A stretch of DNA of 64,000 bases from Williamsia maris (GTDB taxonomy: Bacteria > Actinomycetota > Actinomycetes > Mycobacteriales > Mycobacteriaceae). The notes under the pieces are model-generated. The model ran no database searches and was not told the origin of the DNA. It saw only the letters and a program-made list of their open reading frames with translations. Shown here piece by piece: positions 1 to 64,000 of the stretch; within the stretch, counting starts at the first letter, position 1, and every line of letters starts with the position of its first letter. Location of the stretch: contig NZ_JAMTCJ010000003.1 in assembly GCF_024171815.1 (NCBI RefSeq), positions 62,001-126,000 on the forward strand, written 5' to 3'. Made by a program: the position numbers and the translations under genes.

Positions 1-124
1 CGTGGGTGCCGTGGCTGAAGTTCAGCCGCGCGACGTCCATCCCGCTCTCGACGAGTTCGCGGACTCCTTCGGCCGAATCGGTAGCAGGGCCGAGGGTGCA
101 GACAATCTTTGTACGGCGATTCAC
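1..124 (-). CDS. pyk: Pyruvate kinase, N-terminal fragment (runs off the window)
   Basis: Reading the minus strand from a GTG at 124 gives 41 residues that match the start of bacterial pyruvate kinases: [12 protein letters not shown] (first strand of the TIM barrel) and [12 protein letters not shown] (substrate and metal loop). Pyruvate kinase converts phosphoenolpyruvate and ADP to pyruvate and ATP at the end of glycolysis, in the cytoplasm. The rest of the gene, about 430 codons, lies beyond base 1. In M. tuberculosis pykA also follows lgt, so the neighbourhood agrees. There is no clear Shine-Dalgarno before the GTG, but a TAGGCT hexamer ends 7 nt upstream, which fits a leaderless transcript. 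It is divided from gltD by 94 nt and is transcribed in the same direction. Confidence 0.88.
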
Positions 125-131
125 CGTTGCG

Positions 132-137
132 AGCCTA
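132..137 (-). promoter_or_regulatory. Candidate -10 element for pyk (leaderless start)
   Basis: TAGGCT on the minus strand ends 7 nt before the GTG start of pyk. That spacing puts the transcription start at or next to the start codon, as in the leaderless mRNAs common in Mycobacteriales. No convincing -35 hexamer was seen. Inference from spacing only. Confidence 0.4.
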
Positions 138-218
138 GTCGTCCGTCGCGGGCATCTCCATCACTCCACCGAGTTGTCACCGCGTGTGCACATCCGCGAA
201 CCCACCGATGGCCCGTTC

Positions 219-1721
219 TCATCGCACCGACAGCGGCACCGCGTCGGGGTGGACCGGCGCGGGCAGATCGGAGGCGCCCATGAGGAAGACGTCGACACCC
301 CGCGCGGCGGCCCGGCCCTCGGCGATGGCCCACACCACCAGCGAGGCACCGCGATGGGCGTCGCCGCAGACGAACACGCCGTCCGCCGCGGTCCCCCAGT
401 CGTCGCCACACGGCACGGTGTGCCTGCGGTCGAGTTCGACCCCGAGGTCGGTGAGCAGAGCCGAGTGCTCGACGCCGGTGAAACCGATCGCGAACAACGC
501 CATGTCGCAGGGGATCTCGAACTCGTCGGCCACCGGGACGATCGATCGTTTCCCGGTGTCGTCGCGGCGGACCTCGACCTCGGCCAGCACCAGATGGGTG
601 ACGTGACCGGAGCTGTCGCCGCGGAACCGTTGCACCGCAACCTGATATCGACGCTCGCCGCCCTCGGCGTGCGATGACGAGGTCCGCATCACCAGCGGCC
701 AGGTCGGCCACGGGGACACCCCGTCGTCCCGATTGGCGGGTAGTTCGGGGTTGTAGTCGAGTTGGGTGACCGACCGTGCGCCCTGACGGTGCGCGGTGCC
801 CAGGCAGTCGGCGCCGGTGTCGCCGCCGCCGATGATCACGACGTTCTTGCCGTGCGCCGAGACGGTGGTCGGTCCGTCACCCTCGCATTCACGGTTGGCG
901 GGCACGAGATGTTCCATCGCGAGGTGGACCCCCGTCAGCTCCCGGCCGGGCACGGGGTTGTCGCGGGCATCCAGGGCCCCCACCGCGAGCACGACCGCGT
1001 CGTGGCGGTCGCGCAGTTCGCTGACACTCAGATCGACGCCCACCTCGCATCCGGTCTGGAATTCTGTTCCCTCGGCCCGCATCTGCGCCAGCCGGCGGTC
1101 GATGTCGGACTTCTGCAGCTTGTACTCCGGGATGCCGTAGCGCAGCAGTCCACCCAGCCGGTCGTCACGTTCGTAGACGGTGACGTCGTGCCCGGCACGG
1201 GTCAGCTGTTGCGCGGCGGCGAGGCCGGCCGGTCCCGATCCGACGACACCGACCGAACGGCCTGATCGGACCGCGGGGATCTTGGGTTCGACGCCACCGT
1301 CGCGCCAGGCGGTCTCGGCGATCGTCTTCTCGATCCGCTTGATCGTGACGCTGCCGCCGGTGGTCTTCTCCGAGATCGACAGCACGCAGGCCGACTCGCA
1401 GGGCGCCGGACAGATCTTGCCGGTGAACTCCGGGAAGTTGTTCGTCGCGTGCAGCCGTTCGCTCGCGGCGTCCCACCGGTCGCGACGGACGAGGTCGTTC
1501 CATTCCGGGATGAGATTGCCCAGTGGGCAGCCCGCGGTCCCCGAGTGACAGAACGGGATCCCGCAGTCCATGCACCGGCGCGCCTGACCGGCGACCTCGA
1601 TCCGCAGTTGCAGCGGGTCGTGGTCGATGTAGACGTCGTCCCAGTCCCGGACGCGGTCCGCGGCCGGGCGCGCCCGGTCCTCGACCTTGTCGACGTTGAG
1701 AAATCCACGCGGGTCAGCCAC
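219..1721 (-). CDS. gltD: Glutamate synthase [NADPH] small (beta) subunit
   Basis: This is the beta subunit of NADPH-GOGAT, which takes electrons from NADPH through FAD and iron-sulfur clusters to the large subunit for making glutamate from glutamine and 2-oxoglutarate. At 500 aa it has the usual length. The N-terminal ferredoxin-like domain carries the cluster cysteines CMDCGIPFC (residues 50-58), C65, and CPAPCESAC (104-112). A first dinucleotide fold GSGPAG (161-166) binds FAD, and a second, GGGDTGADC (near 290), binds NADPH. The start overlaps the end of gltB by 8 nt, so the two subunits are co-translated from one mRNA. Nothing looks broken. Confidence 0.96.
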
Positions 1722-4700
1722 GAGCCGCCTCCATGATCGCCGAGTCGACGTCGCGCCCTTCGGCCCTGGCCATCCGGGCGGCGTCGAGCACTCGTTGGTA
1801 GTCGGTCGGCATCACCTTGGTGAAGGCCAGGCACCGGCGTGGCCAGTCGGCCAGAATCGACGCCCCGACCGCGGAACCGGTCAGGTCGGTGTGTTCGGTG
1901 ATCCGCTCCCGCAGCCACGTCAGGTCGTCGGGATCGGGACGCTGCAGGTCGACCATCGCGTGGTTGACCTTCGACGGATCGAGGTCGTACACGTAGGCGA
2001 TACCCCCGGACATACCCGCGGCCAGGTTGCGGCCGGTGGGCCCGAGGATCACCACCCGTCCCCCGGTCATGTACTCACAGGCGTGATCACCCACGCCCTC
2101 GACCACCGCCACCGCCCCGGAGTTGCGGACCGAGAACCGTTCGCCGACGCGTCCGCGCAGGAACACCTCCCCCGAGGTGGCGCCGTAGAGCAGCGTGTTG
2201 CCCGCGATCACCTGGTCCTCGGCGATGTAGGTCGCGCCCGGACCGGGTCGCACGATCACCCGACCGCCGCAGATCCCCTTGCCCACGTAGTCGTTGGCGT
2301 CGCCCTGCAGGTCGATGGTGATGCCGGGTGGCAGAAACGCGCCCAGGGATTGTCCGGCCGAGCCGGTCAGCAGGACGGTGATCGTGTCCGGGGCCAGCCC
2401 GGCCGCGCCGTAGCGGCGGGTGACCTCCGCACCGAGCAGGGTGCCGACGGTGCGGTTGACGTTGCGCACGGGCAACTCGAGGGTGACCGGGTGTGCATCC
2501 TCGAGGGCACCCTCGGCGAGCTGGATCAGCGTCTGGTCGAGGGCCTTGGCGAGTCCGTGCTCCTGTCCGGTGATCCGACGTCGCGAGCCGGTCACCTCCG
2601 GCATCGCGAAGATCGGGGTGAGGTCGATCCCCTTGCTCTTCCAGTGCGCCACCCCGTCGGCGGTGTGCAACGCGTCGGCGCGGCCGATCGCCTCGTCGAG
2701 GGTGCGGAACCCCAGCCTGGCCAGGTGCTCGCGCACGTCCTGGGCGATGAAGCGGAAGAAGGTGACGATGTGCTCGGCCTGACCGGTGAACCGTGCCCGC
2801 AGCATCGGGTTCTGGGTCGCGACCCCGACCGGGCAGGTGTCGAGGTGGCAGACGCGCATCATGATGCACCCGGCCACGATGAGCGGCGCGGTGGAGAACC
2901 CGTACTCCTCGGCACCGAGCAGGGCGGCGATCATCACGTCACGTCCGGTGCGCAGCGCGCCGTCGCACTGCACGGTGATCCGGTCGCGTAACCCGTTGAG
3001 CATCAACGTCTGCTGGGCGTCGGCCAGGCCGATCTCCCACGGCGTGCCCGCGTGTTTGAGCGAGGTCAACGGCGATGCGCCGGTGCCGCCGTCGTGACCG
3101 GAGATGAGCACGACGTCGGCGTGCGCCTTGGACACGCCGGCGGCGACGGTGCCCACACCGACCGCGCTGACCAGCTTGACGTGGATGCGCGCGTCGGAGT
3201 TGGCGTTCTTCAGGTCGTGGATGAGCTGGGCGAGGTCCTCGATCGAGTAGATGTCGTGATGCGGGGGCGGCGAGATGAGCGCGACGCCGGGCGTGGAGTG
3301 CCGGGTCTTGGCGATCCACGGGTACACCTTGTAGGCCGGTAACTGGCCTCCCTCACCGGGTTTCGCGCCCTGCGCCATCTTGATCTGGATGTCGGTGGCG
3401 TTGGTGAGGTAGTCGCTGGTGACGCCGAACCGTCCGGACGCGACCTGCTTGACCGCGCTGCGTCGTCGGGGGTCGTAGAGGCGATCGGTGTCCTCTCCGC
3501 CCTCGCCGGAGTTCGATCGGCCGCCGATGCTGTTCATCGCGATGGCGATCGTCTCGTGCGCCTCGGCGGAGATCGACCCGTAGCTCATCGCCCCGGTGTT
3601 GAAGCGGGTCATGATCGACTCGATCGACTCGACCTCGTGGATCGGTACCGGGTCCCGGTCGCCGGAAGCGAAGTCGAAGAGACCGCGCAGCGTCCCACCC
3701 TCGGCGGAGAGTCGGTTGACCTCGTCGCTGTACCGGCGATAGACCTCCTCCTTGCCGCTGACGGTCGCGTGCTGCAGCAGGAAGACCGTCTCCGGGGTGA
3801 ACAGGTGCAGTTCGCCCTCGCGCCGGTACTGGTACTCGCCGCCGACCTCGAGTCGCCGGTGGACCTGCTCGGTCGGGTTGTCCGGGAACGCGCGGCGGTG
3901 CCGGATGGCGACCTCCTCGGCGAGTTCGTCGAGCCCGACGCCCTCGATCCGCGACACGGTCCGGGTGAAGTACTCGTCGATCAGGGATCGCGACAGGCCC
4001 ACGGCCTCGAAACACTGTGCGCCGGTGTAGGAACTGACCGTCGAGATGCCCATCTTGCTCATCACCTTGAGCACGCCCTTGCCGAGCGCCTGCAGGTAGT
4101 TGCGCACCGCCGCGGTGGCGGGCACACCGGTGAGTTCGCCCTCGCGGATGAGGTCCTCGATGGACTCGAAGGCGAGGTAGGGGTTGACCGCGGCCGCCCC
4201 GAAACCGATGAGCAACGCGAGGTGGTGGACCTCTCGGGCGTCACCGGTCTCGACCACCAGCGCCACCTGCGTCCGCTGCTTGGTGCGCACCAGATGGTGG
4301 TGGACAGCCGACACGGCAAGCAGCGACGGGATCGGGGCGTGGTCGGGATCGGACTCGCGGTCGCTGATCACCAGGGTGGCGTGGCCGTCGGCGATCGCCG
4401 CGCTCGCGCGGACCCGGAGGTCGTCGAGCGCGTGTGCCAACGCCTCCCCGCCACCGGTGACGTCGAAGTGCGCCCGCAACACCTTGGCCGCCAGGCCACG
4501 GTGGTTGCCGTCGTCGTTGATATGCACGATCTTGGCGAGCTCGTCGTTGTCGAGCACGGGCCACGGCAGCACGATCTGGCGACACGACGCCGCGGTGGGC
4601 TCGAGCAGGTTGTGCTCGGGACCCATGACGCGGGCCATCGATGTCACGATCTCCTCGCGGATCGCGTCCAGCGGCGGGTTGGTGACCTGCGCGAACAGTT

Positions 4701-6282
4701 CGACGAAGTAGTCGTAGAGGAGCCGGGACCGACGGGACAGGACCGCCACCGGGGTGTCGGTGCCCATCGACCCGAGGGGCTCGGTGCCGCCCGCGGCCAT
4801 GGGCGTCAGCAGGACGCGCAGGTCCTCCTCGGTGTAGCCGAATGACACCTGCCTGCGCACCACCGACTCGTGCGTCGGGACGAACCGGGGGCGGTCGGGC
4901 AGGGTCGCGATCTCGAGCAGTCCGGCGTGCAGCCACTCGGCGTACGGCTGCGCGTCGATGAGGTCGGCCTTGACCTCCTCGTCGGGCACGATGCGTCCGG
5001 CCGCGGTGTCGACGAGGAACATCTTCCCCGGCTCCAGCCGCCCCTTGGACACCACCTGTTCGGTGGGGATCTCCAGAACGCCGGCCTCCGACGCGAGGAT
5101 CACCCGTCCGGTGGTGGTGTGCCACCACCGCCCAGGACGCAGACCGTTGCGGTCGAGGACCGCCCCGACCACGGTGCCGTCGGTGAAGGTGACGCAGGCG
5201 GGGCCGTCCCAGGCCTCCATCAACGACCCGTGGAACTGGCAGAAGGCACGTCGATCCGGGTCCATGTCCGCGACGTTCTCCCACGCCTCGGGGACCATCA
5301 TCATCACGCTGTGCGGCACGCTGCGTCCCCCGAGGTGCAGCAACTCGAGGACCTCATCGAGCGACGCCGAGTCCGACGCCTCCGGGGTGCAGATCGGGAA
5401 CAGCCTGCGCAGATCGCCCGGGATGAGGTCGCTCGCGAGCATCGCCTCGCGGGCCCGCATCCGGTTGCGGTTGCCACGCACGGTGTTGATCTCACCGTTG
5501 TGGGCGATGAAGCGGAACGGGTGCGCCAGCGGCCACGAGGGAAAGGTGTTGGTGGAGAACCGTGAGTGCACGATCGCGATGGCACTCTGACACCGCTCGT
5601 CGCGCAGGTCTGGATAGAACGCGGGCAACTGCGAGGTGGTGAGCATGCCCTTGTAGGTGATGGTGCGCGAGGACAACGACGCGATGTAGATTCCGCTGCC
5701 GTCACCGGCGATCTCGTCGGTCATCTGCTCTGCCCTTTTGCGCAGCGGGTACACCGCGCGGTCGAGATGGATCCCGGCCAGCGGGCGGCCGTCGGTGTCG
5801 GACGCGGAGACGAAGAGCTGGGACATGAACGGCATGCATCCGCGGGCGGTGGCCCCCACGTCGGCGAGGTCGGGATCGATCGGCAGTTCCCGCCAACCGA
5901 GGACGGTGACCCCCTCCTCGTCGGCGATCGCGGCGATCCGGGCGTAGGCCACCTCGCGCGCGGTCTCGTCGACCGGGAGGAAACAGACGCCGGCGGCGTA
6001 GGTGTGGGTGCCGTCGTCGGCCGGGAGCGGGAGGTCGAGATCGGTGACCGCGCGCAGCAACTCGTCCGGCAACTGGATCAGGATGCCTGCGCCGTCACCG
6101 CTGGTGACCTCGGCGCCGGCGGCACCGCGGTGATCGAGGTTCTCCAGGGCCAGCAGGCCGTCGGCGACCACTCCGTTGGATCGGCGGCCGTGGATGTCGC
6201 AGACCATGGCGACGCCGCACGAATCGGATTCGAGATCGGGGTCGTACAACCCCTGGGCATCGGGCAGCGCTGAGAACAACAC
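1714..6282 (-). CDS. gltB: Glutamate synthase [NADPH] large (alpha) subunit
   Basis: Large subunit of glutamate synthase: an N-terminal class II glutaminase releases ammonia from glutamine, which is tunnelled to an FMN TIM barrel and added to 2-oxoglutarate. The start chosen is the GTG at 6282, because GGAGG sits 6 nt before it. An ATG 42 codons upstream has no conserved sequence after it. With this start the protein has 1522 aa and the nucleophile cysteine of the glutaminase (SCGVAM) is residue 22, so a short propeptide would be removed as in other GltB proteins. The cluster motif [13 protein letters not shown] for the 3Fe-4S centre and the C-terminal GXGXG-type beta-helix are present. Forms an operon with gltD. 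Confidence 0.96.
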
Positions 6283-6404
6283 GGGAAACCTCCACGATTC
6301 CCGGTCCGCGACGGGACCGGACCAGGCAGGGTCCTCAGGACAGCACTGGCCCGTGGGGGAAAGATCGGCGCGTCCGTTCACCGGTCGCGCGAGCCCTGAT
6401 GTTA
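6283..6404 (-). promoter_or_regulatory. gltB leader with hairpin and candidate -10
   Basis: The minus strand has TAACAT at 6404-6399, a fair -10 hexamer, giving a leader of roughly 110 nt before the gltB GTG. No good -35 is seen. Inside the leader, 6301-6307 (CCGGTCC) pairs with 6314-6320 (GGACCGG) around a 6-nt loop, and GTCCT/AGGAC form a second small hairpin near 6331-6341. A perfect GGAGG ribosome binding site lies at 6293-6289. A regulatory role for the hairpins is only a suggestion. Confidence 0.35.
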
Positions 6405-6405
6405 A

Positions 6406-6430
6406 CACCGCCCATACGGCGAGGGCGGTG
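6406..6430 (-). terminator. Candidate terminator after lgt
   Basis: CACCGCCC (6406-6413) and GGGCGGTG (6423-6430) are perfect 8-bp arms around a 9-nt loop, starting 27 nt after the lgt stop codon. No U tract follows, which is usual for actinobacterial terminators. It also lies just upstream of the suggested gltB -10 and could be an operator instead. Confidence 0.4.
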
Positions 6431-6456
6431 CGTGCGAACCGTCACCGACGAGGGCG

Positions 6457-7647
6457 CTACGAGGTGGAGCGCGGCTCGTCGTCGGTGGTCGGCGTGGTCG
6501 CGTCGGCGTCCTCGGCGTCGGGCGGGGTGTCCTTCGTGGTGGACACCGCGGCCTCGTCCGGTGCGGCGCCCTCGGTGGGCACCGCGCCCTCGGCAGCCGG
6601 CACAGCCGTGTCCGACGTGGGTGGGTCGGCGTCGGACCCGCTGTCGACCACCGGCGCATCGTCGACAGCGGTGGTGTCGTCCCGGGTGGTGTCGTCCCGG
6701 GTGGTCTCGTCTGGGGTCGTATCGTCCGGGGTCGTGTCGTCTGGGGCGTCGGTCTCATCAGCCACCGGCGCCCGTCCGTCCCGATAGATCTCGGTCTCCG
6801 ACTCCCGCCCCTTGCGCGCCAGCACGATGTAGGCGACGGCGCACAGGAAGACGATGCCCGCGGTGAAGACGTTGATGCGGACCCCGAAGATGTGCGTGGC
6901 CGCGTCCTCACGCAGCAACTCGATGCCGAAGCGGCCGAGGCAGTAGCCCGCGACGTATCCGGCGAACAACCGTCCGTGGCCGATCCGGAAGCGGCGGTCG
7001 ACGACCACCAGTGCGACGACGACGAGGACGTTCCAGAGCAGTTCGTAGAGGAACGTCGGCTGCACGACGTCGACGACGGTGCCGGTGGACTTCCCGTCGA
7101 TCAAGCCGGGTCCGACGTTGCCGTTGGCGTCGACGCGCTCGAAGATCTGCAGACCCCAGGGCAGGTCGGTGTGCGCTCCGTAGAGCTCCTGGTTGAAGTA
7201 GTTGCCGAGCCGACCGATGGCCTGCGCCAACAGGATCGGCGGTCCGATGGCGTCGCCCCACGCCGGGAGTCTGATCCCCGCGCGGCGGGCACCGATCCAG
7301 GCTCCGACCGCGCCGAACGCGACCGCACCCCAGATCCCGAGGCCGCCGTCCCAGATCTTGAGCGCGTCGATCGGCGCCTTGGGACCGTCGCCGAAGTAGG
7401 TCCGCCAGTCGGTGGCGAGGTGATAGAGCCGACCGCCGACGAGGCCGAACGGGACCGCCCAGATGGCGATGTCGAGGACCTCGCCGTCGCGACCGCCACG
7501 GGCCTGCCATCGACGATTGCCCCACACGACCGCAACGATGATGCCCGCGATGATGCAGAGCGCGTAGGCGCGGAGCGGGAAGGAACCGAGGTACCAGACG
7601 CCTTGTGAGGGACTCGGGATGTAGGCCAGGACGGTCGGGTCGGTCAC
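6457..7647 (-). CDS. lgt: Prolipoprotein diacylglyceryl transferase with long acidic C-terminal tail
   Basis: Lgt moves a diacylglyceryl group from phosphatidylglycerol to the lipobox cysteine of prelipoproteins at the cytoplasmic membrane. Several membrane segments are visible, together with the Lgt signature IGRLGNYFNQELYG (144-157) and GGRLYH (71-76). The catalytic part ends near residue 290. The last 107 residues are a low-complexity acidic tail rich in D, T, P and A, part of it written as five-residue units of the TPDDT/TRDDT type encoded by a 15-bp DNA repeat. Such C-terminal extensions are known in mycobacterial Lgt; their role is not known. The ATG overlaps the trpA stop by 4 nt, so lgt is the last gene of the trp run. 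Confidence 0.96.
   Translation of the reverse strand: MTDPTVLAYIPSPSQGVWYLGSFPLRAYALCIIAGIIVAVVWGNRRWQARGGRDGEVLDIAIWAVPFGLVGGRLYHLATDWRTYFGDGPKAPIDALKIWDGGLGIWGAVAFGAVGAWIGARRAGIRLPAWGDAIGPPILLAQAIGRLGNYFNQELYGAHTDLPWGLQIFERVDANGNVGPGLIDGKSTGTVVDVVQPTFLYELLWNVLVVVALVVVDRRFRIGHGRLFAGYVAGYCLGRFGIELLREDAATHIFGVRINVFTAGIVFLCAVAYIVLARKGRESETEIYRDGRAPVADETDAPDDTTPDDTTPDETTRDDTTRDDTTAVDDAPVVDSGSDADPPTSDTAVPAAEGAVPTEGAAPDEAAVSTTKDTPPDAEDADATTPTTDDEPRSTS
6674..6748. repeat. 15-bp tandem repeat, five units, inside the lgt tail
   Basis: Five head-to-tail 15-bp units start at 6674, 6689, 6704, 6719 and 6734. The first two are identical (GTGTCGTCCCGGGTG on the plus strand); the others differ at up to four positions and the last is incomplete at its edge. 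The unit length is a multiple of three, so copy-number change would alter only the length of the acidic tail of Lgt. Confidence 0.9.
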
Positions 7648-8456
7648 CGTGTCACAGTAGCCGAACGGACACCCTCGGCCAGCTCGGCCACCAGCGTCGT
7701 CAGGGCGTCGCCGCCCTCACTGACCGCGCTGACCAGAGCCGATCCGACGATGACACCGTCGGCGTAGGCGGCGATCTCCGCGGCCTGCTCACGACTGCGC
7801 ACACCCAGTCCGACGCCGATGGGGATGTCGGAGTGGGCGCGTACGCGGGAGCAGAGTTCGGGCGCGGCGTTGGAGACCGCGTCGCGTGCCCCGGTGACGC
7901 CCATGGTCGATGCCGCGTAGACGAACCCGCGGCTCGCCTGCGCGGTCATCGCCAGACGCTCCTCGGACGAGGACGGGGCGACGAGGAAGATCCGGTCGAG
8001 GTCATGCGTCTCGGCGGCGTTCAACCAGTCGTCGGCCTCTTCCGGGATCAGGTTCGGGGTGATCAGGCCGAGGCCACCGGAGGCGGCCAGGTCCCGGGAG
8101 AACGCGTCGACGCCGTAGCGCAGCACCGGGTTCCAGTAGGTCATGACGACCGGTGCGGCACCGGCGTCGGCGACGGTCTGGCATGCGGTGAACACGTCGG
8201 CGACGCGGACACCGGAGCGCAGCGCCACGTCGGCGGCGTTCTGGATGGTCGGTCCGTCCATGACCGGATCGGAGTAGGCGATGCCGAGTTCGACGATGTC
8301 GCATCCGGCGCTCACGAGGTCGCGCAGCAGCGACAACGAGGTGTCCAGATCGGGGAACCCGACCGGCAGGTACCCGATGAGCGTGCTGCGGTTCTCCGCA
8401 CGGGCGTCGGCGAAGACCGGTGCGAGACGCGAGGCGGTGGTGGGTGCGGGGTTCAT
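7644..8456 (-). CDS. trpA: Tryptophan synthase alpha subunit
   Basis: TrpA cleaves indole-3-glycerol phosphate to indole and glyceraldehyde-3-phosphate, passing indole to TrpB. The TIM barrel shows the typical active-site stretch ELGIAYSDPVMDGPTIQ (with Glu and Asp catalysts) and the phosphate-binding end GVGLGVRS. I place the start at the ATG 8456 (270 aa), which overlaps the trpB stop as TGATG. A further 23 codons upstream are open but are Arg-rich and not conserved. The stop overlaps the lgt start by 4 nt. Confidence 0.96.
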   Translation of the reverse strand: MNPAPTTASRLAPVFADARAENRSTLIGYLPVGFPDLDTSLSLLRDLVSAGCDIVELGIAYSDPVMDGPTIQNAADVALRSGVRVADVFTACQTVADAGAAPVVMTYWNPVLRYGVDAFSRDLAASGGLGLITPNLIPEEADDWLNAAETHDLDRIFLVAPSSSEERLAMTAQASRGFVYAASTMGVTGARDAVSNAAPELCSRVRAHSDIPIGVGLGVRSREQAAEIAAYADGVIVGSALVSAVSEGGDALTTLVAELAEGVRSATVTR

Positions 8457-9772
8457 CAGCGCAGCTCTCCCGTGTCGGCGGAGTCGGAGACCTCGGCTCC
8501 GGAGTCGTCGAGCAGACCGAACCAACGTGCGGCGGTGTCGACGTCCTTGTCACCGCGTCCGGACAGGTTCACCAGGATGATCGCGCCGTCCCCGAGTTCG
8601 GGCCCCAGGGTCAGCGCGCCGGCGATGGCGTGCGCGGATTCGATGGCCGGGATGATGCCCTCGGTTTTGGACAACAGCGAGAGGGCGTCCATGGCCTGCG
8701 AGTCGGTCACGGGACGGTACTCGGCGCGCCCGATCTCGAGCAGGTGTGCGTGCTCGGGCCCGACGCCCGGGTAGTCCAGGCCCGCCGAGATCGAGTGGGA
8801 CTCGGTGGTCTGTCCGTCCTCGTCCTGCAGGAGGTAGGAGTACGCCCCCTGGAACGCTCCGGGCGTGCCGCCACTGAATGTCGCGGCGTGCCTTCCGGTG
8901 TCGACGCCGTCACCGGCGGCCTCGTACCCGACCAGGCGGACATCGGTGTCGCCGATGAACGGGTGGAAGATGCCGATGGCGTTGGAGCCGCCGCCGACGC
9001 ACGCGACCACCGCGTCCGGGAGTCGCCCGGTCTGGTCCTGGATCTGCGCACGCGCCTCCATACCGACGATCCGCTGCAGGTCACGGACCATCAGCGGGAA
9101 CGGGTGCGGTCCGGCGGCGGTGCCGAAGCAGTAGTAGGTGTTGTGCGCGTTGGTCACCCAGTCGCGCATGGCCTCGTTGATGGCGTCCTTGAGGGTGGCC
9201 GAGCCGTTGTCGACGGCGACGACCGACGCGCCGAGCAACCGCATCCGCGCGACGTTGAGCGCCTGACGTTCGGTGTCGACGCGCCCCATGTAGACGATGC
9301 ACTCGAGACCGAGGAGCGCGCACGCGGTCGCCGTGGCGACACCGTGCTGTCCGGCGCCGGTCTCGGCGATGACGCGGGTCTTGCCCATGCGCTGCGCGAG
9401 CAGGGCCTGTCCCAGCACGTTGTTGATCTTGTGGGATCCGGTGTGGTTGAGGTCTTCCCGCTTGAGGAAGATGCGGGCGCCGCCCGCATGTGCACGCAGA
9501 CGCGTGGCCTCGAACAACGGCGATGGACGGCCGCTGTAGTCCTTCTGCAGACGGTCCAGTTCGGCGAGGAAGTCGTCGTCGGTGCGGATCTTCTCGAAGG
9601 TGGTGGTGACCTCGTCGATGACGCCCATCAGGGCCTCGGGGACGTGCCTGCCGCCGAACGAACCGAAGTAGCCCCGGGCGTCGGGGTCGGAGTCGGTCCG
9701 GGTGGACAGCCCCGCGCTCGCCGTGGGCAGCTCGGGGACGTCGATGCCGGGATGGGCGTGATCGGTCGTCAT
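8456..9772 (-). CDS. trpB: Tryptophan synthase beta subunit
   Basis: TrpB is the PLP enzyme that joins indole and serine to tryptophan. The lysine that binds PLP lies in HTGSHKINN, the PLP phosphate loop is [10 protein letters not shown], and the N-terminal [13 protein letters not shown] is the family signature. From the ATG at 9772 the protein has 438 aa, slightly longer than enteric TrpB through a variable N-terminus. Reading on upstream to 9973 gives only Arg-rich non-conserved sequence. No clear ribosome binding site precedes it, and it follows trpC by 43 nt. Confidence 0.96.
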
Positions 9773-9815
9773 GCTCCCATGGTGCCCTGCTCGGGCCCCG
9801 ATATCGAAACCGCCG

Positions 9816-10634
9816 TCAGCGAACCGGCTTGGGGCACGACGGGTGCGTACCCGCGGTGACCAGCTCACGCACCGCGGCCCGCGGATCCCCGCTGGTGACC
9901 AAGCCCTCGCCCACCAGCACCGCATCCGCCCCTGCGCCCGCGTACGCGAGCAGGTCGGCGGTACCGCGGACACCAGACTCGGCGATTCGGATGGTCTCGG
10001 TCGGCAGTCCCGGCGCGATCCGGGCGAAGGTGTCGGTGTCGACCTCGAGGGTCTTGAGGTTGCGGGCGTTGACGCCGACGACCCGGGCGCCCGCCTGCAA
10101 CGCGCGGTCTGCCTCCTCCTCGGTGTGGACCTCGACGAGCGCGGTCATGCCGAGGGACTCCGTGCGGTCGAGCAACGAGGCCAGCACGTTCTGTTCCAGG
10201 GCCGCGACGATCAGCAGGATCACGTCGGCACCGTGCGCGCGGGCCTCGTGGATCTGGTACGGACCGACGATGAAATCCTTACGGAGAACCGGGATGTCGA
10301 CGGCCGCGCGGACCGCGTCCAGATCGTCGAGCGAACCCCCGAAACGACGCTCCTCGGTCAGGACGCTGATCATGCGGGCGCCGCCGCTCTCGTAGGCCTT
10401 GGCCAGCGCGGCGGGGTCGGCGATGTTGGCGAGCGCTCCGCGGGAGGGGCTGGCGCGCTTGACCTCTGCGATGACACCGATCCCGGTCTCGCGCAGGGCG
10501 GCATTGGCGTCGATGGGCGCTTTCGCGGCGGCGGCCGCGGCCTTGACGGCGGCGAAGTCGAGACGCGCCTCACGGGCGGCGACATCGGCTTTCACACCGT
10601 CGATGATCGAGTCGAGGACTGTCGGGGTGTTCAT
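9816..10634 (-). CDS. trpC: Indole-3-glycerol phosphate synthase
   Basis: TrpC closes the indole ring from 1-(2-carboxyphenylamino)-1-deoxyribulose 5-phosphate. Hallmarks are [13 protein letters not shown] (catalytic Glu and Lys), [13 protein letters not shown] (second catalytic Lys), [18 protein letters not shown] and AESGV. The ATG at 10634 is chosen because AAGGGGA lies about 10 nt upstream; the longer reading to 10709 adds 25 variable residues. This is a single-function TrpC: no phosphoribosylanthranilate isomerase domain is fused. In Mycobacteriales PriA (hisA, in this window) supplies the isomerase activity. Confidence 0.95.
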
Positions 10635-10787
10635 GTCTGCGCGGTCCCCTTCCGGCGGTGTCCGGGTCGAACCGTCGTCGTCGCGCTGACTCGATTCGAT
10701 CGTCGGCATGCCGACTGATTTGGTATGCGACGAAGAGTAGCCCGCTCAGGCGTACGAGCCTCGATCGGGGTCGATGGCACCCCGCGC

Positions 10788-11582
10788 TCAGCGAGGGCCA
10801 TCGTCGGCTCCGGACGCCCCACCGGGACGACGCCCCGGATCCGTCTCGTCCGGCGATGCCGCGGTGGGGTCGGCGCCGCTGTCGAGCGCGTCCCACAGCA
10901 TCCGTTCGTTGAGTCCGCCACCGTCGCCCTCGGTCGCGTCCGACGCGACGCCGCCGCGATCCGGAGCGGGGTTCGCGGCCGCGTCACCGGTGGCCGTGGA
11001 GCGGTCGGCGAAGATCTGCTCCTCGAGGTCGGCGCGGCGTGCCGCCGGCGACTTGTACTTCGACGACAACCCGACCGCGCCGCGGGCCGCGCGCAGGATG
11101 ACCACCGCCGCCGCGACCGCGAACAGTCCGGCGACGAAGACGAGGACGGCAGCCCAGCCGTGGGTCTGGATCGACGTCACCTGATACCGACCGGGCAGGT
11201 CGATGGCCTTGGCGGCGTAGGTGCCGCCGCTGTCACCGGTGAGCAGCGAGATGGCCGGCGCAACGCTCGCGACCCCGATCAGCGCGACGATCACCGCCAG
11301 GATGCGCAGGCCCCACCCGCGCAACGACACCGCCGCGGCGATGGCCGCGACCAGCACGATGGCCAGCGGTGTGAGGTAACTGCTCCAGTCGGAACCGTGC
11401 ACGGTGAAGTCCCGGGGGACGCCGATCCCGTCGGCGGCGACCAGGCTCGCCCAGGACAGACGCGAACTCCCCCACAGCGCCGCGGCGGCCACCGCCAGCA
11501 GCACCGACGCGATGGTGAGCGAACGGCGGCGGTGGGCGACGTCGGCGGCGGTGGGCGCGGACGCGGTGGCGGGGGTGCTCAT
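10788..11582 (-). CDS. Trp-region membrane protein (TIGR02234-like)
   Basis: A 264-aa membrane protein with four predicted hydrophobic segments (about residues 20-40, 68-88, 92-115 and 142-165), then a hydrophilic tail of about 95 residues that holds the sequence [15 protein letters not shown]. Its place between trpE and trpC and its topology match the 'tryptophan-associated transmembrane protein' family (M. tuberculosis Rv1610). Its role is unknown; the location suggests a link with tryptophan or anthranilate handling at the membrane. The start overlaps the end of trpE by 4 nt. A gap of 153 nt without recognisable genes separates it from trpC. Confidence 0.85.
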
Positions 11583-13159
11583 GAGGTGCGGTCGTGGTCC
11601 TTCGGATCGGGGGCCGGCGCGCCGGCGGGGGTCACACGGGTCATGGTCTCCGCTGCGGCGACGGCGGCGAGCACCGTGCCCGCCTTGTTGCGGGCCTCGT
11701 TGTACTCGTAGTCCGGGACGCTGTCGGCGACCACTCCGCCGCCGGCCTGGACGTAGGCGCGTCCACCGGCCATCACCGCGGTGCGGATGGCGATCGCGGT
11801 GTCGGCGTCGCCCGCGAAGTCGAGGTATCCCACGATCCCGCCGTAGAGACCGCGGCGGGTCAGTTCGTGTTCGTCGATGAGCTCCATCGCCCGGACCTTC
11901 GGGGCCCCGGTCAGCGTGCCCGCCGGGAAGCAGGCCGAGACGGCGTCCAGCGCGGTCGCGTCGTCACGCAGATGACCGGTGACCGTGGAGACGAGGTGCA
12001 TCACGTGGCTGTAGCGCTCGATGTGGCGGTAGTCGTGCACCGACACCGTGCCCGGCTCGCACACCCGGCCGAGGTCGTTGCGGCCGAGATCGACGAGCAT
12101 CAGGTGCTCGGCGTTCTCCTTCTCGTCGGCGAGGAGGTCCTTGGCGAGGAGTTGGTCCTCCTCGTCGGTGGCGCCGCGCCACCGCGTCCCGGCGATCGGA
12201 TGGGTGGTGGCCACTCCGTCGGCGACGGTCACGAGCGCCTCCGGGCTGGACCCGACGATGGTGAACGGTTCCCGGCCGCCCTTCTCGTCGCCCAGGCCGG
12301 GGACACGCAGCAGATACATGTACGGGCTCGGGTTCGAGGCCCGCAGCACCCGGTAGACGTCGATGGGGTCGGCGTCGGTGGCCATCTCGAACCGCATCGA
12401 GGGCACCACCTGGAACGCCTCGCCGGCCTCGATCTCGCCGACCAGGGAGGTGACGATCGTCCCGTACTCCTCGCGGGTCCGTTGCGCGGTGTACTCCGCC
12501 TCGGGGCGGGTGTACATCGACACCGTCGACGGTGTCGGTGCGGCCAGCGCCTCGGTCATCCGGTCCAGCCGGGCGACCGCGTCGTCGTAGGCCTCGTCCG
12601 CGCGGTCGTCGCTGCCGTCCCAGTTGATGGCGTTGGCGATGAGGGTGATCGAGCCCTCGTGGTGATCGACCGCGGCGAGGTCGGCCGCGAGCAGCATCAT
12701 CATCTCGGGCAGCGCCAGGTCGTCGACGGTGGTGTCGGGCAGGCGTTCGAGGCGGCGGACCGCGTCGTAGGCCAGGTACCCGACGAAGCCGCCGGTCAGC
12801 GGCGGCATGTCCGGCAGGCGGTCGGTGGCCAGCAACGTCAGCGACTCGGCCAGCGCGGCCAGCGGATCGCCGTCGCGGGGTGCGCCGTCGGGCACGGTCC
12901 CCCACCAGTGCGCCTGGCCGTCGACGACGGTCAGGGCGGCGGGCGAGCCGGCCCCGATGAACGACCATCGGGACCACGAACGGCCGTTCTCGGCGGACTC
13001 CAGGAGGAACGTGCCGTCCCGGTCGCCGGCCAGCTTCCGGTACGCCGACAACGGTGTCTCGGAGTCCGCCAGCACCTTCCGGGTCACCGGGACCACCCGG
13101 TGATCTCTCGCCAACTCGAGGAAGACCTCGCGCGACGTGGTCGCGGGATGTGTACTCAC
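11579..13159 (-). CDS. trpE: Anthranilate synthase component I
   Basis: TrpE makes anthranilate from chorismate with ammonia from the glutamine amidotransferase TrpG, which is not in this window. At 526 aa it is full length. The N-terminal domain includes the LLESAENG feedback-inhibition motif for tryptophan. The chorismate-binding domain shows [44 protein letters not shown] and GGIVGYLDF, all expected. It starts 4 nt after the stop of the tautomerase gene and ends overlapping the TIGR02234-like gene, so it belongs to the continuous his-trp run. No leader peptide with Trp codons is visible before it. Confidence 0.96.
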
Positions 13160-13163
13160 ACCC

Positions 13164-13346
13164 CTATTGTCCCAGCGGCTCCCCGCCGACGCCCCAGTGG
13201 GATCGGGGGACCTCGGTGATGGTCACCCACACCGAGTCGGGATTCTTGCCGGTCGCCTTGGCGTAGGCCTCGGTCACCGCGGCGATTGTCTCGCGTTTCA
13301 CCCGGTCGGACAGGCCCGGCGTCTGCGAGATCTGAATCAGTGGCAT
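13164..13346 (-). CDS. Small 4-oxalocrotonate tautomerase-family protein
   Basis: Sixty residues with the catalytic N-terminal proline of the tautomerase superfamily exposed after Met removal ([14 protein letters not shown]) and the beta-alpha-beta layout of 4-OT subunits, ending [18 protein letters not shown]. Such proteins interconvert keto and enol acids as hexamers or trimers. The substrate here is unknown. It sits 10 nt after hisI and 4 nt before trpE, and so joins the his and trp gene sets. In M. tuberculosis I recall other genes (chaA, bcpB) at this junction. Translation probably depends on its neighbours. Confidence 0.85.
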
Positions 13347-13356
13347 GGCCCCGACC

Positions 13357-13716
13357 CTACGACGACGGCGCGGGTGTCACCGGTAGTGCGCGCGAGGGGT
13401 CGAAACAGCTGTGGGTCCCGGTGTGGCATGCGGGCCCGGTCTGATCGACGATCAGCAGCAGCGCGTCGCCGTCGCAGTCCAGGCGTACGTCGTGCACGAC
13501 CTGGATGTGACCGCTGGTCTCGCCCTTGACCCAGTACTCCTGACGCGACCGCGACCAGTACGTCGCGCGTCCGGTCGTCAGGGTCCGGTGCAACGCCTCG
13601 TCGTCCATCCAGGCCAGCATGAGCACCTCGGAGGTCTCGCGTTCCTGCACCACGACCGCCACCAGTCCGGTGTCGGTGCGGCTGAGCCGATCGGCGATGC
13701 TCGGGTCGAGGGTCAT
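13357..13716 (-). CDS. hisI: Phosphoribosyl-AMP cyclohydrolase
   Basis: HisI opens the purine ring of phosphoribosyl-AMP in the third step of histidine synthesis. The 119-aa protein has the family's zinc- and magnesium-binding residues: [18 protein letters not shown], the DCDGDALL segment and the C-terminal CHTGTHSCF. It lacks a fused HisE pyrophosphohydrolase domain, as is normal in actinobacteria. The ATG at 13716 overlaps the hisF stop by 4 nt. Longer readings upstream are out-of-frame shadows of hisF. Confidence 0.95.
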
Positions 13717-14486
13717 CGGACGATCAGTCCGTCGGCCCGCATCGCGGCCTTGACCTGCTCGATCCGCAACTCGCCGAAGTGGAACACCGACGCCGCGAGC
13801 ACGGCGTCGGCACCGGATCGCACCGCGGGGGTGAAGTGCTCGACCCGACCCGCGCCGCCGCTGGCGATGACCGGGACCGACACCGCGGCGCGGACCGCGG
13901 TGATCATGGCCAGGTCGAACCCGTTCTTGGTGCCATCGGCGTCCATCGAGTTCAGGAGGATCTCCCCGATGCCGAGATCCTGTCCGCGACGGGCCCATTC
14001 GACGGCGTCGATGCCGGTGCCCCGCCGGCCGCCGTGGGTGGTGACCTCCCACCCGGACGGTGTCGGTGGCTCGCCGGCGGGCACGGTGCGGGCGTCGACG
14101 GAGAGCACGATGCACTGCGATCCGTAGTGCCTGCTCATCTCCCCGAGGACCTCGGGCCGGGCGATGGCCGCGGTGTTGACACCCACCTTGTCGGCGCCCG
14201 CGCGCAACAGGATGTCGACGTCGGCGACCGTGCGGACCCCGCCCCCGACCGTGAGTGGGATGAAGACCTGCTCGGCGGTGCGTCGGACGACGTCGAGCAT
14301 CGTCGACCGACCCGAACTCGACGCGGTCACGTCGAGGAAGGTCAGCTCGTCGGCACCGGCGGCGTCGTAGGCGGCGGCGAGTTCGACCGGGTCGCCCGCG
14401 TCGCGCAGGTCGACGAAGTTGACGCCCTTGACCACACGGCCGGCGTCGACGTCGAGGCACGGGATGACCCGGACCGCGACGGTCAC
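13713..14486 (-). CDS. hisF: Imidazole glycerol phosphate synthase, cyclase subunit
   Basis: HisF uses ammonia from HisH to turn PRFAR into imidazole glycerol phosphate and AICAR. The 257-aa barrel shows the two catalytic aspartates in IPCLDVD (near residue 12) and VLSVDART (near 131), the phosphate-binding loops VGGGVRT and ASGGAGR, and [13 protein letters not shown]. Both ends overlap neighbouring genes by 4 nt (impA upstream, hisI downstream). Confidence 0.97.
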
Positions 14487-15352
14487 GACGCACCTCCCCG
14501 GGAGGGGCGCGGGGTGCGCTCGGGCAGGTAGTCCGCGGGGTCACCGACCCCTTCGATGATGGTGGCCAGTTCCTCGTGCACGCCGGGGCTGCCCGCGAGC
14601 ATCGACGACGACGTGACGTGCCACGGCTCGCCGGCCAGGTCGGTGACGACTCCCCCGCCCGCGAGGACGAGAGCGGCGCCGGCCGCGTTGTCCCAGGCGT
14701 GGTGTCCGAAACAGATCGCTCCGCCGAGCTTTCCCCCCGCGGTCAGGGCCATGTCGAGACCGGTGCTGCCGAGCAGTCGCAGCCGCGACACCTCCCGTGA
14801 GACCTCACCGAGGATCTCCACGCGATAGTTGCCGGGGAACCGACCGCCGCTGTTGAGGTTGAACGCACCGAACGCGATCACCGAGTCCTGCAGGCGGGCC
14901 GGGCGCAGCGCCGGGACGGGTTCGCCGTTGCAGATGACCGGTCCGTCGACGAACGCCTGGTAGCGCAGGTCGAACAGCGGCAACCACGTCAGCCCGAGGA
15001 CGGGCTTGCCGTCGTGCAGCAGGGCGAGCAGCGTCCCGGCCAGTGGCAGGCCTGCGGAGTAGTTGAACGTCCCGTCGATGGGATCGACCACCCACACCGT
15101 GCCGCTCGTGACGTCCGGGCCGCCGAACTCCTCACCGTGGACACCGATCCCGGTGGCCTCGGTCAGCCGCGCCGACAGCGTCCGTTCCAGCTCGAGGTCG
15201 AGTTCGGTCGCGAAGTCGTTGCCGCCCTTGTCGACCGCACTCGGGGCGCCGAGCCCCTCGATGAACCGCGGGGTGATGTCGTCGAGCAGGCCCGCGGCGA
15301 TCGACAGCAGTCGCGGCGGGTCGATGTCCGACGGGATGACGGTGCCCGTCAT
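14483..15352 (-). CDS. impA: Inositol monophosphatase-family phosphatase (ImpA), in the his operon
   Basis: A 289-aa metal-dependent phosphatase. The FIG-superfamily motifs are intact: [21 protein letters not shown] (metal-binding Asp residues) and [18 protein letters not shown]. Members dephosphorylate inositol phosphates, fructose-1,6-bisphosphate or histidinol phosphate. The gene lies between hisA and hisF with 4-nt overlaps on both sides, the place occupied by impA in M. tuberculosis and corynebacteria. No other histidinol-phosphate phosphatase is in the window, so a role in histidine synthesis is tempting, but in corynebacteria I recall that the histidinol-phosphate phosphatase HisN is a separate paralogue. 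The ATG at 15352 is set by the hisA overlap. Confidence 0.9.
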
Positions 15353-16095
15353 GCGCGACCGGCCACCGCGGACAGTGCCTCCGGCAGGGTGAATCGTCCG
15401 GCGTAGAGCGCCTTCCCGACGATCGACCCCTCGACACCCCGGTCGACGAGGGTCGCGATCGCGAGCAGGTCGTCGACCGACGACACGCCACCGGAGGCCA
15501 CGACCGGCGCGGACGCGGCGTCGGCGACCTCGCCGAGCAGTTCCAGGTTGGGTCCGGTGAGGGTGCCGTCCTTGCTGACGTCGGTGACGACGTAGCGGCT
15601 GCACCCGTCGCGTTCGAGGCGTTCGAGGACCTCCCACAGGTCGCCGCCGTCGGACACCCATCCGCGGCCACGCAGGCGGTACTGCCCGTCGACCCGGACG
15701 GCGTCGAGACCGACCGCGATGCGGTCGCCGTACTCACCGATCACCTTGGCGCACCACTGCGGGTTCTCCAGTGCGGCGGTGCCCAGGTTGACCCGGGTGC
15801 ATCCGGTGGCCAGGGCCGCGCGCAGCGAGTCGTCGTCGCGGATGCCACCGGAGAGTTCGACCTTGACGTCGAGTTCGCCGACGACCGCGGCCAACAGCTC
15901 GCGGTTGTCGCCCCGACCGAACGCCGCGTCGAGGTCCACCAGGTGGATCCATTCCGCGCCGTCGCGCTGCCAGGCGAGAGCGGCCTCGCGCGGCGAGCCG
16001 TACGAGGTCTCCGATCCGGCCGCGCCCTGTACCAATCGCACGGCCTGACCGTCCGCGACATCGACTGCGGGCAGTAGTTCCAGCGTGGTCCCCAT
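15349..16095 (-). CDS. hisA: Phosphoribosyl isomerase A (HisA/TrpF dual-function type)
   Basis: PriA catalyses the Amadori rearrangement of ProFAR in histidine synthesis and, in actinobacteria without a trpF gene, also that of phosphoribosylanthranilate. Seen here: [53 protein letters not shown] and ASGGVSS. I chose the ATG at 16095 (248 aa) because GAGAGGG lies about 8 nt upstream and homologues begin at this point. An in-frame ATG at 16149 overlaps the stop of the small membrane-protein gene by 4 nt and would add 18 non-conserved residues; it remains possible. No separate trpF is seen, which supports dual function. Confidence 0.93.
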
Positions 16096-16145
16096 CGAGT
16101 GCACCCTCTCTGCTGTGCTCGTGTCCGCCGGTGCGGATCGAGAAG

Positions 16146-16457
16146 TCATCGTGTCTCGTCTCCCGTCGCCGGCGGCGCCGGTCGGGAGGTGTCGTCGCTC
16201 GCAGCCTGCGTCTCGGGGTCGGTGGTCCCGGGGTCGGTGCTCTCCGCGTCGACGGCCCGGTCGACCACTCGATTGGCGACGATCCCCATCACCGCGATCG
16301 CGAGCGCGACGGCGAGCAGGGCCACCACCAGGGCCGCGGGTGCCGAGACACGCGAGACGCCGTAGATCACCGGCACCGACACCCCCAACACGAGGGCACC
16401 CGCGCCCATCGCGAGGATCGCCAGTCGTGCGATCGAGAACCTCGGCGTCCCGGTCAC
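16146..16457 (-). CDS. Small two-segment membrane protein in the his operon
   Basis: From the GTG at 16457 (GGGGGA about 5 nt upstream) this reads a 103-aa protein with two strongly hydrophobic segments (about residues 10-30 and 38-58) and an acidic, Thr/Pro/Asp-rich C-terminal tail. It is not recognisable as a known enzyme. It lies 25 nt after hisH and its TGA falls within the ATG of the longer hisA reading, so it is very probably translated as part of the operon. M. tuberculosis, as I recall, has hisH and hisA adjacent without such a gene. A role in membrane anchoring or regulation would be speculation. Confidence 0.75.
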
Positions 16458-16482
16458 CCTGTCCCCCGCGCCGCGTCGGCAG

Positions 16483-17123
16483 TCACAGGGCGTGCACCCA
16501 GTTGCGCAGCAGGTGCGCGCCGGCGTCGCCGGACTTCTCCGGGTGGAACTGGGTGGCCGCGAGCGGTCCGTTCTCGACCGCGGCGAGGAACTCGCCGCCG
16601 TGTTCGGCCCATGTGGTGATCGCGGGCGGGAGCGCGGAGTCGGAGTCCGACCACTCCCACGTCTGCGCGGCATAGGAGTGCACGAAGTAGAAGCGGGTGT
16701 CCGCGTCCAGACCGTCGAACAGCACCGAGCCCTCGCCTGCGGTCACGGTGTTCCACCCCATGTGCGGCAGCACCGGCGCCGGGAGCTGGCTGACCGTTCC
16801 CGGCCACTCGCCGCACCCGGTGGTCTGCACGCCGAACTCGACACCCTCCTCGAACAGGATCTGCATGCCCACACAGATCCCCAGGACGGGACGCCCGCCC
16901 GCGAGGCGTTGACCGATGATCCGTTCACCGCGCACCGAGGAGAGCCCGGCCATGCATGCGGCGAACGCGCCGACCCCGGGAACCACGAGGCCGTCGCACT
17001 CCATCGCCGCGTCGCGATCGGAGGTGACGGTGACCTGCGCTCCGGTGCGCTCGAACGCGCGCTGCGCCGAACGGAGGTTGCCCGATCCGTAGTCGAGGAT
17101 CGTGACCGATTTCGACGCCGCGC

Positions 17124-17127
<4 letters not shown>
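16483..17127 (-). CDS. hisH: Imidazole glycerol phosphate synthase, glutamine amidotransferase subunit
   Basis: HisH hydrolyses glutamine and channels ammonia to HisF. The triad is visible: Cys in LGICVGMQ, and His and Glu in TQFHPEKSG. The start motif [11 protein letters not shown] and the oxyanion segment PGVGAF are normal. It has 214 aa. Its start overlaps hisB by 4 nt. Confidence 0.97.
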
Positions 17128-20250
<3,123 letters not shown>

Positions 20251-20361
20251 GGTGGGCTGATCTCCTCCGGAAGAACGGTTCGGTGTGGGCGTGAACGTCC
20301 AGGATATGCGGTCCGGCCAGCCGTTTTCGACGGTGGGTGCGTCGATGGTGCCCAACGCCAC

Positions 20362-20433
20362 CGGCCGCCGGGCGCTTCGCGGGGAAGCATCCGGCGGCCG
20401 ATGACGGTCGTCGTCAGGTCAACGGGTGACCTG
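20362..20433 (-). terminator. Two hairpins after the alcohol dehydrogenase gene
   Basis: Thirteen nt after the stop of the alcohol dehydrogenase, CAGGTCA (20415-20421) pairs with TGACCTG (20427-20433) around 5 nt. Further downstream, CGGCCGCCGG (20362-20371) pairs with CCGGCGGCCG (20391-20400), enclosing a second stem GCTTC/GAAGC (20374-20378, 20384-20388). There is no U tract. Together they probably stop transcription between this gene and the his operon. Confidence 0.6.
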
Positions 20434-20446
20434 GTTCACGCAACGA

Positions 20447-21499
20447 TCAGGCGTTCGCCAGGGTCGCGGTGTCGATCACGAAGCGGTAGCGCACGTCGGA
20501 CGAGACCGCGCGGTCGTAGGCCTCGTTGACCTGGTCGGCGGAGATCGTCTCGATCTCGGCGGCGATGTCGTGCTCGGCGCAGAAGTCGAGCATCTCCTGC
20601 GTGAGCTGGATGCCGCCGACCATCGAGCCCGACAGCGAGCGCCGGTTGGTCAGCAGCGCGAACGCGGCGACCTCGAGCGGGTTCTCCGGAACACCCAGCT
20701 CGACGAGCGCGCCGTCGATGGCCAGCAGGCCGATGTAGCTGGTGAGCGGGAGGTTGACCGAGACCGTGTTCAGGATGAGGTCGAACTGGCCGGCCAGATC
20801 CTTGAAGAGCTGGTCGTTGTCCTTGGTGGCGTAGTAGTGGTCGGCACCGAAGCGCTTGCCGTCCTCTTCCTTGCTGGTGGTCTGGCTGAGCACCGTGACC
20901 TCGGCGCCGAGCGCGTGGGCGATCTTGACGCCGACGTGGCCGAGGCCACCCATGCCGATGATCGCGACCTTCTTGCCCGGGCCCGCGCCCCACTTCTTCA
21001 GCGGCGCGTAGAGGGTGATGCCCGCACACAGCAGCGGTGCGGCGACGTCGAGCTCGATGCCCTCCGGGATCTTCAGGACGAACTTCTCGGTGACGACGAC
21101 CTCCTGCGAGTAGCCGCCGTGGGTGAACTCGCCCTCGTAGGTCTCCGAGTTGTAGGTCTGGACGACACCCTTCTCGCAGTACTGCTCGTCACCGTTCTTG
21201 CACGGTGCGCACTCGCCACACGAGTCGACGAAGCAGCCCACGCCGACGCGGTCGCCGACCTGGTGCGAGGTGACGTCGGAACCGATCTCGGCGACGAGGC
21301 CGGCGATCTCGTGTCCGGGGACGACCGGGTAGGTGGTGCCCTTCCACTCGTTACGCGCGGTGTGGATGTCGGAGTGACAGATGCCTGCGAACTTGATGTC
21401 GATACGGACATCCTTGGGTCCCAGTTCGCGGCGTTCGATGGTCGAGATGGTGAGCGGGTCTGTCGCGCTGGTGGCGACAACGGCGTTCACTGTTGGCAC
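20447..21499 (-). CDS. Zinc-dependent NAD(P) alcohol dehydrogenase (cinnamyl/AdhC type)
   Basis: A 350-aa medium-chain dehydrogenase. Catalytic zinc ligands are in GICHSDIH and PGHEIAG, the structural zinc is held by four cysteines in [15 protein letters not shown], and the nucleotide fold is [11 protein letters not shown]. The layout is that of the YahK/AdhC/cinnamyl alcohol dehydrogenase branch, which usually reduces aldehydes with NADPH. The physiological substrate is unknown. It starts with GTG at 21499; AAAGGA is about 12 nt upstream, somewhat far, and a second GTG at 21490 is possible. It stands alone between nadC and the his operon, with its own leader that carries a 10-bp-arm palindrome. 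Confidence 0.9.
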
Positions 21500-21576
21500 A
21501 GAAATCGTGTCCTTTCGGGCCTTGCGGAGCGCGCTGTTCAGCGCGCCGGGACACAGGTGCCAACGAAGGCCTCGGC

Positions 21577-21604
21577 GCTTTTATGCCCAGATGCGCATAA
21601 AAGC
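21577..21604. promoter_or_regulatory. AT-rich palindrome upstream of the alcohol dehydrogenase
   Basis: GCTTTTATGC (21577-21586) is mirrored perfectly by GCATAAAAGC (21595-21604) with 8 nt between. It stands out as an AT-rich block in very GC-rich DNA, 78 nt before the start of the alcohol dehydrogenase and 33 nt after the nadC stop. No T tract follows on either strand, so an operator is more likely than a terminator. Confidence 0.5.
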
Positions 21605-21636
21605 ACTCGCGCATGGCCGATCTGTCGGGTTTGCCC

Positions 21637-22506
21637 TCAGAGATCCAGGCCCAGGTCCAGCACGGTCACCGAATGAGTGAGACCGCCCACAGCAAGGAAG
21701 TCGACGCCCGTGCGCGCGTAGTCGTGTGCAACATCGAGGGACAGTCCGCCGGAACTCTCCAGTCGGGTCCGGGGGGCCCGCTGGTTGCGTCGCTGCACCG
21801 CCATCTGGGTCTCCCAGAGCGCGAAGTTGTCCAGCAGCACCAGTTCGGCGTCGAGCGCGAGGGCCTCGTCGAGCTGCGTCAGCGAGTCCACCTCGACCTC
21901 GATGGCGAGGTCGGGGGCCGCGGCACGCACCGCGGTCAGCGCCGCCGTGAGCGACCCCGCGGCGGCGATGTGGTTGTCCTTGATCAATGCGGCATCGCCG
22001 AGGCCCATCCGGTGGTTCTGTCCGCCGCCGGCCCGGACCGCATACTTCTGCAGCGCGCGCAGACCCGGCAGAGTCTTGCGGCTGTCACGCACGACGGTGT
22101 CGGTGTCGGCGATCTCGTCGACCCATCGGGCGGTGGCCGTGGCGATCCCGGACAGGTGACACAGCAGGTTCAGCGCGGTCCGCTCGGCGGTCAACAGGCC
22201 GGCCGTCGGGGCATCGAGGCGGAGCACGACGTCACCGGCCTGCACCCGCGTCCCGTCCTCCGACCTGTCGAGCACCTCGTAGTCGTCGTCGATCACCTCG
22301 TCGAACACCGCCAGCGCCGCGTCGAGACCGGCGATCACGCCGGGTTGCCGACTCGCGATGACCGCGACGGTGCGTGCACCCTCGGGAACGGTCGCGGCGG
22401 TGGTGACGTCGGGTCCGTACCGCAGGTCCTCGTCGAGGGCGGTGCGGATCAGTGCCCGGATCTCGTCCGATGACACACCGTCGATCGCACGGGCACGAGG
22501 CGTCAT
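21637..22506 (-). CDS. nadC: Nicotinate-nucleotide pyrophosphorylase (quinolinate phosphoribosyltransferase)
   Basis: NadC joins quinolinate to PRPP and decarboxylates it to nicotinate mononucleotide. The 289-aa protein has [70 protein letters not shown] and ESSGGL, in the expected order. The ATG at 22506 overlaps the nadA stop by 4 nt. In M. tuberculosis nadB lies between nadA and nadC; here it does not. Confidence 0.96.
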
Positions 22507-23525
22507 TCGCCGCCTCCTCCGGCGCTGCCGATCGCGATCATCCGCTCGACGCTCGCGCGTGCGGCGTCGGCCACCGAGCGCTCCAGGTGCACCTCGTCGG
22601 TGCCGTCGCGCAGGCACCGCAGCAGCGCCTCGGGGGTGATCATCTTCATGTACTTGCAGGACGCCTTGGGGTTGACGGCCTGGAAATCGATCTGCGGTGC
22701 CGCACGGCGCAGCTGGTGCAGCATGCCGATCTCGGTGGCGACGAGGACCTCGCGGGCACCGGATGCGCGTGCGGTGTCGAGCATTCCGCCGGTGGACAGG
22801 ATGTGCACCCGGTCGGCGGGTACCGCACCCTCGCCGGCGAGGTACAGAGCCGAGGTGGCGCACCCACATTCGGGGTGCACATACAGGTCCGCGTCGGGGT
22901 GCGCGTTCGCCTGATCGGTGAGTTCATCGCCGTTGATACCGGCGTGGACGTGGCATTCGCCGGCCCAGATGTGCATGTTCGTCCGACCGGTCTCGCGCTT
23001 GACGTGCGCACCGAGGAACTGGTCGGGCAGGAAGAGCACGGTCTTCTCGGGATCGATCGATTCGACCACCTCGACGGCATTGGACGACGTGCAGCAGATG
23101 TCGGTGAGCGCCTTCACCTCGGCGGTGGTGTTGACGTAGGAGACCACCACCGCGTCGGGGTAGTCGGCCTTCCACTCGCGCAATTCGTCGGCGGTGATGG
23201 AGTCGGCCAGTGAGCAACCCGCGCGAGCGTCCGGGATCAGGACGGTCTTCTCCGGCGCGAGGATCTTCGCGGTCTCGGCCATGAAGTGCACGCCGCAGAA
23301 CACGATGGTGTCCTCCGGGGCCGACGCGGCGATCCGCGAGAGCGCCAGGGAGTCACCGACGTGGTCGGCGACGTCCTGGATGGCGGGGAGTTGGTAGTTG
23401 TGCGCGAGGAGGGTCGCTCCGCGCAGCGTCGCGAGGCGACGGACCTCGGCAGCCCATTCGGCGCCGGGGTCGGCGTCGGAGATGGGATCGATCACGGCCG
23501 CAGAAGTGGATGACGCTGTGGTCAT
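22503..23525 (-). CDS. nadA: Quinolinate synthase A
   Basis: NadA condenses iminoaspartate with dihydroxyacetone phosphate to quinolinate, using a 4Fe-4S cluster. Cluster cysteines are recognisable in GCSLAD, PECGC and ASCKYMKM, and [18 protein letters not shown] and HPECGC are family motifs. It has 340 aa. AAAGGAG lies 8 nt before the ATG at 23525. Directly upstream is a palindrome that is the probable operator of NrtR, whose gene is 2.2 kb away. The usual source of iminoaspartate, NadB, is not next to it. Confidence 0.96.
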
Positions 23526-23578
23526 GGCCGCTCTCCTTTCGAGAGGGTGTCGGTGTGGCTGACACCGGGGTCGAGTCG

Positions 23579-23601
23579 GTTTTCGACTGACGGTCGAAAA
23601 C
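23579..23601. promoter_or_regulatory. Probable NrtR operator upstream of nadA
   Basis: GTTTTCGAC (23579-23587) and GTCGAAAAC (23593-23601) are perfect 9-bp arms around TGACG, 54 nt before the nadA start. NrtR regulators are known to bind palindromes before NAD synthesis genes, and nrtR is close by. A smaller inverted repeat, CGGTGT-GGCTG-ACACCG (23551-23567), lies between it and the gene. The pairing of site and regulator is inferred. Confidence 0.6.
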
Positions 23602-23710
23602 GTGCCCCCAATGTAGCACCGGCCACACTCTGCCCTTCAAAACCCGCCGTGTTGGGCCGTCGTTACCCCGTGTCGGGCTCTTGTTGCCGTGTGTTGTGCG
23701 GGCGATGCCC

Positions 23711-24409
23711 TCAGACCGGCGTGCCCCGATCCCGCAGGCACAACGCACGCGAATACGACTCGATCACGCGACGGTCGCCGGCCCCTGGGTCGCGCGATCT
23801 CATCCGGCGAACCGTGGGTAACACCTCTTCGGACCACCACACCGCCGCGAGCTCTTCGCGGGAGGACGTCGGGGTGCGAGAGTCGAGAGTCCGGCGAAAC
23901 CCCCAGGCCTCCACGGCATCGGTCAGTCGAGACCAATGCGCGGGGTCGTCGAGCCAGAGGTCGGGTCGGATCGCATGGTCCAGCGGCACCCGCTCGAGAA
24001 AGCGGCGTTCGGCCGCCTTCGCGGGCAGGTGGTGCGGTCGTACACAGGCCGACGCGAACGCGACGGTGCGGATACCGGCCACGTCGGCCTCGACAGTCGT
24101 GAGACGGGCTCGGATCGCGGCGCCGATTCGGTGATGACCGTCCACGACGAAGTACAACTCGCCGAGCTGCACCAGGCGTACCGGTGGTACGCCCATGGCG
24201 CCCACCGGGGAGTGTCGGGCCCGAACGTTGCGGTGTCGCGGCCGGAACCTCGTGTCGAAATCATTTGTACGCGAAGCGGATCCGACGATTGCGCTCACCG
24301 GAACGTCACCGCGGCGCCCCGGCATCACCCCGTCGGAACCCAACGCGCCGAGCGCATCGCCGAGGGCGATGAGTCGGTCCGCGCGTCGGCCCACGAAGCT
24401 ACGCGTCAC
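23711..24409 (-). CDS. ParB/sulfiredoxin-fold domain protein of unknown role
   Basis: A 232-aa protein. Around residues 87-100 it has LYFVVDGHHRIGAA, the phosphate/nucleotide-binding signature of the ParB/Srx N-terminal fold, preceded by a segment (PVSAIVGSASRTNDFDTRF) seen in actinobacterial ParB-like proteins that are not chromosome-partition factors. The C-terminal half, with WLDDPAHWSRL and a run of charged residues, resembles no domain I can name. There is no helix-turn-helix that I can see. It is not part of nadA's operon (the genes are 185 nt apart, and the nadA operator lies between). Function unknown; nucleotide binding is plausible. Confidence 0.65.
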   Translation of the reverse strand: MTRSFVGRRADRLIALGDALGALGSDGVMPGRRGDVPVSAIVGSASRTNDFDTRFRPRHRNVRARHSPVGAMGVPPVRLVQLGELYFVVDGHHRIGAAIRARLTTVEADVAGIRTVAFASACVRPHHLPAKAAERRFLERVPLDHAIRPDLWLDDPAHWSRLTDAVEAWGFRRTLDSRTPTSSREELAAVWWSEEVLPTVRRMRSRDPGAGDRRVIESYSRALCLRDRGTPV

Positions 24410-24538
24410 GACGCCGAGCGGACGAGGAGTGCGGCGGACGTGAGCCGTGGGCGATGGCCGACCCAGCGGCGAGACCCGACCAGAGGTCGATCACGAAACG
24501 AGGCAAGAGGTGACGGTGGGTTCGCCGGACGCGGCGAC

Positions 24539-24556
24539 GGTGCATGAACATGCACC
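24539..24556. promoter_or_regulatory. 18-bp perfect palindrome upstream of the GlxA-type regulator
   Basis: GGTGCATG-AA-CATGCACC is symmetrical at every position except the two spacer bases. It ends 65 nt before the start of the GlxA-type regulator and lies in the 212-nt gap between two divergent genes. An operator for self-regulation or for the divergent ParB-like gene is the simplest reading. Confidence 0.5.
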
Positions 24557-24609
24557 CATCCTCGGGCGGACAGAGCGGTCACAACAGTGGCGCCAGTGAC
24601 TATGTTCGT

Positions 24610-24615
24610 TAAGAT
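24610..24615 (+). promoter_or_regulatory. Candidate -10 for the GlxA-type regulator (leaderless)
   Basis: TAAGAT lies 6 nt before the ATG at 24622. No Shine-Dalgarno precedes the ATG, which fits a leaderless mRNA. A -35 is not clear. Confidence 0.45.
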
Positions 24616-24621
24616 AGTGAC

Positions 24622-25596
24622 ATGCACACCGTGGCCGTTCTCGCCTATCCGGGCATGTCGGGTTTCGAGTCCGGCATCGCAGCCGAGATCTTCGGGATGA
24701 CCGAGTACACCGGTCCGTTCTCCGCAGGGATCGAGCGGCCGTGGTACTCGGTCAAGTACTGCTCCCCCAGTCCGGGCGGGGTGTCGATGATCGGTGGCGC
24801 AACCCTGACGACGCCGTACGGTCTGGACGACCTGGCCGACGCCGACACCGTTGTGATCCCCAGCGTCGCCGACGTCACCACACACACCGAACACGATGTG
24901 ACCGAGGCGATCCGAACGGCCTCCGGTCGTGGGTCACGTCTGGTGTCGATCTGCTCGGGGGCGTTCGCGTTGGCCGAGGCAGGTGTTCTCGACGGTCTCA
25001 GCGCGACCACACACTGGGTATACGTCGACCTCCTCCAGCAACGCTTTCCCGACATCGACGTCGACCCGACACCCCTGTATGTCGACGCCGGGTCGGTGCT
25101 GACCAGCGCGGGATGCGCTGCCGGACTCGACCTCTGCCTCCACATCATCCGGTCCGATCGAGGTGCAGCTGTGGCCAATGATGTGGCCCGTCGCCTCGTC
25201 GCACCCCCGCACCGCGCCGGCGGTCAGGCCCAGTACATCGACGCACCCGTCTCGGTGGCCACCGATGACAGCCGCATCTCGCAGAGCATGGCGTGGGCGT
25301 TGGACCATCTGGGGTCCCCCATCGGCCTCGATCAACTCGCGTCGCAGGCAGCGGTGTCGCGGCGCAGCTACCTGCGACAGTTCGCCCAGGCGACCGGGAC
25401 CACTCCGATCAAGTGGTTGATCGGACAGCGGGTCACCGCCAGTCTGGAACTCCTGGAGTCGACGACGCTGTCCGTGGAACAGGTCGCCCGACGGGTCGGT
25501 TTCGAGTCCGCGGTCACCTATCGCCACCACTTCGTCCGCGCGATGCGGACCACCCCGAGCGACTACCGAACCGCCTTCGTCCACGACAGCGCCTGA
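24622..25596 (+). CDS. GlxA-family AraC-type transcriptional regulator with DJ-1/PfpI domain
   Basis: 324 aa. Residues 1-165 form a DJ-1/PfpI (class I glutamine amidotransferase-like) domain with the nucleophile-elbow cysteine in SICSGAFALAEAG. Residues 215-320 form an AraC-type double helix-turn-helix, with GLDQLASQAAVSRRSYLRQF and the second helix pair VEQVARRVGFES. GlxA-type proteins act as activators or repressors of varied metabolic genes; the N-terminal domain is thought to sense a small molecule. The target is unknown. It may control itself through the palindrome at 24539-24556. The next gene, nrtR, is 126 nt downstream on the same strand. Confidence 0.9.
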   Translation: MHTVAVLAYPGMSGFESGIAAEIFGMTEYTGPFSAGIERPWYSVKYCSPSPGGVSMIGGATLTTPYGLDDLADADTVVIPSVADVTTHTEHDVTEAIRTASGRGSRLVSICSGAFALAEAGVLDGLSATTHWVYVDLLQQRFPDIDVDPTPLYVDAGSVLTSAGCAAGLDLCLHIIRSDRGAAVANDVARRLVAPPHRAGGQAQYIDAPVSVATDDSRISQSMAWALDHLGSPIGLDQLASQAAVSRRSYLRQFAQATGTTPIKWLIGQRVTASLELLESTTLSVEQVARRVGFESAVTYRHHFVRAMRTTPSDYRTAFVHDSA

Positions 25597-25689
25597 AACG
25601 ACGGCGATCACACCGATGCCTGCGATCCGCTCGCAACGGCCCGGCCTGCGGGATCGAAGGCCCAACGCGCGGGGTGGTGTGACGGTCGG

Positions 25690-25715
25690 TGAGCACCTGC
25701 TCATCGACATAGACT
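25690..25715 (+). promoter_or_regulatory. nrtR promoter: palindrome and leaderless -10
   Basis: TAGACT (25710-25715) stands 7 nt before the ATG of nrtR, as in leaderless genes. Just upstream, TGAGCA-CC-TGCTCA (25690-25703) is a perfect 6-bp-arm palindrome covering the -35 area, where a bound repressor would block RNA polymerase. A near-identical palindrome lies beside sorC at 43127-43140. Confidence 0.4.
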
Positions 25716-25722
25716 GGGGGGC

Positions 25723-26418
25723 ATGGGCGCGGACGGCATCATCCACGAGGTGCTCGACGCCGTCTTCCAGGTTCGCTCCCCCGCGTCCGACGCCCCACCG
25801 GAGTTGTCGGTGCTGCTGTGGCAGCGGGCGCGCGACCCCCAACGCGGCACCTGGTCGCTGCCCGGCGGCATCCTGCGCGCCGACGAGGACCTCACGACCT
25901 CGGCGAGACGTCTGCTGGCCGAGAAGGTCGACGTCCGCGAGGTGGCGCACCTCGAGCAACTGTCGGTGTTCTCCGCGCCGCACCGCCTGCCCGGCCCCCG
26001 AGTGATCGCCTCGACCTACCTCGGCTTGGTGCGCTCGGATTCGACCGCAAACCTTCCCCCCGACACCCGATGGCACCCCGTCGGTGCGCTGCCGGAGATG
26101 AGTTTCGATCACCGCGAGGTCGTCACGTTGGCCCGCACGCGCCTCGCGGCGAAGCTGTCCTACACGAACATCGCGTTCGCGCTGGCTCCGCCGGACTTCG
26201 CCATGTCCACCCTCAGCGACATCTACTGCGCGGCACTGGGGTATCCGGTCGACTCGACCAACCTGCTCCGCATCCTGTCCCGCCGCGGCGTGGTCAGCGC
26301 GACCGGGACGGTCGGGCGCACCGGCCGTTCGGGCGGTCGCCCTCCCGCGTTGTATCGCTTCGCCGAGAACGGGTTACGCGTCACCGACGAGTTCGCCACC
26401 CTGCGGCCCCCGGCCTGA
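25723..26418 (+). CDS. nrtR: Nudix-related transcriptional regulator of NAD synthesis
   Basis: 231 aa. The N-terminal half is a Nudix fold: RGTWSLPGGILRADEDL is the start of a Nudix box, but the catalytic REXXEE part is replaced by RRLLAEK, so hydrolase activity is probably lost. The C-terminal half (about 145-231) is a winged helix-turn-helix ending in RRGVVSATGTVGRTGRSGGRPP, typical of NrtR. In this family ADP-ribose binding to the Nudix domain controls DNA binding. Homologues in mycobacteria lie next to nadABC and repress it. Here nadA lies 2.2 kb away with a suitable palindrome in front. Its last 45 bp overlap the end of the DUF2567 gene on the other strand. Confidence 0.88.
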   Translation: MGADGIIHEVLDAVFQVRSPASDAPPELSVLLWQRARDPQRGTWSLPGGILRADEDLTTSARRLLAEKVDVREVAHLEQLSVFSAPHRLPGPRVIASTYLGLVRSDSTANLPPDTRWHPVGALPEMSFDHREVVTLARTRLAAKLSYTNIAFALAPPDFAMSTLSDIYCAALGYPVDSTNLLRILSRRGVVSATGTVGRTGRSGGRPPALYRFAENGLRVTDEFATLRPPA

Positions 26419-27039
26419 GGTCTCGACGCCCAGGTCGGCGCGGCGGACCACGAGGAGCATCACCAGATAGGTCAGCAGCGCACCCATCGGCGCGATGACC
26501 AGGATGGCCCAGGAGAACGCGAAGCCGCCTGCGGGATCGACTGCGGCGCCGCCCAATCGAAGGCTCGGCGCGCTGGTGAAGAACTGGCCGACCGCGGTGT
26601 CACCGACACCGGGGTGTCGGGCGCCGGCGATCAGACCGCCGATCCAGGCGGCCACCGCGGCTCCGACAACGGCGCCGACCGCCACCGACAGGGCGCCGGC
26701 CGACCCGCGCAGCGGACGGATCCACCACGCACCGACACCGCCGATCGCGCCGGCCACGAAACTGATGCACGCGAACACCGCGACCGCATCGAACCGGTGG
26801 CCGGTGTCGGCGCCGAGCGCACCCGCCCGCCCCGGCGCGACGACCACACCGGTGACACCGGGAACCACCAGGCCCCAGAGGATTCCACCGATCAAACCGA
26901 CGACGGCGACACCGAGCACCGCGAACACCGCCAGCCGCAGGAGTCGCCGGACATCGATCCGGTCGACGATCGGTGCGGCGTCGGCGACGGGACCGTCGGG
27001 TCCCGGTCCGGGCGCGAGGAAGTCGGGGCCGGCGGTCAT
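26374..27039 (-). CDS. DUF2567-family membrane protein next to bioB
   Basis: From the ATG at 27039 this is a 221-aa protein with four hydrophobic segments (about residues 36-65, 85-105, 112-135 and 172-200) and an N-terminal Pro/Gly-rich cytoplasmic part. The position after the bsaP-like gene and the topology match M. tuberculosis Rv1591. Function is unknown. Its start overlaps the upstream gene by 4 nt, so it is translated with bioB and bsaP. It ends in TAA inside the end of nrtR, giving a 45-bp antisense overlap. Confidence 0.8.
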
Positions 27040-27329
27040 CGGCGGCCGAGGAACGTCGAGTCGACGGAACCGTGTCGAGAACATCGAGCGGTCCACCCGT
27101 CCGGGACGACCTGGACGATCATGCGGCGGCCGCACTGTCCGCAGAACCGTGGTGGCTCGAGTCCGAGCTCGGCCGCGGCCGGGATCTCCTGCTGTGCAGG
27201 CGAATCCACCTGGACACCGGTGTAGACCCCGAACCGCAGGGGTTCGGTCAGCGGGGTGATCGCGTCGGGCGCGTCGAGACCGCCCTCGCGATCCCCGGCG
27301 GACTCCGCGATCACGACGTCACCGACCAT
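27036..27329 (-). CDS. bsaP: Biotin synthase auxiliary protein-like (Rv1590 type)
   Basis: 97 aa. The C-terminal part has a small metal-binding-like knuckle, FCGQCGRRM, with a further cysteine in ARCSRHGS. The gene starts 4 nt after bioB and is followed with a 4-nt overlap by DUF2567, the same order as Rv1589-Rv1590-Rv1591. The Rv1590 protein has been reported as an auxiliary factor needed for biotin synthase function in mycobacteria (BsaP). I assign the name from position and size and from memory of that family, not from a search. Confidence 0.75.
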
Positions 27330-27333
27330 CGGG

Positions 27334-28377
27334 TCAGATGCTGTCGTTGAGAGCCTTGATCGGCATCTGCAGGTCGACGAGCAGATCGAGATCGGCCTCG
27401 GCGGGACGGCCCAGGGTGGTCAGGTAGTTGCCCACGATGACCGCGTTGATGCCGCCCAGGATGCCCTGCTTGGCGCCGAGGTCACCCAGGGTGATCTCGC
27501 GTCCGCCGGCGAACCGCAGGATGGTGCGCGGCAGCGCCAGACGGAATGCCGCGACCGCGCGCAGCGCGTCGGACGCGGGCAGCACGTCGAGGTCACCGAA
27601 CGGGGTGCCCGGACGCGGGTTGAGGAAGTTGAGGGGGACCTCGTCGGGGTTCAGCGCCGCGAGATCGGCCGCAAACTCGGCGCGCTGCTCCAGCGACTCG
27701 CCCATGCCGAGGATGCCGCCGCAGCAGACCTCCATGCCGGCCTCGCGCACCATGCGCAGGGTGCCCTCGCGCTCCTCCCACGTGTGCGTGGTGACCACGT
27801 TCGGGAAGTGCGACCGGGCGGTCTCGAGGTTGTGGTTGTAGCGGTGCACGCCCATCGCGGCGAGCTCGTCGACCTGCTCCTGGGTCAACATGCCCAGGCT
27901 GCAGGCGATCTGGATGTCGACCTCGTTGCGGATGGCCTCGATGCCTGCGGCGACCTGACTCATCAGGCGCTTGTCGGGTCCGCGGACGGCAGCGACGATG
28001 CAGAACTCCGTCGCGCCGGTCTTCGCGGTCTGCTTGGCCGCCTCGACCAGCGACGGGATGTCGATCCACGCGCTGCGCACCGGCGAGGTGAACAGGCCCG
28101 ACTGCGAGCAGAAGTGGCAGTCCTCGGGGCAACCGCCGGTCTTGAGCGAGATGATGCCCTCGACCTCGACCTCGGGGCCGCACCACTTCATGCGTACGTC
28201 GTGGGCGAGCTGCAGCAGATCGGTCAGGCGGTCGTCGCCGAGCTGCAGCACCGACAGGGTCTCGGCCTGGGTCAGCGGTTCACCGCGCTCGAGAACCTTC
28301 TCGCGGGCCAGGTCGAGGATGTCGGCCTCGTCTGCATGGGTTCCCGGCTGATCCGGGCGGACAGGAGCCTGGGTCAC
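27334..28377 (-). CDS. bioB: Biotin synthase
   Basis: Radical SAM enzyme that inserts sulfur into dethiobiotin. The radical SAM cysteines are in [16 protein letters not shown], the Arg-containing RFAGGRE and [13 protein letters not shown] are BioB motifs. The start is the GTG at 28377 because GAGGAGG stands 4 nt before it; the ATG 10 codons further up has no ribosome binding site. That gives 347 aa. It leads a small operon with bsaP and DUF2567, and lies 94 nt from bioD, transcribed the same way, so it may also receive transcription from bioAFD. Confidence 0.97.
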
Positions 28378-28471
28378 GGGCCCTCCTCGATGACGTCGTG
28401 CGATCACTGCGGGGCCGTCGGAAACACGCGCCCGGTGGGGCGTGGGAGTGACGGCCGCGACCCAGTGTGCC

Positions 28472-29158
28472 CTATCCCGCCTTCAGGCCCCGCACCCAGT
28501 GTGGGTCGAACCACCCGGGCGCTCGCTCGGTGAAGTCTGCGCGTGTCAGACGCCCCGCGCCGGCGGGAACGACACCGACGATCGGCGTGTCGGTCAGTCG
28601 CGGCAGGTCGACGCGGTTGCAGCGGGTGGCCAGATCCGGTTCGTCGGGCCAGGAACCGATGACGAGCCCGCTGACCTCGACGCCCCGCGCGCGAATGGCG
28701 TCGACGGTGAGTTCGGTGTGGTTGAGGGTGCCGAGGCCGGCCGCGGCCACCACGACCACCGGCGCCGACAGCGCGATGGCGACGTCGAGGACGGTCAGGT
28801 CGACACCGAGCCGGACGAGCACTCCCCCGGCCCCCTCGACGAGGACGACGTCACGGTCGCCGACCCGGGCCACGGCGTCGGTGACCGACGTCAGGGTCAG
28901 CGGAGCCATGCCCGCGCGGGAGGCGGCGGTCTCGGGCGCCAGCGGCTCGGGGTAGCGGGCCCCCTCGACGGTCGAGCTGATCCCGGTCAGCCGCACTACC
29001 TCGTCGATGTCACCGGGTTCACCGGGACCGACCCCGGTCTGCCCGGGTTTGCACACCCCCACCGTGGCGCCGTTCGCGGCCACCGCGGCCCCGATGGCGG
29101 CGGTGGCGATGGTCTTGCCGACGTCGGTGGACGTCCCGGTGACGACGAGGATCGACAT
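28472..29158 (-). CDS. bioD: Dethiobiotin synthetase
   Basis: BioD carboxylates 7,8-diaminopelargonate with ATP to dethiobiotin. It has the P-loop near the N-terminus ([18 protein letters not shown]), CKPGQTG with the substrate-binding lysine, and [11 protein letters not shown]. It has 228 aa. The ATG at 29158 shares one base with the bioF stop codon (TGATG). Confidence 0.96.
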
Positions 29159-30330
29159 CAGCGCCTCACCGCGTCGGTCGCGGCGACGGCTGTGCGCGCG
29201 CGGGTGACGACCGCCGCGACCCGGTCGAGCTCCTTGGCACCGAGATCGGCGCGCACCGTGAGTCGGATGCGGGAGGTGCCCGGCGGGACCGACGGGGGCC
29301 GGAAGCACCCCACGGCGACACCGTCGGCGAGGCATCGACGGGCCACCTCCAGCGCGGCGGCGGGCTCACCGATGATCAGCGACACCACCGCGGCGGACGG
29401 CGTCTCGGCGCCGCACGCGGTCGCCAGTCGTCGGGCGTTCTCGCGCACGCGGTCACACAGGTCGGGTTCGGCACGCAGCACGCCGAGCGCGGCCCGGGCG
29501 GCACCGACCGCGGCGGGCGCCAACCCGGTGTCGAAGATGAACGAGCGCGCACGGTCGACCAGATGGTCCCGCAGGGTCGTCGGCCCGGCGACGAGGCCGC
29601 CCTGCGAACCGAAGGACTTCGAGAGCACGGCGGTGACGATCAGGTCGACGGCGCCGGACAGACCCAGCTCGTCGACGACCCCGCGGCCACCGCGACCGCG
29701 GACCCCGAGTGCATGGGCCTCGTCGACGACGATCAGTGCGCCGTGTTCGCGTGCCGCGGCGTACAACTCGGCGACCGGTGCGACGGCACCGTCGATGCTG
29801 TAGACGGAGTCGGTCACGACCATGGCGCGGTCCTCGGTGCGCTCGCGCAGCGCGGTCCGGACGGCCTCGTGGTCGCCGCGGTCGACGACCACGACCCGCG
29901 CCCGCGACAGCCGACACCCGTCGATCAACGAGGCGTGGGCACCCCCGTCGCTGACGATGAGGTCGCCACGCCCCATCAGCGCGGTGATGACCCCGACATT
30001 CGCGAGGTACCCGGAGGAGAAGACGAGTGCGCTCGCGGTCCCGAGGAACTCGGCGAGTTCGCGTTCGAGGGCGGCGTGCAGGGCGGTGGTGCCGGTGACG
30101 AGCCGCGATGCGGTCGCCCCCGCACCCCACGTCTGCACGGCCTCGATCGCTCCGGCGATCACCCGCGGATCGGTGGACAGGCCCAGGTAGTCGTTGGAGG
30201 CGAGGTTCAGGACACCGTCGTCGGCACGGCGCGGCGCCAGGGTGCGGTGCAGCCCCTCGGCGTCGCGGACACGCGCCGCCTCGACCAGCCAATCGAGTGC
30301 TGAGGGACGGGGGGAATCAGACGCATTCAT
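29158..30330 (-). CDS. bioF: 8-amino-7-oxononanoate synthase
   Basis: PLP enzyme that condenses pimeloyl thioester with alanine. The 390-aa protein shows [37 protein letters not shown] and the Schiff-base lysine in [11 protein letters not shown]. It follows bioA by 65 nt and overlaps bioD by one base. Confidence 0.96.
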
Positions 30331-30395
30331 CGTCGCTCAGCGTCTCACACGGCTGTTTCCGCCCACTCGACGTCCGCATCCGCCCACTCGACGTC

Positions 30396-31685
30396 TCAGC
30401 GAGCGTGTGTGTGCACCACGGCGGTGATCGCAGCGACGACGGTGTCGATGTCGTCGGCGGAGGAGATGAACGGTGGCATGGCGTAGACGAGGGCCCCGAA
30501 CGGCCGCAGCCACGCTCCGGCGTCGACCGCCGCCTCGGTCGCCACCGCCATGTCCACAGCCGAGTCGAGTTGGACCACGCCGATCGCGCCCAGTACACGC
30601 ACGTCGACGACCGAGTCGAGCTCCCGTAGCGGTTCGAGGCCTTCGCGCAGTCGGGCCTCGATCGCGGAGACCCGACCGCGCCAGTCGCCGTCGAGGAGCA
30701 GTTCGAGGGACGCGACCGAGACCGCGCAGGCGAGGGGGTTGGCCATGAACGTCGGGCCGTGCGCGAGCACGCCCATCTCGCCCTCGCTGATCGTGGTGGC
30801 GATCCGCTCGGTGCACAGGGTCGCCGCCATCGTCATGTAGCCGCCGGTCAACGCCTTGCCCACGCACATGATGTCCGGCGCGACCCCCGCGTGTTCGGCG
30901 GCGAACAGGGCGCCGGTGCGGCCGAACCCGGTGGCGATCTCGTCGAAGATCAGCAGGACGTCGTTCTCGTCACAGATCCGCCGGAGGTCGGCGAGGTAGC
31001 GCGGGTCGTGGAACCGCATCCCGCCGGCGCCCTGGACCACCGGTTCGACGATGACCGCGGCCAGCTCGGACCGGTGGGCGGCGACCGCGTCGGCCAGCTC
31101 GGCGACGTAGTCGGATCGGTACTCGGACGGCGGCGGGCCGACGAAGACCTGGTCGCGCAGGACGCCGGTCCACTGCGAGTGCATGCCGCCGTCGGGATCG
31201 CAGACACTCATGGGGGTGAAGGTGTCGCCGTGATATCCCCCGCGCCAGGTCAGCAGTCGCGGCCGGTCGATGCCCTGCCCGCGCCAGTACTGCAGCGCCA
31301 TCTTGATCGCGACCTCCACCGACACCGACCCGGAGTCGCAGAAGAACACGCGCTGCAGCGGCTCGGGGGTGATGTCGACGAGCAGCCGCGCCAGCCGCGC
31401 GGCCGGCTCATGGGTGAGGCCGCCGAACATCACGTGGGCCATCGAGTCGAGTTGGGTGCGGACGGCGGCGTCGAGCACCGGGTTGGCGTAGCCGTGGATC
31501 GCCGCCCACCACGAGCTCATCCCGTCGACGACCTCGCGTCCGTCGGCCAGCCGGATCCTGGTCCCGGCAGCGGACTCGACCACCAGTGGCGCGGGTCCAC
31601 CCGCGGTCATCGAGCCGTACGGATGCCAGATCAACTCGTCGTCGATCGCCGTGATCTCGGCGGTGGTCAGCGGGTTCCGGGCCAT
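30396..31685 (-). CDS. bioA: Adenosylmethionine-8-amino-7-oxononanoate aminotransferase
   Basis: BioA transfers the amino group of S-adenosylmethionine to KAPA to give 7,8-diaminopelargonate. Typical elements are HPYGSM near the N-terminus, [43 protein letters not shown], the PLP lysine in [14 protein letters not shown] and [13 protein letters not shown]. It has 429 aa. It is the first gene of bioA-F-D; the divergent acyltransferase starts 233 nt away, and that gap must hold both promoters. Confidence 0.97.
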
Positions 31686-31918
31686 CGGGCGAGCGTATCC
31701 ACCGACCGGTGTCGCGCCGCGGGGCCGGGGACGTTACCGCGCGACGGGCGGTCCCCGCATCCGTTTCGCCAGGTCGACCGGCGCGGCACGGCATCGCGGA
31801 AGTGGAATTCACGAAGACGGCAGGTACATTACGAATCGACGACCGCGACTCCTCGCCGACGCTCACACCGCCGAGTGTCGGAGATTTCCCCCCGACAGCT
31901 AGCGAGACCAACCACGTG

Positions 31919-34156
31919 GTGACCGCCCCCAGCCGCTCCTCGGAGCGGCAGCGCACGGTGCCCGCCGACCCAGCCTCGGCGTATCGGACCGACCTCGACG
32001 GACTCCGCGGGATCGCCATCACCCTGGTCGCCTGTTTCCACATCTGGTTCGGCCGCGTCTCCGGCGGCGTCGACGTCTTCCTCACGCTCTCCGGCTACTT
32101 CTTCGTCGGTTCGCTGCTCAAACACGTCATCGTCACGCAGAGCCCGTCGGTCACCCTCCGCGACGCGATCAACCCGCTCACGCGACTGACCCGCCTGGCG
32201 CGTCGACTGTTGCCCGCATTGATCACGGTGCTGCTGATCGTCACCGTGCTGACCATCGTCGTGCTCCCGCAGACCCGCTGGGTCGCGACCGGACGCGAGG
32301 TCGTCGCCAGCGCGCTCTACTACCAGAACTGGTTCCTGGCCTTCAATTCCCAGGACTACGCCGCTGCGAGCTCGGCCAACAGTCCGCTTCAGCATCTGTG
32401 GTCGATGTCGGTGCAGGGACAGTTCTTCGTCGTCACGATCCTCACCGCGCTGGCGTTCGGCGGGGTCATAAAGCTGGCGTCCACCGTCGTCCCGCAGCTG
32501 CGCCGGCCCGCCGTCATCCGCGCCATCGTCGCGACCGCGATCATCGGCGTGGCCGCGGTGTCGTTCTACTGGGCGCACATGCGGATGCCGATCAACCAGC
32601 AGTTCAACTACTACGACACGATCGCGCGCACCTGGGAGCCGCTGGCCGGCGGCCTCCTCGCGGTGTGGATGCCGCGGTGGCGCGTCCCGACCGTCCTGCG
32701 CAACCTCGTGGCGGTCGCCGCGCTCGCGCTCATCGTCACCTGCGGCTGGTGGATCGTCGGTGTCGAGTCCTACCCCGGCCCGCTCGCCCTGGTCCCCGTG
32801 CTCGCGACGCTGGCCATCATCTGGTCGGGCGCGACGGCCACTCAGCGCGGCACCCGCGTCGACATGCCGGTCATCAACCGCGGACTGGCGAGCCGGTTCC
32901 CGGTCTGGCTGGGATCGATCTCCTACGCGCTGTACCTCTGGCACTGGCCGCTGCTGATCTTCTACCTCGCGTGGCGGGACAGCAACGACGCGACCTTCGT
33001 CGAGGGTGTCCTGCTGATCGCGCTGTCGATCGCGCTGGCCTGGCTGACCAAGCGGTATGTCGAGGATCCGCTGCGCTCGTCGCGACCGGGCACGAAGAAG
33101 GTCGGTCAGCATCGCGCCGACGGAGCGGCGACCTCGGACTCGCTGCGGGACCCGGTACTGCCGACCAGATCGTCTCGTGGTCGGCGCGCGCGTGCTGCGA
33201 TGCTGAGCTACACCGGAGCCCTGACGACGCTGCTCGTGGTCGGCGTGCTGGTCGCAGGCGTCGGCATCAAGGCCTGGGAACGCCACGTCGACAACATCGT
33301 GGTCGACACGACCAACCTGGACCCGCGGATCTATCCCGGCGCCCGTGCGCTCATCGAGGGCGTCCCGGTCCCCAGTGTCGACCCGGTGCCCAAGGCGCTC
33401 GAGGTCCTCAAGGACCTGCCCGAGACCTCATATCAGGGCAACATCAGCGACTTCAAGGACCCCGACATCCACGTCGCGGTCTACGGCGATCCGACGGCGA
33501 CGAAGACCATCGCCCTCGCGGGCGGCTCGCACGCCGAGTACTGGATCTCGGCGCTCGATCTGCTGGGCAAGCAGAACCACTTCCGGGTCACGACCTACCT
33601 CAAGTTCGGGTGCCCGCTGTCGGTCGACCCGAACGTCTCGGTGGACGGCGTCCCCTACCCGGCCTGCCGCACCTGGGTCGAGAGGGTGATGGACCGACTC
33701 ATCGCCGACAAGCCCGACGCGGTGTTCACGAACTCGACGCGCCCGCGCCAGGGCATCGTCGGCGAATGGGTGCCGCCGGACTACCTGCCGATCTTCGACC
33801 GCTTCAAGCAGGCGGGTATCCCGGTTCTCGGTGTGCGGGACAGTGTCTGGCCACACAACGGCAAGGGCGCCATCGACAGTCCGACGTGTCTGGCCGAGGG
33901 CGGCGACGCGAAGTCGTGCGGCACCCCTCGGGACCCCGAATACGGCATGGCGAACCCGACCGACGCGATCGTCGCGGACTACCCGAACGTGCATCCGATC
34001 GACCTCAGCAGGGGCTGGTGCACCGACACCCTGTGCCCGGCGATCATCGGCAACATCTCCGTCTACCACGACTGGCACCACCTCAGCGCGACCTTCGTGC
34101 GGAGCCTCGCCCCCGAGCTCGAACGACAGATGAAGCTCGTCTTCCCCTGGGCCTGA
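31919..34156 (+). CDS. Membrane acyltransferase with C-terminal SGNH-like domain (OafA/YrhL type)
   Basis: About 745 aa from the GTG at 31919 (GTG at 31916 also possible; reading on to 31709 adds 70 variable residues). Residues 20-400 form the acyltransferase-3 domain: YRTDLDGLRGIAITLVACFH, GGVDVFLTLSGYFFVGSLL and about ten membrane segments. After a further membrane segment (near 430) comes an extracytoplasmic SGNH-hydrolase-like domain with GGSHAEYW (Ser nucleophile region) and a C-terminal DWHHLS (Asp/His). Such fusions O-acylate cell-envelope sugars. M. tuberculosis Rv1565c occupies the same place next to treX. The target sugar is unknown. Confidence 0.88.
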   Translation: MTAPSRSSERQRTVPADPASAYRTDLDGLRGIAITLVACFHIWFGRVSGGVDVFLTLSGYFFVGSLLKHVIVTQSPSVTLRDAINPLTRLTRLARRLLPALITVLLIVTVLTIVVLPQTRWVATGREVVASALYYQNWFLAFNSQDYAAASSANSPLQHLWSMSVQGQFFVVTILTALAFGGVIKLASTVVPQLRRPAVIRAIVATAIIGVAAVSFYWAHMRMPINQQFNYYDTIARTWEPLAGGLLAVWMPRWRVPTVLRNLVAVAALALIVTCGWWIVGVESYPGPLALVPVLATLAIIWSGATATQRGTRVDMPVINRGLASRFPVWLGSISYALYLWHWPLLIFYLAWRDSNDATFVEGVLLIALSIALAWLTKRYVEDPLRSSRPGTKKVGQHRADGAATSDSLRDPVLPTRSSRGRRARAAMLSYTGALTTLLVVGVLVAGVGIKAWERHVDNIVVDTTNLDPRIYPGARALIEGVPVPSVDPVPKALEVLKDLPETSYQGNISDFKDPDIHVAVYGDPTATKTIALAGGSHAEYWISALDLLGKQNHFRVTTYLKFGCPLSVDPNVSVDGVPYPACRTWVERVMDRLIADKPDAVFTNSTRPRQGIVGEWVPPDYLPIFDRFKQAGIPVLGVRDSVWPHNGKGAIDSPTCLAEGGDAKSCGTPRDPEYGMANPTDAIVADYPNVHPIDLSRGWCTDTLCPAIIGNISVYHDWHHLSATFVRSLAPELERQMKLVFPWA

Positions 34157-34208
34157 ACGTCCGACGTGATGTTCGCACCGCCGAGATGAGCGGACCGGCA
34201 TCTGCCGC

Positions 34209-34214
34209 TAGGGT
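34209..34214 (+). promoter_or_regulatory. Candidate -10 before glgX (leaderless uORF)
   Basis: TAGGGT lies 6 nt before an ATG at 34221, the spacing of a leaderless transcript. That ATG begins a seven-codon frame that ends on the glgX start. Confidence 0.4.
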
Positions 34215-34220
34215 CGACGC

Positions 34221-34240
34221 ATGACGTCGCAAGGGTGGGA

Positions 34241-34244
<4 letters not shown>
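34221..34244 (+). CDS. Putative seven-codon upstream ORF coupled to glgX
   Basis: The frame reads MTSQGWE then TGA. The TGA overlaps the glgX ATG at 34241 (ATGA), so ribosomes ending here could start again on glgX. The peptide itself is probably without function. If the TAGGGT at 34209 is used, this ATG is at the 5' end of the mRNA. Existence of the uORF is directly visible; its use is inferred. Confidence 0.4.
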
Positions 34245-36706
<2,462 letters not shown>

Positions 36707-36709
36707 GGC

Positions 36710-39067
36710 ATGGGCACGACTCACACCGGGGGCACACGACCGGCGTTCGTGGCCACCTATCGTCTGCAGCTGACCGCCGACTTCACCTTCGCCGATGCGG
36801 CCGCACAGATCCCGCACATCAGCGCGTTGGGGATCAGCCACCTGTACCTGTCGCCGATCGGGACCGCGATGGCCGGCTCGACCCACGGCTACGACTGGGT
36901 GCCCCCACCGGAGGTCGCCGAGGTCCTCGGCGGTATCGACGGGCTGCGCACGCTGCGTCGGGCCGCGACCGACGCCGGGCTCGGGATCATCGTCGACATC
37001 GTGCCCAACCACACCGGTGTCGAGGATCCGCGGCAGAACCCGTGGTGGTGGGACGTCCTCACCCACGGCAGCGCATCGGAGTTCGCGCACCACTTCGACA
37101 TCGACTGGGCCCCGGACAACGGCACGGACGGCCGCATCGCGCTGCCGGTCCTCGGCACGCCCGACGACGTCGAGGCCCTGACCCTGGAGACCGACGACTC
37201 CGGCACAACGGAACTGGGCTTCTACGAGCACCGGTTCCCACTCGCCCCCGACACCGACACGACCTCACCGCGCACGGCGCACGACGGTCAGGCGTACCGG
37301 CTCGTGGCCTGGGACTCCGGACTGATCGGTTACCGACGGTTCTTCGCGGTCAACGGTCTGGCCGGGATGCGCCAGGAGGACCCCGCGGTGTACGCCGCGA
37401 CCCACACGTTGGTGCACCGGCTCGTCGCCGAGGACCTCGTCGACGGACTGCGCGTCGACCACCCCGACGGACTCACCGACCCGATGGGCTATCTCGAGCA
37501 GCTGCGCGCGGATCTCGGCGACGACCGGCTGCTGCTGATCGAGAAGGTGCTGTCGGTCGACGAGGACCTCGACCCGGCCCTGCCGGTCGACGGCACCACC
37601 GGATACGAGGCACTGCGGGTACTCGACGGCGTCTTCGTCGATGCGACCGCGGTCGAGACGTTCACCGAGCTGCACCGCAGCGTCACAGGCAACCCGGGCG
37701 ACCGCGACTGGATCGACACCGCCGAACACGCGATAAAACTCGGGACCCTGGACGAGATGTTCCCCGCCGAACGCGCTCGCCTGTCCCGAGCGATCCGTCA
37801 GGCCGCGCGCGACGCCGGCGACACCGATGCCACCGCGGTGCCCGCCACGGACCTCGACGCGGCGATCGGCGAGGTCGTCGCGTCTCTGGGGGTCTACCGC
37901 GCCGACTACCCCACCCTGCGGCCGCGGCTGAGCGCCACGTTCGACGAGGTGCGCGACCGTCTCCCCGAGCTGGGATCGGCCATCCATCTGATCGCCGAGG
38001 CCGTCGCCTCCGACGGTGAGCCGTCCGCGCGTCTCGCCCAGGTCTGCGGGGCGACGACCGCGAAGAGCGTCGAGGACTGTCTGTTCTATCGCACGGCCCG
38101 ACTTGTCGCTCTGCAGGAGGTCGGTGGTGACCCCGGGCGATTCGGCACCTCCGTCGAGGAGTTCCACGCGTTCAACCTCGCCCGCGCCCGGGACTGGCCG
38201 TCGGCGATGACGACGTTGTCGACCCACGACACCAAACGTGGTGAGGACGTCCGCGCCCGGATCGGGTTGTTGTCCCGCCATCCCGATCAGTGGTCGGAGC
38301 TCGTCGGATCGATGATGTCCACCACGCCCGCACCCGACGCCGTGACCGGACTGTTCCTGCTGCAGAACATCGTCGGGGTCTGGCCGCTGGACGGCGCGCC
38401 CGATGCGAGTGTGCGGGAACGGCTGCACGAGTTCACGACCAAGGCGATCCGCGAGGCCGCGCTGGTCACCTCGTGGACCGAGTCCGACGACGAGATGGAG
38501 TCGGCGATCCACCGGTGGGTCGACGACGTGCTCGACGGGCCGGTCGGCGATCAGATCACGACGCTGATCGCCACGATGCGCGCCGACATCGTCGACGTCT
38601 GCGTTGCCCACAAGGCCCTCGGCCTCCTGGTCCCCGGGTTCGGTGACGTCTACCAGGGCACCGAGTGGTTCGAGGACACCCTCGTGGACCCGGACAACCG
38701 CCGTCCGGTCGACTTCGGCCGGTCCATCGACCATCCGAAGACCGTCCTCGTCATCGCCGCGCTCGCGCTGCGCCGCGATCACCCGGAGTCGTTCGGTGTC
38801 GACGGCGCGTACACGCCGGTGTACGCGACCGGCCCCGCCGCGGGCGAGGTCGTCGCGTTCGGTCGGGGTCCCGACGTGCTCGTGCTCGTCGCGCGTACGC
38901 GGATCACCGACTCCGATGCGGCGGCCGCCACGGTCCTCGAACTACCCGAGGGACGCTGGCGATCCCGCACCGGCACCGACGAGTTCACCGGATCCGTGGC
39001 GATGTCAGCCGCGTTCGCCCACGGTCCCGTGGCGCTTTTGGAGTTGCTCGACCGACGACCCGGGTAG
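36710..39067 (+). CDS. treY: Maltooligosyl trehalose synthase
   Basis: TreY turns the reducing-end alpha-1,4 bond of a maltodextrin into an alpha,alpha-1,1 bond. The 785-aa protein has the family's ATYRLQL start, [32 protein letters not shown] (nucleophile Asp), LLIEKVL (acid Glu) and [15 protein letters not shown]. It starts 3 nt after glgX and is followed 10 nt later by the xylulokinase gene. Its usual partner treZ is not adjacent but 9.6 kb downstream. Confidence 0.96.
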
Positions 39068-39077
39068 CGTGATCCCG

Positions 39078-40472
39078 GTGACTCTCGTGGCCGGAATCGA
39101 CTCGTCGACACAGTCCTGCAAGGTCGTCGTCCGCGACGCGGACGACGGTGCCCTCGTCCGGTCCGGGCGGGCCGCACACCCGCCGGGCACCGAGGTCGAT
39201 CCCCGTGAGTGGTTGCGCGCCATGCATACCGCGATCGCCGACGCCGGCGGCCTCGACGACGTCGCCGCGGTCTCGGTCGGCGCCCAGCAACACGGGATGA
39301 TCTGCCTCGACGCCGACGGAAACCCGATCCGAGATGCGTTGCTGTGGAACGACACCCGCTCGGCGGACGCAGCGCGCGATCTGATCGACGAACTCGGCGG
39401 ACCGGCCGCGTGGGCCGAGCGTATCGGGGTCGTACCGGTCGCATCGATCACCGCGACCAAGCTCCGTTGGCTCGCCGACCACGAACCGTCACACGCCGAC
39501 GCCACCGCCGCGGTCTGTCTGCCGCACGATTGGTTGACCTGGCAGTTGCGGGGCGGCGGCGACCTCGCCGAACTGACCACCGACCGCAGCGATGCCAGCG
39601 GCACCGGCTATTTCTCCGCCGAGACCGGCGACTACGACCATGACCTGTTGACCATGGCGATGCGCGGCCGAACCCCCTCTCCACCGCGGGTTCTCGGGCC
39701 GCACGACTCCCCGGGCGAGACCTCCTGGGGTGCCCGGCTCGGCGCGGGCGCCGGCGACAACGCCTCGGCGGCACTGGCGCTCGACGCCCGACCCGGCGAC
39801 GTCATCGTCTCGCTCGGCACGTCTGGCGTGGTCTCGGCGGTGACCGACGTGGGCTCACACGACGCGGCCGGATACGTGGCCGGGTTCGCCGACGCCACCG
39901 GACGTCAACTGCCCCTGGTGTGCACGCTCAACGGCGCGCCGGTCCTGGCGTCGATCGCCCGCATGCTCGGGGTGGACCTCGACGCCCTGTCCGACCTCGC
40001 GTTGTCGGCCGCACCCGGTTCGGGTGGGGTGTCGCTGATCCCCTACTTCGAGGGCGAACGCTCCCCCAACCTGCCCGACGCCCGCGCCACCATGGCCGGG
40101 CTGTCGGTCGCGAACACCACCCCGGCGACCATCGCCCGCGCTGCGGTCGAGGGACTGCTCTGTTCACTCGCCGACGGTCTCGGCTTCATCGCCGCCCAGG
40201 GCGTCGACACGCAGCGCATCATCCTGGTCGGTGGCGGGGTGCGATCGCGCGCGATCCGCGAGATCGCGCCGGCGGTCTTCGGACTGCCGGTGTCGGTGCC
40301 CGAGCCGGGCGAGTACGTCGCCGACGGCGCCGCGCGTCAGGCGGCGTGGGTCCTCTCGGGGTCCGCCACGCCGCCGCAGTGGCCGCAGTCGGGGACCGCG
40401 CAGTTCGAGGCCGACCACGATCCGTCGATCCTCGAGCAGTACCGCGCCGCGCAGGCGAAGTCCTACCGCTGA
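39078..40472 (+). CDS. xylB: Xylulokinase (FGGY family)
   Basis: 464 aa from the GTG at 39078 (another GTG at 39069 is possible). FGGY carbohydrate kinase: N-terminal phosphate loop [13 protein letters not shown], substrate segment GAQQHGM and ALLWNDTRS, and C-terminal ATP site [10 protein letters not shown] and [13 protein letters not shown]. The sequence pattern is that of D-xylulose kinases. Xylulose would come from xylitol or arabitol oxidation by the dehydrogenases next door. It begins 10 nt after treY and so is probably read from the glgX-treY promoter. Its end is 10 nt from the converging mannitol-type dehydrogenase gene. Confidence 0.9.
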
Positions 40473-40482
40473 GACACGCCGA

Positions 40483-42003
40483 TCACGAGGCGTCACCCAC
40501 CAGTTCGACGAGCGTCTCGCGTGCGCCGCGCTCCCGCAGCGACGACAGTGCCCACGTGTAGGACTCCATGAACGTCGCGTCGTCGGCGAGGTCGCCGAAC
40601 AGGTCGGTCACCCCGACGAAGGCCCGAGGGTCCTGCTGGGAGTCCCGCGCCAACGGCGACAGCATCTCGGCGCGTTGATCGACGACCTCGATGGGCTCGC
40701 CCTGCTCGTCGAGCCCTTCGGCGTAGCGCGTCCACGACGCCACTACGGCCGCCGAGAAAGAGACCGAGCCGCCGTCGCGCAGCCGCTCGACGATGACCGG
40801 CACCAGCCACTGTGGGATGCGATCGGATGACTCGGCGCACAGTCGGGCGATGGTGTCGCCGATGGCCGGGTTGGAGAACCGCTCGAGCAGGGTGTCGATG
40901 TAGTCGTCGACGTCCACGCCGGGGACCGCGGGCAGGGTGAGCCGCCCCTCCTGCTGCATGTACGCGCGCAACAGCTTCTCCAGCAGGGGATCCCGCGCGG
41001 CCTCGTCGACCAGTCGGTACCCCATCAGGTATCCGAAATAACACAGCGTCTGATGCCCGGCGTTGAGGAGTCGCAGCTTCATCAGCTCGTAGGGCGCGAC
41101 GTCGGCGACCATCTGGACACCCACGTCCTCGAACGGCGGTCGGCCGTCGGCGAAGTCGTCCTCGAGCACCCACTGCGTGAAGGGCTCGGCGACGACCGGC
41201 CAGCGGTCGATGAGCCCGGTCCGCGCCGCGACCTCGTGGGCCAGCTCGGCCGGTGTGGCCGGCGTGATGCGGTCGACCATCGAGTTGGGAAAGCTGGTGT
41301 GCAGTTCCATCCACTCCGCGAGGTCGGGATCCTTGGCCTGCGCGAACGCGGTGAACACCCGCCGCGCCATGTGGCCGTTGCCCGGGATGTTGTCGCAGCT
41401 CATCACGGTGAACGATCCGATCCCCCGCGCACGGCGGCGGTGCAGCGCCTCGGTGATGAGCCCGAAGGTGGTGCGCGGGATCGCGTTCGGCGCGAGATCG
41501 GCCTCGACATCGGGGGCGTGCAGATCGAATTCGCCGGTGGAGCTCGAGATGTTGTAGCCCCCCTCGGTGACCGTCAGCGACACGATCCGCGTGGTCGGGG
41601 CGGCGAGGGTCTCGATGACCTTCTCGGGATCGTCGGGCGCGAAGAGGTAGTCGACGATCGAGCCGACGACCGAGGTCTCGACCTCTCCGTCGGGGTGCTT
41701 CAGGGTCAGCGTGTACAGGCCGTCCTGGGGTGCGAGTGCGTCGCGCATTCGCTTGTCCCCTGGCAGCACCCCGACCCCGCAGATGGTCCACGGCATGTCC
41801 GGATCGCGGCCGAGGAGCCGGTCGACGTACATCGCCTGATGTGCGCGATGAAAGCCCCCGACGCCGAAGTGCACGATGCCGCGCGGACGTTCGTGGCGGT
41901 CATACCGCGGCACCTCGGTCGATTCGATCTCGGCGAGATGCTCGTCGTCGAGAGGGGTGACGGGGCCGATCCCCGCCGTGGCGCCCTGGACTGTCTGCGT
42001 CAC
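40483..42003 (-). CDS. Mannitol dehydrogenase-family polyol dehydrogenase
   Basis: 506-aa polyol-specific long-chain dehydrogenase. The Rossmann motif is IVHFGVGGFHRAHQAMY and the catalytic lysine with its surroundings is ELMKLRLLNAGHQTL; the C-terminal helical domain is complete. Members oxidise mannitol, arabitol or other sugar alcohols with NAD. Position beside xylB and an ABC importer suggests D-mannitol to fructose or D-arabitol to xylulose. The ATG overlaps the stop of the sorbitol-type dehydrogenase by 4 nt, so the two are one operon. Confidence 0.92.
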   Translation of the reverse strand: MTQTVQGATAGIGPVTPLDDEHLAEIESTEVPRYDRHERPRGIVHFGVGGFHRAHQAMYVDRLLGRDPDMPWTICGVGVLPGDKRMRDALAPQDGLYTLTLKHPDGEVETSVVGSIVDYLFAPDDPEKVIETLAAPTTRIVSLTVTEGGYNISSSTGEFDLHAPDVEADLAPNAIPRTTFGLITEALHRRRARGIGSFTVMSCDNIPGNGHMARRVFTAFAQAKDPDLAEWMELHTSFPNSMVDRITPATPAELAHEVAARTGLIDRWPVVAEPFTQWVLEDDFADGRPPFEDVGVQMVADVAPYELMKLRLLNAGHQTLCYFGYLMGYRLVDEAARDPLLEKLLRAYMQQEGRLTLPAVPGVDVDDYIDTLLERFSNPAIGDTIARLCAESSDRIPQWLVPVIVERLRDGGSVSFSAAVVASWTRYAEGLDEQGEPIEVVDQRAEMLSPLARDSQQDPRAFVGVTDLFGDLADDATFMESYTWALSSLRERGARETLVELVGDAS

Positions 42004-43088
42004 GATGACCGCCTTTCTGAAGCCGGGTGCCCGTCGGACACCAGTTGGGGGAGGACGACTGCCTTGATACTGCCCTCGATGCGATCCGCGTCGAGGGCGT
42101 CGGCCACCTCGTCGAGGGCGAAACGTCCGGTGACCAGCGCGTCGAGGTCGACGAGACCGGCGGTCACCAACGCCGTCGCCGTGGGCCAGGTGTTCGCGTA
42201 CCGGAACACCCCGGTCAGGATCAGCTCGCGGTTCTGCACGATCGAGACGGGGATCGTCAGCTCGTCCGAACCCATCCCGACCAGGACCACCCGGCCCGCG
42301 GGACGGACCGCGCCGATTCCCGCGACGATCGCCGAGGGCGCCCCCGATGCGTCGACGAAGGCGTCGAACGGCTCGAGGTCACCGACGTCGTCGGGCCGCA
42401 CCGTGGCGGTCGCCCCGAACCGCAGGGCGGTCTCCAGACGTGCGGAGTTGATGTCCGACAGCACGATCCGCGTCGCGCCGTAGGCCCGCGCGACCTGAGC
42501 GCACACCAGGCCGATCGGGCCCGCGCCGGCGATGAGAACCGATCCGCCCGCCACCACACCGGCCTTGCCGATCGCCGCGATGCCCACCGACAGCGGCTCG
42601 AACAGGGCGGCGGCGATGTCGCTGACCGTGTCGGGCACCGGGTGCGCGAAGGCCGAACCGATCGTGGCGTACTGCGCGAGGGCTCCGTCGATCGGCGGCG
42701 TCGCATAGAACTCCATGTGCGGACACAGGTTGTAGTCACCTCGGCGCGATTCGATCGAATCCGGATCCGGACGCTGGGGTTCGATCGAGACCCGCTCACC
42801 GATCCGCGACTCCGGCACGCCCGCGCCCACCGCGACGATGCGTCCGGACGCCTCGTGACCCAGGACGATCGGCGCGGTAACCACGTGGTCGCCGATCTTC
42901 CCGTGCCGGTAGTAGTGCGCGTCCGATCCGCAGACGCCCACCGCCGCGATCTCGACGAGGACGTCGTTCGGGGCGGGAGTGGGGACGGGGCGCTCCTGGA
43001 GCTCGACATGTCCGGTCTCCACGAGGACCGAAGCGCGCATGGTGTCGGTGATGACCGGTATTCCGGCCGAAAGTGTTGTGTGGGTCAC
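42000..43088 (-). CDS. Zinc-dependent sorbitol/xylitol-type dehydrogenase
   Basis: Medium-chain dehydrogenase. Catalytic zinc is bound by the cysteine in GVCGSDAHYYRHG, by GHEASG and by a downstream Glu; the coenzyme fold is GAGPIGLVCAQ. The segment DYNLCPHMEFYATPPIDGAL is typical of sorbitol/xylitol dehydrogenases; the four structural-zinc cysteines are not intact. The GTG at 43088 (362 aa) has TAGCAT 7 nt upstream, which suggests a leaderless start; an ATG at 43040 would give 346 aa and matches the usual start of homologues. It leads the operon with the mannitol-type dehydrogenase and is divergent from the SorC-type regulator. Confidence 0.9.
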   Translation of the reverse strand: MTHTTLSAGIPVITDTMRASVLVETGHVELQERPVPTPAPNDVLVEIAAVGVCGSDAHYYRHGKIGDHVVTAPIVLGHEASGRIVAVGAGVPESRIGERVSIEPQRPDPDSIESRRGDYNLCPHMEFYATPPIDGALAQYATIGSAFAHPVPDTVSDIAAALFEPLSVGIAAIGKAGVVAGGSVLIAGAGPIGLVCAQVARAYGATRIVLSDINSARLETALRFGATATVRPDDVGDLEPFDAFVDASGAPSAIVAGIGAVRPAGRVVLVGMGSDELTIPVSIVQNRELILTGVFRYANTWPTATALVTAGLVDLDALVTGRFALDEVADALDADRIEGSIKAVVLPQLVSDGHPASERRSS

Positions 43089-43095
43089 ACTCAGG

Positions 43096-43140
43096 ATGCT
43101 AGCGTATTGAACATATGAACCGCCAGTGAGCATCTGCTCA
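43096..43140. promoter_or_regulatory. Divergent polyol promoter region with two operator-like sites
   Basis: TAGCAT on the minus strand (43101-43096) is a -10 for the sorbitol-type dehydrogenase. ATTGAAC-ATATGAAC at 43106-43120 has a half-site like those of SorC/DeoR repressors. TGAGCA-TC-TGCTCA (43127-43140) is a perfect palindrome just upstream of where the -35 would lie. The SorC-family protein encoded beside it is the probable binder. Inference from position. Confidence 0.5.
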
Positions 43141-43164
43141 CGCCTCAACGACGAGGGGATGTCG

Positions 43165-44172
43165 ATGACCGCGCCGCAGTCACCGCGTCAGTCTGGTGTC
43201 ACCGCCGATTCCGGCCAGGACATCCGACTGCTGCTGCGTGCCGCGACCATGTACCACCTCGAGGGGGCGACGCAGGCAGAGATCGCGGCCCGCCTGGGGG
43301 TGTCGCGTCCGACCGCCGGCCGCCTGGTCTCGCGGGCTCGGGCCCAGGGCCTCGTCACCGTCACCGTCGCCGCCCCCGACCATCTCGGCAGCTCGATCCA
43401 CCCGGACACCGAGCGTGCGATGGAGAAGGCCTTCGGTCTCGACGAGGTCCTGATCATGGACTCCCCCGCCGACGGCACACCGTCGGGCGACGCCGCCCTG
43501 GGACGGTCCGGGTCGTCGGTCCTGGCCCGCCGGATCCAGCCCACCGACACCTTCGGCTTCACCTGGGGTCCCGAACAGGTCGCCGTCGCCGACGCCTTGA
43601 CCGCCCGCAACGCCTCGTGCCGTCGGGTGGTGCAGATGGACGGTTCGATGTCGTCGGTCGACTACCACACCGGCGTCGACCACGCCCTGTCGCGCTTCTC
43701 CGAACAACTACGGGCGCAACCGATGCGGCTGATCGCGCCGCTCTACGCCGACGCCGACACCGTCACCGCGATGCGCCGCGACTCGATCCTCTCGCAGCCG
43801 TTGCTCGCGGCCGAGAACGCCGAGGTGATGCTGTTCGGCGTCGGTTCGGTCTCCACGTCGACCACCCTGTTCGAGGGCGCGTTCATCGACAGCGCAGTAC
43901 TCGGCGAGCTCGAGAACCTCGGCGCCGTCGGCGAGATCGGCGGACGCTTCTACGACATCGACGGGGTCCCGGTCGACTCATCCCTCGTCGGCCGCACCGT
44001 GTCGGTGCCGCTCGATCGCGTGCACGAGTGCACGACCACCATCCTCGTCTCCGGCGGAGCTCATCGCCAGGAGTCGATTCTCGGGGCACTGCGTGGGGGG
44101 TTCGCGACCATCCTGGTCACCGACCTCGACACCTCGCGGTGGCTGATGTCAGAACAGAAAGGTCAACGGTGA
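43165..44172 (+). CDS. SorC/DeoR-family sugar-binding transcriptional regulator
   Basis: 335 aa from the ATG at 43165, which has GAGGGG 6 nt before it; a GTG at 43126 overlaps the operator and is less likely. The N-terminal helix-turn-helix is YHLEGATQAEIAARLGVSRP, and the rest is the sugar-phosphate-binding SorC domain (GFTWG, GVGSV, GEIGGRFYDIDG, VSGGAHRQESILGAL). SorC proteins respond to a phosphorylated sugar or polyol. Its stop overlaps the GTG of the binding-protein gene by 4 nt, so it leads the importer operon and probably controls that operon and the divergent dehydrogenases. Confidence 0.92.
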   Translation: MTAPQSPRQSGVTADSGQDIRLLLRAATMYHLEGATQAEIAARLGVSRPTAGRLVSRARAQGLVTVTVAAPDHLGSSIHPDTERAMEKAFGLDEVLIMDSPADGTPSGDAALGRSGSSVLARRIQPTDTFGFTWGPEQVAVADALTARNASCRRVVQMDGSMSSVDYHTGVDHALSRFSEQLRAQPMRLIAPLYADADTVTAMRRDSILSQPLLAAENAEVMLFGVGSVSTSTTLFEGAFIDSAVLGELENLGAVGEIGGRFYDIDGVPVDSSLVGRTVSVPLDRVHECTTTILVSGGAHRQESILGALRGGFATILVTDLDTSRWLMSEQKGQR

Positions 44173-45569
44173 CTGTACAAACGACGACTGCGGGGGCAGG
44201 CCTCCGCCGATTGGTACGGCGGTCCTGGCGCCGCAGAACGGCAGGTGTCGCCGTACTGGCCACCGTCGGACTGGCCGCCACCGCCTGCGCGGGGGCGGGT
44301 TCGTTCACCGACGGCGGCGGTGAGTCGGTCACCATCGCGCTGGTGTCCAACTCGCAGATGACCGACGCCATCTCGCTCTCGGGCCAGTTCGAGAAGGACA
44401 ACCCCGGGGTGAAGCTCAAGTTCGTCACCCTCTCGGAGAACCAGGCTCGCGCCAAGATCACCGCATCGGTGTCCACCGGCGGCGGCGAGTTCGACGTGGT
44501 GATGATCAGCAACTACGAGACCAAGCAGTGGGCGGAGAACGGGTGGTTGGTCAACCTGACCCCGTACATGAACTCCGTGCCCGACTACGACGCGAACGAC
44601 TTCATCCCCACCCTCAAGGACGCGCTGTCCTACCAGGGCGGGATGTACTCCGCACCGTTCTACGGGGAGTCGTCGTTCCTGATGTACAACAAGAAGATGT
44701 TCGCCCAGGCCGGCGTGAGCCTGCCCGCGAAACCCACCTGGCCGCAGGTGGCCGAGGTCGCCGCGAAACTCAACCGCGGCAACGTCTCCGGGATCTGCCT
44801 GCGCGGCAAACCCGGCTGGGGTGAGGTCCTCGCACCGCTCGACACCGTGATCAACGCCTTCGGCGGCCGGTGGTACGACGAGAACTGGAACGCCCAGCTG
44901 ACCAGTCCGCAGGTGACCGCGGCGGTGAAGTTCTACGTCGACACCGTCCGCAAGTACGGCGAGCCCGGCGCGGCATCGTCCGGCTTCCAGGAATGCGGAA
45001 ACCTGTTGTCGCAGGGGCAGACCGCCATGTGGTACGACGCGACGTCGGCGGTGTCGGTGCTGGAGAGCCCGGACACCTCGACCATCGCCGGCGATGTCGG
45101 CTACGCGCAGGCGCCCAGTATGGCCAAGGGCGACAACGGGTGGCTCTACACCTGGTCGTTGGGCATCCCGTCCTCCAGCAAGAAGAAGGACGACGCCTGG
45201 AAGTTCATCAACTGGATGACGAACAAGAAGTACATCGCCTACGTCGCCGACAAGCTCGGTGCGAGTCACGTCCCGCCCGGCAGCCGGCTCTCGACCTACG
45301 AGCTCCCCGCCTACAAGGAGGTCTCGCAGGACTTCGCCGAGCCGACACTGTCGGCGATGAAGGCGGCCGACCAGCTCAAGCCGTCACTCGAGCCCGTGCC
45401 GTACACCGGGGTCCAGTTCCTCGCCATCCCGGAGTTCCAGGACCTCGGAACTCGTGTCAGCCAACAGATCAGTGCCGCGATCGCGGGACAGATCAGCGTG
45501 GAGGACGCACTGAAGCAGTCGCAGACCTATGCCGAGACCGTCGGCAACACCTACAAGAACGAGAGGTGA
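44169..45569 (+). CDS. Sugar/polyol ABC transporter substrate-binding lipoprotein
   Basis: 466 aa with a positively charged N-terminus, a hydrophobic stretch and a lipobox-like end AATAC with the cysteine at residue 40, so it should be a lipoprotein processed by Lgt. The rest is a family 1 (MalE-like) solute-binding fold: EFDVVMISNYETKQWAENGWL, APFYGESSFLMYNKKMFAQAG and the WLYTWSLGIP stretch. Closest in plan to sorbitol/mannitol binding proteins such as SmoE. AAAGG lies 7 nt before the GTG, which overlaps the regulator stop. It delivers substrate to the two permeases that follow. Confidence 0.92.
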   Translation: MTVQTTTAGAGLRRLVRRSWRRRTAGVAVLATVGLAATACAGAGSFTDGGGESVTIALVSNSQMTDAISLSGQFEKDNPGVKLKFVTLSENQARAKITASVSTGGGEFDVVMISNYETKQWAENGWLVNLTPYMNSVPDYDANDFIPTLKDALSYQGGMYSAPFYGESSFLMYNKKMFAQAGVSLPAKPTWPQVAEVAAKLNRGNVSGICLRGKPGWGEVLAPLDTVINAFGGRWYDENWNAQLTSPQVTAAVKFYVDTVRKYGEPGAASSGFQECGNLLSQGQTAMWYDATSAVSVLESPDTSTIAGDVGYAQAPSMAKGDNGWLYTWSLGIPSSSKKKDDAWKFINWMTNKKYIAYVADKLGASHVPPGSRLSTYELPAYKEVSQDFAEPTLSAMKAADQLKPSLEPVPYTGVQFLAIPEFQDLGTRVSQQISAAIAGQISVEDALKQSQTYAETVGNTYKNER

Positions 45570-45572
45570 CCC

Positions 45573-46529
45573 GTGGCCACCGCACTTGTCGAACCGGACG
45601 CCCAGACGCCGCGGGAGTCCGCGCCGCTGACCTCCGGCCGCGATCACATCAGTCGTGCCGAGGGATGGCGACGACGGGGACCACTGCTGCCTGCGCTGAT
45701 CTTCATGGTCATCGTCACCCAGATCCCGTTCATCGTGACGCTGTACTACTCGACGCAGTCCTGGAACCTGGTCCGTCCGGGTTCACGGGAGTTCAACTGG
45801 CTCAACAACTACGTCCAGGTCTTCAAGGACACCCAGTTCTGGACCGTCACCCTGAACACGGTGCTCCTCATCGTCGGGACGGTGATCATCTCGGTCGTGT
45901 TCGGCCTGATCTTCGCCCTGCTGCTGGACCGGAAGTTCATCGGCCGCAGCATCGTCCGCACCCTGCTGATCACCCCGTTCCTGGTGACCCCGGTCGCGTC
46001 GGCGCTGCTGTTCAAGACCAGCCTGCTCTCCCCCACCAGCGGCCTGCTCAACTACGCGCTGAGCCCGTTCGGCGTGAAGACAGACTGGCTCAGTGAGTAC
46101 CCGCTGGCCAGTGTGATGGGGGAACTCGTCTGGCAGTGGACACCGTTCATGATGCTGCTGATCCTCGCCGGCCTGCAGTCGATGCCCAAGGACATCTCCG
46201 AGGCCGCGAAGGTCGACGGCGCCACCAGCTTCCGTCTCTTCCGCGAGCTGACCTTGCCCCACCTGCGCCGGTTCATCGAACTCGGCACCGTCCTCGGCGC
46301 GATCTACCTGGTCAACACCTTCGACGCGGTCTACATGATGACCTCCGGCGGACCCGGTGTGGCCAGCTCGAACCTGCCGTTCTACATCTACCAGCGGGCG
46401 TTCCTCGGCTTCGACATCGGCCAGGCCGCAGCCATGGGTGTGGTCACCGTCATCGGCACGATGGTCGTCGCGACGCTGGCCCTCCGACTCATCTTCAAGT
46501 CCTTCAGCGGAACCCAGGAGGCGGTCTGA
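45573..46529 (+). CDS. Sugar/polyol ABC transporter permease (MalF type)
   Basis: 318-aa inner-membrane protein with six segments. The EAA loop that contacts the ATPase is EAAKVDGATSFRLFRELTLP. The start is GTG, 4 nt after the binding-protein stop; the end overlaps the second permease by one base (TGATG). Partner of the following MalG-type permease. Confidence 0.94.
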   Translation: MATALVEPDAQTPRESAPLTSGRDHISRAEGWRRRGPLLPALIFMVIVTQIPFIVTLYYSTQSWNLVRPGSREFNWLNNYVQVFKDTQFWTVTLNTVLLIVGTVIISVVFGLIFALLLDRKFIGRSIVRTLLITPFLVTPVASALLFKTSLLSPTSGLLNYALSPFGVKTDWLSEYPLASVMGELVWQWTPFMMLLILAGLQSMPKDISEAAKVDGATSFRLFRELTLPHLRRFIELGTVLGAIYLVNTFDAVYMMTSGGPGVASSNLPFYIYQRAFLGFDIGQAAAMGVVTVIGTMVVATLALRLIFKSFSGTQEAV

Positions 46530-47407
46530 TGGCCACCACAACCCCCACCCGTCCCGTCACGACCGACTCGACACCGACCCCGGTGATCCGTCGCAAGCGA
46601 CGGCCGCAGGCCGGTCTGCTGACCGCCTTCACCTGGATCCTGTCCATCGGGTTCTTCTTCCCGGTGCTCTGGATGGTGCTGACCGCGTTCAAGAAGGAGA
46701 GCGACGCCAACACCAACCCGCCGACGTTCTTCTTCACCCCGACGCTCGATCAGTTCCGCAACGTCTTCGACGCCGGAATCGGTACACCGCTGCTCAACTC
46801 GGTCTTCGCGACCGTCATGTCGACGATCCTGGTGTTGGCGCTCGGCGTGCCCGCCGCGTTCGCGTTGTCGCTGCGGCCGGTCCGCAAGACCTCCGATGCA
46901 CTGTTCTTCTTCCTGAGCACGAAGATGCTGCCGATCGTCGCGGCGATCATCCCGCTGTACGTGATCGTCGGCAAGATCGGGATGCTCGACAACATCTGGA
47001 CGCTGGTCATCCTCTACACGGCGATGAACCTGCCCATCGCGGTGTGGATGATGCGGTCGTTCTTCATGGAGGTCCCCAAGGAACTCCTCGAGGCCGCGAG
47101 CATCGACGGAGCGAGCCTGTGGACCTCGGTCCGCGAGGTCATCCTCCCGCTGATCTCCCCCGGCATCGCTGCCACCGCACTGATCTGCGTCATCTTCTCG
47201 TGGAACGAGTTCTTCTTCGCGGTCAACATGACCGCGGTGAACGCGCAGACGATGCCGGTGTTCCTGACCGGCTTCATGTCCGGACAGGGACTGTTCTGGG
47301 CGCAGCTCTCCGCGGCGTCGGTCCTGGCCGCGCTCCCGGTCGTCATCTGCGGCTGGATCGCGCAGAACAAGCTGGTCCGCGGCCTGTCCTTCGGTGCCAT
47401 CAAGTGA
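46529..47407 (+). CDS. Sugar/polyol ABC transporter permease (MalG type)
   Basis: 292-aa inner-membrane protein with six segments and the EAA loop EAASIDGASLWTSVREVILP. The ATG shares a base with the previous stop. It forms the channel with the MalF-type partner. The ATPase gene follows after 77 nt with its own AGGAGA site. Confidence 0.94.
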   Translation: MATTTPTRPVTTDSTPTPVIRRKRRPQAGLLTAFTWILSIGFFFPVLWMVLTAFKKESDANTNPPTFFFTPTLDQFRNVFDAGIGTPLLNSVFATVMSTILVLALGVPAAFALSLRPVRKTSDALFFFLSTKMLPIVAAIIPLYVIVGKIGMLDNIWTLVILYTAMNLPIAVWMMRSFFMEVPKELLEAASIDGASLWTSVREVILPLISPGIAATALICVIFSWNEFFFAVNMTAVNAQTMPVFLTGFMSGQGLFWAQLSAASVLAALPVVICGWIAQNKLVRGLSFGAIK

Positions 47408-47484
47408 GCGCCACTCCCTGACCGTCGTCACCTTCCTCTGAACACCTCCCACCACCCTCTTCCCTCCGAACACAGGAGATCACC

Positions 47485-48594
47485 ATGGCTTCCATCACCT
47501 ACGACAACGCCTGCTGCGTCTACCCCGGCGCCGACAAGCTGGCCGTCGACTCGCTCAACCTCGACATCGCCGACGGCGAGTTCGTCGTCCTCGTCGGACC
47601 GTCCGGGTCCGGCAAGTCCACCGCGCTGCGCATGCTCGCCGGCCTCGAGGAGATCGACAGCGGCGCGATCAACATCGGCGGCACCAACATGGTCGGCGTC
47701 GCGCCCAAGGACCGCGACATCGCGATGGTGTTCCAGAACTATGCGCTCTACCCCAACAAGACCGTCGGCGAGAACATGGGGTTCGCGCTGAAGATGCGGG
47801 GCATCGGCGTCGAGGAGCGCACGCAGAAGGTGGCCGACGCCGCGAAGCTGCTCGACCTCACCGACTTCCTCGACCGCAAGCCGGGCAAGCTCTCCGGCGG
47901 TCAGCGTCAGCGGGTCGCCATGGGGCGCGCCATCGTCCGTGACCCGCAGGTGTTCTGCATGGACGAGCCCCTGTCGAACCTCGACGCCAAGCTGCGCGTG
48001 CAGACCCGTACCCAGATCGCCGCCCTGCAGCGACGCCTCGGCACCACCACCGTCTACGTCACCCACGACCAGGTGGAGGCCATGACCATGGGCGACCGCG
48101 TCGCGGTGCTGCGCGACGGCAAGCTGCAGCAGTTCAGCACCCCGACCGAGCTCTACGACCGCCCGGTCAACGCGTTCGTCGCCGGGTTCATCGGCTCCCC
48201 CGCGATGAACCTGTTCACCGCGCCGCTCACCGACGACGGCGTCACCATCGGCGGATCCACCGTGGCCGTCCCCCGCACCGCGCTCTCCGGTATCGGCAAG
48301 CTGGGGCTCGACTCCGCGATTGTCGGGGTCCGCCCGGAGGCGTTCTCGCTCAGCGACACCGGCGACGGTGTGCCGGCCACGGTCAGCCTGCTCGAGGAGC
48401 TGGGCAGCGAGACCTACGTCTACGCGACGGTCGACGACCCGTCGGTGCGCACCATCGACGGCGGCGAGGTCACCCTGGTCACACGGACGTCCGTGCGCGG
48501 CCCGGCCAAGATCGGCGAGCAGATCCGGCTGCAGCAGTCCGAACCGACGGTGCACCTGTTCCACCCGACCACCGGGGAGCGCCTGGGCGACTGA
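47485..48594 (+). CDS. Sugar/polyol ABC transporter ATP-binding protein (MsmK/SmoK type)
   Basis: 369 aa. Walker A GPSGSGKST, Q-loop FQNYALYPNKT, signature LSGGQRQRVAMGRAIVRDP, Walker B VFCMDEPLSNLD and H-loop YVTHDQ are intact, and the C-terminal third is the regulatory OB-type domain of carbohydrate importers. AGGAGA lies 5 nt before the ATG. It energises the two permeases upstream. A long perfect hairpin 17 nt after its stop closes the operon. Confidence 0.95.
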   Translation: MASITYDNACCVYPGADKLAVDSLNLDIADGEFVVLVGPSGSGKSTALRMLAGLEEIDSGAINIGGTNMVGVAPKDRDIAMVFQNYALYPNKTVGENMGFALKMRGIGVEERTQKVADAAKLLDLTDFLDRKPGKLSGGQRQRVAMGRAIVRDPQVFCMDEPLSNLDAKLRVQTRTQIAALQRRLGTTTVYVTHDQVEAMTMGDRVAVLRDGKLQQFSTPTELYDRPVNAFVAGFIGSPAMNLFTAPLTDDGVTIGGSTVAVPRTALSGIGKLGLDSAIVGVRPEAFSLSDTGDGVPATVSLLEELGSETYVYATVDDPSVRTIDGGEVTLVTRTSVRGPAKIGEQIRLQQSEPTVHLFHPTTGERLGD

Positions 48595-48611
48595 CGCCCC
48601 GGCCCCACCAC

Positions 48612-48656
48612 GCGGCACCGACCCACCGTCCACTGCGGACGGTGGGTCGGTGCCGC
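48612..48656 (+). terminator. Strong terminator hairpin between the importer operon and treZ
   Basis: Positions 48612-48631 and 48637-48656 are perfect complementary 20-bp arms around the 5-nt loop ACTGC. It starts 17 nt after the ATPase stop and ends 12 nt before the treZ GTG. No T tract follows. A 20-bp uninterrupted stem should stop polymerase efficiently, leaving treZ in need of its own promoter or of partial readthrough. Confidence 0.8.
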
Positions 48657-48668
48657 TACGGTCAGGGG

Positions 48669-50417
48669 GTGGCCGAACAGCAGCGATACGAGGTGTGGGC
48701 ACCGGACGCGACGTCGGTGTCGGTGGTGGTCGACGGGTCGTCGTCGCCGATGACCCGCGACGGTCAGTGGTGGCGATACGAGACGGCCGCAAGCGATCCC
48801 AGGCGCTACGGGTTCACCGTCGACGCCGCCGACGGCGACCCCACCGTCTTGCCCGACCCGCGGTCGCCCCGTCAGCCCGACGGCGTGCACTCGACCTCGG
48901 CGCCGTTCGTGGTCGACGAGACACTGTGGACCGATCAGGACTGGGCCGGTCGGCCGATCGCAGGCGCGGTCGTCTACGAACTGCACATCGGCACCTTCAC
49001 CCCCGACGGCACCTTCGACGCGGCGATCGACCACCTCGACCACCTCGTCGACCTCGGTGTGCAGTTCGTCGAGGTCATGCCGATCAACGGGTTCAACGGC
49101 ACCCACAACTGGGGCTACGACGGTGTCGCCTGGTACGCCGTACACGAGATCTACGGCGGCCCGGCGGGATTCGCACGGTTCGTCGACGCATGCCACGGCC
49201 GGGGACTCGGGGTCGTCCTCGACGTCGTCTACAACCACCTCGGTCCGTCCGGCAACTACCTGCCGCAGTTCGGTCCGTATCTCACCTCCGGCGCCAACAC
49301 GTGGGGGCAGTCGCTGAACCTCGACCAGGCCGACTCCGACCCGGTGCGCGCCCACATCCTCGACAACGCACTGCGTTGGCTGCGCGAGTTCCACGTCGAC
49401 GCACTGCGATTGGACGCGGTGCACGCCCTGGTCGATCACACCGCGATCCACCTGCTCGAGGAACTCGCGGTGCGGACCGACGCGTTGTCGGCCGAGGTCG
49501 GCCGACCGCTGTCACTGATCGCCGAGAGTGATCTCAACGACCCGCGGTTGATCACCGACCGCGGGCTCGGCGGCTACGGTCTCGCCGCCCAGTGGGACGA
49601 CGACGTGCACCACGCCATCCACACCGCGGTGTCGGGCGAACGGCAGGGCTACTACGGCGATTTCGGCAGCTACGACTGCCTCGCGACGGTGCTGACCAAG
49701 GGTTTCTTCCACGCGGCGACGTACTCGTCGTTCCGCAGGCGACGCCACGGTCGCCCCATCGACCCGGCCGTCGTCCCGTCGACCTCGCTCGTCGTCTACA
49801 CCTGCAACCACGACCAGATCGGCAATCGCGCCACCGGCGACCGACCCAGCGCCTACCTGACCCCGGGGCAGCTCGCGATCAAGGCCGCGCTGGTGCTCAC
49901 GTCGGCGTTCACCCCGATGCTGTTCATGGGCGAGGAGTGGGCGGCATCGACCCCGTTCCAGTTCTTCACCTCCCACCCCGAGCCCGAACTCGGTGAGGCC
50001 ACCGCGAAAGGACGCATCAGTGAGTTCGCCGACCACGGGTGGGATGCCGCGGAGATCCCCGACCCACAGGATCCGGAGACCTTCGCGCGGTCGAAGCTCG
50101 ACTGGTCCGAACTCGACGAGCCCGGCCACCGCCGGATGCTGGAGTTCTACCGGTCGCTGATCGAGCTGCGTGCCGCGACGCCCGAGATCACCGACCGCCG
50201 CCTCGACTCGGTCGCGGTGGACTTCGACGAACAGGCAGGATGGTTCGCGATCCATCGCGGGGCCGTCACCGCGGTGTGTGTGCTCACCGATCAGGCGATC
50301 ACCGTGCCGATCTCATTGACCCCGTTGCTCAGCTTCGACCCGGTCACCGTCGGTGACGGCGTGATCGAGTCGCCCGGGCACAACGTCGTCGTCGGCCGCC
50401 GACCGGGTGGCGCCTGA
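48669..50417 (+). CDS. treZ: Maltooligosyl trehalose trehalohydrolase
   Basis: TreZ releases trehalose from the product of TreY. From the GTG at 48669 (AGGGG directly upstream) it has 582 aa. The barrel shows VVYELHIGTF, DVVYNHLGPSGNYL, the nucleophile Asp in ALRLDAVHAL, the acid Glu in LIAESDLND and CNHDQIGNRA. An upstream GTG at 48642 lies in the terminator stem and is rejected. In M. tuberculosis it directly follows treY; here the polyol module separates them. Confidence 0.95.
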   Translation: MAEQQRYEVWAPDATSVSVVVDGSSSPMTRDGQWWRYETAASDPRRYGFTVDAADGDPTVLPDPRSPRQPDGVHSTSAPFVVDETLWTDQDWAGRPIAGAVVYELHIGTFTPDGTFDAAIDHLDHLVDLGVQFVEVMPINGFNGTHNWGYDGVAWYAVHEIYGGPAGFARFVDACHGRGLGVVLDVVYNHLGPSGNYLPQFGPYLTSGANTWGQSLNLDQADSDPVRAHILDNALRWLREFHVDALRLDAVHALVDHTAIHLLEELAVRTDALSAEVGRPLSLIAESDLNDPRLITDRGLGGYGLAAQWDDDVHHAIHTAVSGERQGYYGDFGSYDCLATVLTKGFFHAATYSSFRRRRHGRPIDPAVVPSTSLVVYTCNHDQIGNRATGDRPSAYLTPGQLAIKAALVLTSAFTPMLFMGEEWAASTPFQFFTSHPEPELGEATAKGRISEFADHGWDAAEIPDPQDPETFARSKLDWSELDEPGHRRMLEFYRSLIELRAATPEITDRRLDSVAVDFDEQAGWFAIHRGAVTAVCVLTDQAITVPISLTPLLSFDPVTVGDGVIESPGHNVVVGRRPGGA

Positions 50418-50450
50418 AATACCCGGGTCCGCGACGGTGTTGGCACTGGG

Positions 50451-51470
50451 GTGACTGTTCCGTACTCGCTCCTGGATCTCGCCCCTGTCGTCGACGGCAC
50501 GTCCGTCGGGCAGGCGCTCAACCAATCGGTGGCCCTCGGTGTCGCCGCCGAGCAGTGGGGATACCGCCGCTTCTGGCTGGCCGAGCACCACAACATGCCG
50601 GGGATCGCGAGTTCCAGTCCGGCGATCGTCATCGGTCAGGTCGCCCGCGCCACATCGACGATCCGCGTCGGATCAGGCGGCATCATGCTGCCCAACCACG
50701 CCCCGCTGGTCATCGCCGAACAGTTCGGGACCCTCGACGCGATGTTCCCCGGCCGCATCGACCTGGGCATCGGGCGTGCGCCCGGCACCGACCAGGTGAC
50801 CGCGCACGCGCTGCGCCGTAACCCCGGCGCACTCTCGGCCGAGGACTTCCCCCAGGAGCTCGCGCAGCTGCGTGCGTTCCTCGCGGGCGCGTTCCCGGCC
50901 GACCATCCGTACGCCGCCATCACCGCGGTGCCCGGAGAGGGCTCGAACCTGCAGATGTGGTTGCTCGGGTCGTCCACCTTCAGTGCCCAGCTCGCCGGCA
51001 TGCTCGGTCTCCCGTTCGCCTTCGCCCGTCACTTCGCGCCGCGCGAGACCTTCGCCGCGCTGGCCGCCTACCGCGAGCGTTTCCGACCCAGCGCCGTACT
51101 CGACGAGCCCTACGCGATGGTCACCGCCACGGTGGTCGCCGCCGAGGACGACGAGACCGCGCGGTACCACTCCGGCCCGCAGCGGTTGGCGATGGCGCGA
51201 CTGCGCAGCGGCACCCCCGGCCGCTACCCGACCGCCGAGGAAGCAGCCGCCAACCCGCTGACCCCCATGCAGGAATCCGCCGTGGCGGAGACGTCGTCGG
51301 CGTGGATCGTCGGTGGGCGCGACCATGTGGCCGACGAGTTGCGCAGCCTGGTCGAGTCGACCGCGGCGAACGAGATCATGGTCAGCTCGACTCTGGCCGA
51401 CTTCGACGCCCGCCTCGAGTCGCACCGCATCACCGCCGAGGTCCTCGACGCGCTGGTGCCCGCGGCCTGA
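50451..51470 (+). CDS. LLM-class flavin-dependent oxidoreductase
   Basis: 339-aa bacterial luciferase-like protein of the single-chain MsnO8 type: [57 protein letters not shown] and the C-terminal IVGG. These enzymes use FMNH2 or F420 for monooxygenation; the substrate is unknown. The GTG start is 33 nt after treZ, so the two may be co-transcribed. It converges on ilvA. Confidence 0.88.
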
Positions 51471-51495
51471 TCGGTGACCATCGGTGACCGGAGTT

Positions 51496-51508
51496 CCCGC
51501 CGAGCGGG
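51496..51508. terminator. Small hairpin between converging genes
   Basis: CCCGC-CGA-GCGGG lies in the 58-nt gap between the ends of the LLM gene and ilvA. Short, without a U tract; it may serve both strands. Next to it GGTGACCATC is followed by a partial direct copy. Confidence 0.3.
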
Positions 51509-51528
51509 CATCCCGGCCACCTCTGGGG

Positions 51529-52917
51529 CTAGGTGAGGTAGCGGTACGCGGGCGAACCCGGCTCCAGGCGTTCGCTCTTCAGTCGTGACGCGCTCATCCG
51601 CTCGAGCAGCGGGCCCAGGTCGTTCGACGACCCGAGTTCGACGCCGACCAGGGCCGCGCCGGTCTCCCGGTTGTTGCGCTTGACGTACTCGAACATGGTG
51701 ACGTCGTCGTCGGGGCCGAGCACCTCGTCGAGGAACCCGCGCAGCGCGCCCGGCTCCTGCGGGAAGTCCACCAGGAAGTAGTGCTTCAGCCCGCGGTGCA
51801 CCAGGGACCGTTCGATGATCTCGCCGTAGCGGGACACGTCGTTGTTGCCGCCGGAGAGCAGGCAGACAACGGTCGATCCGGGGTCGAACCGTAGGTCGCT
51901 CAGCGCGGCGACGGCCAACGCGCCTGCGGGCTCGGCGATGATCCCGTCGTCCTGGTAGAGCTCCAGCATCGATGAGCAGAGCGCACCCTCGTCGATGTGC
52001 ATGACATGTGCCGATCCCGTCGCGAGGGGGTCCGTCAGCGGCCCGACGGTGGCGCCCGACGGGAGGTCGGGGTGCGCGGCGACAGCGGGTCGTAGTCGTG
52101 ACACGACGTCGTATCCCAGGCCGCCGATCCGTCGGACGGCCGCACCGTCGACGAAGGGGTCGAGTTCGTCGAGGGTGACCGGTCCGCCGGCGACCAGAGC
52201 CGCCGACAACGATGCCGCCCCCGTCGGCTCGACGCCCACGATCGCCACATCGGGGCTCTGCGCCCGCAGGTAGGTGGCCATGCCGGCCAGGCATCCGCCG
52301 CCACCGACCGGCGCGATCACTACGTCGGGGACCCGGCCGAGCTGGTCGACGATCTCGAGCGCGATGGTGCCCTGACCGGCTGCGGTGCGAGGGTCGTCGA
52401 ACGCGTGGATCCAGGTCGCCCCGGTCCGCATCACGTCGGTCTGCGCGGCGGCGGCGGCCGCGTCGTAGGTGTCACCGACCGCGATCAGCTCGATGAACTC
52501 GCCTCCGTGCCAACGGATCCGGTCGCACTTCTGCTTCGGCGTGGTGGTGGGGACATAGATTCGACCCTGCACGCCCATCGCGGCGCAGGCATAGGCCACG
52601 CCCTGCGCATGGTTTCCGGCGCTCGCCGCGACCACGCCTGCGGCGCGTTCGTCGGCACTGAGCATGGCCATGACGTTGTATGCGCCGCGGATCTTGTAGG
52701 ACCGAACCGACTGGAGATCCTCGCGTTTGACGTAGACCCGGGCGCCGGTGCGCGCGGAGAGCCGCGCGTTGTGTTGCAGCGGCGACACCTGTACCGCCTC
52801 GCGAATCCGCGCCGCCGCCGCACGAATGGACGTCGCGTCCAGAGCGGGGCGCGACGTGGAGTCGTGCGAGGACAGCGGCGGATCGGCGACGGGCTGCGGG
52901 CTACTCACGCTCACCAT
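51529..52917 (-). CDS. ilvA: Threonine dehydratase (biosynthetic, ACT-domain type)
   Basis: IlvA deaminates threonine to 2-oxobutanoate, the first step to isoleucine. From the ATG at 52917 it has 462 aa. The PLP lysine is in VRSYKIRGAYN, the cofactor loop is VGGGG and ASAGNHAQG is typical. The C-terminal part, LKHYFLVDFPQEPGALRGFL onward, is the single ACT-like regulatory domain of the short form used by actinobacteria, responsible for isoleucine feedback. Reading on to 53106 adds unconserved Arg-rich sequence. It follows the Ddn-like gene by 55 nt on the same strand, as Rv1559-Rv1558 do in M. tuberculosis. Confidence 0.95.
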   Translation of the reverse strand: MVSVSSPQPVADPPLSSHDSTSRPALDATSIRAAAARIREAVQVSPLQHNARLSARTGARVYVKREDLQSVRSYKIRGAYNVMAMLSADERAAGVVAASAGNHAQGVAYACAAMGVQGRIYVPTTTPKQKCDRIRWHGGEFIELIAVGDTYDAAAAAAQTDVMRTGATWIHAFDDPRTAAGQGTIALEIVDQLGRVPDVVIAPVGGGGCLAGMATYLRAQSPDVAIVGVEPTGAASLSAALVAGGPVTLDELDPFVDGAAVRRIGGLGYDVVSRLRPAVAAHPDLPSGATVGPLTDPLATGSAHVMHIDEGALCSSMLELYQDDGIIAEPAGALAVAALSDLRFDPGSTVVCLLSGGNNDVSRYGEIIERSLVHRGLKHYFLVDFPQEPGALRGFLDEVLGPDDDVTMFEYVKRNNRETGAALVGVELGSSNDLGPLLERMSASRLKSERLEPGSPAYRYLT

Positions 52918-52972
52918 CGTCTCACCACGTGAGCGACGGTGTGGGCAGTGCCCGCAGCCGCGCGCCGAGTTG

Positions 52973-53416
52973 TCAGCTCGTGGGAGCCGGCTCGAGCACG
53001 AAGACCGGGATCTCCCGGTCGGTCTTCTCCTGGTAGTCGGCGTAGGGCGGGTACGCCTCGACGGCGCGATCCCACCAGGTCTGCTTCTCGCCGCCGAAGA
53101 CCTCACGGGCGACGAAATCGTTCACATCGGTGCCGTCTCGCAGCTCCACACGCGGGTTGGCGGCGATGTTGAAGTACCAGACCGGGTGCTTCGGGGCACC
53201 GCCGAGCGACGCGACGACCGCGTAATGGCCCTCGTGCTCGACCCGCATCAGCGGGGTCTTGCGCAGCTTGCCGGACTTGTTGCCGATGGTGGTCAGCACC
53301 ACGACGGGCATCCCCTGCATGTCGGTGCCCTCGGTGCCACCCGACTGTTCGATCTTCTCGGCCTGTTCCCGGGCCCAGTCGCTGGTGCTCGGTGCGTATT
53401 CGCCCTCTAGTGGCAT
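52973..53416 (-). CDS. Ddn-like F420-dependent reductase family protein
   Basis: 147 aa. The split-barrel pattern of deazaflavin (F420)-dependent nitroreductases is clear: [38 protein letters not shown], then [18 protein letters not shown]. Family members (Rv1558, Ddn) reduce quinones and nitro compounds with F420H2 at or near the membrane. The gene neighbours ilvA as in M. tuberculosis. The natural substrate is unknown. Confidence 0.9.
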
Positions 53417-53476
53417 GTTCTACGTTTCCTTTCGGTCGTGAGTACGGGTCTCCGAACTTATGGCTGCGGAGTGCCC

Positions 53477-53482
53477 TATACT
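53477..53482 (+). promoter_or_regulatory. Candidate -10 for the small membrane-protein gene
   Basis: TATACT is a near-consensus -10, about 60 nt before the ATG at 53545. The region 17 bp upstream (GAACTT) is a weak -35. Confidence 0.45.
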
Positions 53483-53544
53483 GGAGTTCACCGACCAGGA
53501 TCTCTGACTATCCCGCCCGATGTACCGCACGAATCGAGTCTGAC

Positions 53545-53784
53545 ATGACGACGCTCACCGCGACCACGGTCTCGCCGCGCGAGGCCCGTACGCCCGCCCC
53601 GACCGTCGAGATCGCCGGCGTCGACTGGCCGCTGTACAAGCTGCAAGCCGTTGCGTTCGGGCTGGTCGTCGCACTGCTGGTCGGCATCGTCACCGAATCG
53701 GCCGAGTGGACCGCGTGGACGCTCACCATCGCCACCGCGGCCGTGTGGTGGCTGCGCCGGGCCGCACACCGCCGACTGCGCTAG
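53545..53784 (+). CDS. Small membrane protein, unknown function
   Basis: 79 aa with two hydrophobic segments (about residues 35-50 and 54-68) and a basic C-terminus RRAAHRRLR. The plan is that of small actinobacterial integral membrane proteins; no family is recognised. It has its own TATACT promoter and converges with the operon downstream, ending with a 4-bp overlap of stop codons. Confidence 0.6.
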   Translation: MTTLTATTVSPREARTPAPTVEIAGVDWPLYKLQAVAFGLVVALLVGIVTESAEWTAWTLTIATAAVWWLRRAAHRRLR

Positions 53785-54641
53785 CTGCCGGTCTCGAAGA
53801 ACCCCACGACCAACTCGCCGGCCTCGTCGATCGGCGTCGTGCCCACCGGCGGCGGTGCAGCGGCCCGCCCGGAGAGAATCTCGCGCGCGAAGGCGGGGCG
53901 GGCGTCTGTCAGCCATGCGAGCACGCGTCCGCTCGACGCGTGCAGCACCGCCGACGATGTCCCCGTGTGTGCAGCCACCGCCCGGAGTGCGACGCGCGGG
54001 AGCAACTCGTCGTCCGCCTCGGCCAGTGTCTCGGGTAGTCGCACCGAGACACCGAGGACACACGGCCCGTCGAAGGTGGCCACGACCCGCATCGCGTAGC
54101 GCTCGACGGTGCCGTCCGTACGGATCCAGTCGCCACCGAACCGATCGCCGATCCCGGCGCCGTGGACGTCGACCACGGTGCGGCGGATGTCGGACAGACG
54201 AGCGCATCCCGAGAGCCAGTCGGTCATGGTGCGGTTCTGCGGGTCGTCGACGAACTGCGGTGAGATCGGGTCGGCGAGTTCCCATGCGAACGCCCACACC
54301 GGCGGTTCGGGCGGCGGCGTCTCGGTGGCATCGCCGATCCACATGAGGATGGCGTGCACCTGACGCGACGGCCCCAGGACTGGATGTGCCAGGGCCAATC
54401 GCGGGCCCCCGACGTCGAGGAGTACCTGCGACTGCTTCAGATTGTTGAGGACGGTGTCGAGCAACTGCAGGACGGTCGTGTACACCGAACCGCGGAACAT
54501 GTTGGAAACCGGACGCCACTGCTTCGAGCGGGGTCCGACCATCACCACCGAGGGCGTCGACCCCGAGGTCTCGACCAGGAACCAGCCTTCGCCCACGTCG
54601 CCTCCGTCATCCCCGCCACGGACACTGCCGTCGGGCGCCAC
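53781..54641 (-). CDS. Possible Rv3651-like (DUF5593) sensor protein, last gene of the afsA operon
   Basis: 286 aa from a GTG at 54641; in-frame GTGs nearer WFLVETSG are also possible starts. The start WFLVETSGSTPSVVMVG and later VWAFAWELADP remind me of Rv3651-type proteins, which carry PAS/GAF-like sensory domains; I am not certain. No DNA-binding or enzymatic motif is visible. It begins 7 nt after the stop of the monooxygenase, so it should be part of the same transcript. If it senses a small ligand, the product of this operon would be an obvious candidate. Confidence 0.55.
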   Translation of the reverse strand: MAPDGSVRGGDDGGDVGEGWFLVETSGSTPSVVMVGPRSKQWRPVSNMFRGSVYTTVLQLLDTVLNNLKQSQVLLDVGGPRLALAHPVLGPSRQVHAILMWIGDATETPPPEPPVWAFAWELADPISPQFVDDPQNRTMTDWLSGCARLSDIRRTVVDVHGAGIGDRFGGDWIRTDGTVERYAMRVVATFDGPCVLGVSVRLPETLAEADDELLPRVALRAVAAHTGTSSAVLHASSGRVLAWLTDARPAFAREILSGRAAAPPPVGTTPIDEAGELVVGFFETGS

Positions 54642-54647
54642 ACGTTA

Positions 54648-56135
54648 TCAGCGACTCAACGGGCAGCGCAGTCCCCAATGCCCGTCGAGGACCTTCACCA
54701 TCTGAGCCACATCGGATCCCGCACCCGACCACGCGACGTAGCCATCCGGCCGCAGGACGACGATCTCCGGGTACGACTCCGGCAGCCCCTCGGCGACGAC
54801 CACGTCGGCGAACGGCACCTCGGTCGTCGCCGCGATGCGATCACTCGCCGGCGCGTCGGCCAGCACCACGATGCGCCCAGGGGCCAGCAACGCCGACACC
54901 GTCGTGCGGGTGCCGTCGGCGACGAACTCGTGGTCCGGGAGGAACTCGCCGTCGAGCTCGCCGACCGACGAACCGGCCGACTCGTACCGCAACGAGTGCC
55001 CGTTGATCTTGTCACCGAGCCAGTCGTGGGTGTCGTTGTTGCACAGCATCTGCGAGACCATCCGGCGCATCGGGTCCTGCGAGGCATCGGGATTCATGAT
55101 CGACGACTGGAGGCGGGTGTTGTCGATGACCCACTGCCCCACGGGTTGACGTTCCGCGGAATACGTGTCGAGCAATGAGTCGTCGGCGGCACCGGTCACC
55201 ACCGCGGCCAACTTCCATCCCAGGTTCACCGCGTCGGAGATGCCGGTGTTGAGTCCCTGTCCGCCGAGTGGGTAGTGGATGTGCGCGGCGTCGCCGGCCA
55301 GGAACAGTCGCCCGTCGCGATAGTCGTGCACGATCCGGCTGAAGTCGCTGAACCTGTTGAGGTAGTGCGGCGACTCGAGTTCGACGTGCGACCCGACCAC
55401 GCGGTCGATCGCGGAGCCGAACTCCTCCGGCGTGACCGGCGCATGTCGGTCGACGACGGGACCGTCGAACTCGAACACGATGATCCGGCTGTCGCCGTAC
55501 CGGTTCAGGTTGAGCAACGTCCATCCCGCGTCGGTGTGGTTCCAGCCGCCACGCAGATGTTCGGGGTGCGGCAGCTGCGCGAGGCCGAGGATCGCGCGCA
55601 TCGTCGGCGCGTACTCGGTCGTGTCGAACTGTCCCGACCGCAGCACCGCGCTGCGGCCGCCGTCGGCACCGACGACGTAGCGCGCAGAGTAACGTTGCTC
55701 GCTACCGGCGGCGTCATGGCCGATCACCGTGGCGTGGTCGGCTGACTGCTGCACCGAGGCGACCGTGATCCCCCGGATCACCCGTGCCCCATGCGATGTG
55801 GCCTTGACTGCGATCGCGCGCTCGAGGTCGGCCTGGGCGATGCCCATCATGACCGGCCCGTCGATGGTGCGCGATCGCAGGGTGAGCCACGGATAGCCCG
55901 CGAACTGGAACAGCTCCGAGGAGATCGCCGTGTGATCGTTGGTGCGGCGGGGTACGGCGACGACCTGTCGGCGGGCCAGTGTCGCGATGGCCCGCGCGTG
56001 ATAGGTACCCGCCTTCGGGTACTCGCTCACAGCGTCCCGGCTCTCCAACACCACCGCCGAGATATCGTGCAGCGCCAGCTCGTTGGCGACCAACATCCCC
56101 ACCGGTCCACCGCCGACCACGATCACGTCGTACAT
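54648..56135 (-). CDS. FAD-dependent monooxygenase (PHBH-fold hydroxylase)
   Basis: 495-aa class A flavoprotein monooxygenase. The FAD motif is VVGGGPVGMLVANELAL (6-22), the second is YVVGADGGRSAVL and the third is FLAGDAAHIHYPLGGQGLN, followed by GISDAVNLGWKLA. The C-terminal thioredoxin-like domain of the phenol/TetX-like branch follows. Such enzymes hydroxylate aromatic or polyketide substrates with NAD(P)H and oxygen. The ATG is directly next to the P450 stop. In this operon it could oxidise the butyrolactone or its acyl chain, though a Baeyer-Villiger-like reaction is also possible. Confidence 0.9.
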   Translation of the reverse strand: MYDVIVVGGGPVGMLVANELALHDISAVVLESRDAVSEYPKAGTYHARAIATLARRQVVAVPRRTNDHTAISSELFQFAGYPWLTLRSRTIDGPVMMGIAQADLERAIAVKATSHGARVIRGITVASVQQSADHATVIGHDAAGSEQRYSARYVVGADGGRSAVLRSGQFDTTEYAPTMRAILGLAQLPHPEHLRGGWNHTDAGWTLLNLNRYGDSRIIVFEFDGPVVDRHAPVTPEEFGSAIDRVVGSHVELESPHYLNRFSDFSRIVHDYRDGRLFLAGDAAHIHYPLGGQGLNTGISDAVNLGWKLAAVVTGAADDSLLDTYSAERQPVGQWVIDNTRLQSSIMNPDASQDPMRRMVSQMLCNNDTHDWLGDKINGHSLRYESAGSSVGELDGEFLPDHEFVADGTRTTVSALLAPGRIVVLADAPASDRIAATTEVPFADVVVAEGLPESYPEIVVLRPDGYVAWSGAGSDVAQMVKVLDGHWGLRCPLSR

Positions 56136-57374
56136 CTACACGATCCTCCTCGCACCGAGATCCACCGGCAGTGCGGCCGGTCGCCGCAATCCCGTCCCCA
56201 GATCCCATTCGACATCCGACGGAGCCACACGCAGCGCAAGATCGGGATAGCGCGTCACGACTCGGGTGAGGATCGCGATCAGCTCGGTCTGCGCGAGCGC
56301 CGACCCCATGCAGCGGTGCATTCCGTAGCCGTACTGCAGGTGCCGCCCGCGCGGGCGATCCAGCCGGATCTCCAGCGGCGCATCGAACACGGCCGGATCG
56401 CGGTTGGCTGCGTTGATGTGGGGGTAGACGATCGCACCCGCAGGCAGCGTCCCCGCCGACGTGTGGAGGGGACGGGTCAGTTCCCGGGGAAATGACCCCG
56501 GCGTGCCGAGCGGCATCAACCGCATGATCTCCTCCACCAGGTCCGGCACGAGTGCCGGATCATCGACCACCTGTGCATAGAGATCACGATGTGCCAGTGC
56601 GGCATACAGCGTCTTGACCAACATCGTCGCGACGTTGTTGTCGCCTCCCAGGACGATACCCATCACCGTCCCGCTGATCAGGGTGTCGTCGACGGCGGCG
56701 AACTCCGGCTGCCGCGCCCGGCGCTTGTAGGTCGCGAGCAACCCGCTGTCGTCGTGGTCGGAGTCGTCGGCGACGAGGTGCTGCACCCAGCCGTAGAGCT
56801 CGATCCACGAGTCGACGATGAGCGGGATCTCGTCGCGCCGGGCCAGCTGGATCCGCCGACCGAGCTCGTTCATCCACGGCGCGTGATCGCGTGAGATACC
56901 GAGCAGCGTGCACACGACCTGCGCCGGCACCAGCCGGAAGACCTCGGTCATGATGTCGGGTTCGGCGGCGGTGTCGAGTGCGTCGAACGCGGCGTCGGCC
57001 AGTGTGCGGATGGTCGGTTCGAGTCCGGCCATCGACCGCGCGGAGAACTCGTGCGACACGAATTCCCGCACCACGCCGTGCACGGGAGCATCGAGGTTGA
57101 TGAGCACCTCCGGCGCCCAGTTCGTGGGCATGAACGACGGTCCCCCGTCGACATTGCACAGGGCTCGACTGGCCGTGCGGTCGAGCATCAGCGTCTTGAC
57201 GTCGACATGAGAGGTCAGGCAGATCGCCGTGTGCCCACTGGGCAGTTCGATGTGCTGGTGTCCGTCGTCGCTCGGCAGCTCGCGGACGTAGGGATGCGGG
57301 GTGTCGAGTCTCGGGATGTCGACGACCAGCGGGGTCGAGGAAACCGCACCGGGGCGGTGAATGGTCTCGGTCAT
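56136..57374 (-). CDS. Cytochrome P450 with altered I-helix
   Basis: 412 aa from the ATG at 57374, which overlaps the exporter stop by 4 nt. The heme cysteine is C355 in YGYGMHRCMGSALAQ, and the EXXR is EIMR (282-285). The I-helix segment reads VLGGDNNVATM (241-251). By comparison with P450cam (GGLDT), the acid-alcohol pair is replaced by two asparagines (246-247), so oxygen activation may differ, or the enzyme may rely on a substrate hydroxyl, as in P450eryF. No ferredoxin or reductase gene is adjacent. In Streptomyces butenolide clusters a P450 oxidises the side chain of the signal. Confidence 0.93.
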   Translation of the reverse strand: MTETIHRPGAVSSTPLVVDIPRLDTPHPYVRELPSDDGHQHIELPSGHTAICLTSHVDVKTLMLDRTASRALCNVDGGPSFMPTNWAPEVLINLDAPVHGVVREFVSHEFSARSMAGLEPTIRTLADAAFDALDTAAEPDIMTEVFRLVPAQVVCTLLGISRDHAPWMNELGRRIQLARRDEIPLIVDSWIELYGWVQHLVADDSDHDDSGLLATYKRRARQPEFAAVDDTLISGTVMGIVLGGDNNVATMLVKTLYAALAHRDLYAQVVDDPALVPDLVEEIMRLMPLGTPGSFPRELTRPLHTSAGTLPAGAIVYPHINAANRDPAVFDAPLEIRLDRPRGRHLQYGYGMHRCMGSALAQTELIAILTRVVTRYPDLALRVAPSDVEWDLGTGLRRPAALPVDLGARRIV

Positions 57375-58963
57375 TGTCGGATCTCCTCGTGATCGAAGGC
57401 GAGAGCAGCGTCGACGCCAGGGGCGTCGTCGACGGGAAGGGCTGCGGGAGCGGCCACGGGCCGACGCAGCAGGAGCGATACCAGCACTGTCAGGACCACT
57501 CCCAGGGCGGCGAGCACCCAGAGCAACGGCGTGAACCCGTCGGCGAAGGCGGCACGCAGCAGGCCGGTGTCGACGGTGCGGTCGACACCGCCGATCTCGC
57601 CGGTGACCACCTTGTCGACGATGCCCTCGCGGGTACCGGCCCCCAGGGAGTCGGGCAGTCGATCCCGGACCTCGCCACCGACGCCTGCGGTCAGCGCGCT
57701 GGCGAACACCGCGACCACGAGTGCCTCGCTGCCGAGGCGGACCGTCGACACCAGTCCGGACACCATGCCCGAGCGCTCCGGGGCGACCGAGCCGATCGCC
57801 TGGCCGTCCACCAACCCGACACCGAGCCCGAAGCCGAGCCCGAGCAGCAGGAACGGCGCCACGATGATGCCGATGTTCTCCTCGGTCCCGACCAGGGTGA
57901 GGCCGGCCGCTCCGGCCACGAAGAGCAGGACGCTGCCGCCGAGGATCACCCACACCGGCACGCCCCGGGTGTGCAACGCTCCGGCGATCAGCGGGCCGAC
58001 AATGACCGGGACGGTCATGATCAGCATCAGCAGGCCGACGACACCGGTCCCCAACTCCCACACCGTCGACAGGAAGGTCGGGTAGTAGGTGAGCAGGGTG
58101 ACGAAACCGACCGCGCCGGCGACAGGCACGGCGAGCAGACCGACCAGTCGCGCGGAGCGCAGCAGGCTCAGGTCGAGCAGCGGGTGATCGGTGGTCAGTT
58201 CGATGCGGATGAATGCGCCGAACACCGCCACGCCCGCGACGAGCATCCCGAGCGTGGCCGGTGAATCCCACCCCCACGAATCCGATTGCACGACAGCGGC
58301 TATGACCAGCGTCAGGGACGCGGCAAAGGCCACTGCGCCGGGGTAGTCCAGACGACCGCCGGTCTGTGCGGGGGTGTCGTGCACGTTGGAGGCGATGACC
58401 AGTGCCGCCGACACCGCGATGACGACTGCGTTGAACCAGAAGATGCCCGACCACCCGACGAGGGCGATGGCCGTCGACGAGATGGTGGGGCCGAGGCCGA
58501 GTCCCACTCCGGCCGCGGTACCGAACAACGCGAAGGCCCGCGCCGCGGCGGCACCGGAGAAGGTGATGGCCAACAAGGCGCCCGAGCACGCGAATATGAT
58601 CGCGGCGCCGACTCCGGCGAGTGCACGACCGATGTCGAGCAGGATCAGCGAGGGTGCGAGCGCGCTGAGAACCGCCGCTCCGGCGAACAGCGCGCCGCCG
58701 AGGACGAGACCGCGGCGCCGACCGAGATGATCGGCAATCGATCCGGCCACCAGGCTGAACACCGCGAAGGTGAGGTTGAACCCGTTGACCACCCACTGCA
58801 GCAACGACGGTGTCGATCCGAGATCGGCGGCGATGTGTGGCAGTGCCACACCGGTTCCCGACACACCGGTCGGCACGACGACCACACCGAGGAGGATCGC
58901 AGCCAGCAGGAGGTTGGGTCTGGCGGGCGATGTGGCCCGTACGGATGGGGCGGGTGCGGTCAT
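57371..58963 (-). CDS. MFS exporter, DHA2 (14-segment) type
   Basis: 530 aa, 14 hydrophobic segments. Motif A is GSIADHLGRRRGL after segment 2 and the motif C region is near GTAAGVGLGLGPTISS. DHA2 proteins export drugs, dyes and secondary metabolites by proton antiport. It overlaps the HAD gene and the P450 gene by 4 nt on either side, so it is firmly within the operon; it probably exports the operon's product. Confidence 0.92.
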   Translation of the reverse strand: MTAPAPSVRATSPARPNLLLAAILLGVVVVPTGVSGTGVALPHIAADLGSTPSLLQWVVNGFNLTFAVFSLVAGSIADHLGRRRGLVLGGALFAGAAVLSALAPSLILLDIGRALAGVGAAIIFACSGALLAITFSGAAAARAFALFGTAAGVGLGLGPTISSTAIALVGWSGIFWFNAVVIAVSAALVIASNVHDTPAQTGGRLDYPGAVAFAASLTLVIAAVVQSDSWGWDSPATLGMLVAGVAVFGAFIRIELTTDHPLLDLSLLRSARLVGLLAVPVAGAVGFVTLLTYYPTFLSTVWELGTGVVGLLMLIMTVPVIVGPLIAGALHTRGVPVWVILGGSVLLFVAGAAGLTLVGTEENIGIIVAPFLLLGLGFGLGVGLVDGQAIGSVAPERSGMVSGLVSTVRLGSEALVVAVFASALTAGVGGEVRDRLPDSLGAGTREGIVDKVVTGEIGGVDRTVDTGLLRAAFADGFTPLLWVLAALGVVLTVLVSLLLRRPVAAPAALPVDDAPGVDAALAFDHEEIRQ

Positions 58964-59709
58964 GCGATGGTCTCCCTGTCTGTGGTGATCGCTGCTGCGA
59001 TGGCGTCGTCCGCGGCGGCCCCGTCCTGGGCACGCAGGAGCGCGGCCAGGTCGGCGAGGGTCTGGTCGTTGTCGACGAAACGCACCGCTCCCCAGCCGGC
59101 TCTGCGTGCGGCGGCACAGTTGGATTCGAGATCGTCGACGAGGATCGCGGTACCCGGTGCGGCACCGATCCGGTTCTCGGAGATCGCGAAGATCTCCGGT
59201 TCGGGTTTGCGGCAACCGACGTCGTAGGAGTCGACGATCGCGTCGACGTCCTCGTCGAGGCCCACCATCGGGCGCCAGTGAGCTTCCCACTCACGCACGT
59301 TGTTGGTGAGGATGCCCACCCGGTAGCCCCGCGCCTTCAGCTCGAAGACGAGTCGGCGCATGGTCGCGTTGACCTGATGGCCCGCGAACCACTGACGGCC
59401 GAAATCGAGGTCCGACCGCGACACGTCGACACCTCGGCAGGTGAGCCACCGGTGCATCCGACGGACCCACTCGACCTCGGTCAGGAGGCCGAGTTCGACG
59501 GGGGCGAGCACATCGACGCCCAAACCGTCGGCGACGCCGGCCATCGCGGCCTTGAGATCGGCCGGGGCGATGCCGGTCACGCGCTCGTACTCGAGGAACA
59601 GGTCCTCGATCGGCGGTGAGAGCACGCCGCCGAAGTCGAGGAACACCGTCGTGTACCGCGTCGCCTCGGTCACCGGAGGGACGGAGTCGATGCGCACCGA
59701 GGCCGTCAT
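58960..59709 (-). CDS. HAD-superfamily phosphatase-like protein
   Basis: 249 aa from the ATG at 59709 overlapping the afsA-like stop. HAD motif I is VFLDFGGVLSPP (nucleophile D25; the second Asp of the usual DXD is Gly), motif II ILTNN, motif III lysine in CRKPEPEIF and motif IV LVDDLESN. This is the epoxide-hydrolase/YihX-like branch. In A-factor-type biosynthesis a phosphate from dihydroxyacetone phosphate has to be removed, and a HAD-like phosphatase gene accompanies afsA homologues in some Streptomyces. That role is inferred from place. Confidence 0.88.
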   Translation of the reverse strand: MTASVRIDSVPPVTEATRYTTVFLDFGGVLSPPIEDLFLEYERVTGIAPADLKAAMAGVADGLGVDVLAPVELGLLTEVEWVRRMHRWLTCRGVDVSRSDLDFGRQWFAGHQVNATMRRLVFELKARGYRVGILTNNVREWEAHWRPMVGLDEDVDAIVDSYDVGCRKPEPEIFAISENRIGAAPGTAILVDDLESNCAAARRAGWGAVRFVDNDQTLADLAALLRAQDGAAADDAIAAAITTDRETIA

Positions 59710-60731
59710 CGCTGGACCGTCGCGTGTGCTCGGGCGTGCGATCGGGCGAAGACCACTCCGCACGACGCGATGGTCACGCCTTCCTGCGTGATGTCGACGT
59801 CGAAGCCGACCACCTGATCGCAGGTGTCGGTCTGCGGCCGGACCAGCGCGCTGGTCGGCAGGTCGAGTTCACCGAAACGCGTGAATGTCGCCGACAGCGA
59901 ACGGATCCGGAGACGCCGTGCGCTGAGACCGAAATACTCGTCGGCGCCGACGATCCCCGCCTGGCGAACCGCCTCGAAGATCACCGCGCCCGGGATGTGG
60001 TCGAGCGGGTGATCGAACAGACTCGGGTGATGCTGGTCGACGAGGACGTCGATGTCGAACCCGGCGGGGACGTGCCGCGCCGCGCCGACCACCACGTTGC
60101 GGCTCAGACCACGGCCCAGCGCCTCGGGCTGGTGGGCACCGACACTGCGGTGCGGATGCCTGCCGGGCAACGGTTCGATGCCCGGTCGGTATTCCGCCAG
60201 TCCCAGTTTCGCGCGCCCGGATGCCCGGATCCGCGCCCAGATCGGCTTCGGCATCCACTGGATCGACATCGTCATGGTCACCGCCGCCACACCGGCGAGT
60301 GTCACCGTCATGTCGAGCGTGATCCCGATGATCGTCTCGTCGCGCACCTTCTCACCGACGATCACCGCACTGAGCTCCCCGGTACCCGGTACCGAGGCCA
60401 CCGTCATCGCGTCGTCGGAGACCACGCTGATCGCACCGGCGTTGAAGATGAAGGACTGATCGAACTCGACCCCGACGTGCCGGTGCGCGATGAGAATCGA
60501 TGCCTGCCGGAAGCACTCGAGGACGAGCAGCGGGTCGTACCGCCCCGCGGCCGGCCCCACATGATCGCTGTAGTAGCTATGCGACTTCGGGAAGTGCACG
60601 CCCACACGGAAGTTGGGGTAGCGATCGCAGATGATGTCGGTGAGGTAGACCTCCGACAGTGCGTCGCGGTGGACGTGCTCACGCGGCACGAGGGTCGAAT
60701 GGGAGAGACGAGGTTGCAGAGTGGATGTCAC
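59706..60731 (-). CDS. AfsA/ScbA-family gamma-butyrolactone biosynthesis protein
   Basis: 341 aa from the GTG at 60731, which has AAGGGG 7 nt upstream; an ATG at 60773 has none. Two hot-dog AfsA repeats are visible, each with a Glu-Arg pair in corresponding positions: LLVLECFRQASIL (E72, R75) and VIFEAVRQAG (E253, R256). The opening LVPREHVHRDALSEVYLTD and FPKSHSYYSDH are typical. AfsA proteins couple a beta-ketoacyl-ACP to dihydroxyacetone phosphate, the committed step to butyrolactone or butenolide autoregulators. It is the first gene of the operon. No ArpA/ScbR-type TetR receptor gene is within the window. The family is clear; the product is not. Confidence 0.9.
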   Translation of the reverse strand: MTSTLQPRLSHSTLVPREHVHRDALSEVYLTDIICDRYPNFRVGVHFPKSHSYYSDHVGPAAGRYDPLLVLECFRQASILIAHRHVGVEFDQSFIFNAGAISVVSDDAMTVASVPGTGELSAVIVGEKVRDETIIGITLDMTVTLAGVAAVTMTMSIQWMPKPIWARIRASGRAKLGLAEYRPGIEPLPGRHPHRSVGAHQPEALGRGLSRNVVVGAARHVPAGFDIDVLVDQHHPSLFDHPLDHIPGAVIFEAVRQAGIVGADEYFGLSARRLRIRSLSATFTRFGELDLPTSALVRPQTDTCDQVVGFDVDITQEGVTIASCGVVFARSHARAHATVQR

Positions 60732-61102
60732 CGGTTGGCCCCTTGCTGAGAGTTCGGACGGCAGCACGGTCATGTGATGTCGCTGCGCGACTCCGGGCAG
60801 CGTTCACGTGTGCAGGTCGTGTCGAGCGGTCCGCCGGGTCTCGGGCTTGTCAGCAAGGGGCTCTCAAGCGACTCTGTGCGGATGGTGGAGAGGTTAGCGC
60901 GTGCAAGGAGTTTTGTCGCGCCCAAGAATCACCCGTGCACGAAAGTCGCCGCAAGCGAGCCCGTGGGCGATTGCGCTGTGTGCCAGCGTGTTCGGAATTG
61001 AATGGAGACCACCCCGCGATGACGGGGGTCACGTTCGGTGCGTCATGTGATCTGTGTTTCATTACGTCAGCGCTCCGCGGGCCCGCCCCTCATAGTGATC
61101 CG
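60732..61102. other. 371-nt divergent intergenic region between afsA-like and MFS genes
   Basis: It must hold the promoters for the afsA operon (minus) and for the second MFS gene (plus). No strong -10/-35 pair stands out; TAACCT (minus, near 60897-60892) is the best -10 I see. A 12-bp inverted repeat is at 60738-60749 and 60850-60861, and CGTGCACG is at 60942-60949. I see no convincing match to the published consensus of Streptomyces autoregulatory elements. No supported gene lies within it. Confidence 0.5.
60738..60861. repeat. 12-bp inverted repeat flanking the afsA start region
   Basis: GCCCCTTGCTGA (60738-60749) and TCAGCAAGGGGC (60850-60861) are exact reverse complements 100 nt apart. 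The first includes the ribosome binding site of the afsA-like gene (AAGGGG on the minus strand). They could bring together two operator halves or, in a long leader, hide the ribosome binding site. Confidence 0.6.
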
Positions 61103-62368
61103 ATGGGACAGGACCGGCGACGGATCGCCGTCATCGCGGCGGGGATGGCGGTGGAGGGGTACGACTGGGTCACCTTTCTCGCGCTGCTCCCCTACATGAC
61201 CCGAGCGCTGGTGAACGACGACGGATCCGGACTCACCGTGGGCTTCGCGATCTTCGCGGCCGGGTTCGTGTCCCGGCCGTTCGGGGCCCTCGCGCTCGGA
61301 CGACTGGCCGATCGACGGGGCCGCACTCCGGCGTTCGTCACCTCGTTGTGGATCGGGGTCGGTGCGACGACCGGCATGGCCATCACCCCCGACGTCGACG
61401 GCGCCGCGTGGGCAGCGCCGTCGCTACTCTTGATCTTCCGGGTGGTCCTGGGCGCGGCACACGGTGGCCAGGCGGCCGTGGTCAATGCGCAGACGTACGA
61501 GATGCACAGGCCTGGTTCACGACTCGACCCGTCAGCGCTCATCTACGCGATGGCCGCCTGCGGGAAGGTGGCGTCGCTGACGGTCACACTCGCATTGATC
61601 GCCGGCCTCGGTCGCGCGGAGATGACCGGGTGGGGATGGCGGATCCCCTACGTCGTCGGGGCGGTGGCGGGTGTGGCGCTAGCACTCGCCGCGGCGCGCG
61701 GTGTCGACCGCGATCGATCGTCCCGTGTCGATACCGCCCCGATCCTGCGACGATCGGTGGTGCTGACGCGGATGGCGGCGGTCGTCGCGCTCACCCTCGG
61801 CACCACCCTGACCTACAACATCTGGATTGCGGGCACCGTGCCGTACGCGGTCGCTCACCTCGGGGTCAGCGAATCGACCATGGTCTCGACATCTCTCGCG
61901 CAGACGCTCTGCTTCGCAGCGCTGGTGGTCTGCGTCGGGCGGTCGATGCGGCACCGATCCCGCACCCGCCTCCACGTCGTCTTCGCCCTCGCCAACGTCG
62001 CCGTCTGCCCGGCAGTGCTGTTCTTGACGCGACCGACGACCACCCTGGTGAGCTACCTGGTGGGGACGACACTGGCGACGGTTGTGCTGGCCGGCCTCTG
62101 CGCGACGTTGCCCGCGGTGATCAGCGCCCTGTTCCCCCGCGCGATCCGCGGTGCGGGCAACGGTCTGCCCTACGCGGTGGCCGTCGCCCTCGTCGGAGGA
62201 ACGGCGCCGGGACTCCGGGAGGCGCTGTCGGCCGATTACGCGGTGTTCGCGCTCTACGCCGCGACGGCGTGTCTGATCACCGCAGTGACCGCGATCATGA
62301 TCGGCCGTCGGTCGAAGCGGGCCCACGACCCGGCGACCCACCCCGTACCGGCGCCCGCTACCCGCTGA
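61103..62368 (+). CDS. MFS transporter (metabolite:proton symporter-like)
   Basis: 421 aa from the ATG at 61103; the frame is open upstream but without conserved sequence. About 12 hydrophobic segments, with motif [14 protein letters not shown] between segments 2 and 3 and an [17 protein letters not shown] first segment typical of MHS-type importers of organic acids and of related efflux proteins. The substrate is unknown. It is divergent from the afsA operon and could be linked to it. Its end overlaps dnaE1 by 11 bp on the other strand. Confidence 0.85.
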
Positions 62369-64000
62369 GGCAGGTGGGTCCGAGCAACGCCTTCAGATCC
62401 CCCATCAGCGCGGAACTCGGTGTAACCCTGAGGTTGTCGTCGAGACGCATCACGGTCGACGACTCACCGCTGATGAGCCGCACGTGCACGTCCGAGGTAC
62501 CGGGATGCCGGATGAGGACCTGCTTGAGCGCCGACACCCGATCCTGGGTGCACAGCCGCGTCGACAGCGTCAACGCGATCGGCTTGGCCTCCCCCACGTG
62601 TGAGAGATCCGGGACCGCGAGGTCGTTGGCGCTGATCATCATCGAGTCGTCGCGCAGGTTCACCCGCGCCTTGATGAGCACGACGGCGTCGGCGACGATG
62701 TCCATGCCGTAGGTCTGGAACGCACGCGGGAAGAAGTAGACCTCGACGCCACCGACCATGTCCTCGAGGGTGACCACCGCGTACGGCTCACCCTTCTTGT
62801 TCACGCGCCGGGTCACCGCGGAGATGATGCCGCCGATGACGATCTGCGCGCCGTCGTTGACGTTGCCCTCGAGCAGGGTGGTGATGGAGGTGTCGGTCTG
62901 CGCCGAGATGACGTGCTCGATGCCACCGAGCGGATGCCCGGACACGTACAGCCCCAACATCTCCCGTTCGAGGGCGAGCTTGTGCTTGGAGTCCCACTCC
63001 TCGTCGGGGACCCGAACGGCGAACACGTCCTCCACGGGACCGTCGCCACCGCCGGTGTCACCGAAGAGATCGAACTGTCCGACCGCCTCGGCCTTCTTCG
63101 TCCCCAGCACGGCGTCGACCGCGTCGACGTGCACCAGGAAGAGCCCCTTGCGCGGGTGGTTCAACGAATCGAAGGCGCCGGCCTTGATCAGCGACTCGGT
63201 GACCTTCTTGCTGCACGCGGTCACGTCGATCTTGCCGAGGTAGTCGGAGAAGCTGCCGAAGTTCCCCTTCGCCTCGCGGGCGGAGAGGATCGCGCCCACG
63301 ACGTTGCTGCCGACGTTGCGCACCGCGACCAGTCCGAAGCGGATGTCCTCGCCGACGGCGGCGAAGTTGCGCTGCGATTCGTTGACGTCCGGTGGGAGCA
63401 CGGTGATCCCGAGCTTGCGACAGTCCGCGAGGTAGATCGCGGCCTTGTCCTTGTCGTCGCCGACCGATGTCAGCAGTCCCGCCATGTACTCGGCCGGATA
63501 GTTGGCCTTGAGGTAGGCGGTCCAGTACGAGATGAGTCCGTAGGCCGCGGCGTGCGACTTGTTGAACGCGTAGCCGGCGAACGGGAGGATCGTCTCCCAC
63601 AACGCCTTGATCGCCGCCTTCGAGAAGCCGTTGGCGACCATGCCCGCCTCGAAGCCCTCGAACTCCTCGGCCAGGACCGAGGCCTTCTTCTTGCCCATCG
63701 CGCGGCGCAGGATGTCGGCTCGTCCGAGCGAGTAGCCGGCCACCTTCTGCGCGATCTGCATGATCTGCTCTTGGTAGACGATCAGGCCGTAGGTGTCGCC
63801 GAGGATCTCCTTGAGCGGGACCTCGAGCTCCGGATGGATCGGCGTCACGATCTGTCGGTCGTTCTTGCGGTCGGCGTAGTCGTTGTGGGCGTTCATGCCC
63901 ATCGGGCCGGGCCGGTACAGCGCGCCGACGGCGACGATGTCCTCGAACGCGGTGGGCTGCATGCGCTTGAGGAGCTCACGCATCGGGCCGCCGTCGAGCT
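62358..64000 (-). CDS. dnaE1: DNA polymerase III alpha subunit, C-terminal half (runs off the window)
   Basis: About 547 residues of the replicative polymerase. Visible parts: fingers ([51 protein letters not shown]), [19 protein letters not shown], a helix-hairpin-helix region ([14 protein letters not shown]) and the OB-fold ([19 protein letters not shown]). The N-terminal PHP exonuclease-like and palm domains lie beyond base 64000. DnaE1 carries out chromosome replication with the beta clamp. It ends 11 bp inside the converging MFS gene. Confidence 0.97.

Follow-up and report, generated by a model that had tools for sequence, protein, structure and literature searches.

A conserved AfsA-led oxidising and exporting cassette in Williamsia maris and a putative regulatory leader RNA ahead of its afsA gene

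Three described systems come closest to the operon studied here, and the enzymes that the first two have in common with it are matched by family only. The locus for the SRB butenolide of Streptomyces rochei contains an AfsA-family enzyme, a phosphatase and a P450 (SrrX, SrrP and SrrO; PMC7564063), and the P450 oxidises the side chain of the product (PMC7564063, PMC12301235); the accessible parts of these sources also name a dehydrogenase (SrrG), a thioesterase (SrrH) and two repressors (SrrA and SrrB), whereas they name neither a flavin monooxygenase nor an exporter. For methylenomycin-type furans and AHFCA, the published set consists of an AfsA-family enzyme, a phosphatase and a flavin monooxygenase (MmfL-MmfP-MmfH and AhfaL-P-H; PMC7037778), with a TetR pair as neighbours and, in the available portion of that paper, no P450 named. 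In the related genus Rhodococcus, R. jostii RHA1 carries gblA-gblR-gblE, where an AfsA-family enzyme adjoins a TetR receptor and an epimerase, and the butyrolactone-like compound 6-dehydro SCB2 has been published together with gblA (PMC5735094, accessible text). The first-pass annotation of our locus had known of no characterised signal in Gordonia-type bacteria, a statement that this compound corrects. A search of the open PMC literature found no paper joining AfsA, a P450, a phosphatase or HAD protein and a flavin monooxygenase, or joining AfsA, ArsR, a P450 and a butenolide.

The window analysed is a 64,000-nucleotide stretch of the Williamsia maris genome (contig NZ_JAMTCJ010000003.1, positions 62,001 to 126,000), and coordinates are counted from its first letter. 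Six minus-strand genes at 53781-60731 were confirmed as a genuine operon, with a transporter gene diverging from it:

59706..60731, minus strand: afsA-like gene of the butenolide/butyrolactone synthase family, two hot-dog domains, GTG start (Pfam AfsA, 8.9e-40)
58960..59709, minus strand: HAD-IA phosphatase (Pfam HAD hydrolase, 5e-16; NCBIfam)
57371..58963, minus strand: DHA2-type MFS exporter by sequence family (Pfam MFS_1, 3e-36)
56136..57374, minus strand: cytochrome P450 (Pfam p450, 2e-13)
54648..56135, minus strand: class A FAD monooxygenase (FMO) with a ring-hydroxylase C-terminal domain (FAD_binding_3, 5e-67; Rng_hyd_C, 3e-10)
53781..54596, minus strand: Rv3651-like protein, possible sensor (PF18007, Rv3651-like_N, 8e-23)
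61103..62368, plus strand: divergent MFS transporter, on the same insertion as the operon

All six open reading frames are present on the minus strand. Overlaps of 4 nt join AfsA to HAD (59706-59709), HAD to MFS (58960-58963) and MFS to P450 (57371-57374), and the P450 and FMO genes abut (56136/56135). The earlier description of 4-nt overlaps and single-digit gaps throughout holds for the genes and the overlaps but probably not for the last junction: a 6-nt gap there would require the last gene to begin at GTG 54641, and GTG 54596, which leaves about 51 nt, is favoured because homologues start near the WFLV(E/D)T block. The afsA GTG start has AAGGGG seven bases upstream (60739-60744), while a longer start at ATG 60773 found no support among homologues; the AfsA residue numbers below are nevertheless counted from that ATG. 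No sigma-70-like promoter or terminator stood out (one promoter-like match against 0.7 expected, no terminators). Nine further loci share the six-gene order, far beyond chance, with protein identities of 36-98%; in one of these, afsA is interrupted. Distant relatives of the divergent MFS transporter lie near some cassettes of the branch holding the Williamsia operon, which we call class A (the other branches being B, C and S).

The operon is one branch of a cassette family spread over many actinobacteria. In one AfsA subfamily, genes for HAD, P450, FMO and MFS all adjoin afsA in 38 of the 43 members with sufficient flanking sequence, against 0 of 80 other AfsAs, a count in which the halves of an interrupted Gordonia polyisoprenivorans afsA (L137 and L045) straddle the score line and L062, where a truncated AfsA has MFS, ArsR and operators as neighbours, is scored as non-cassette. 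The locus sample comprised 80 stretches, mostly better-scoring AfsA matches with weaker ones left out, and 138 of the 162 loci L034-L195, kept for having a distinct AfsA. Since the partner similarity cut-offs were derived from the window's own proteins plus a few neighbours, very divergent partners could be missed. The partners occur in at least three gene orders, and their distances track those of AfsA across 40 cassettes (r 0.84-0.93; 0 of 2000 permutations), as co-inheritance would produce. The gene-order check proposed in the first reading is passed, with the gene set recurring in Rhodococcus, Gordonia, Nocardia and Corynebacterium; its placing of the set outside Streptomyces was wrong, with all five enzymes present in 12 Streptomyces/Kitasatospora loci.

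Pfam matches bear out that an AfsA-family enzyme heads the operon with a HAD phosphatase and a P450 alongside. The AfsA domain (PF03756) was matched in two stretches of the first protein, giving two hot-dog domains, and the ScbA/BarX model NF041195 matched over its full length at 179.9 bits, below its cut-off of 200. Residues E86/R89/Q90 and E267/R270/Q271 are conserved in 85% or more of the rows of each group compared (cassette, gbl and other), and we take the E..RQ residues of the two domains to correspond to E78, E240 and R243 of ScbA. In a tree of 98 hand-picked rows out of 160, the cassette-type AfsAs form a single clade (SH-aLRT 99), separate from the receptor-linked butyrolactone AfsAs, among them that of the gbl system. 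The proposed membership of the AfsA family was thus upheld, while the protein stands apart from the receptor-linked enzymes in a tree without SrrX, MmfL, ScbA and BarX. Cassette-type HAD, P450 or FMO genes lie near 0 of 14 ScbR-linked loci with flanks.

Catalytic motifs of the cassette enzymes are intact. The HAD residues D25, K168, D192 and D193 are present in 40 of 40 complete cassettes, and the GxGxxG, DG and GDAAH motif residues of the FMO, whose closest solved structure by sequence is 4k5r, are kept in at least 92% of the same 40. The P450 retains the heme ligand Cys355 and ExxR, and its I-helix has [N/Q/H]-N in place of the acid-alcohol pair. EmrB/TcmA-like models match the DHA2-type protein below their cut-offs.

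With moderate confidence, and judging from these families and motifs, we favour the reading that the cassette produces an oxidised butenolide or furan for export and that a cis-regulatory RNA, perhaps a riboswitch, governs translation of afsA. AfsA would couple a beta-ketoacyl thioester to dihydroxyacetone phosphate and the HAD enzyme would strip the phosphate; because the operon has no reductase, the ring may remain a butenolide or become a furan. The FAD monooxygenase and the P450 would oxidise the ring or the side chain, and the DHA2 transporter would export the product. The furan is only one option, since the FMO here (495 aa, with the Rng_hyd_C domain) differs from AhfaH (384 aa; PMC7037778, accessible part). 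In class A, the folded leader probably sets afsA translation, with an anti-Shine-Dalgarno strand masking the ribosome site.

The other branches appear, from their sequences, to use an ArsR repressor and a putative operator in place of the leader RNA. An inverted-repeat operator pattern accompanies ArsR in these branches, being found in 35 of 40 loci compared with 0 of 10 in class A; L045 and L062 were removed manually from this comparison (86/88). As the pattern was first noticed in class S leaders, the class S afsA sites give no independent support; this comes from sites before the MFS and ArsR genes and from sites in classes B and C. A copy of the cassette's ArsR hidden elsewhere in the Williamsia genome was sought and dismissed (best match 31 bits, 39% over 64 aa). 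In the majority of class S loci, and in Rhodococcus class B, the genes for exporter and FMO run divergently to afsA and the ArsR gene adjoins the exporter, with paired operators between the divergent units. Such a layout would suit a product that is antibiotic-like or self-toxic, with ArsR and the exporter (and FMO) as a self-protection module induced by it, and two further points agree: the cassettes are accessory elements that pass from genus to genus, and methylenomycin is an antibiotic whose synthesis uses a butenolide synthase and ends with a flavin monooxygenase (PMC12593393, accessible part). However, class A has no ArsR module, and in Nocardia class B loci ArsR adjoins afsA rather than the exporter; we regard this account as possible but somewhat doubtful.

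Alternatively, the product could be a butyrolactone-like diffusible hormone that builds up after export and is perceived by the producing strain, with the Rv3651-like protein or the leader RNA taking the part of a TetR receptor. AfsA ancestry, the exporter in the operon and the hormones among known AfsA products (PMC5735094, PMC7564063, accessible parts) speak for this, as does a dedicated Rv3651-like gene in 14 of 43 cassette loci, all of classes A and B. But no ScbR-family match of at least 100 bits lies within 8.5 kb of any of the 43 cassettes, which also sets them apart from the methylenomycin-furan loci, and five of the seven class A genomes examined lack any at E<=1e-25. The best match to an ScbR-type receptor in the Williamsia genome reached 61 bits against the family model's cut-off of 150, which the positive controls (G194, G251, G134 and G016) exceeded. 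The absence of a TetR receptor, remarked on at first for the window, therefore extends to its surroundings and, by family model, to the whole genome. A GblE-type homologue adjoins 0 of 43 cassettes, and these ScbR-family searches of cassettes and class A genomes rule out ordinary GblR-type control. The last protein matches PF18007 at 81.4 bits (cut-off 25), the only such match in the genome, and 4q6u was its sole match in the PDB. It has the N-terminal domain of the M. tuberculosis Rv3651 family (PF18007; 4q6u) in common, but unlike Rv3651 it is shorter, is borne in an operon and has a remainder without a Pfam match; a Pfam search revealed no output domain, and among the 43 cassettes surveyed, those of classes C and S showed no Rv3651-like neighbour. 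We consider a hormone rather unlikely. Annotations, those of plasmids among them, commonly label afsA genes as butyrolactone hormone genes; since a large AfsA clade carries a fixed oxidising and exporting set and no receptor, such names may often mislead as to the product.

Ahead of afsA in class A, a conserved leader was located by alignment and model searches:

60827..60878, minus strand: conserved leader RNA core, about 50 nt (alignment and searches with model R1)
60845..60869, minus strand: leader stem P1, 60869-60865 with 60849-60845 (86% of cells paired)
60854..60862, minus strand: anti-Shine-Dalgarno strand, pairing with 60737-60745 (found unprompted by RNAalifold)
60737..60745, minus strand: predicted sequestered Shine-Dalgarno region (AAGGGG, 60739-60744)

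Each of the class A genomes searched with model R1 has a single strong copy, and CCCCUUG in the leader is complementary to the afsA Shine-Dalgarno. Compensatory changes occur, with exceptions, in both stems, and only 1 of 500 shuffles equalled the joint structure, a result drawn from ten sequences, among which two pairs are almost the same, aligned with the variable middle removed and that omits the tenth Shine-Dalgarno-stem pair, unpaired in 7 of 10 rows. Two P1 pairs have changes on both sides; one both-sided change stems from a poorly aligned Nocardia row. Folds were clearly more stable than shuffles in three of five leaders. Of the nine leaders in the duplex test, three received little or no support (N. 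australiensis, z +2.2; G355, -0.4; G. polyisoprenivorans, -1.7), and 4 of 46 other gene starts in the window reached z -2.3 or lower; as the best of these controls was -3.1, only the Williamsia and KRD197 leaders (z -3.3 to -4.2) beat them all. A coding origin was rejected because gaps of 1, 2, 3 and 5 columns separate the genera, and Rfam searches ruled out a known RNA family: covariance models gave no match at E<=10 in window 60650-61150, and five element-bearing loci yielded just two hits between them, both well under the gathering score (E 0.42 and 0.5). That the leader instead acts as DNA, being a conserved promoter or operator with a fortuitous Shine-Dalgarno complementarity, as the ten sequences, the mixed duplex statistics and an alternative anti-anti-Shine-Dalgarno hairpin fitting 87.5% of cells but showing no covariation might suggest, is rather unlikely given the compensatory changes, the same stem returned by RNAalifold, the lack of any inverted repeat of at least 10 nt within 60 nt in 60700-61110, and an independent check in a Corynebacterium outside the model (G487), where the leader precedes a cassette remnant and keeps the pairing with other bases.

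The RNA reading has a known parallel. PreQ1-type riboswitches are translational and hide the Shine-Dalgarno in a pseudoknot, with a conserved hairpin whose loop can pair with it, as is predicted here; the present leader differs in having no Rfam match and in the spacing of its Shine-Dalgarno stem, whose strands lie about 75-135 nt apart. It would be a bold step, and one we consider quite improbable, to see in it a new translational riboswitch class that forms an H-type pseudoknot and senses the cassette's butenolide-like product or precursor, an RNA receptor in the position held by a TetR hormone receptor in Streptomyces and by ArsR in sister cassettes. The exchange of ArsR and operator for a structured RNA leader, inside a single cassette family, would offer a clean and testable example of regulator replacement, and makes the question of the leader's ligand directly answerable.

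The surroundings of the cassettes vary. KAS III-like genes lie downstream in only two loci and gblE in none, while an ABC-transporter flank is typical of Nocardia-type loci and is not common to the other classes; flanking genes include ones that, by eye, we take to be dnaE, ilvA and a nitroreductase-like gene.

The first-pass annotation had called six minus-strand genes in the window, and ORF and profile checks bore out their positions. The features concerned, with genes 2 to 6 named by family match, are:

53781–60731, minus strand: operon of genes for an AfsA-family protein, a HAD phosphatase, an MFS exporter, a P450, an FAD monooxygenase (FMO) with a ring-hydroxylase C-terminus and an Rv3651-like protein
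56628–56660, minus strand: acid-alcohol region of the P450 (residues 239–249), aligned to solved P450s
60827–60878, minus strand: conserved RNA core of the leader ahead of afsA
60845–60869, minus strand: hairpin P1 of the leader

The AfsA protein (start GTG at 60731) has two hot-dog domains (8.9e-40) and does not reach the curated ScbA/BarX cut-off, scoring 179.9 of 200 bits. For the last gene, a start at 54596 is more likely than one at 54641.

An AfsA relative was present in 108 of 401 genomes sampled from the family. Our locus set comprised 80 stretches around AfsA relatives, 80 named loci found by scanning a collection, and two plasmid loci; it held 138 loci with distinct AfsAs, and partner genes were counted where at least 6.5 kb was available on each side. 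In the 43 such loci of the operon's own AfsA subfamily, HAD, MFS, P450 and FMO genes adjoin afsA in 41, 39, 38 and 38 loci, respectively, and all four do so in 38 (incomplete cassettes: L044, L123, L124, L134 and L138; L-numbers denote AfsA loci). An ArsR gene adjoins 30 of the 43 and an Rv3651-like gene 14, while ScbR and gblE lie beside none. The full four-partner set was found in none of the other 80 AfsA loci with such flanks, which showed HAD in 8, FMO in 15, MFS in 10, ScbR in 14, gblE in 13 and ArsR in one, the truncated L062. Judged by gene content and sequence, the cassette represents a new biosynthetic branch built on AfsA, with a predicted oxidising and exporting gene set. Its gene orders were labelled as four classes:

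Class A (including the window operon): all genes collinear, Rv3651-like last; Williamsia, Rhodococcus sp. KRD197, Gordonia, Corynebacterium, Nocardia
Class B: AfsA-HAD-P450 opposed to FMO-MFS, plus ArsR and Rv3651-like; Rhodococcus, Nocardia
Class C: AfsA-HAD, reversed FMO, MFS-P450, ArsR; Nocardia, Rhodococcus, Gordonia, Williamsia deligens
Class S: several orders; Streptomyces, Kitasatospora, Glycomyces, one contig-end Actinoplanes locus

In Gordonia polyisoprenivorans NBRC 16320 (L045 3683–16796 on G343:C89, L122, L137), the class A afsA is split by an insertion of ~12 kb carrying arsenate-reductase-like genes (named by eye), and the remaining cassette is retained. The class C afsA of Williamsia deligens (L052 9700–10697; L156) spans two frames and may be a broken gene or a sequencing error. 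The Nocardia otitidiscaviarum cassette has a terpene synthase gene in its vicinity (L116 2737–4032), and a KAS III-like gene lies downstream of the cassette in two Streptomyces loci (L153 15508, L157 15731).

In a tree of 98 chosen AfsAs, made by a quick method without bootstrap and carrying long-branch warnings, all 48 cassette AfsAs were united by a branch with an SH-aLRT of 99, as were the 12 receptor-linked AfsAs by another branch of the same value. Across the 40 complete cassettes, partner protein distances followed those of AfsA (r = 0.92 for HAD, 0.84 for P450, 0.93 for FMO and 0.93 for MFS), with 0 of 2000 permutations as high. These comparisons indicate that the cassette genes move and evolve jointly. 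The Streptomyces locus L133, sharing 50% (P450) and 48% (MFS) identity with Williamsia versus 36% for AfsA, looks like a mosaic. On plasmid pFiD188 of Rhodococcus fascians D188 (53347–59315; L200 5348–11316), genes for arginine-type biosynthesis are found close to an operon of the order AfsA-HAD-MFS-FAD monooxygenase-aldo/keto reductase. Similar neighbours occur in L088 and L089, whose AfsAs are not within the cassette clade. Another AfsA-HAD-flavin monooxygenase layout occurs in Nocardiopsis, Streptomyces echinoruber and Glycomyces fuscus (L185, L186, L189, L193); these may be furan-type clusters, and the AfsAs placed in the tree (L185, L189, L193) are outside the cassette clade.

In Williamsia, the operon represents an accessory insertion. 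Among eight Williamsia genomes, it was found only in G000 (the genome of the window, 4.93 Mb) and G003; other AfsA types occur in G001 and G005, and an AfsA match was absent from four. A nitroreductase-like gene lies 410–470 bp from dnaE in G001, G002, G004, G006 and G007 (G005 is interrupted there by a contig end); G000 and G003 have the operon, together with a divergent MFS gene, inserted between the two. Two Corynebacterium loci have a cassette of 50% G+C versus flanks of 64–65%, as expected for lateral transfer; cassette G+C was unremarkable in eight other loci examined.

Regarding the likely chemistry, HAD residues D25, K168 and D192-D193 are present in 40 of 40 complete cassettes, and the second motif position is G27, replacing Asp. 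The phosphatase YihX likewise has Gly for Asp at this position. The P450 retains Cys355, Glu282 and Arg285, and its acid-alcohol pair (E-T in solved P450s) is replaced by [Q/N/H]246-N247 (N in 39 cassettes, S in one), a conserved change that may point to a non-standard oxidation. The GxGxxG, DG and GDAAH residues of the FMO are kept in at least 92% of the 40 cassettes; its top PDB hit in a sequence search, 4k5r, is listed as an oxygenase, and the hits alongside it include hydroxylases and a Baeyer-Villiger enzyme. The cassette resembles the pathway to 2-alkyl-4-hydroxymethylfuran-3-carboxylic acids in having AfsA, a phosphatase and a flavin monooxygenase (PMC7037778), and that of the SRB butenolides in having AfsA, a phosphatase and a P450 (PMC7564063), the SRB C-6' ketone being made by the P450 SrrO (PMC7564063, PMC12301235). 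Because the operon has no reductase, we infer that the product is most likely an oxidised butenolide or furan. The nearest precedent by genus is 6-dehydro SCB2 of R. jostii RHA1 (PMC5735094); surveys of Rhodococcus and Nocardia tally butyrolactone clusters, and the available portions of their text do not describe the cassette or leader (PMC5550956, PMC7413640).

Whether this product would serve as a signal or as an antibiotic-like compound appears about equally probable. The best ScbR-family match in G000 scored 61 bits (cut-off 150), and the model exceeded its cut-off in four positive controls with a gbl cluster (G194, G251, G134, G016). The class A hosts G003, G174, G355 and G370 gave zero ScbR matches at E≤1e-25, and G303 and G340 gave matches above and below the cut-off, respectively. 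An ScbR-type receptor is thus missing from five of the seven class A genomes tested, and the hormone-receptor reading is therefore short of its receptor there. No ScbR match was found in the class C host G001; G144, G029 and G070 had some, on contigs other than the cassette's.

Sequence comparison suggests that, in the lineage of the window, a structured leader has taken over regulation from ArsR. Of the 34 non-class-A cassettes with flanks, 30 have a small ArsR-type protein encoded beside them, as against none of the class A cassettes with flanks; three examples of this protein that were scanned showed HTH_20/HTH_5, two over the cut-off. In the 250 bp ahead of AfsA, MFS, FMO or ArsR genes, 35 of 40 non-class-A loci carry the inverted repeat AGGTWCG-N8-CGWACCT when 11 of 14 matches are asked for, and 29 do so when 12 are, compared with 0/10 class A loci, 1/86 non-cassette loci and, in block-shuffled sequence, 3/40 at 11 of 14 and none at 12 of 14. 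The five loci without it are L044 (partners lost), L123, L124 and L134 (no ArsR) and L145 (contig end).

Aligned class A afsA leaders from several genera share the block AGAGTCGCT...AGCCCCTTGCT..CAAGCCCRAG, and the stretch from there to the start codon is unconserved. The leader CCCCUUG is complementary to the Shine-Dalgarno (SD) sequence CAAGGGG. RNAalifold recovered this SD stem unprompted, with just one both-sided change, and single-sequence folds formed it in five of five leaders. Measured against shuffles, three of these folds had clearly greater stability (z −2.6, −2.9 and −2.8), and the other two did not (−0.9 and −1.2). The Williamsia duplex has 12 pairs and is better than 300/300 shuffles (z −4.1). 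The z values of the other leaders were −4.2 (G003), −3.3 (KRD197), −2.5 (C. oculi), −2.3 (both G370 and G174), −1.7 (G. polyisoprenivorans), −0.4 (G355) and +2.2 (N. australiensis). Since 46 other gene starts of the window reached z −3.1 (four at ≤−2.3), only the Williamsia, G003 and KRD197 leaders stand out singly. Across ten sequences, three SD-stem pairs changed on both sides, one depending on the Nocardia row, as did two pairs of P1, which frames the anti-SD strand. The joint pseudoknot, counted without the tenth SD pair (unpaired in 7/10 rows), had 91.4% of cells paired and covariation matched by 1/500 shuffles, and shifting the partner lowered every measure; these controls leave relatedness in, and two pairs of the ten rows are close kin.

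The leader model R1 gave one strong match ahead of afsA in each of the nine class A genomes (E 4e-7 to 7e-14), whose leaders are its training sequences. With 150 candidates scored per genome, no other match was better than 0.15 in these and six other Williamsia genomes, and Rfam gave zero family matches for the leader. On 79 loci R1 made five matches, all class A, and it was found in 2/59 Gordonia and 3/242 Corynebacterium genomes (both under stricter filters) and in 1/28 genomes of G174's genus. Corynebacterium G487, not used in R1, carries the leader before a short afsA-like remnant with MFS, FMO and Rv3651-like genes, no HAD or P450 gene being found with this remnant, and its leader retains the SD pairing with different bases.
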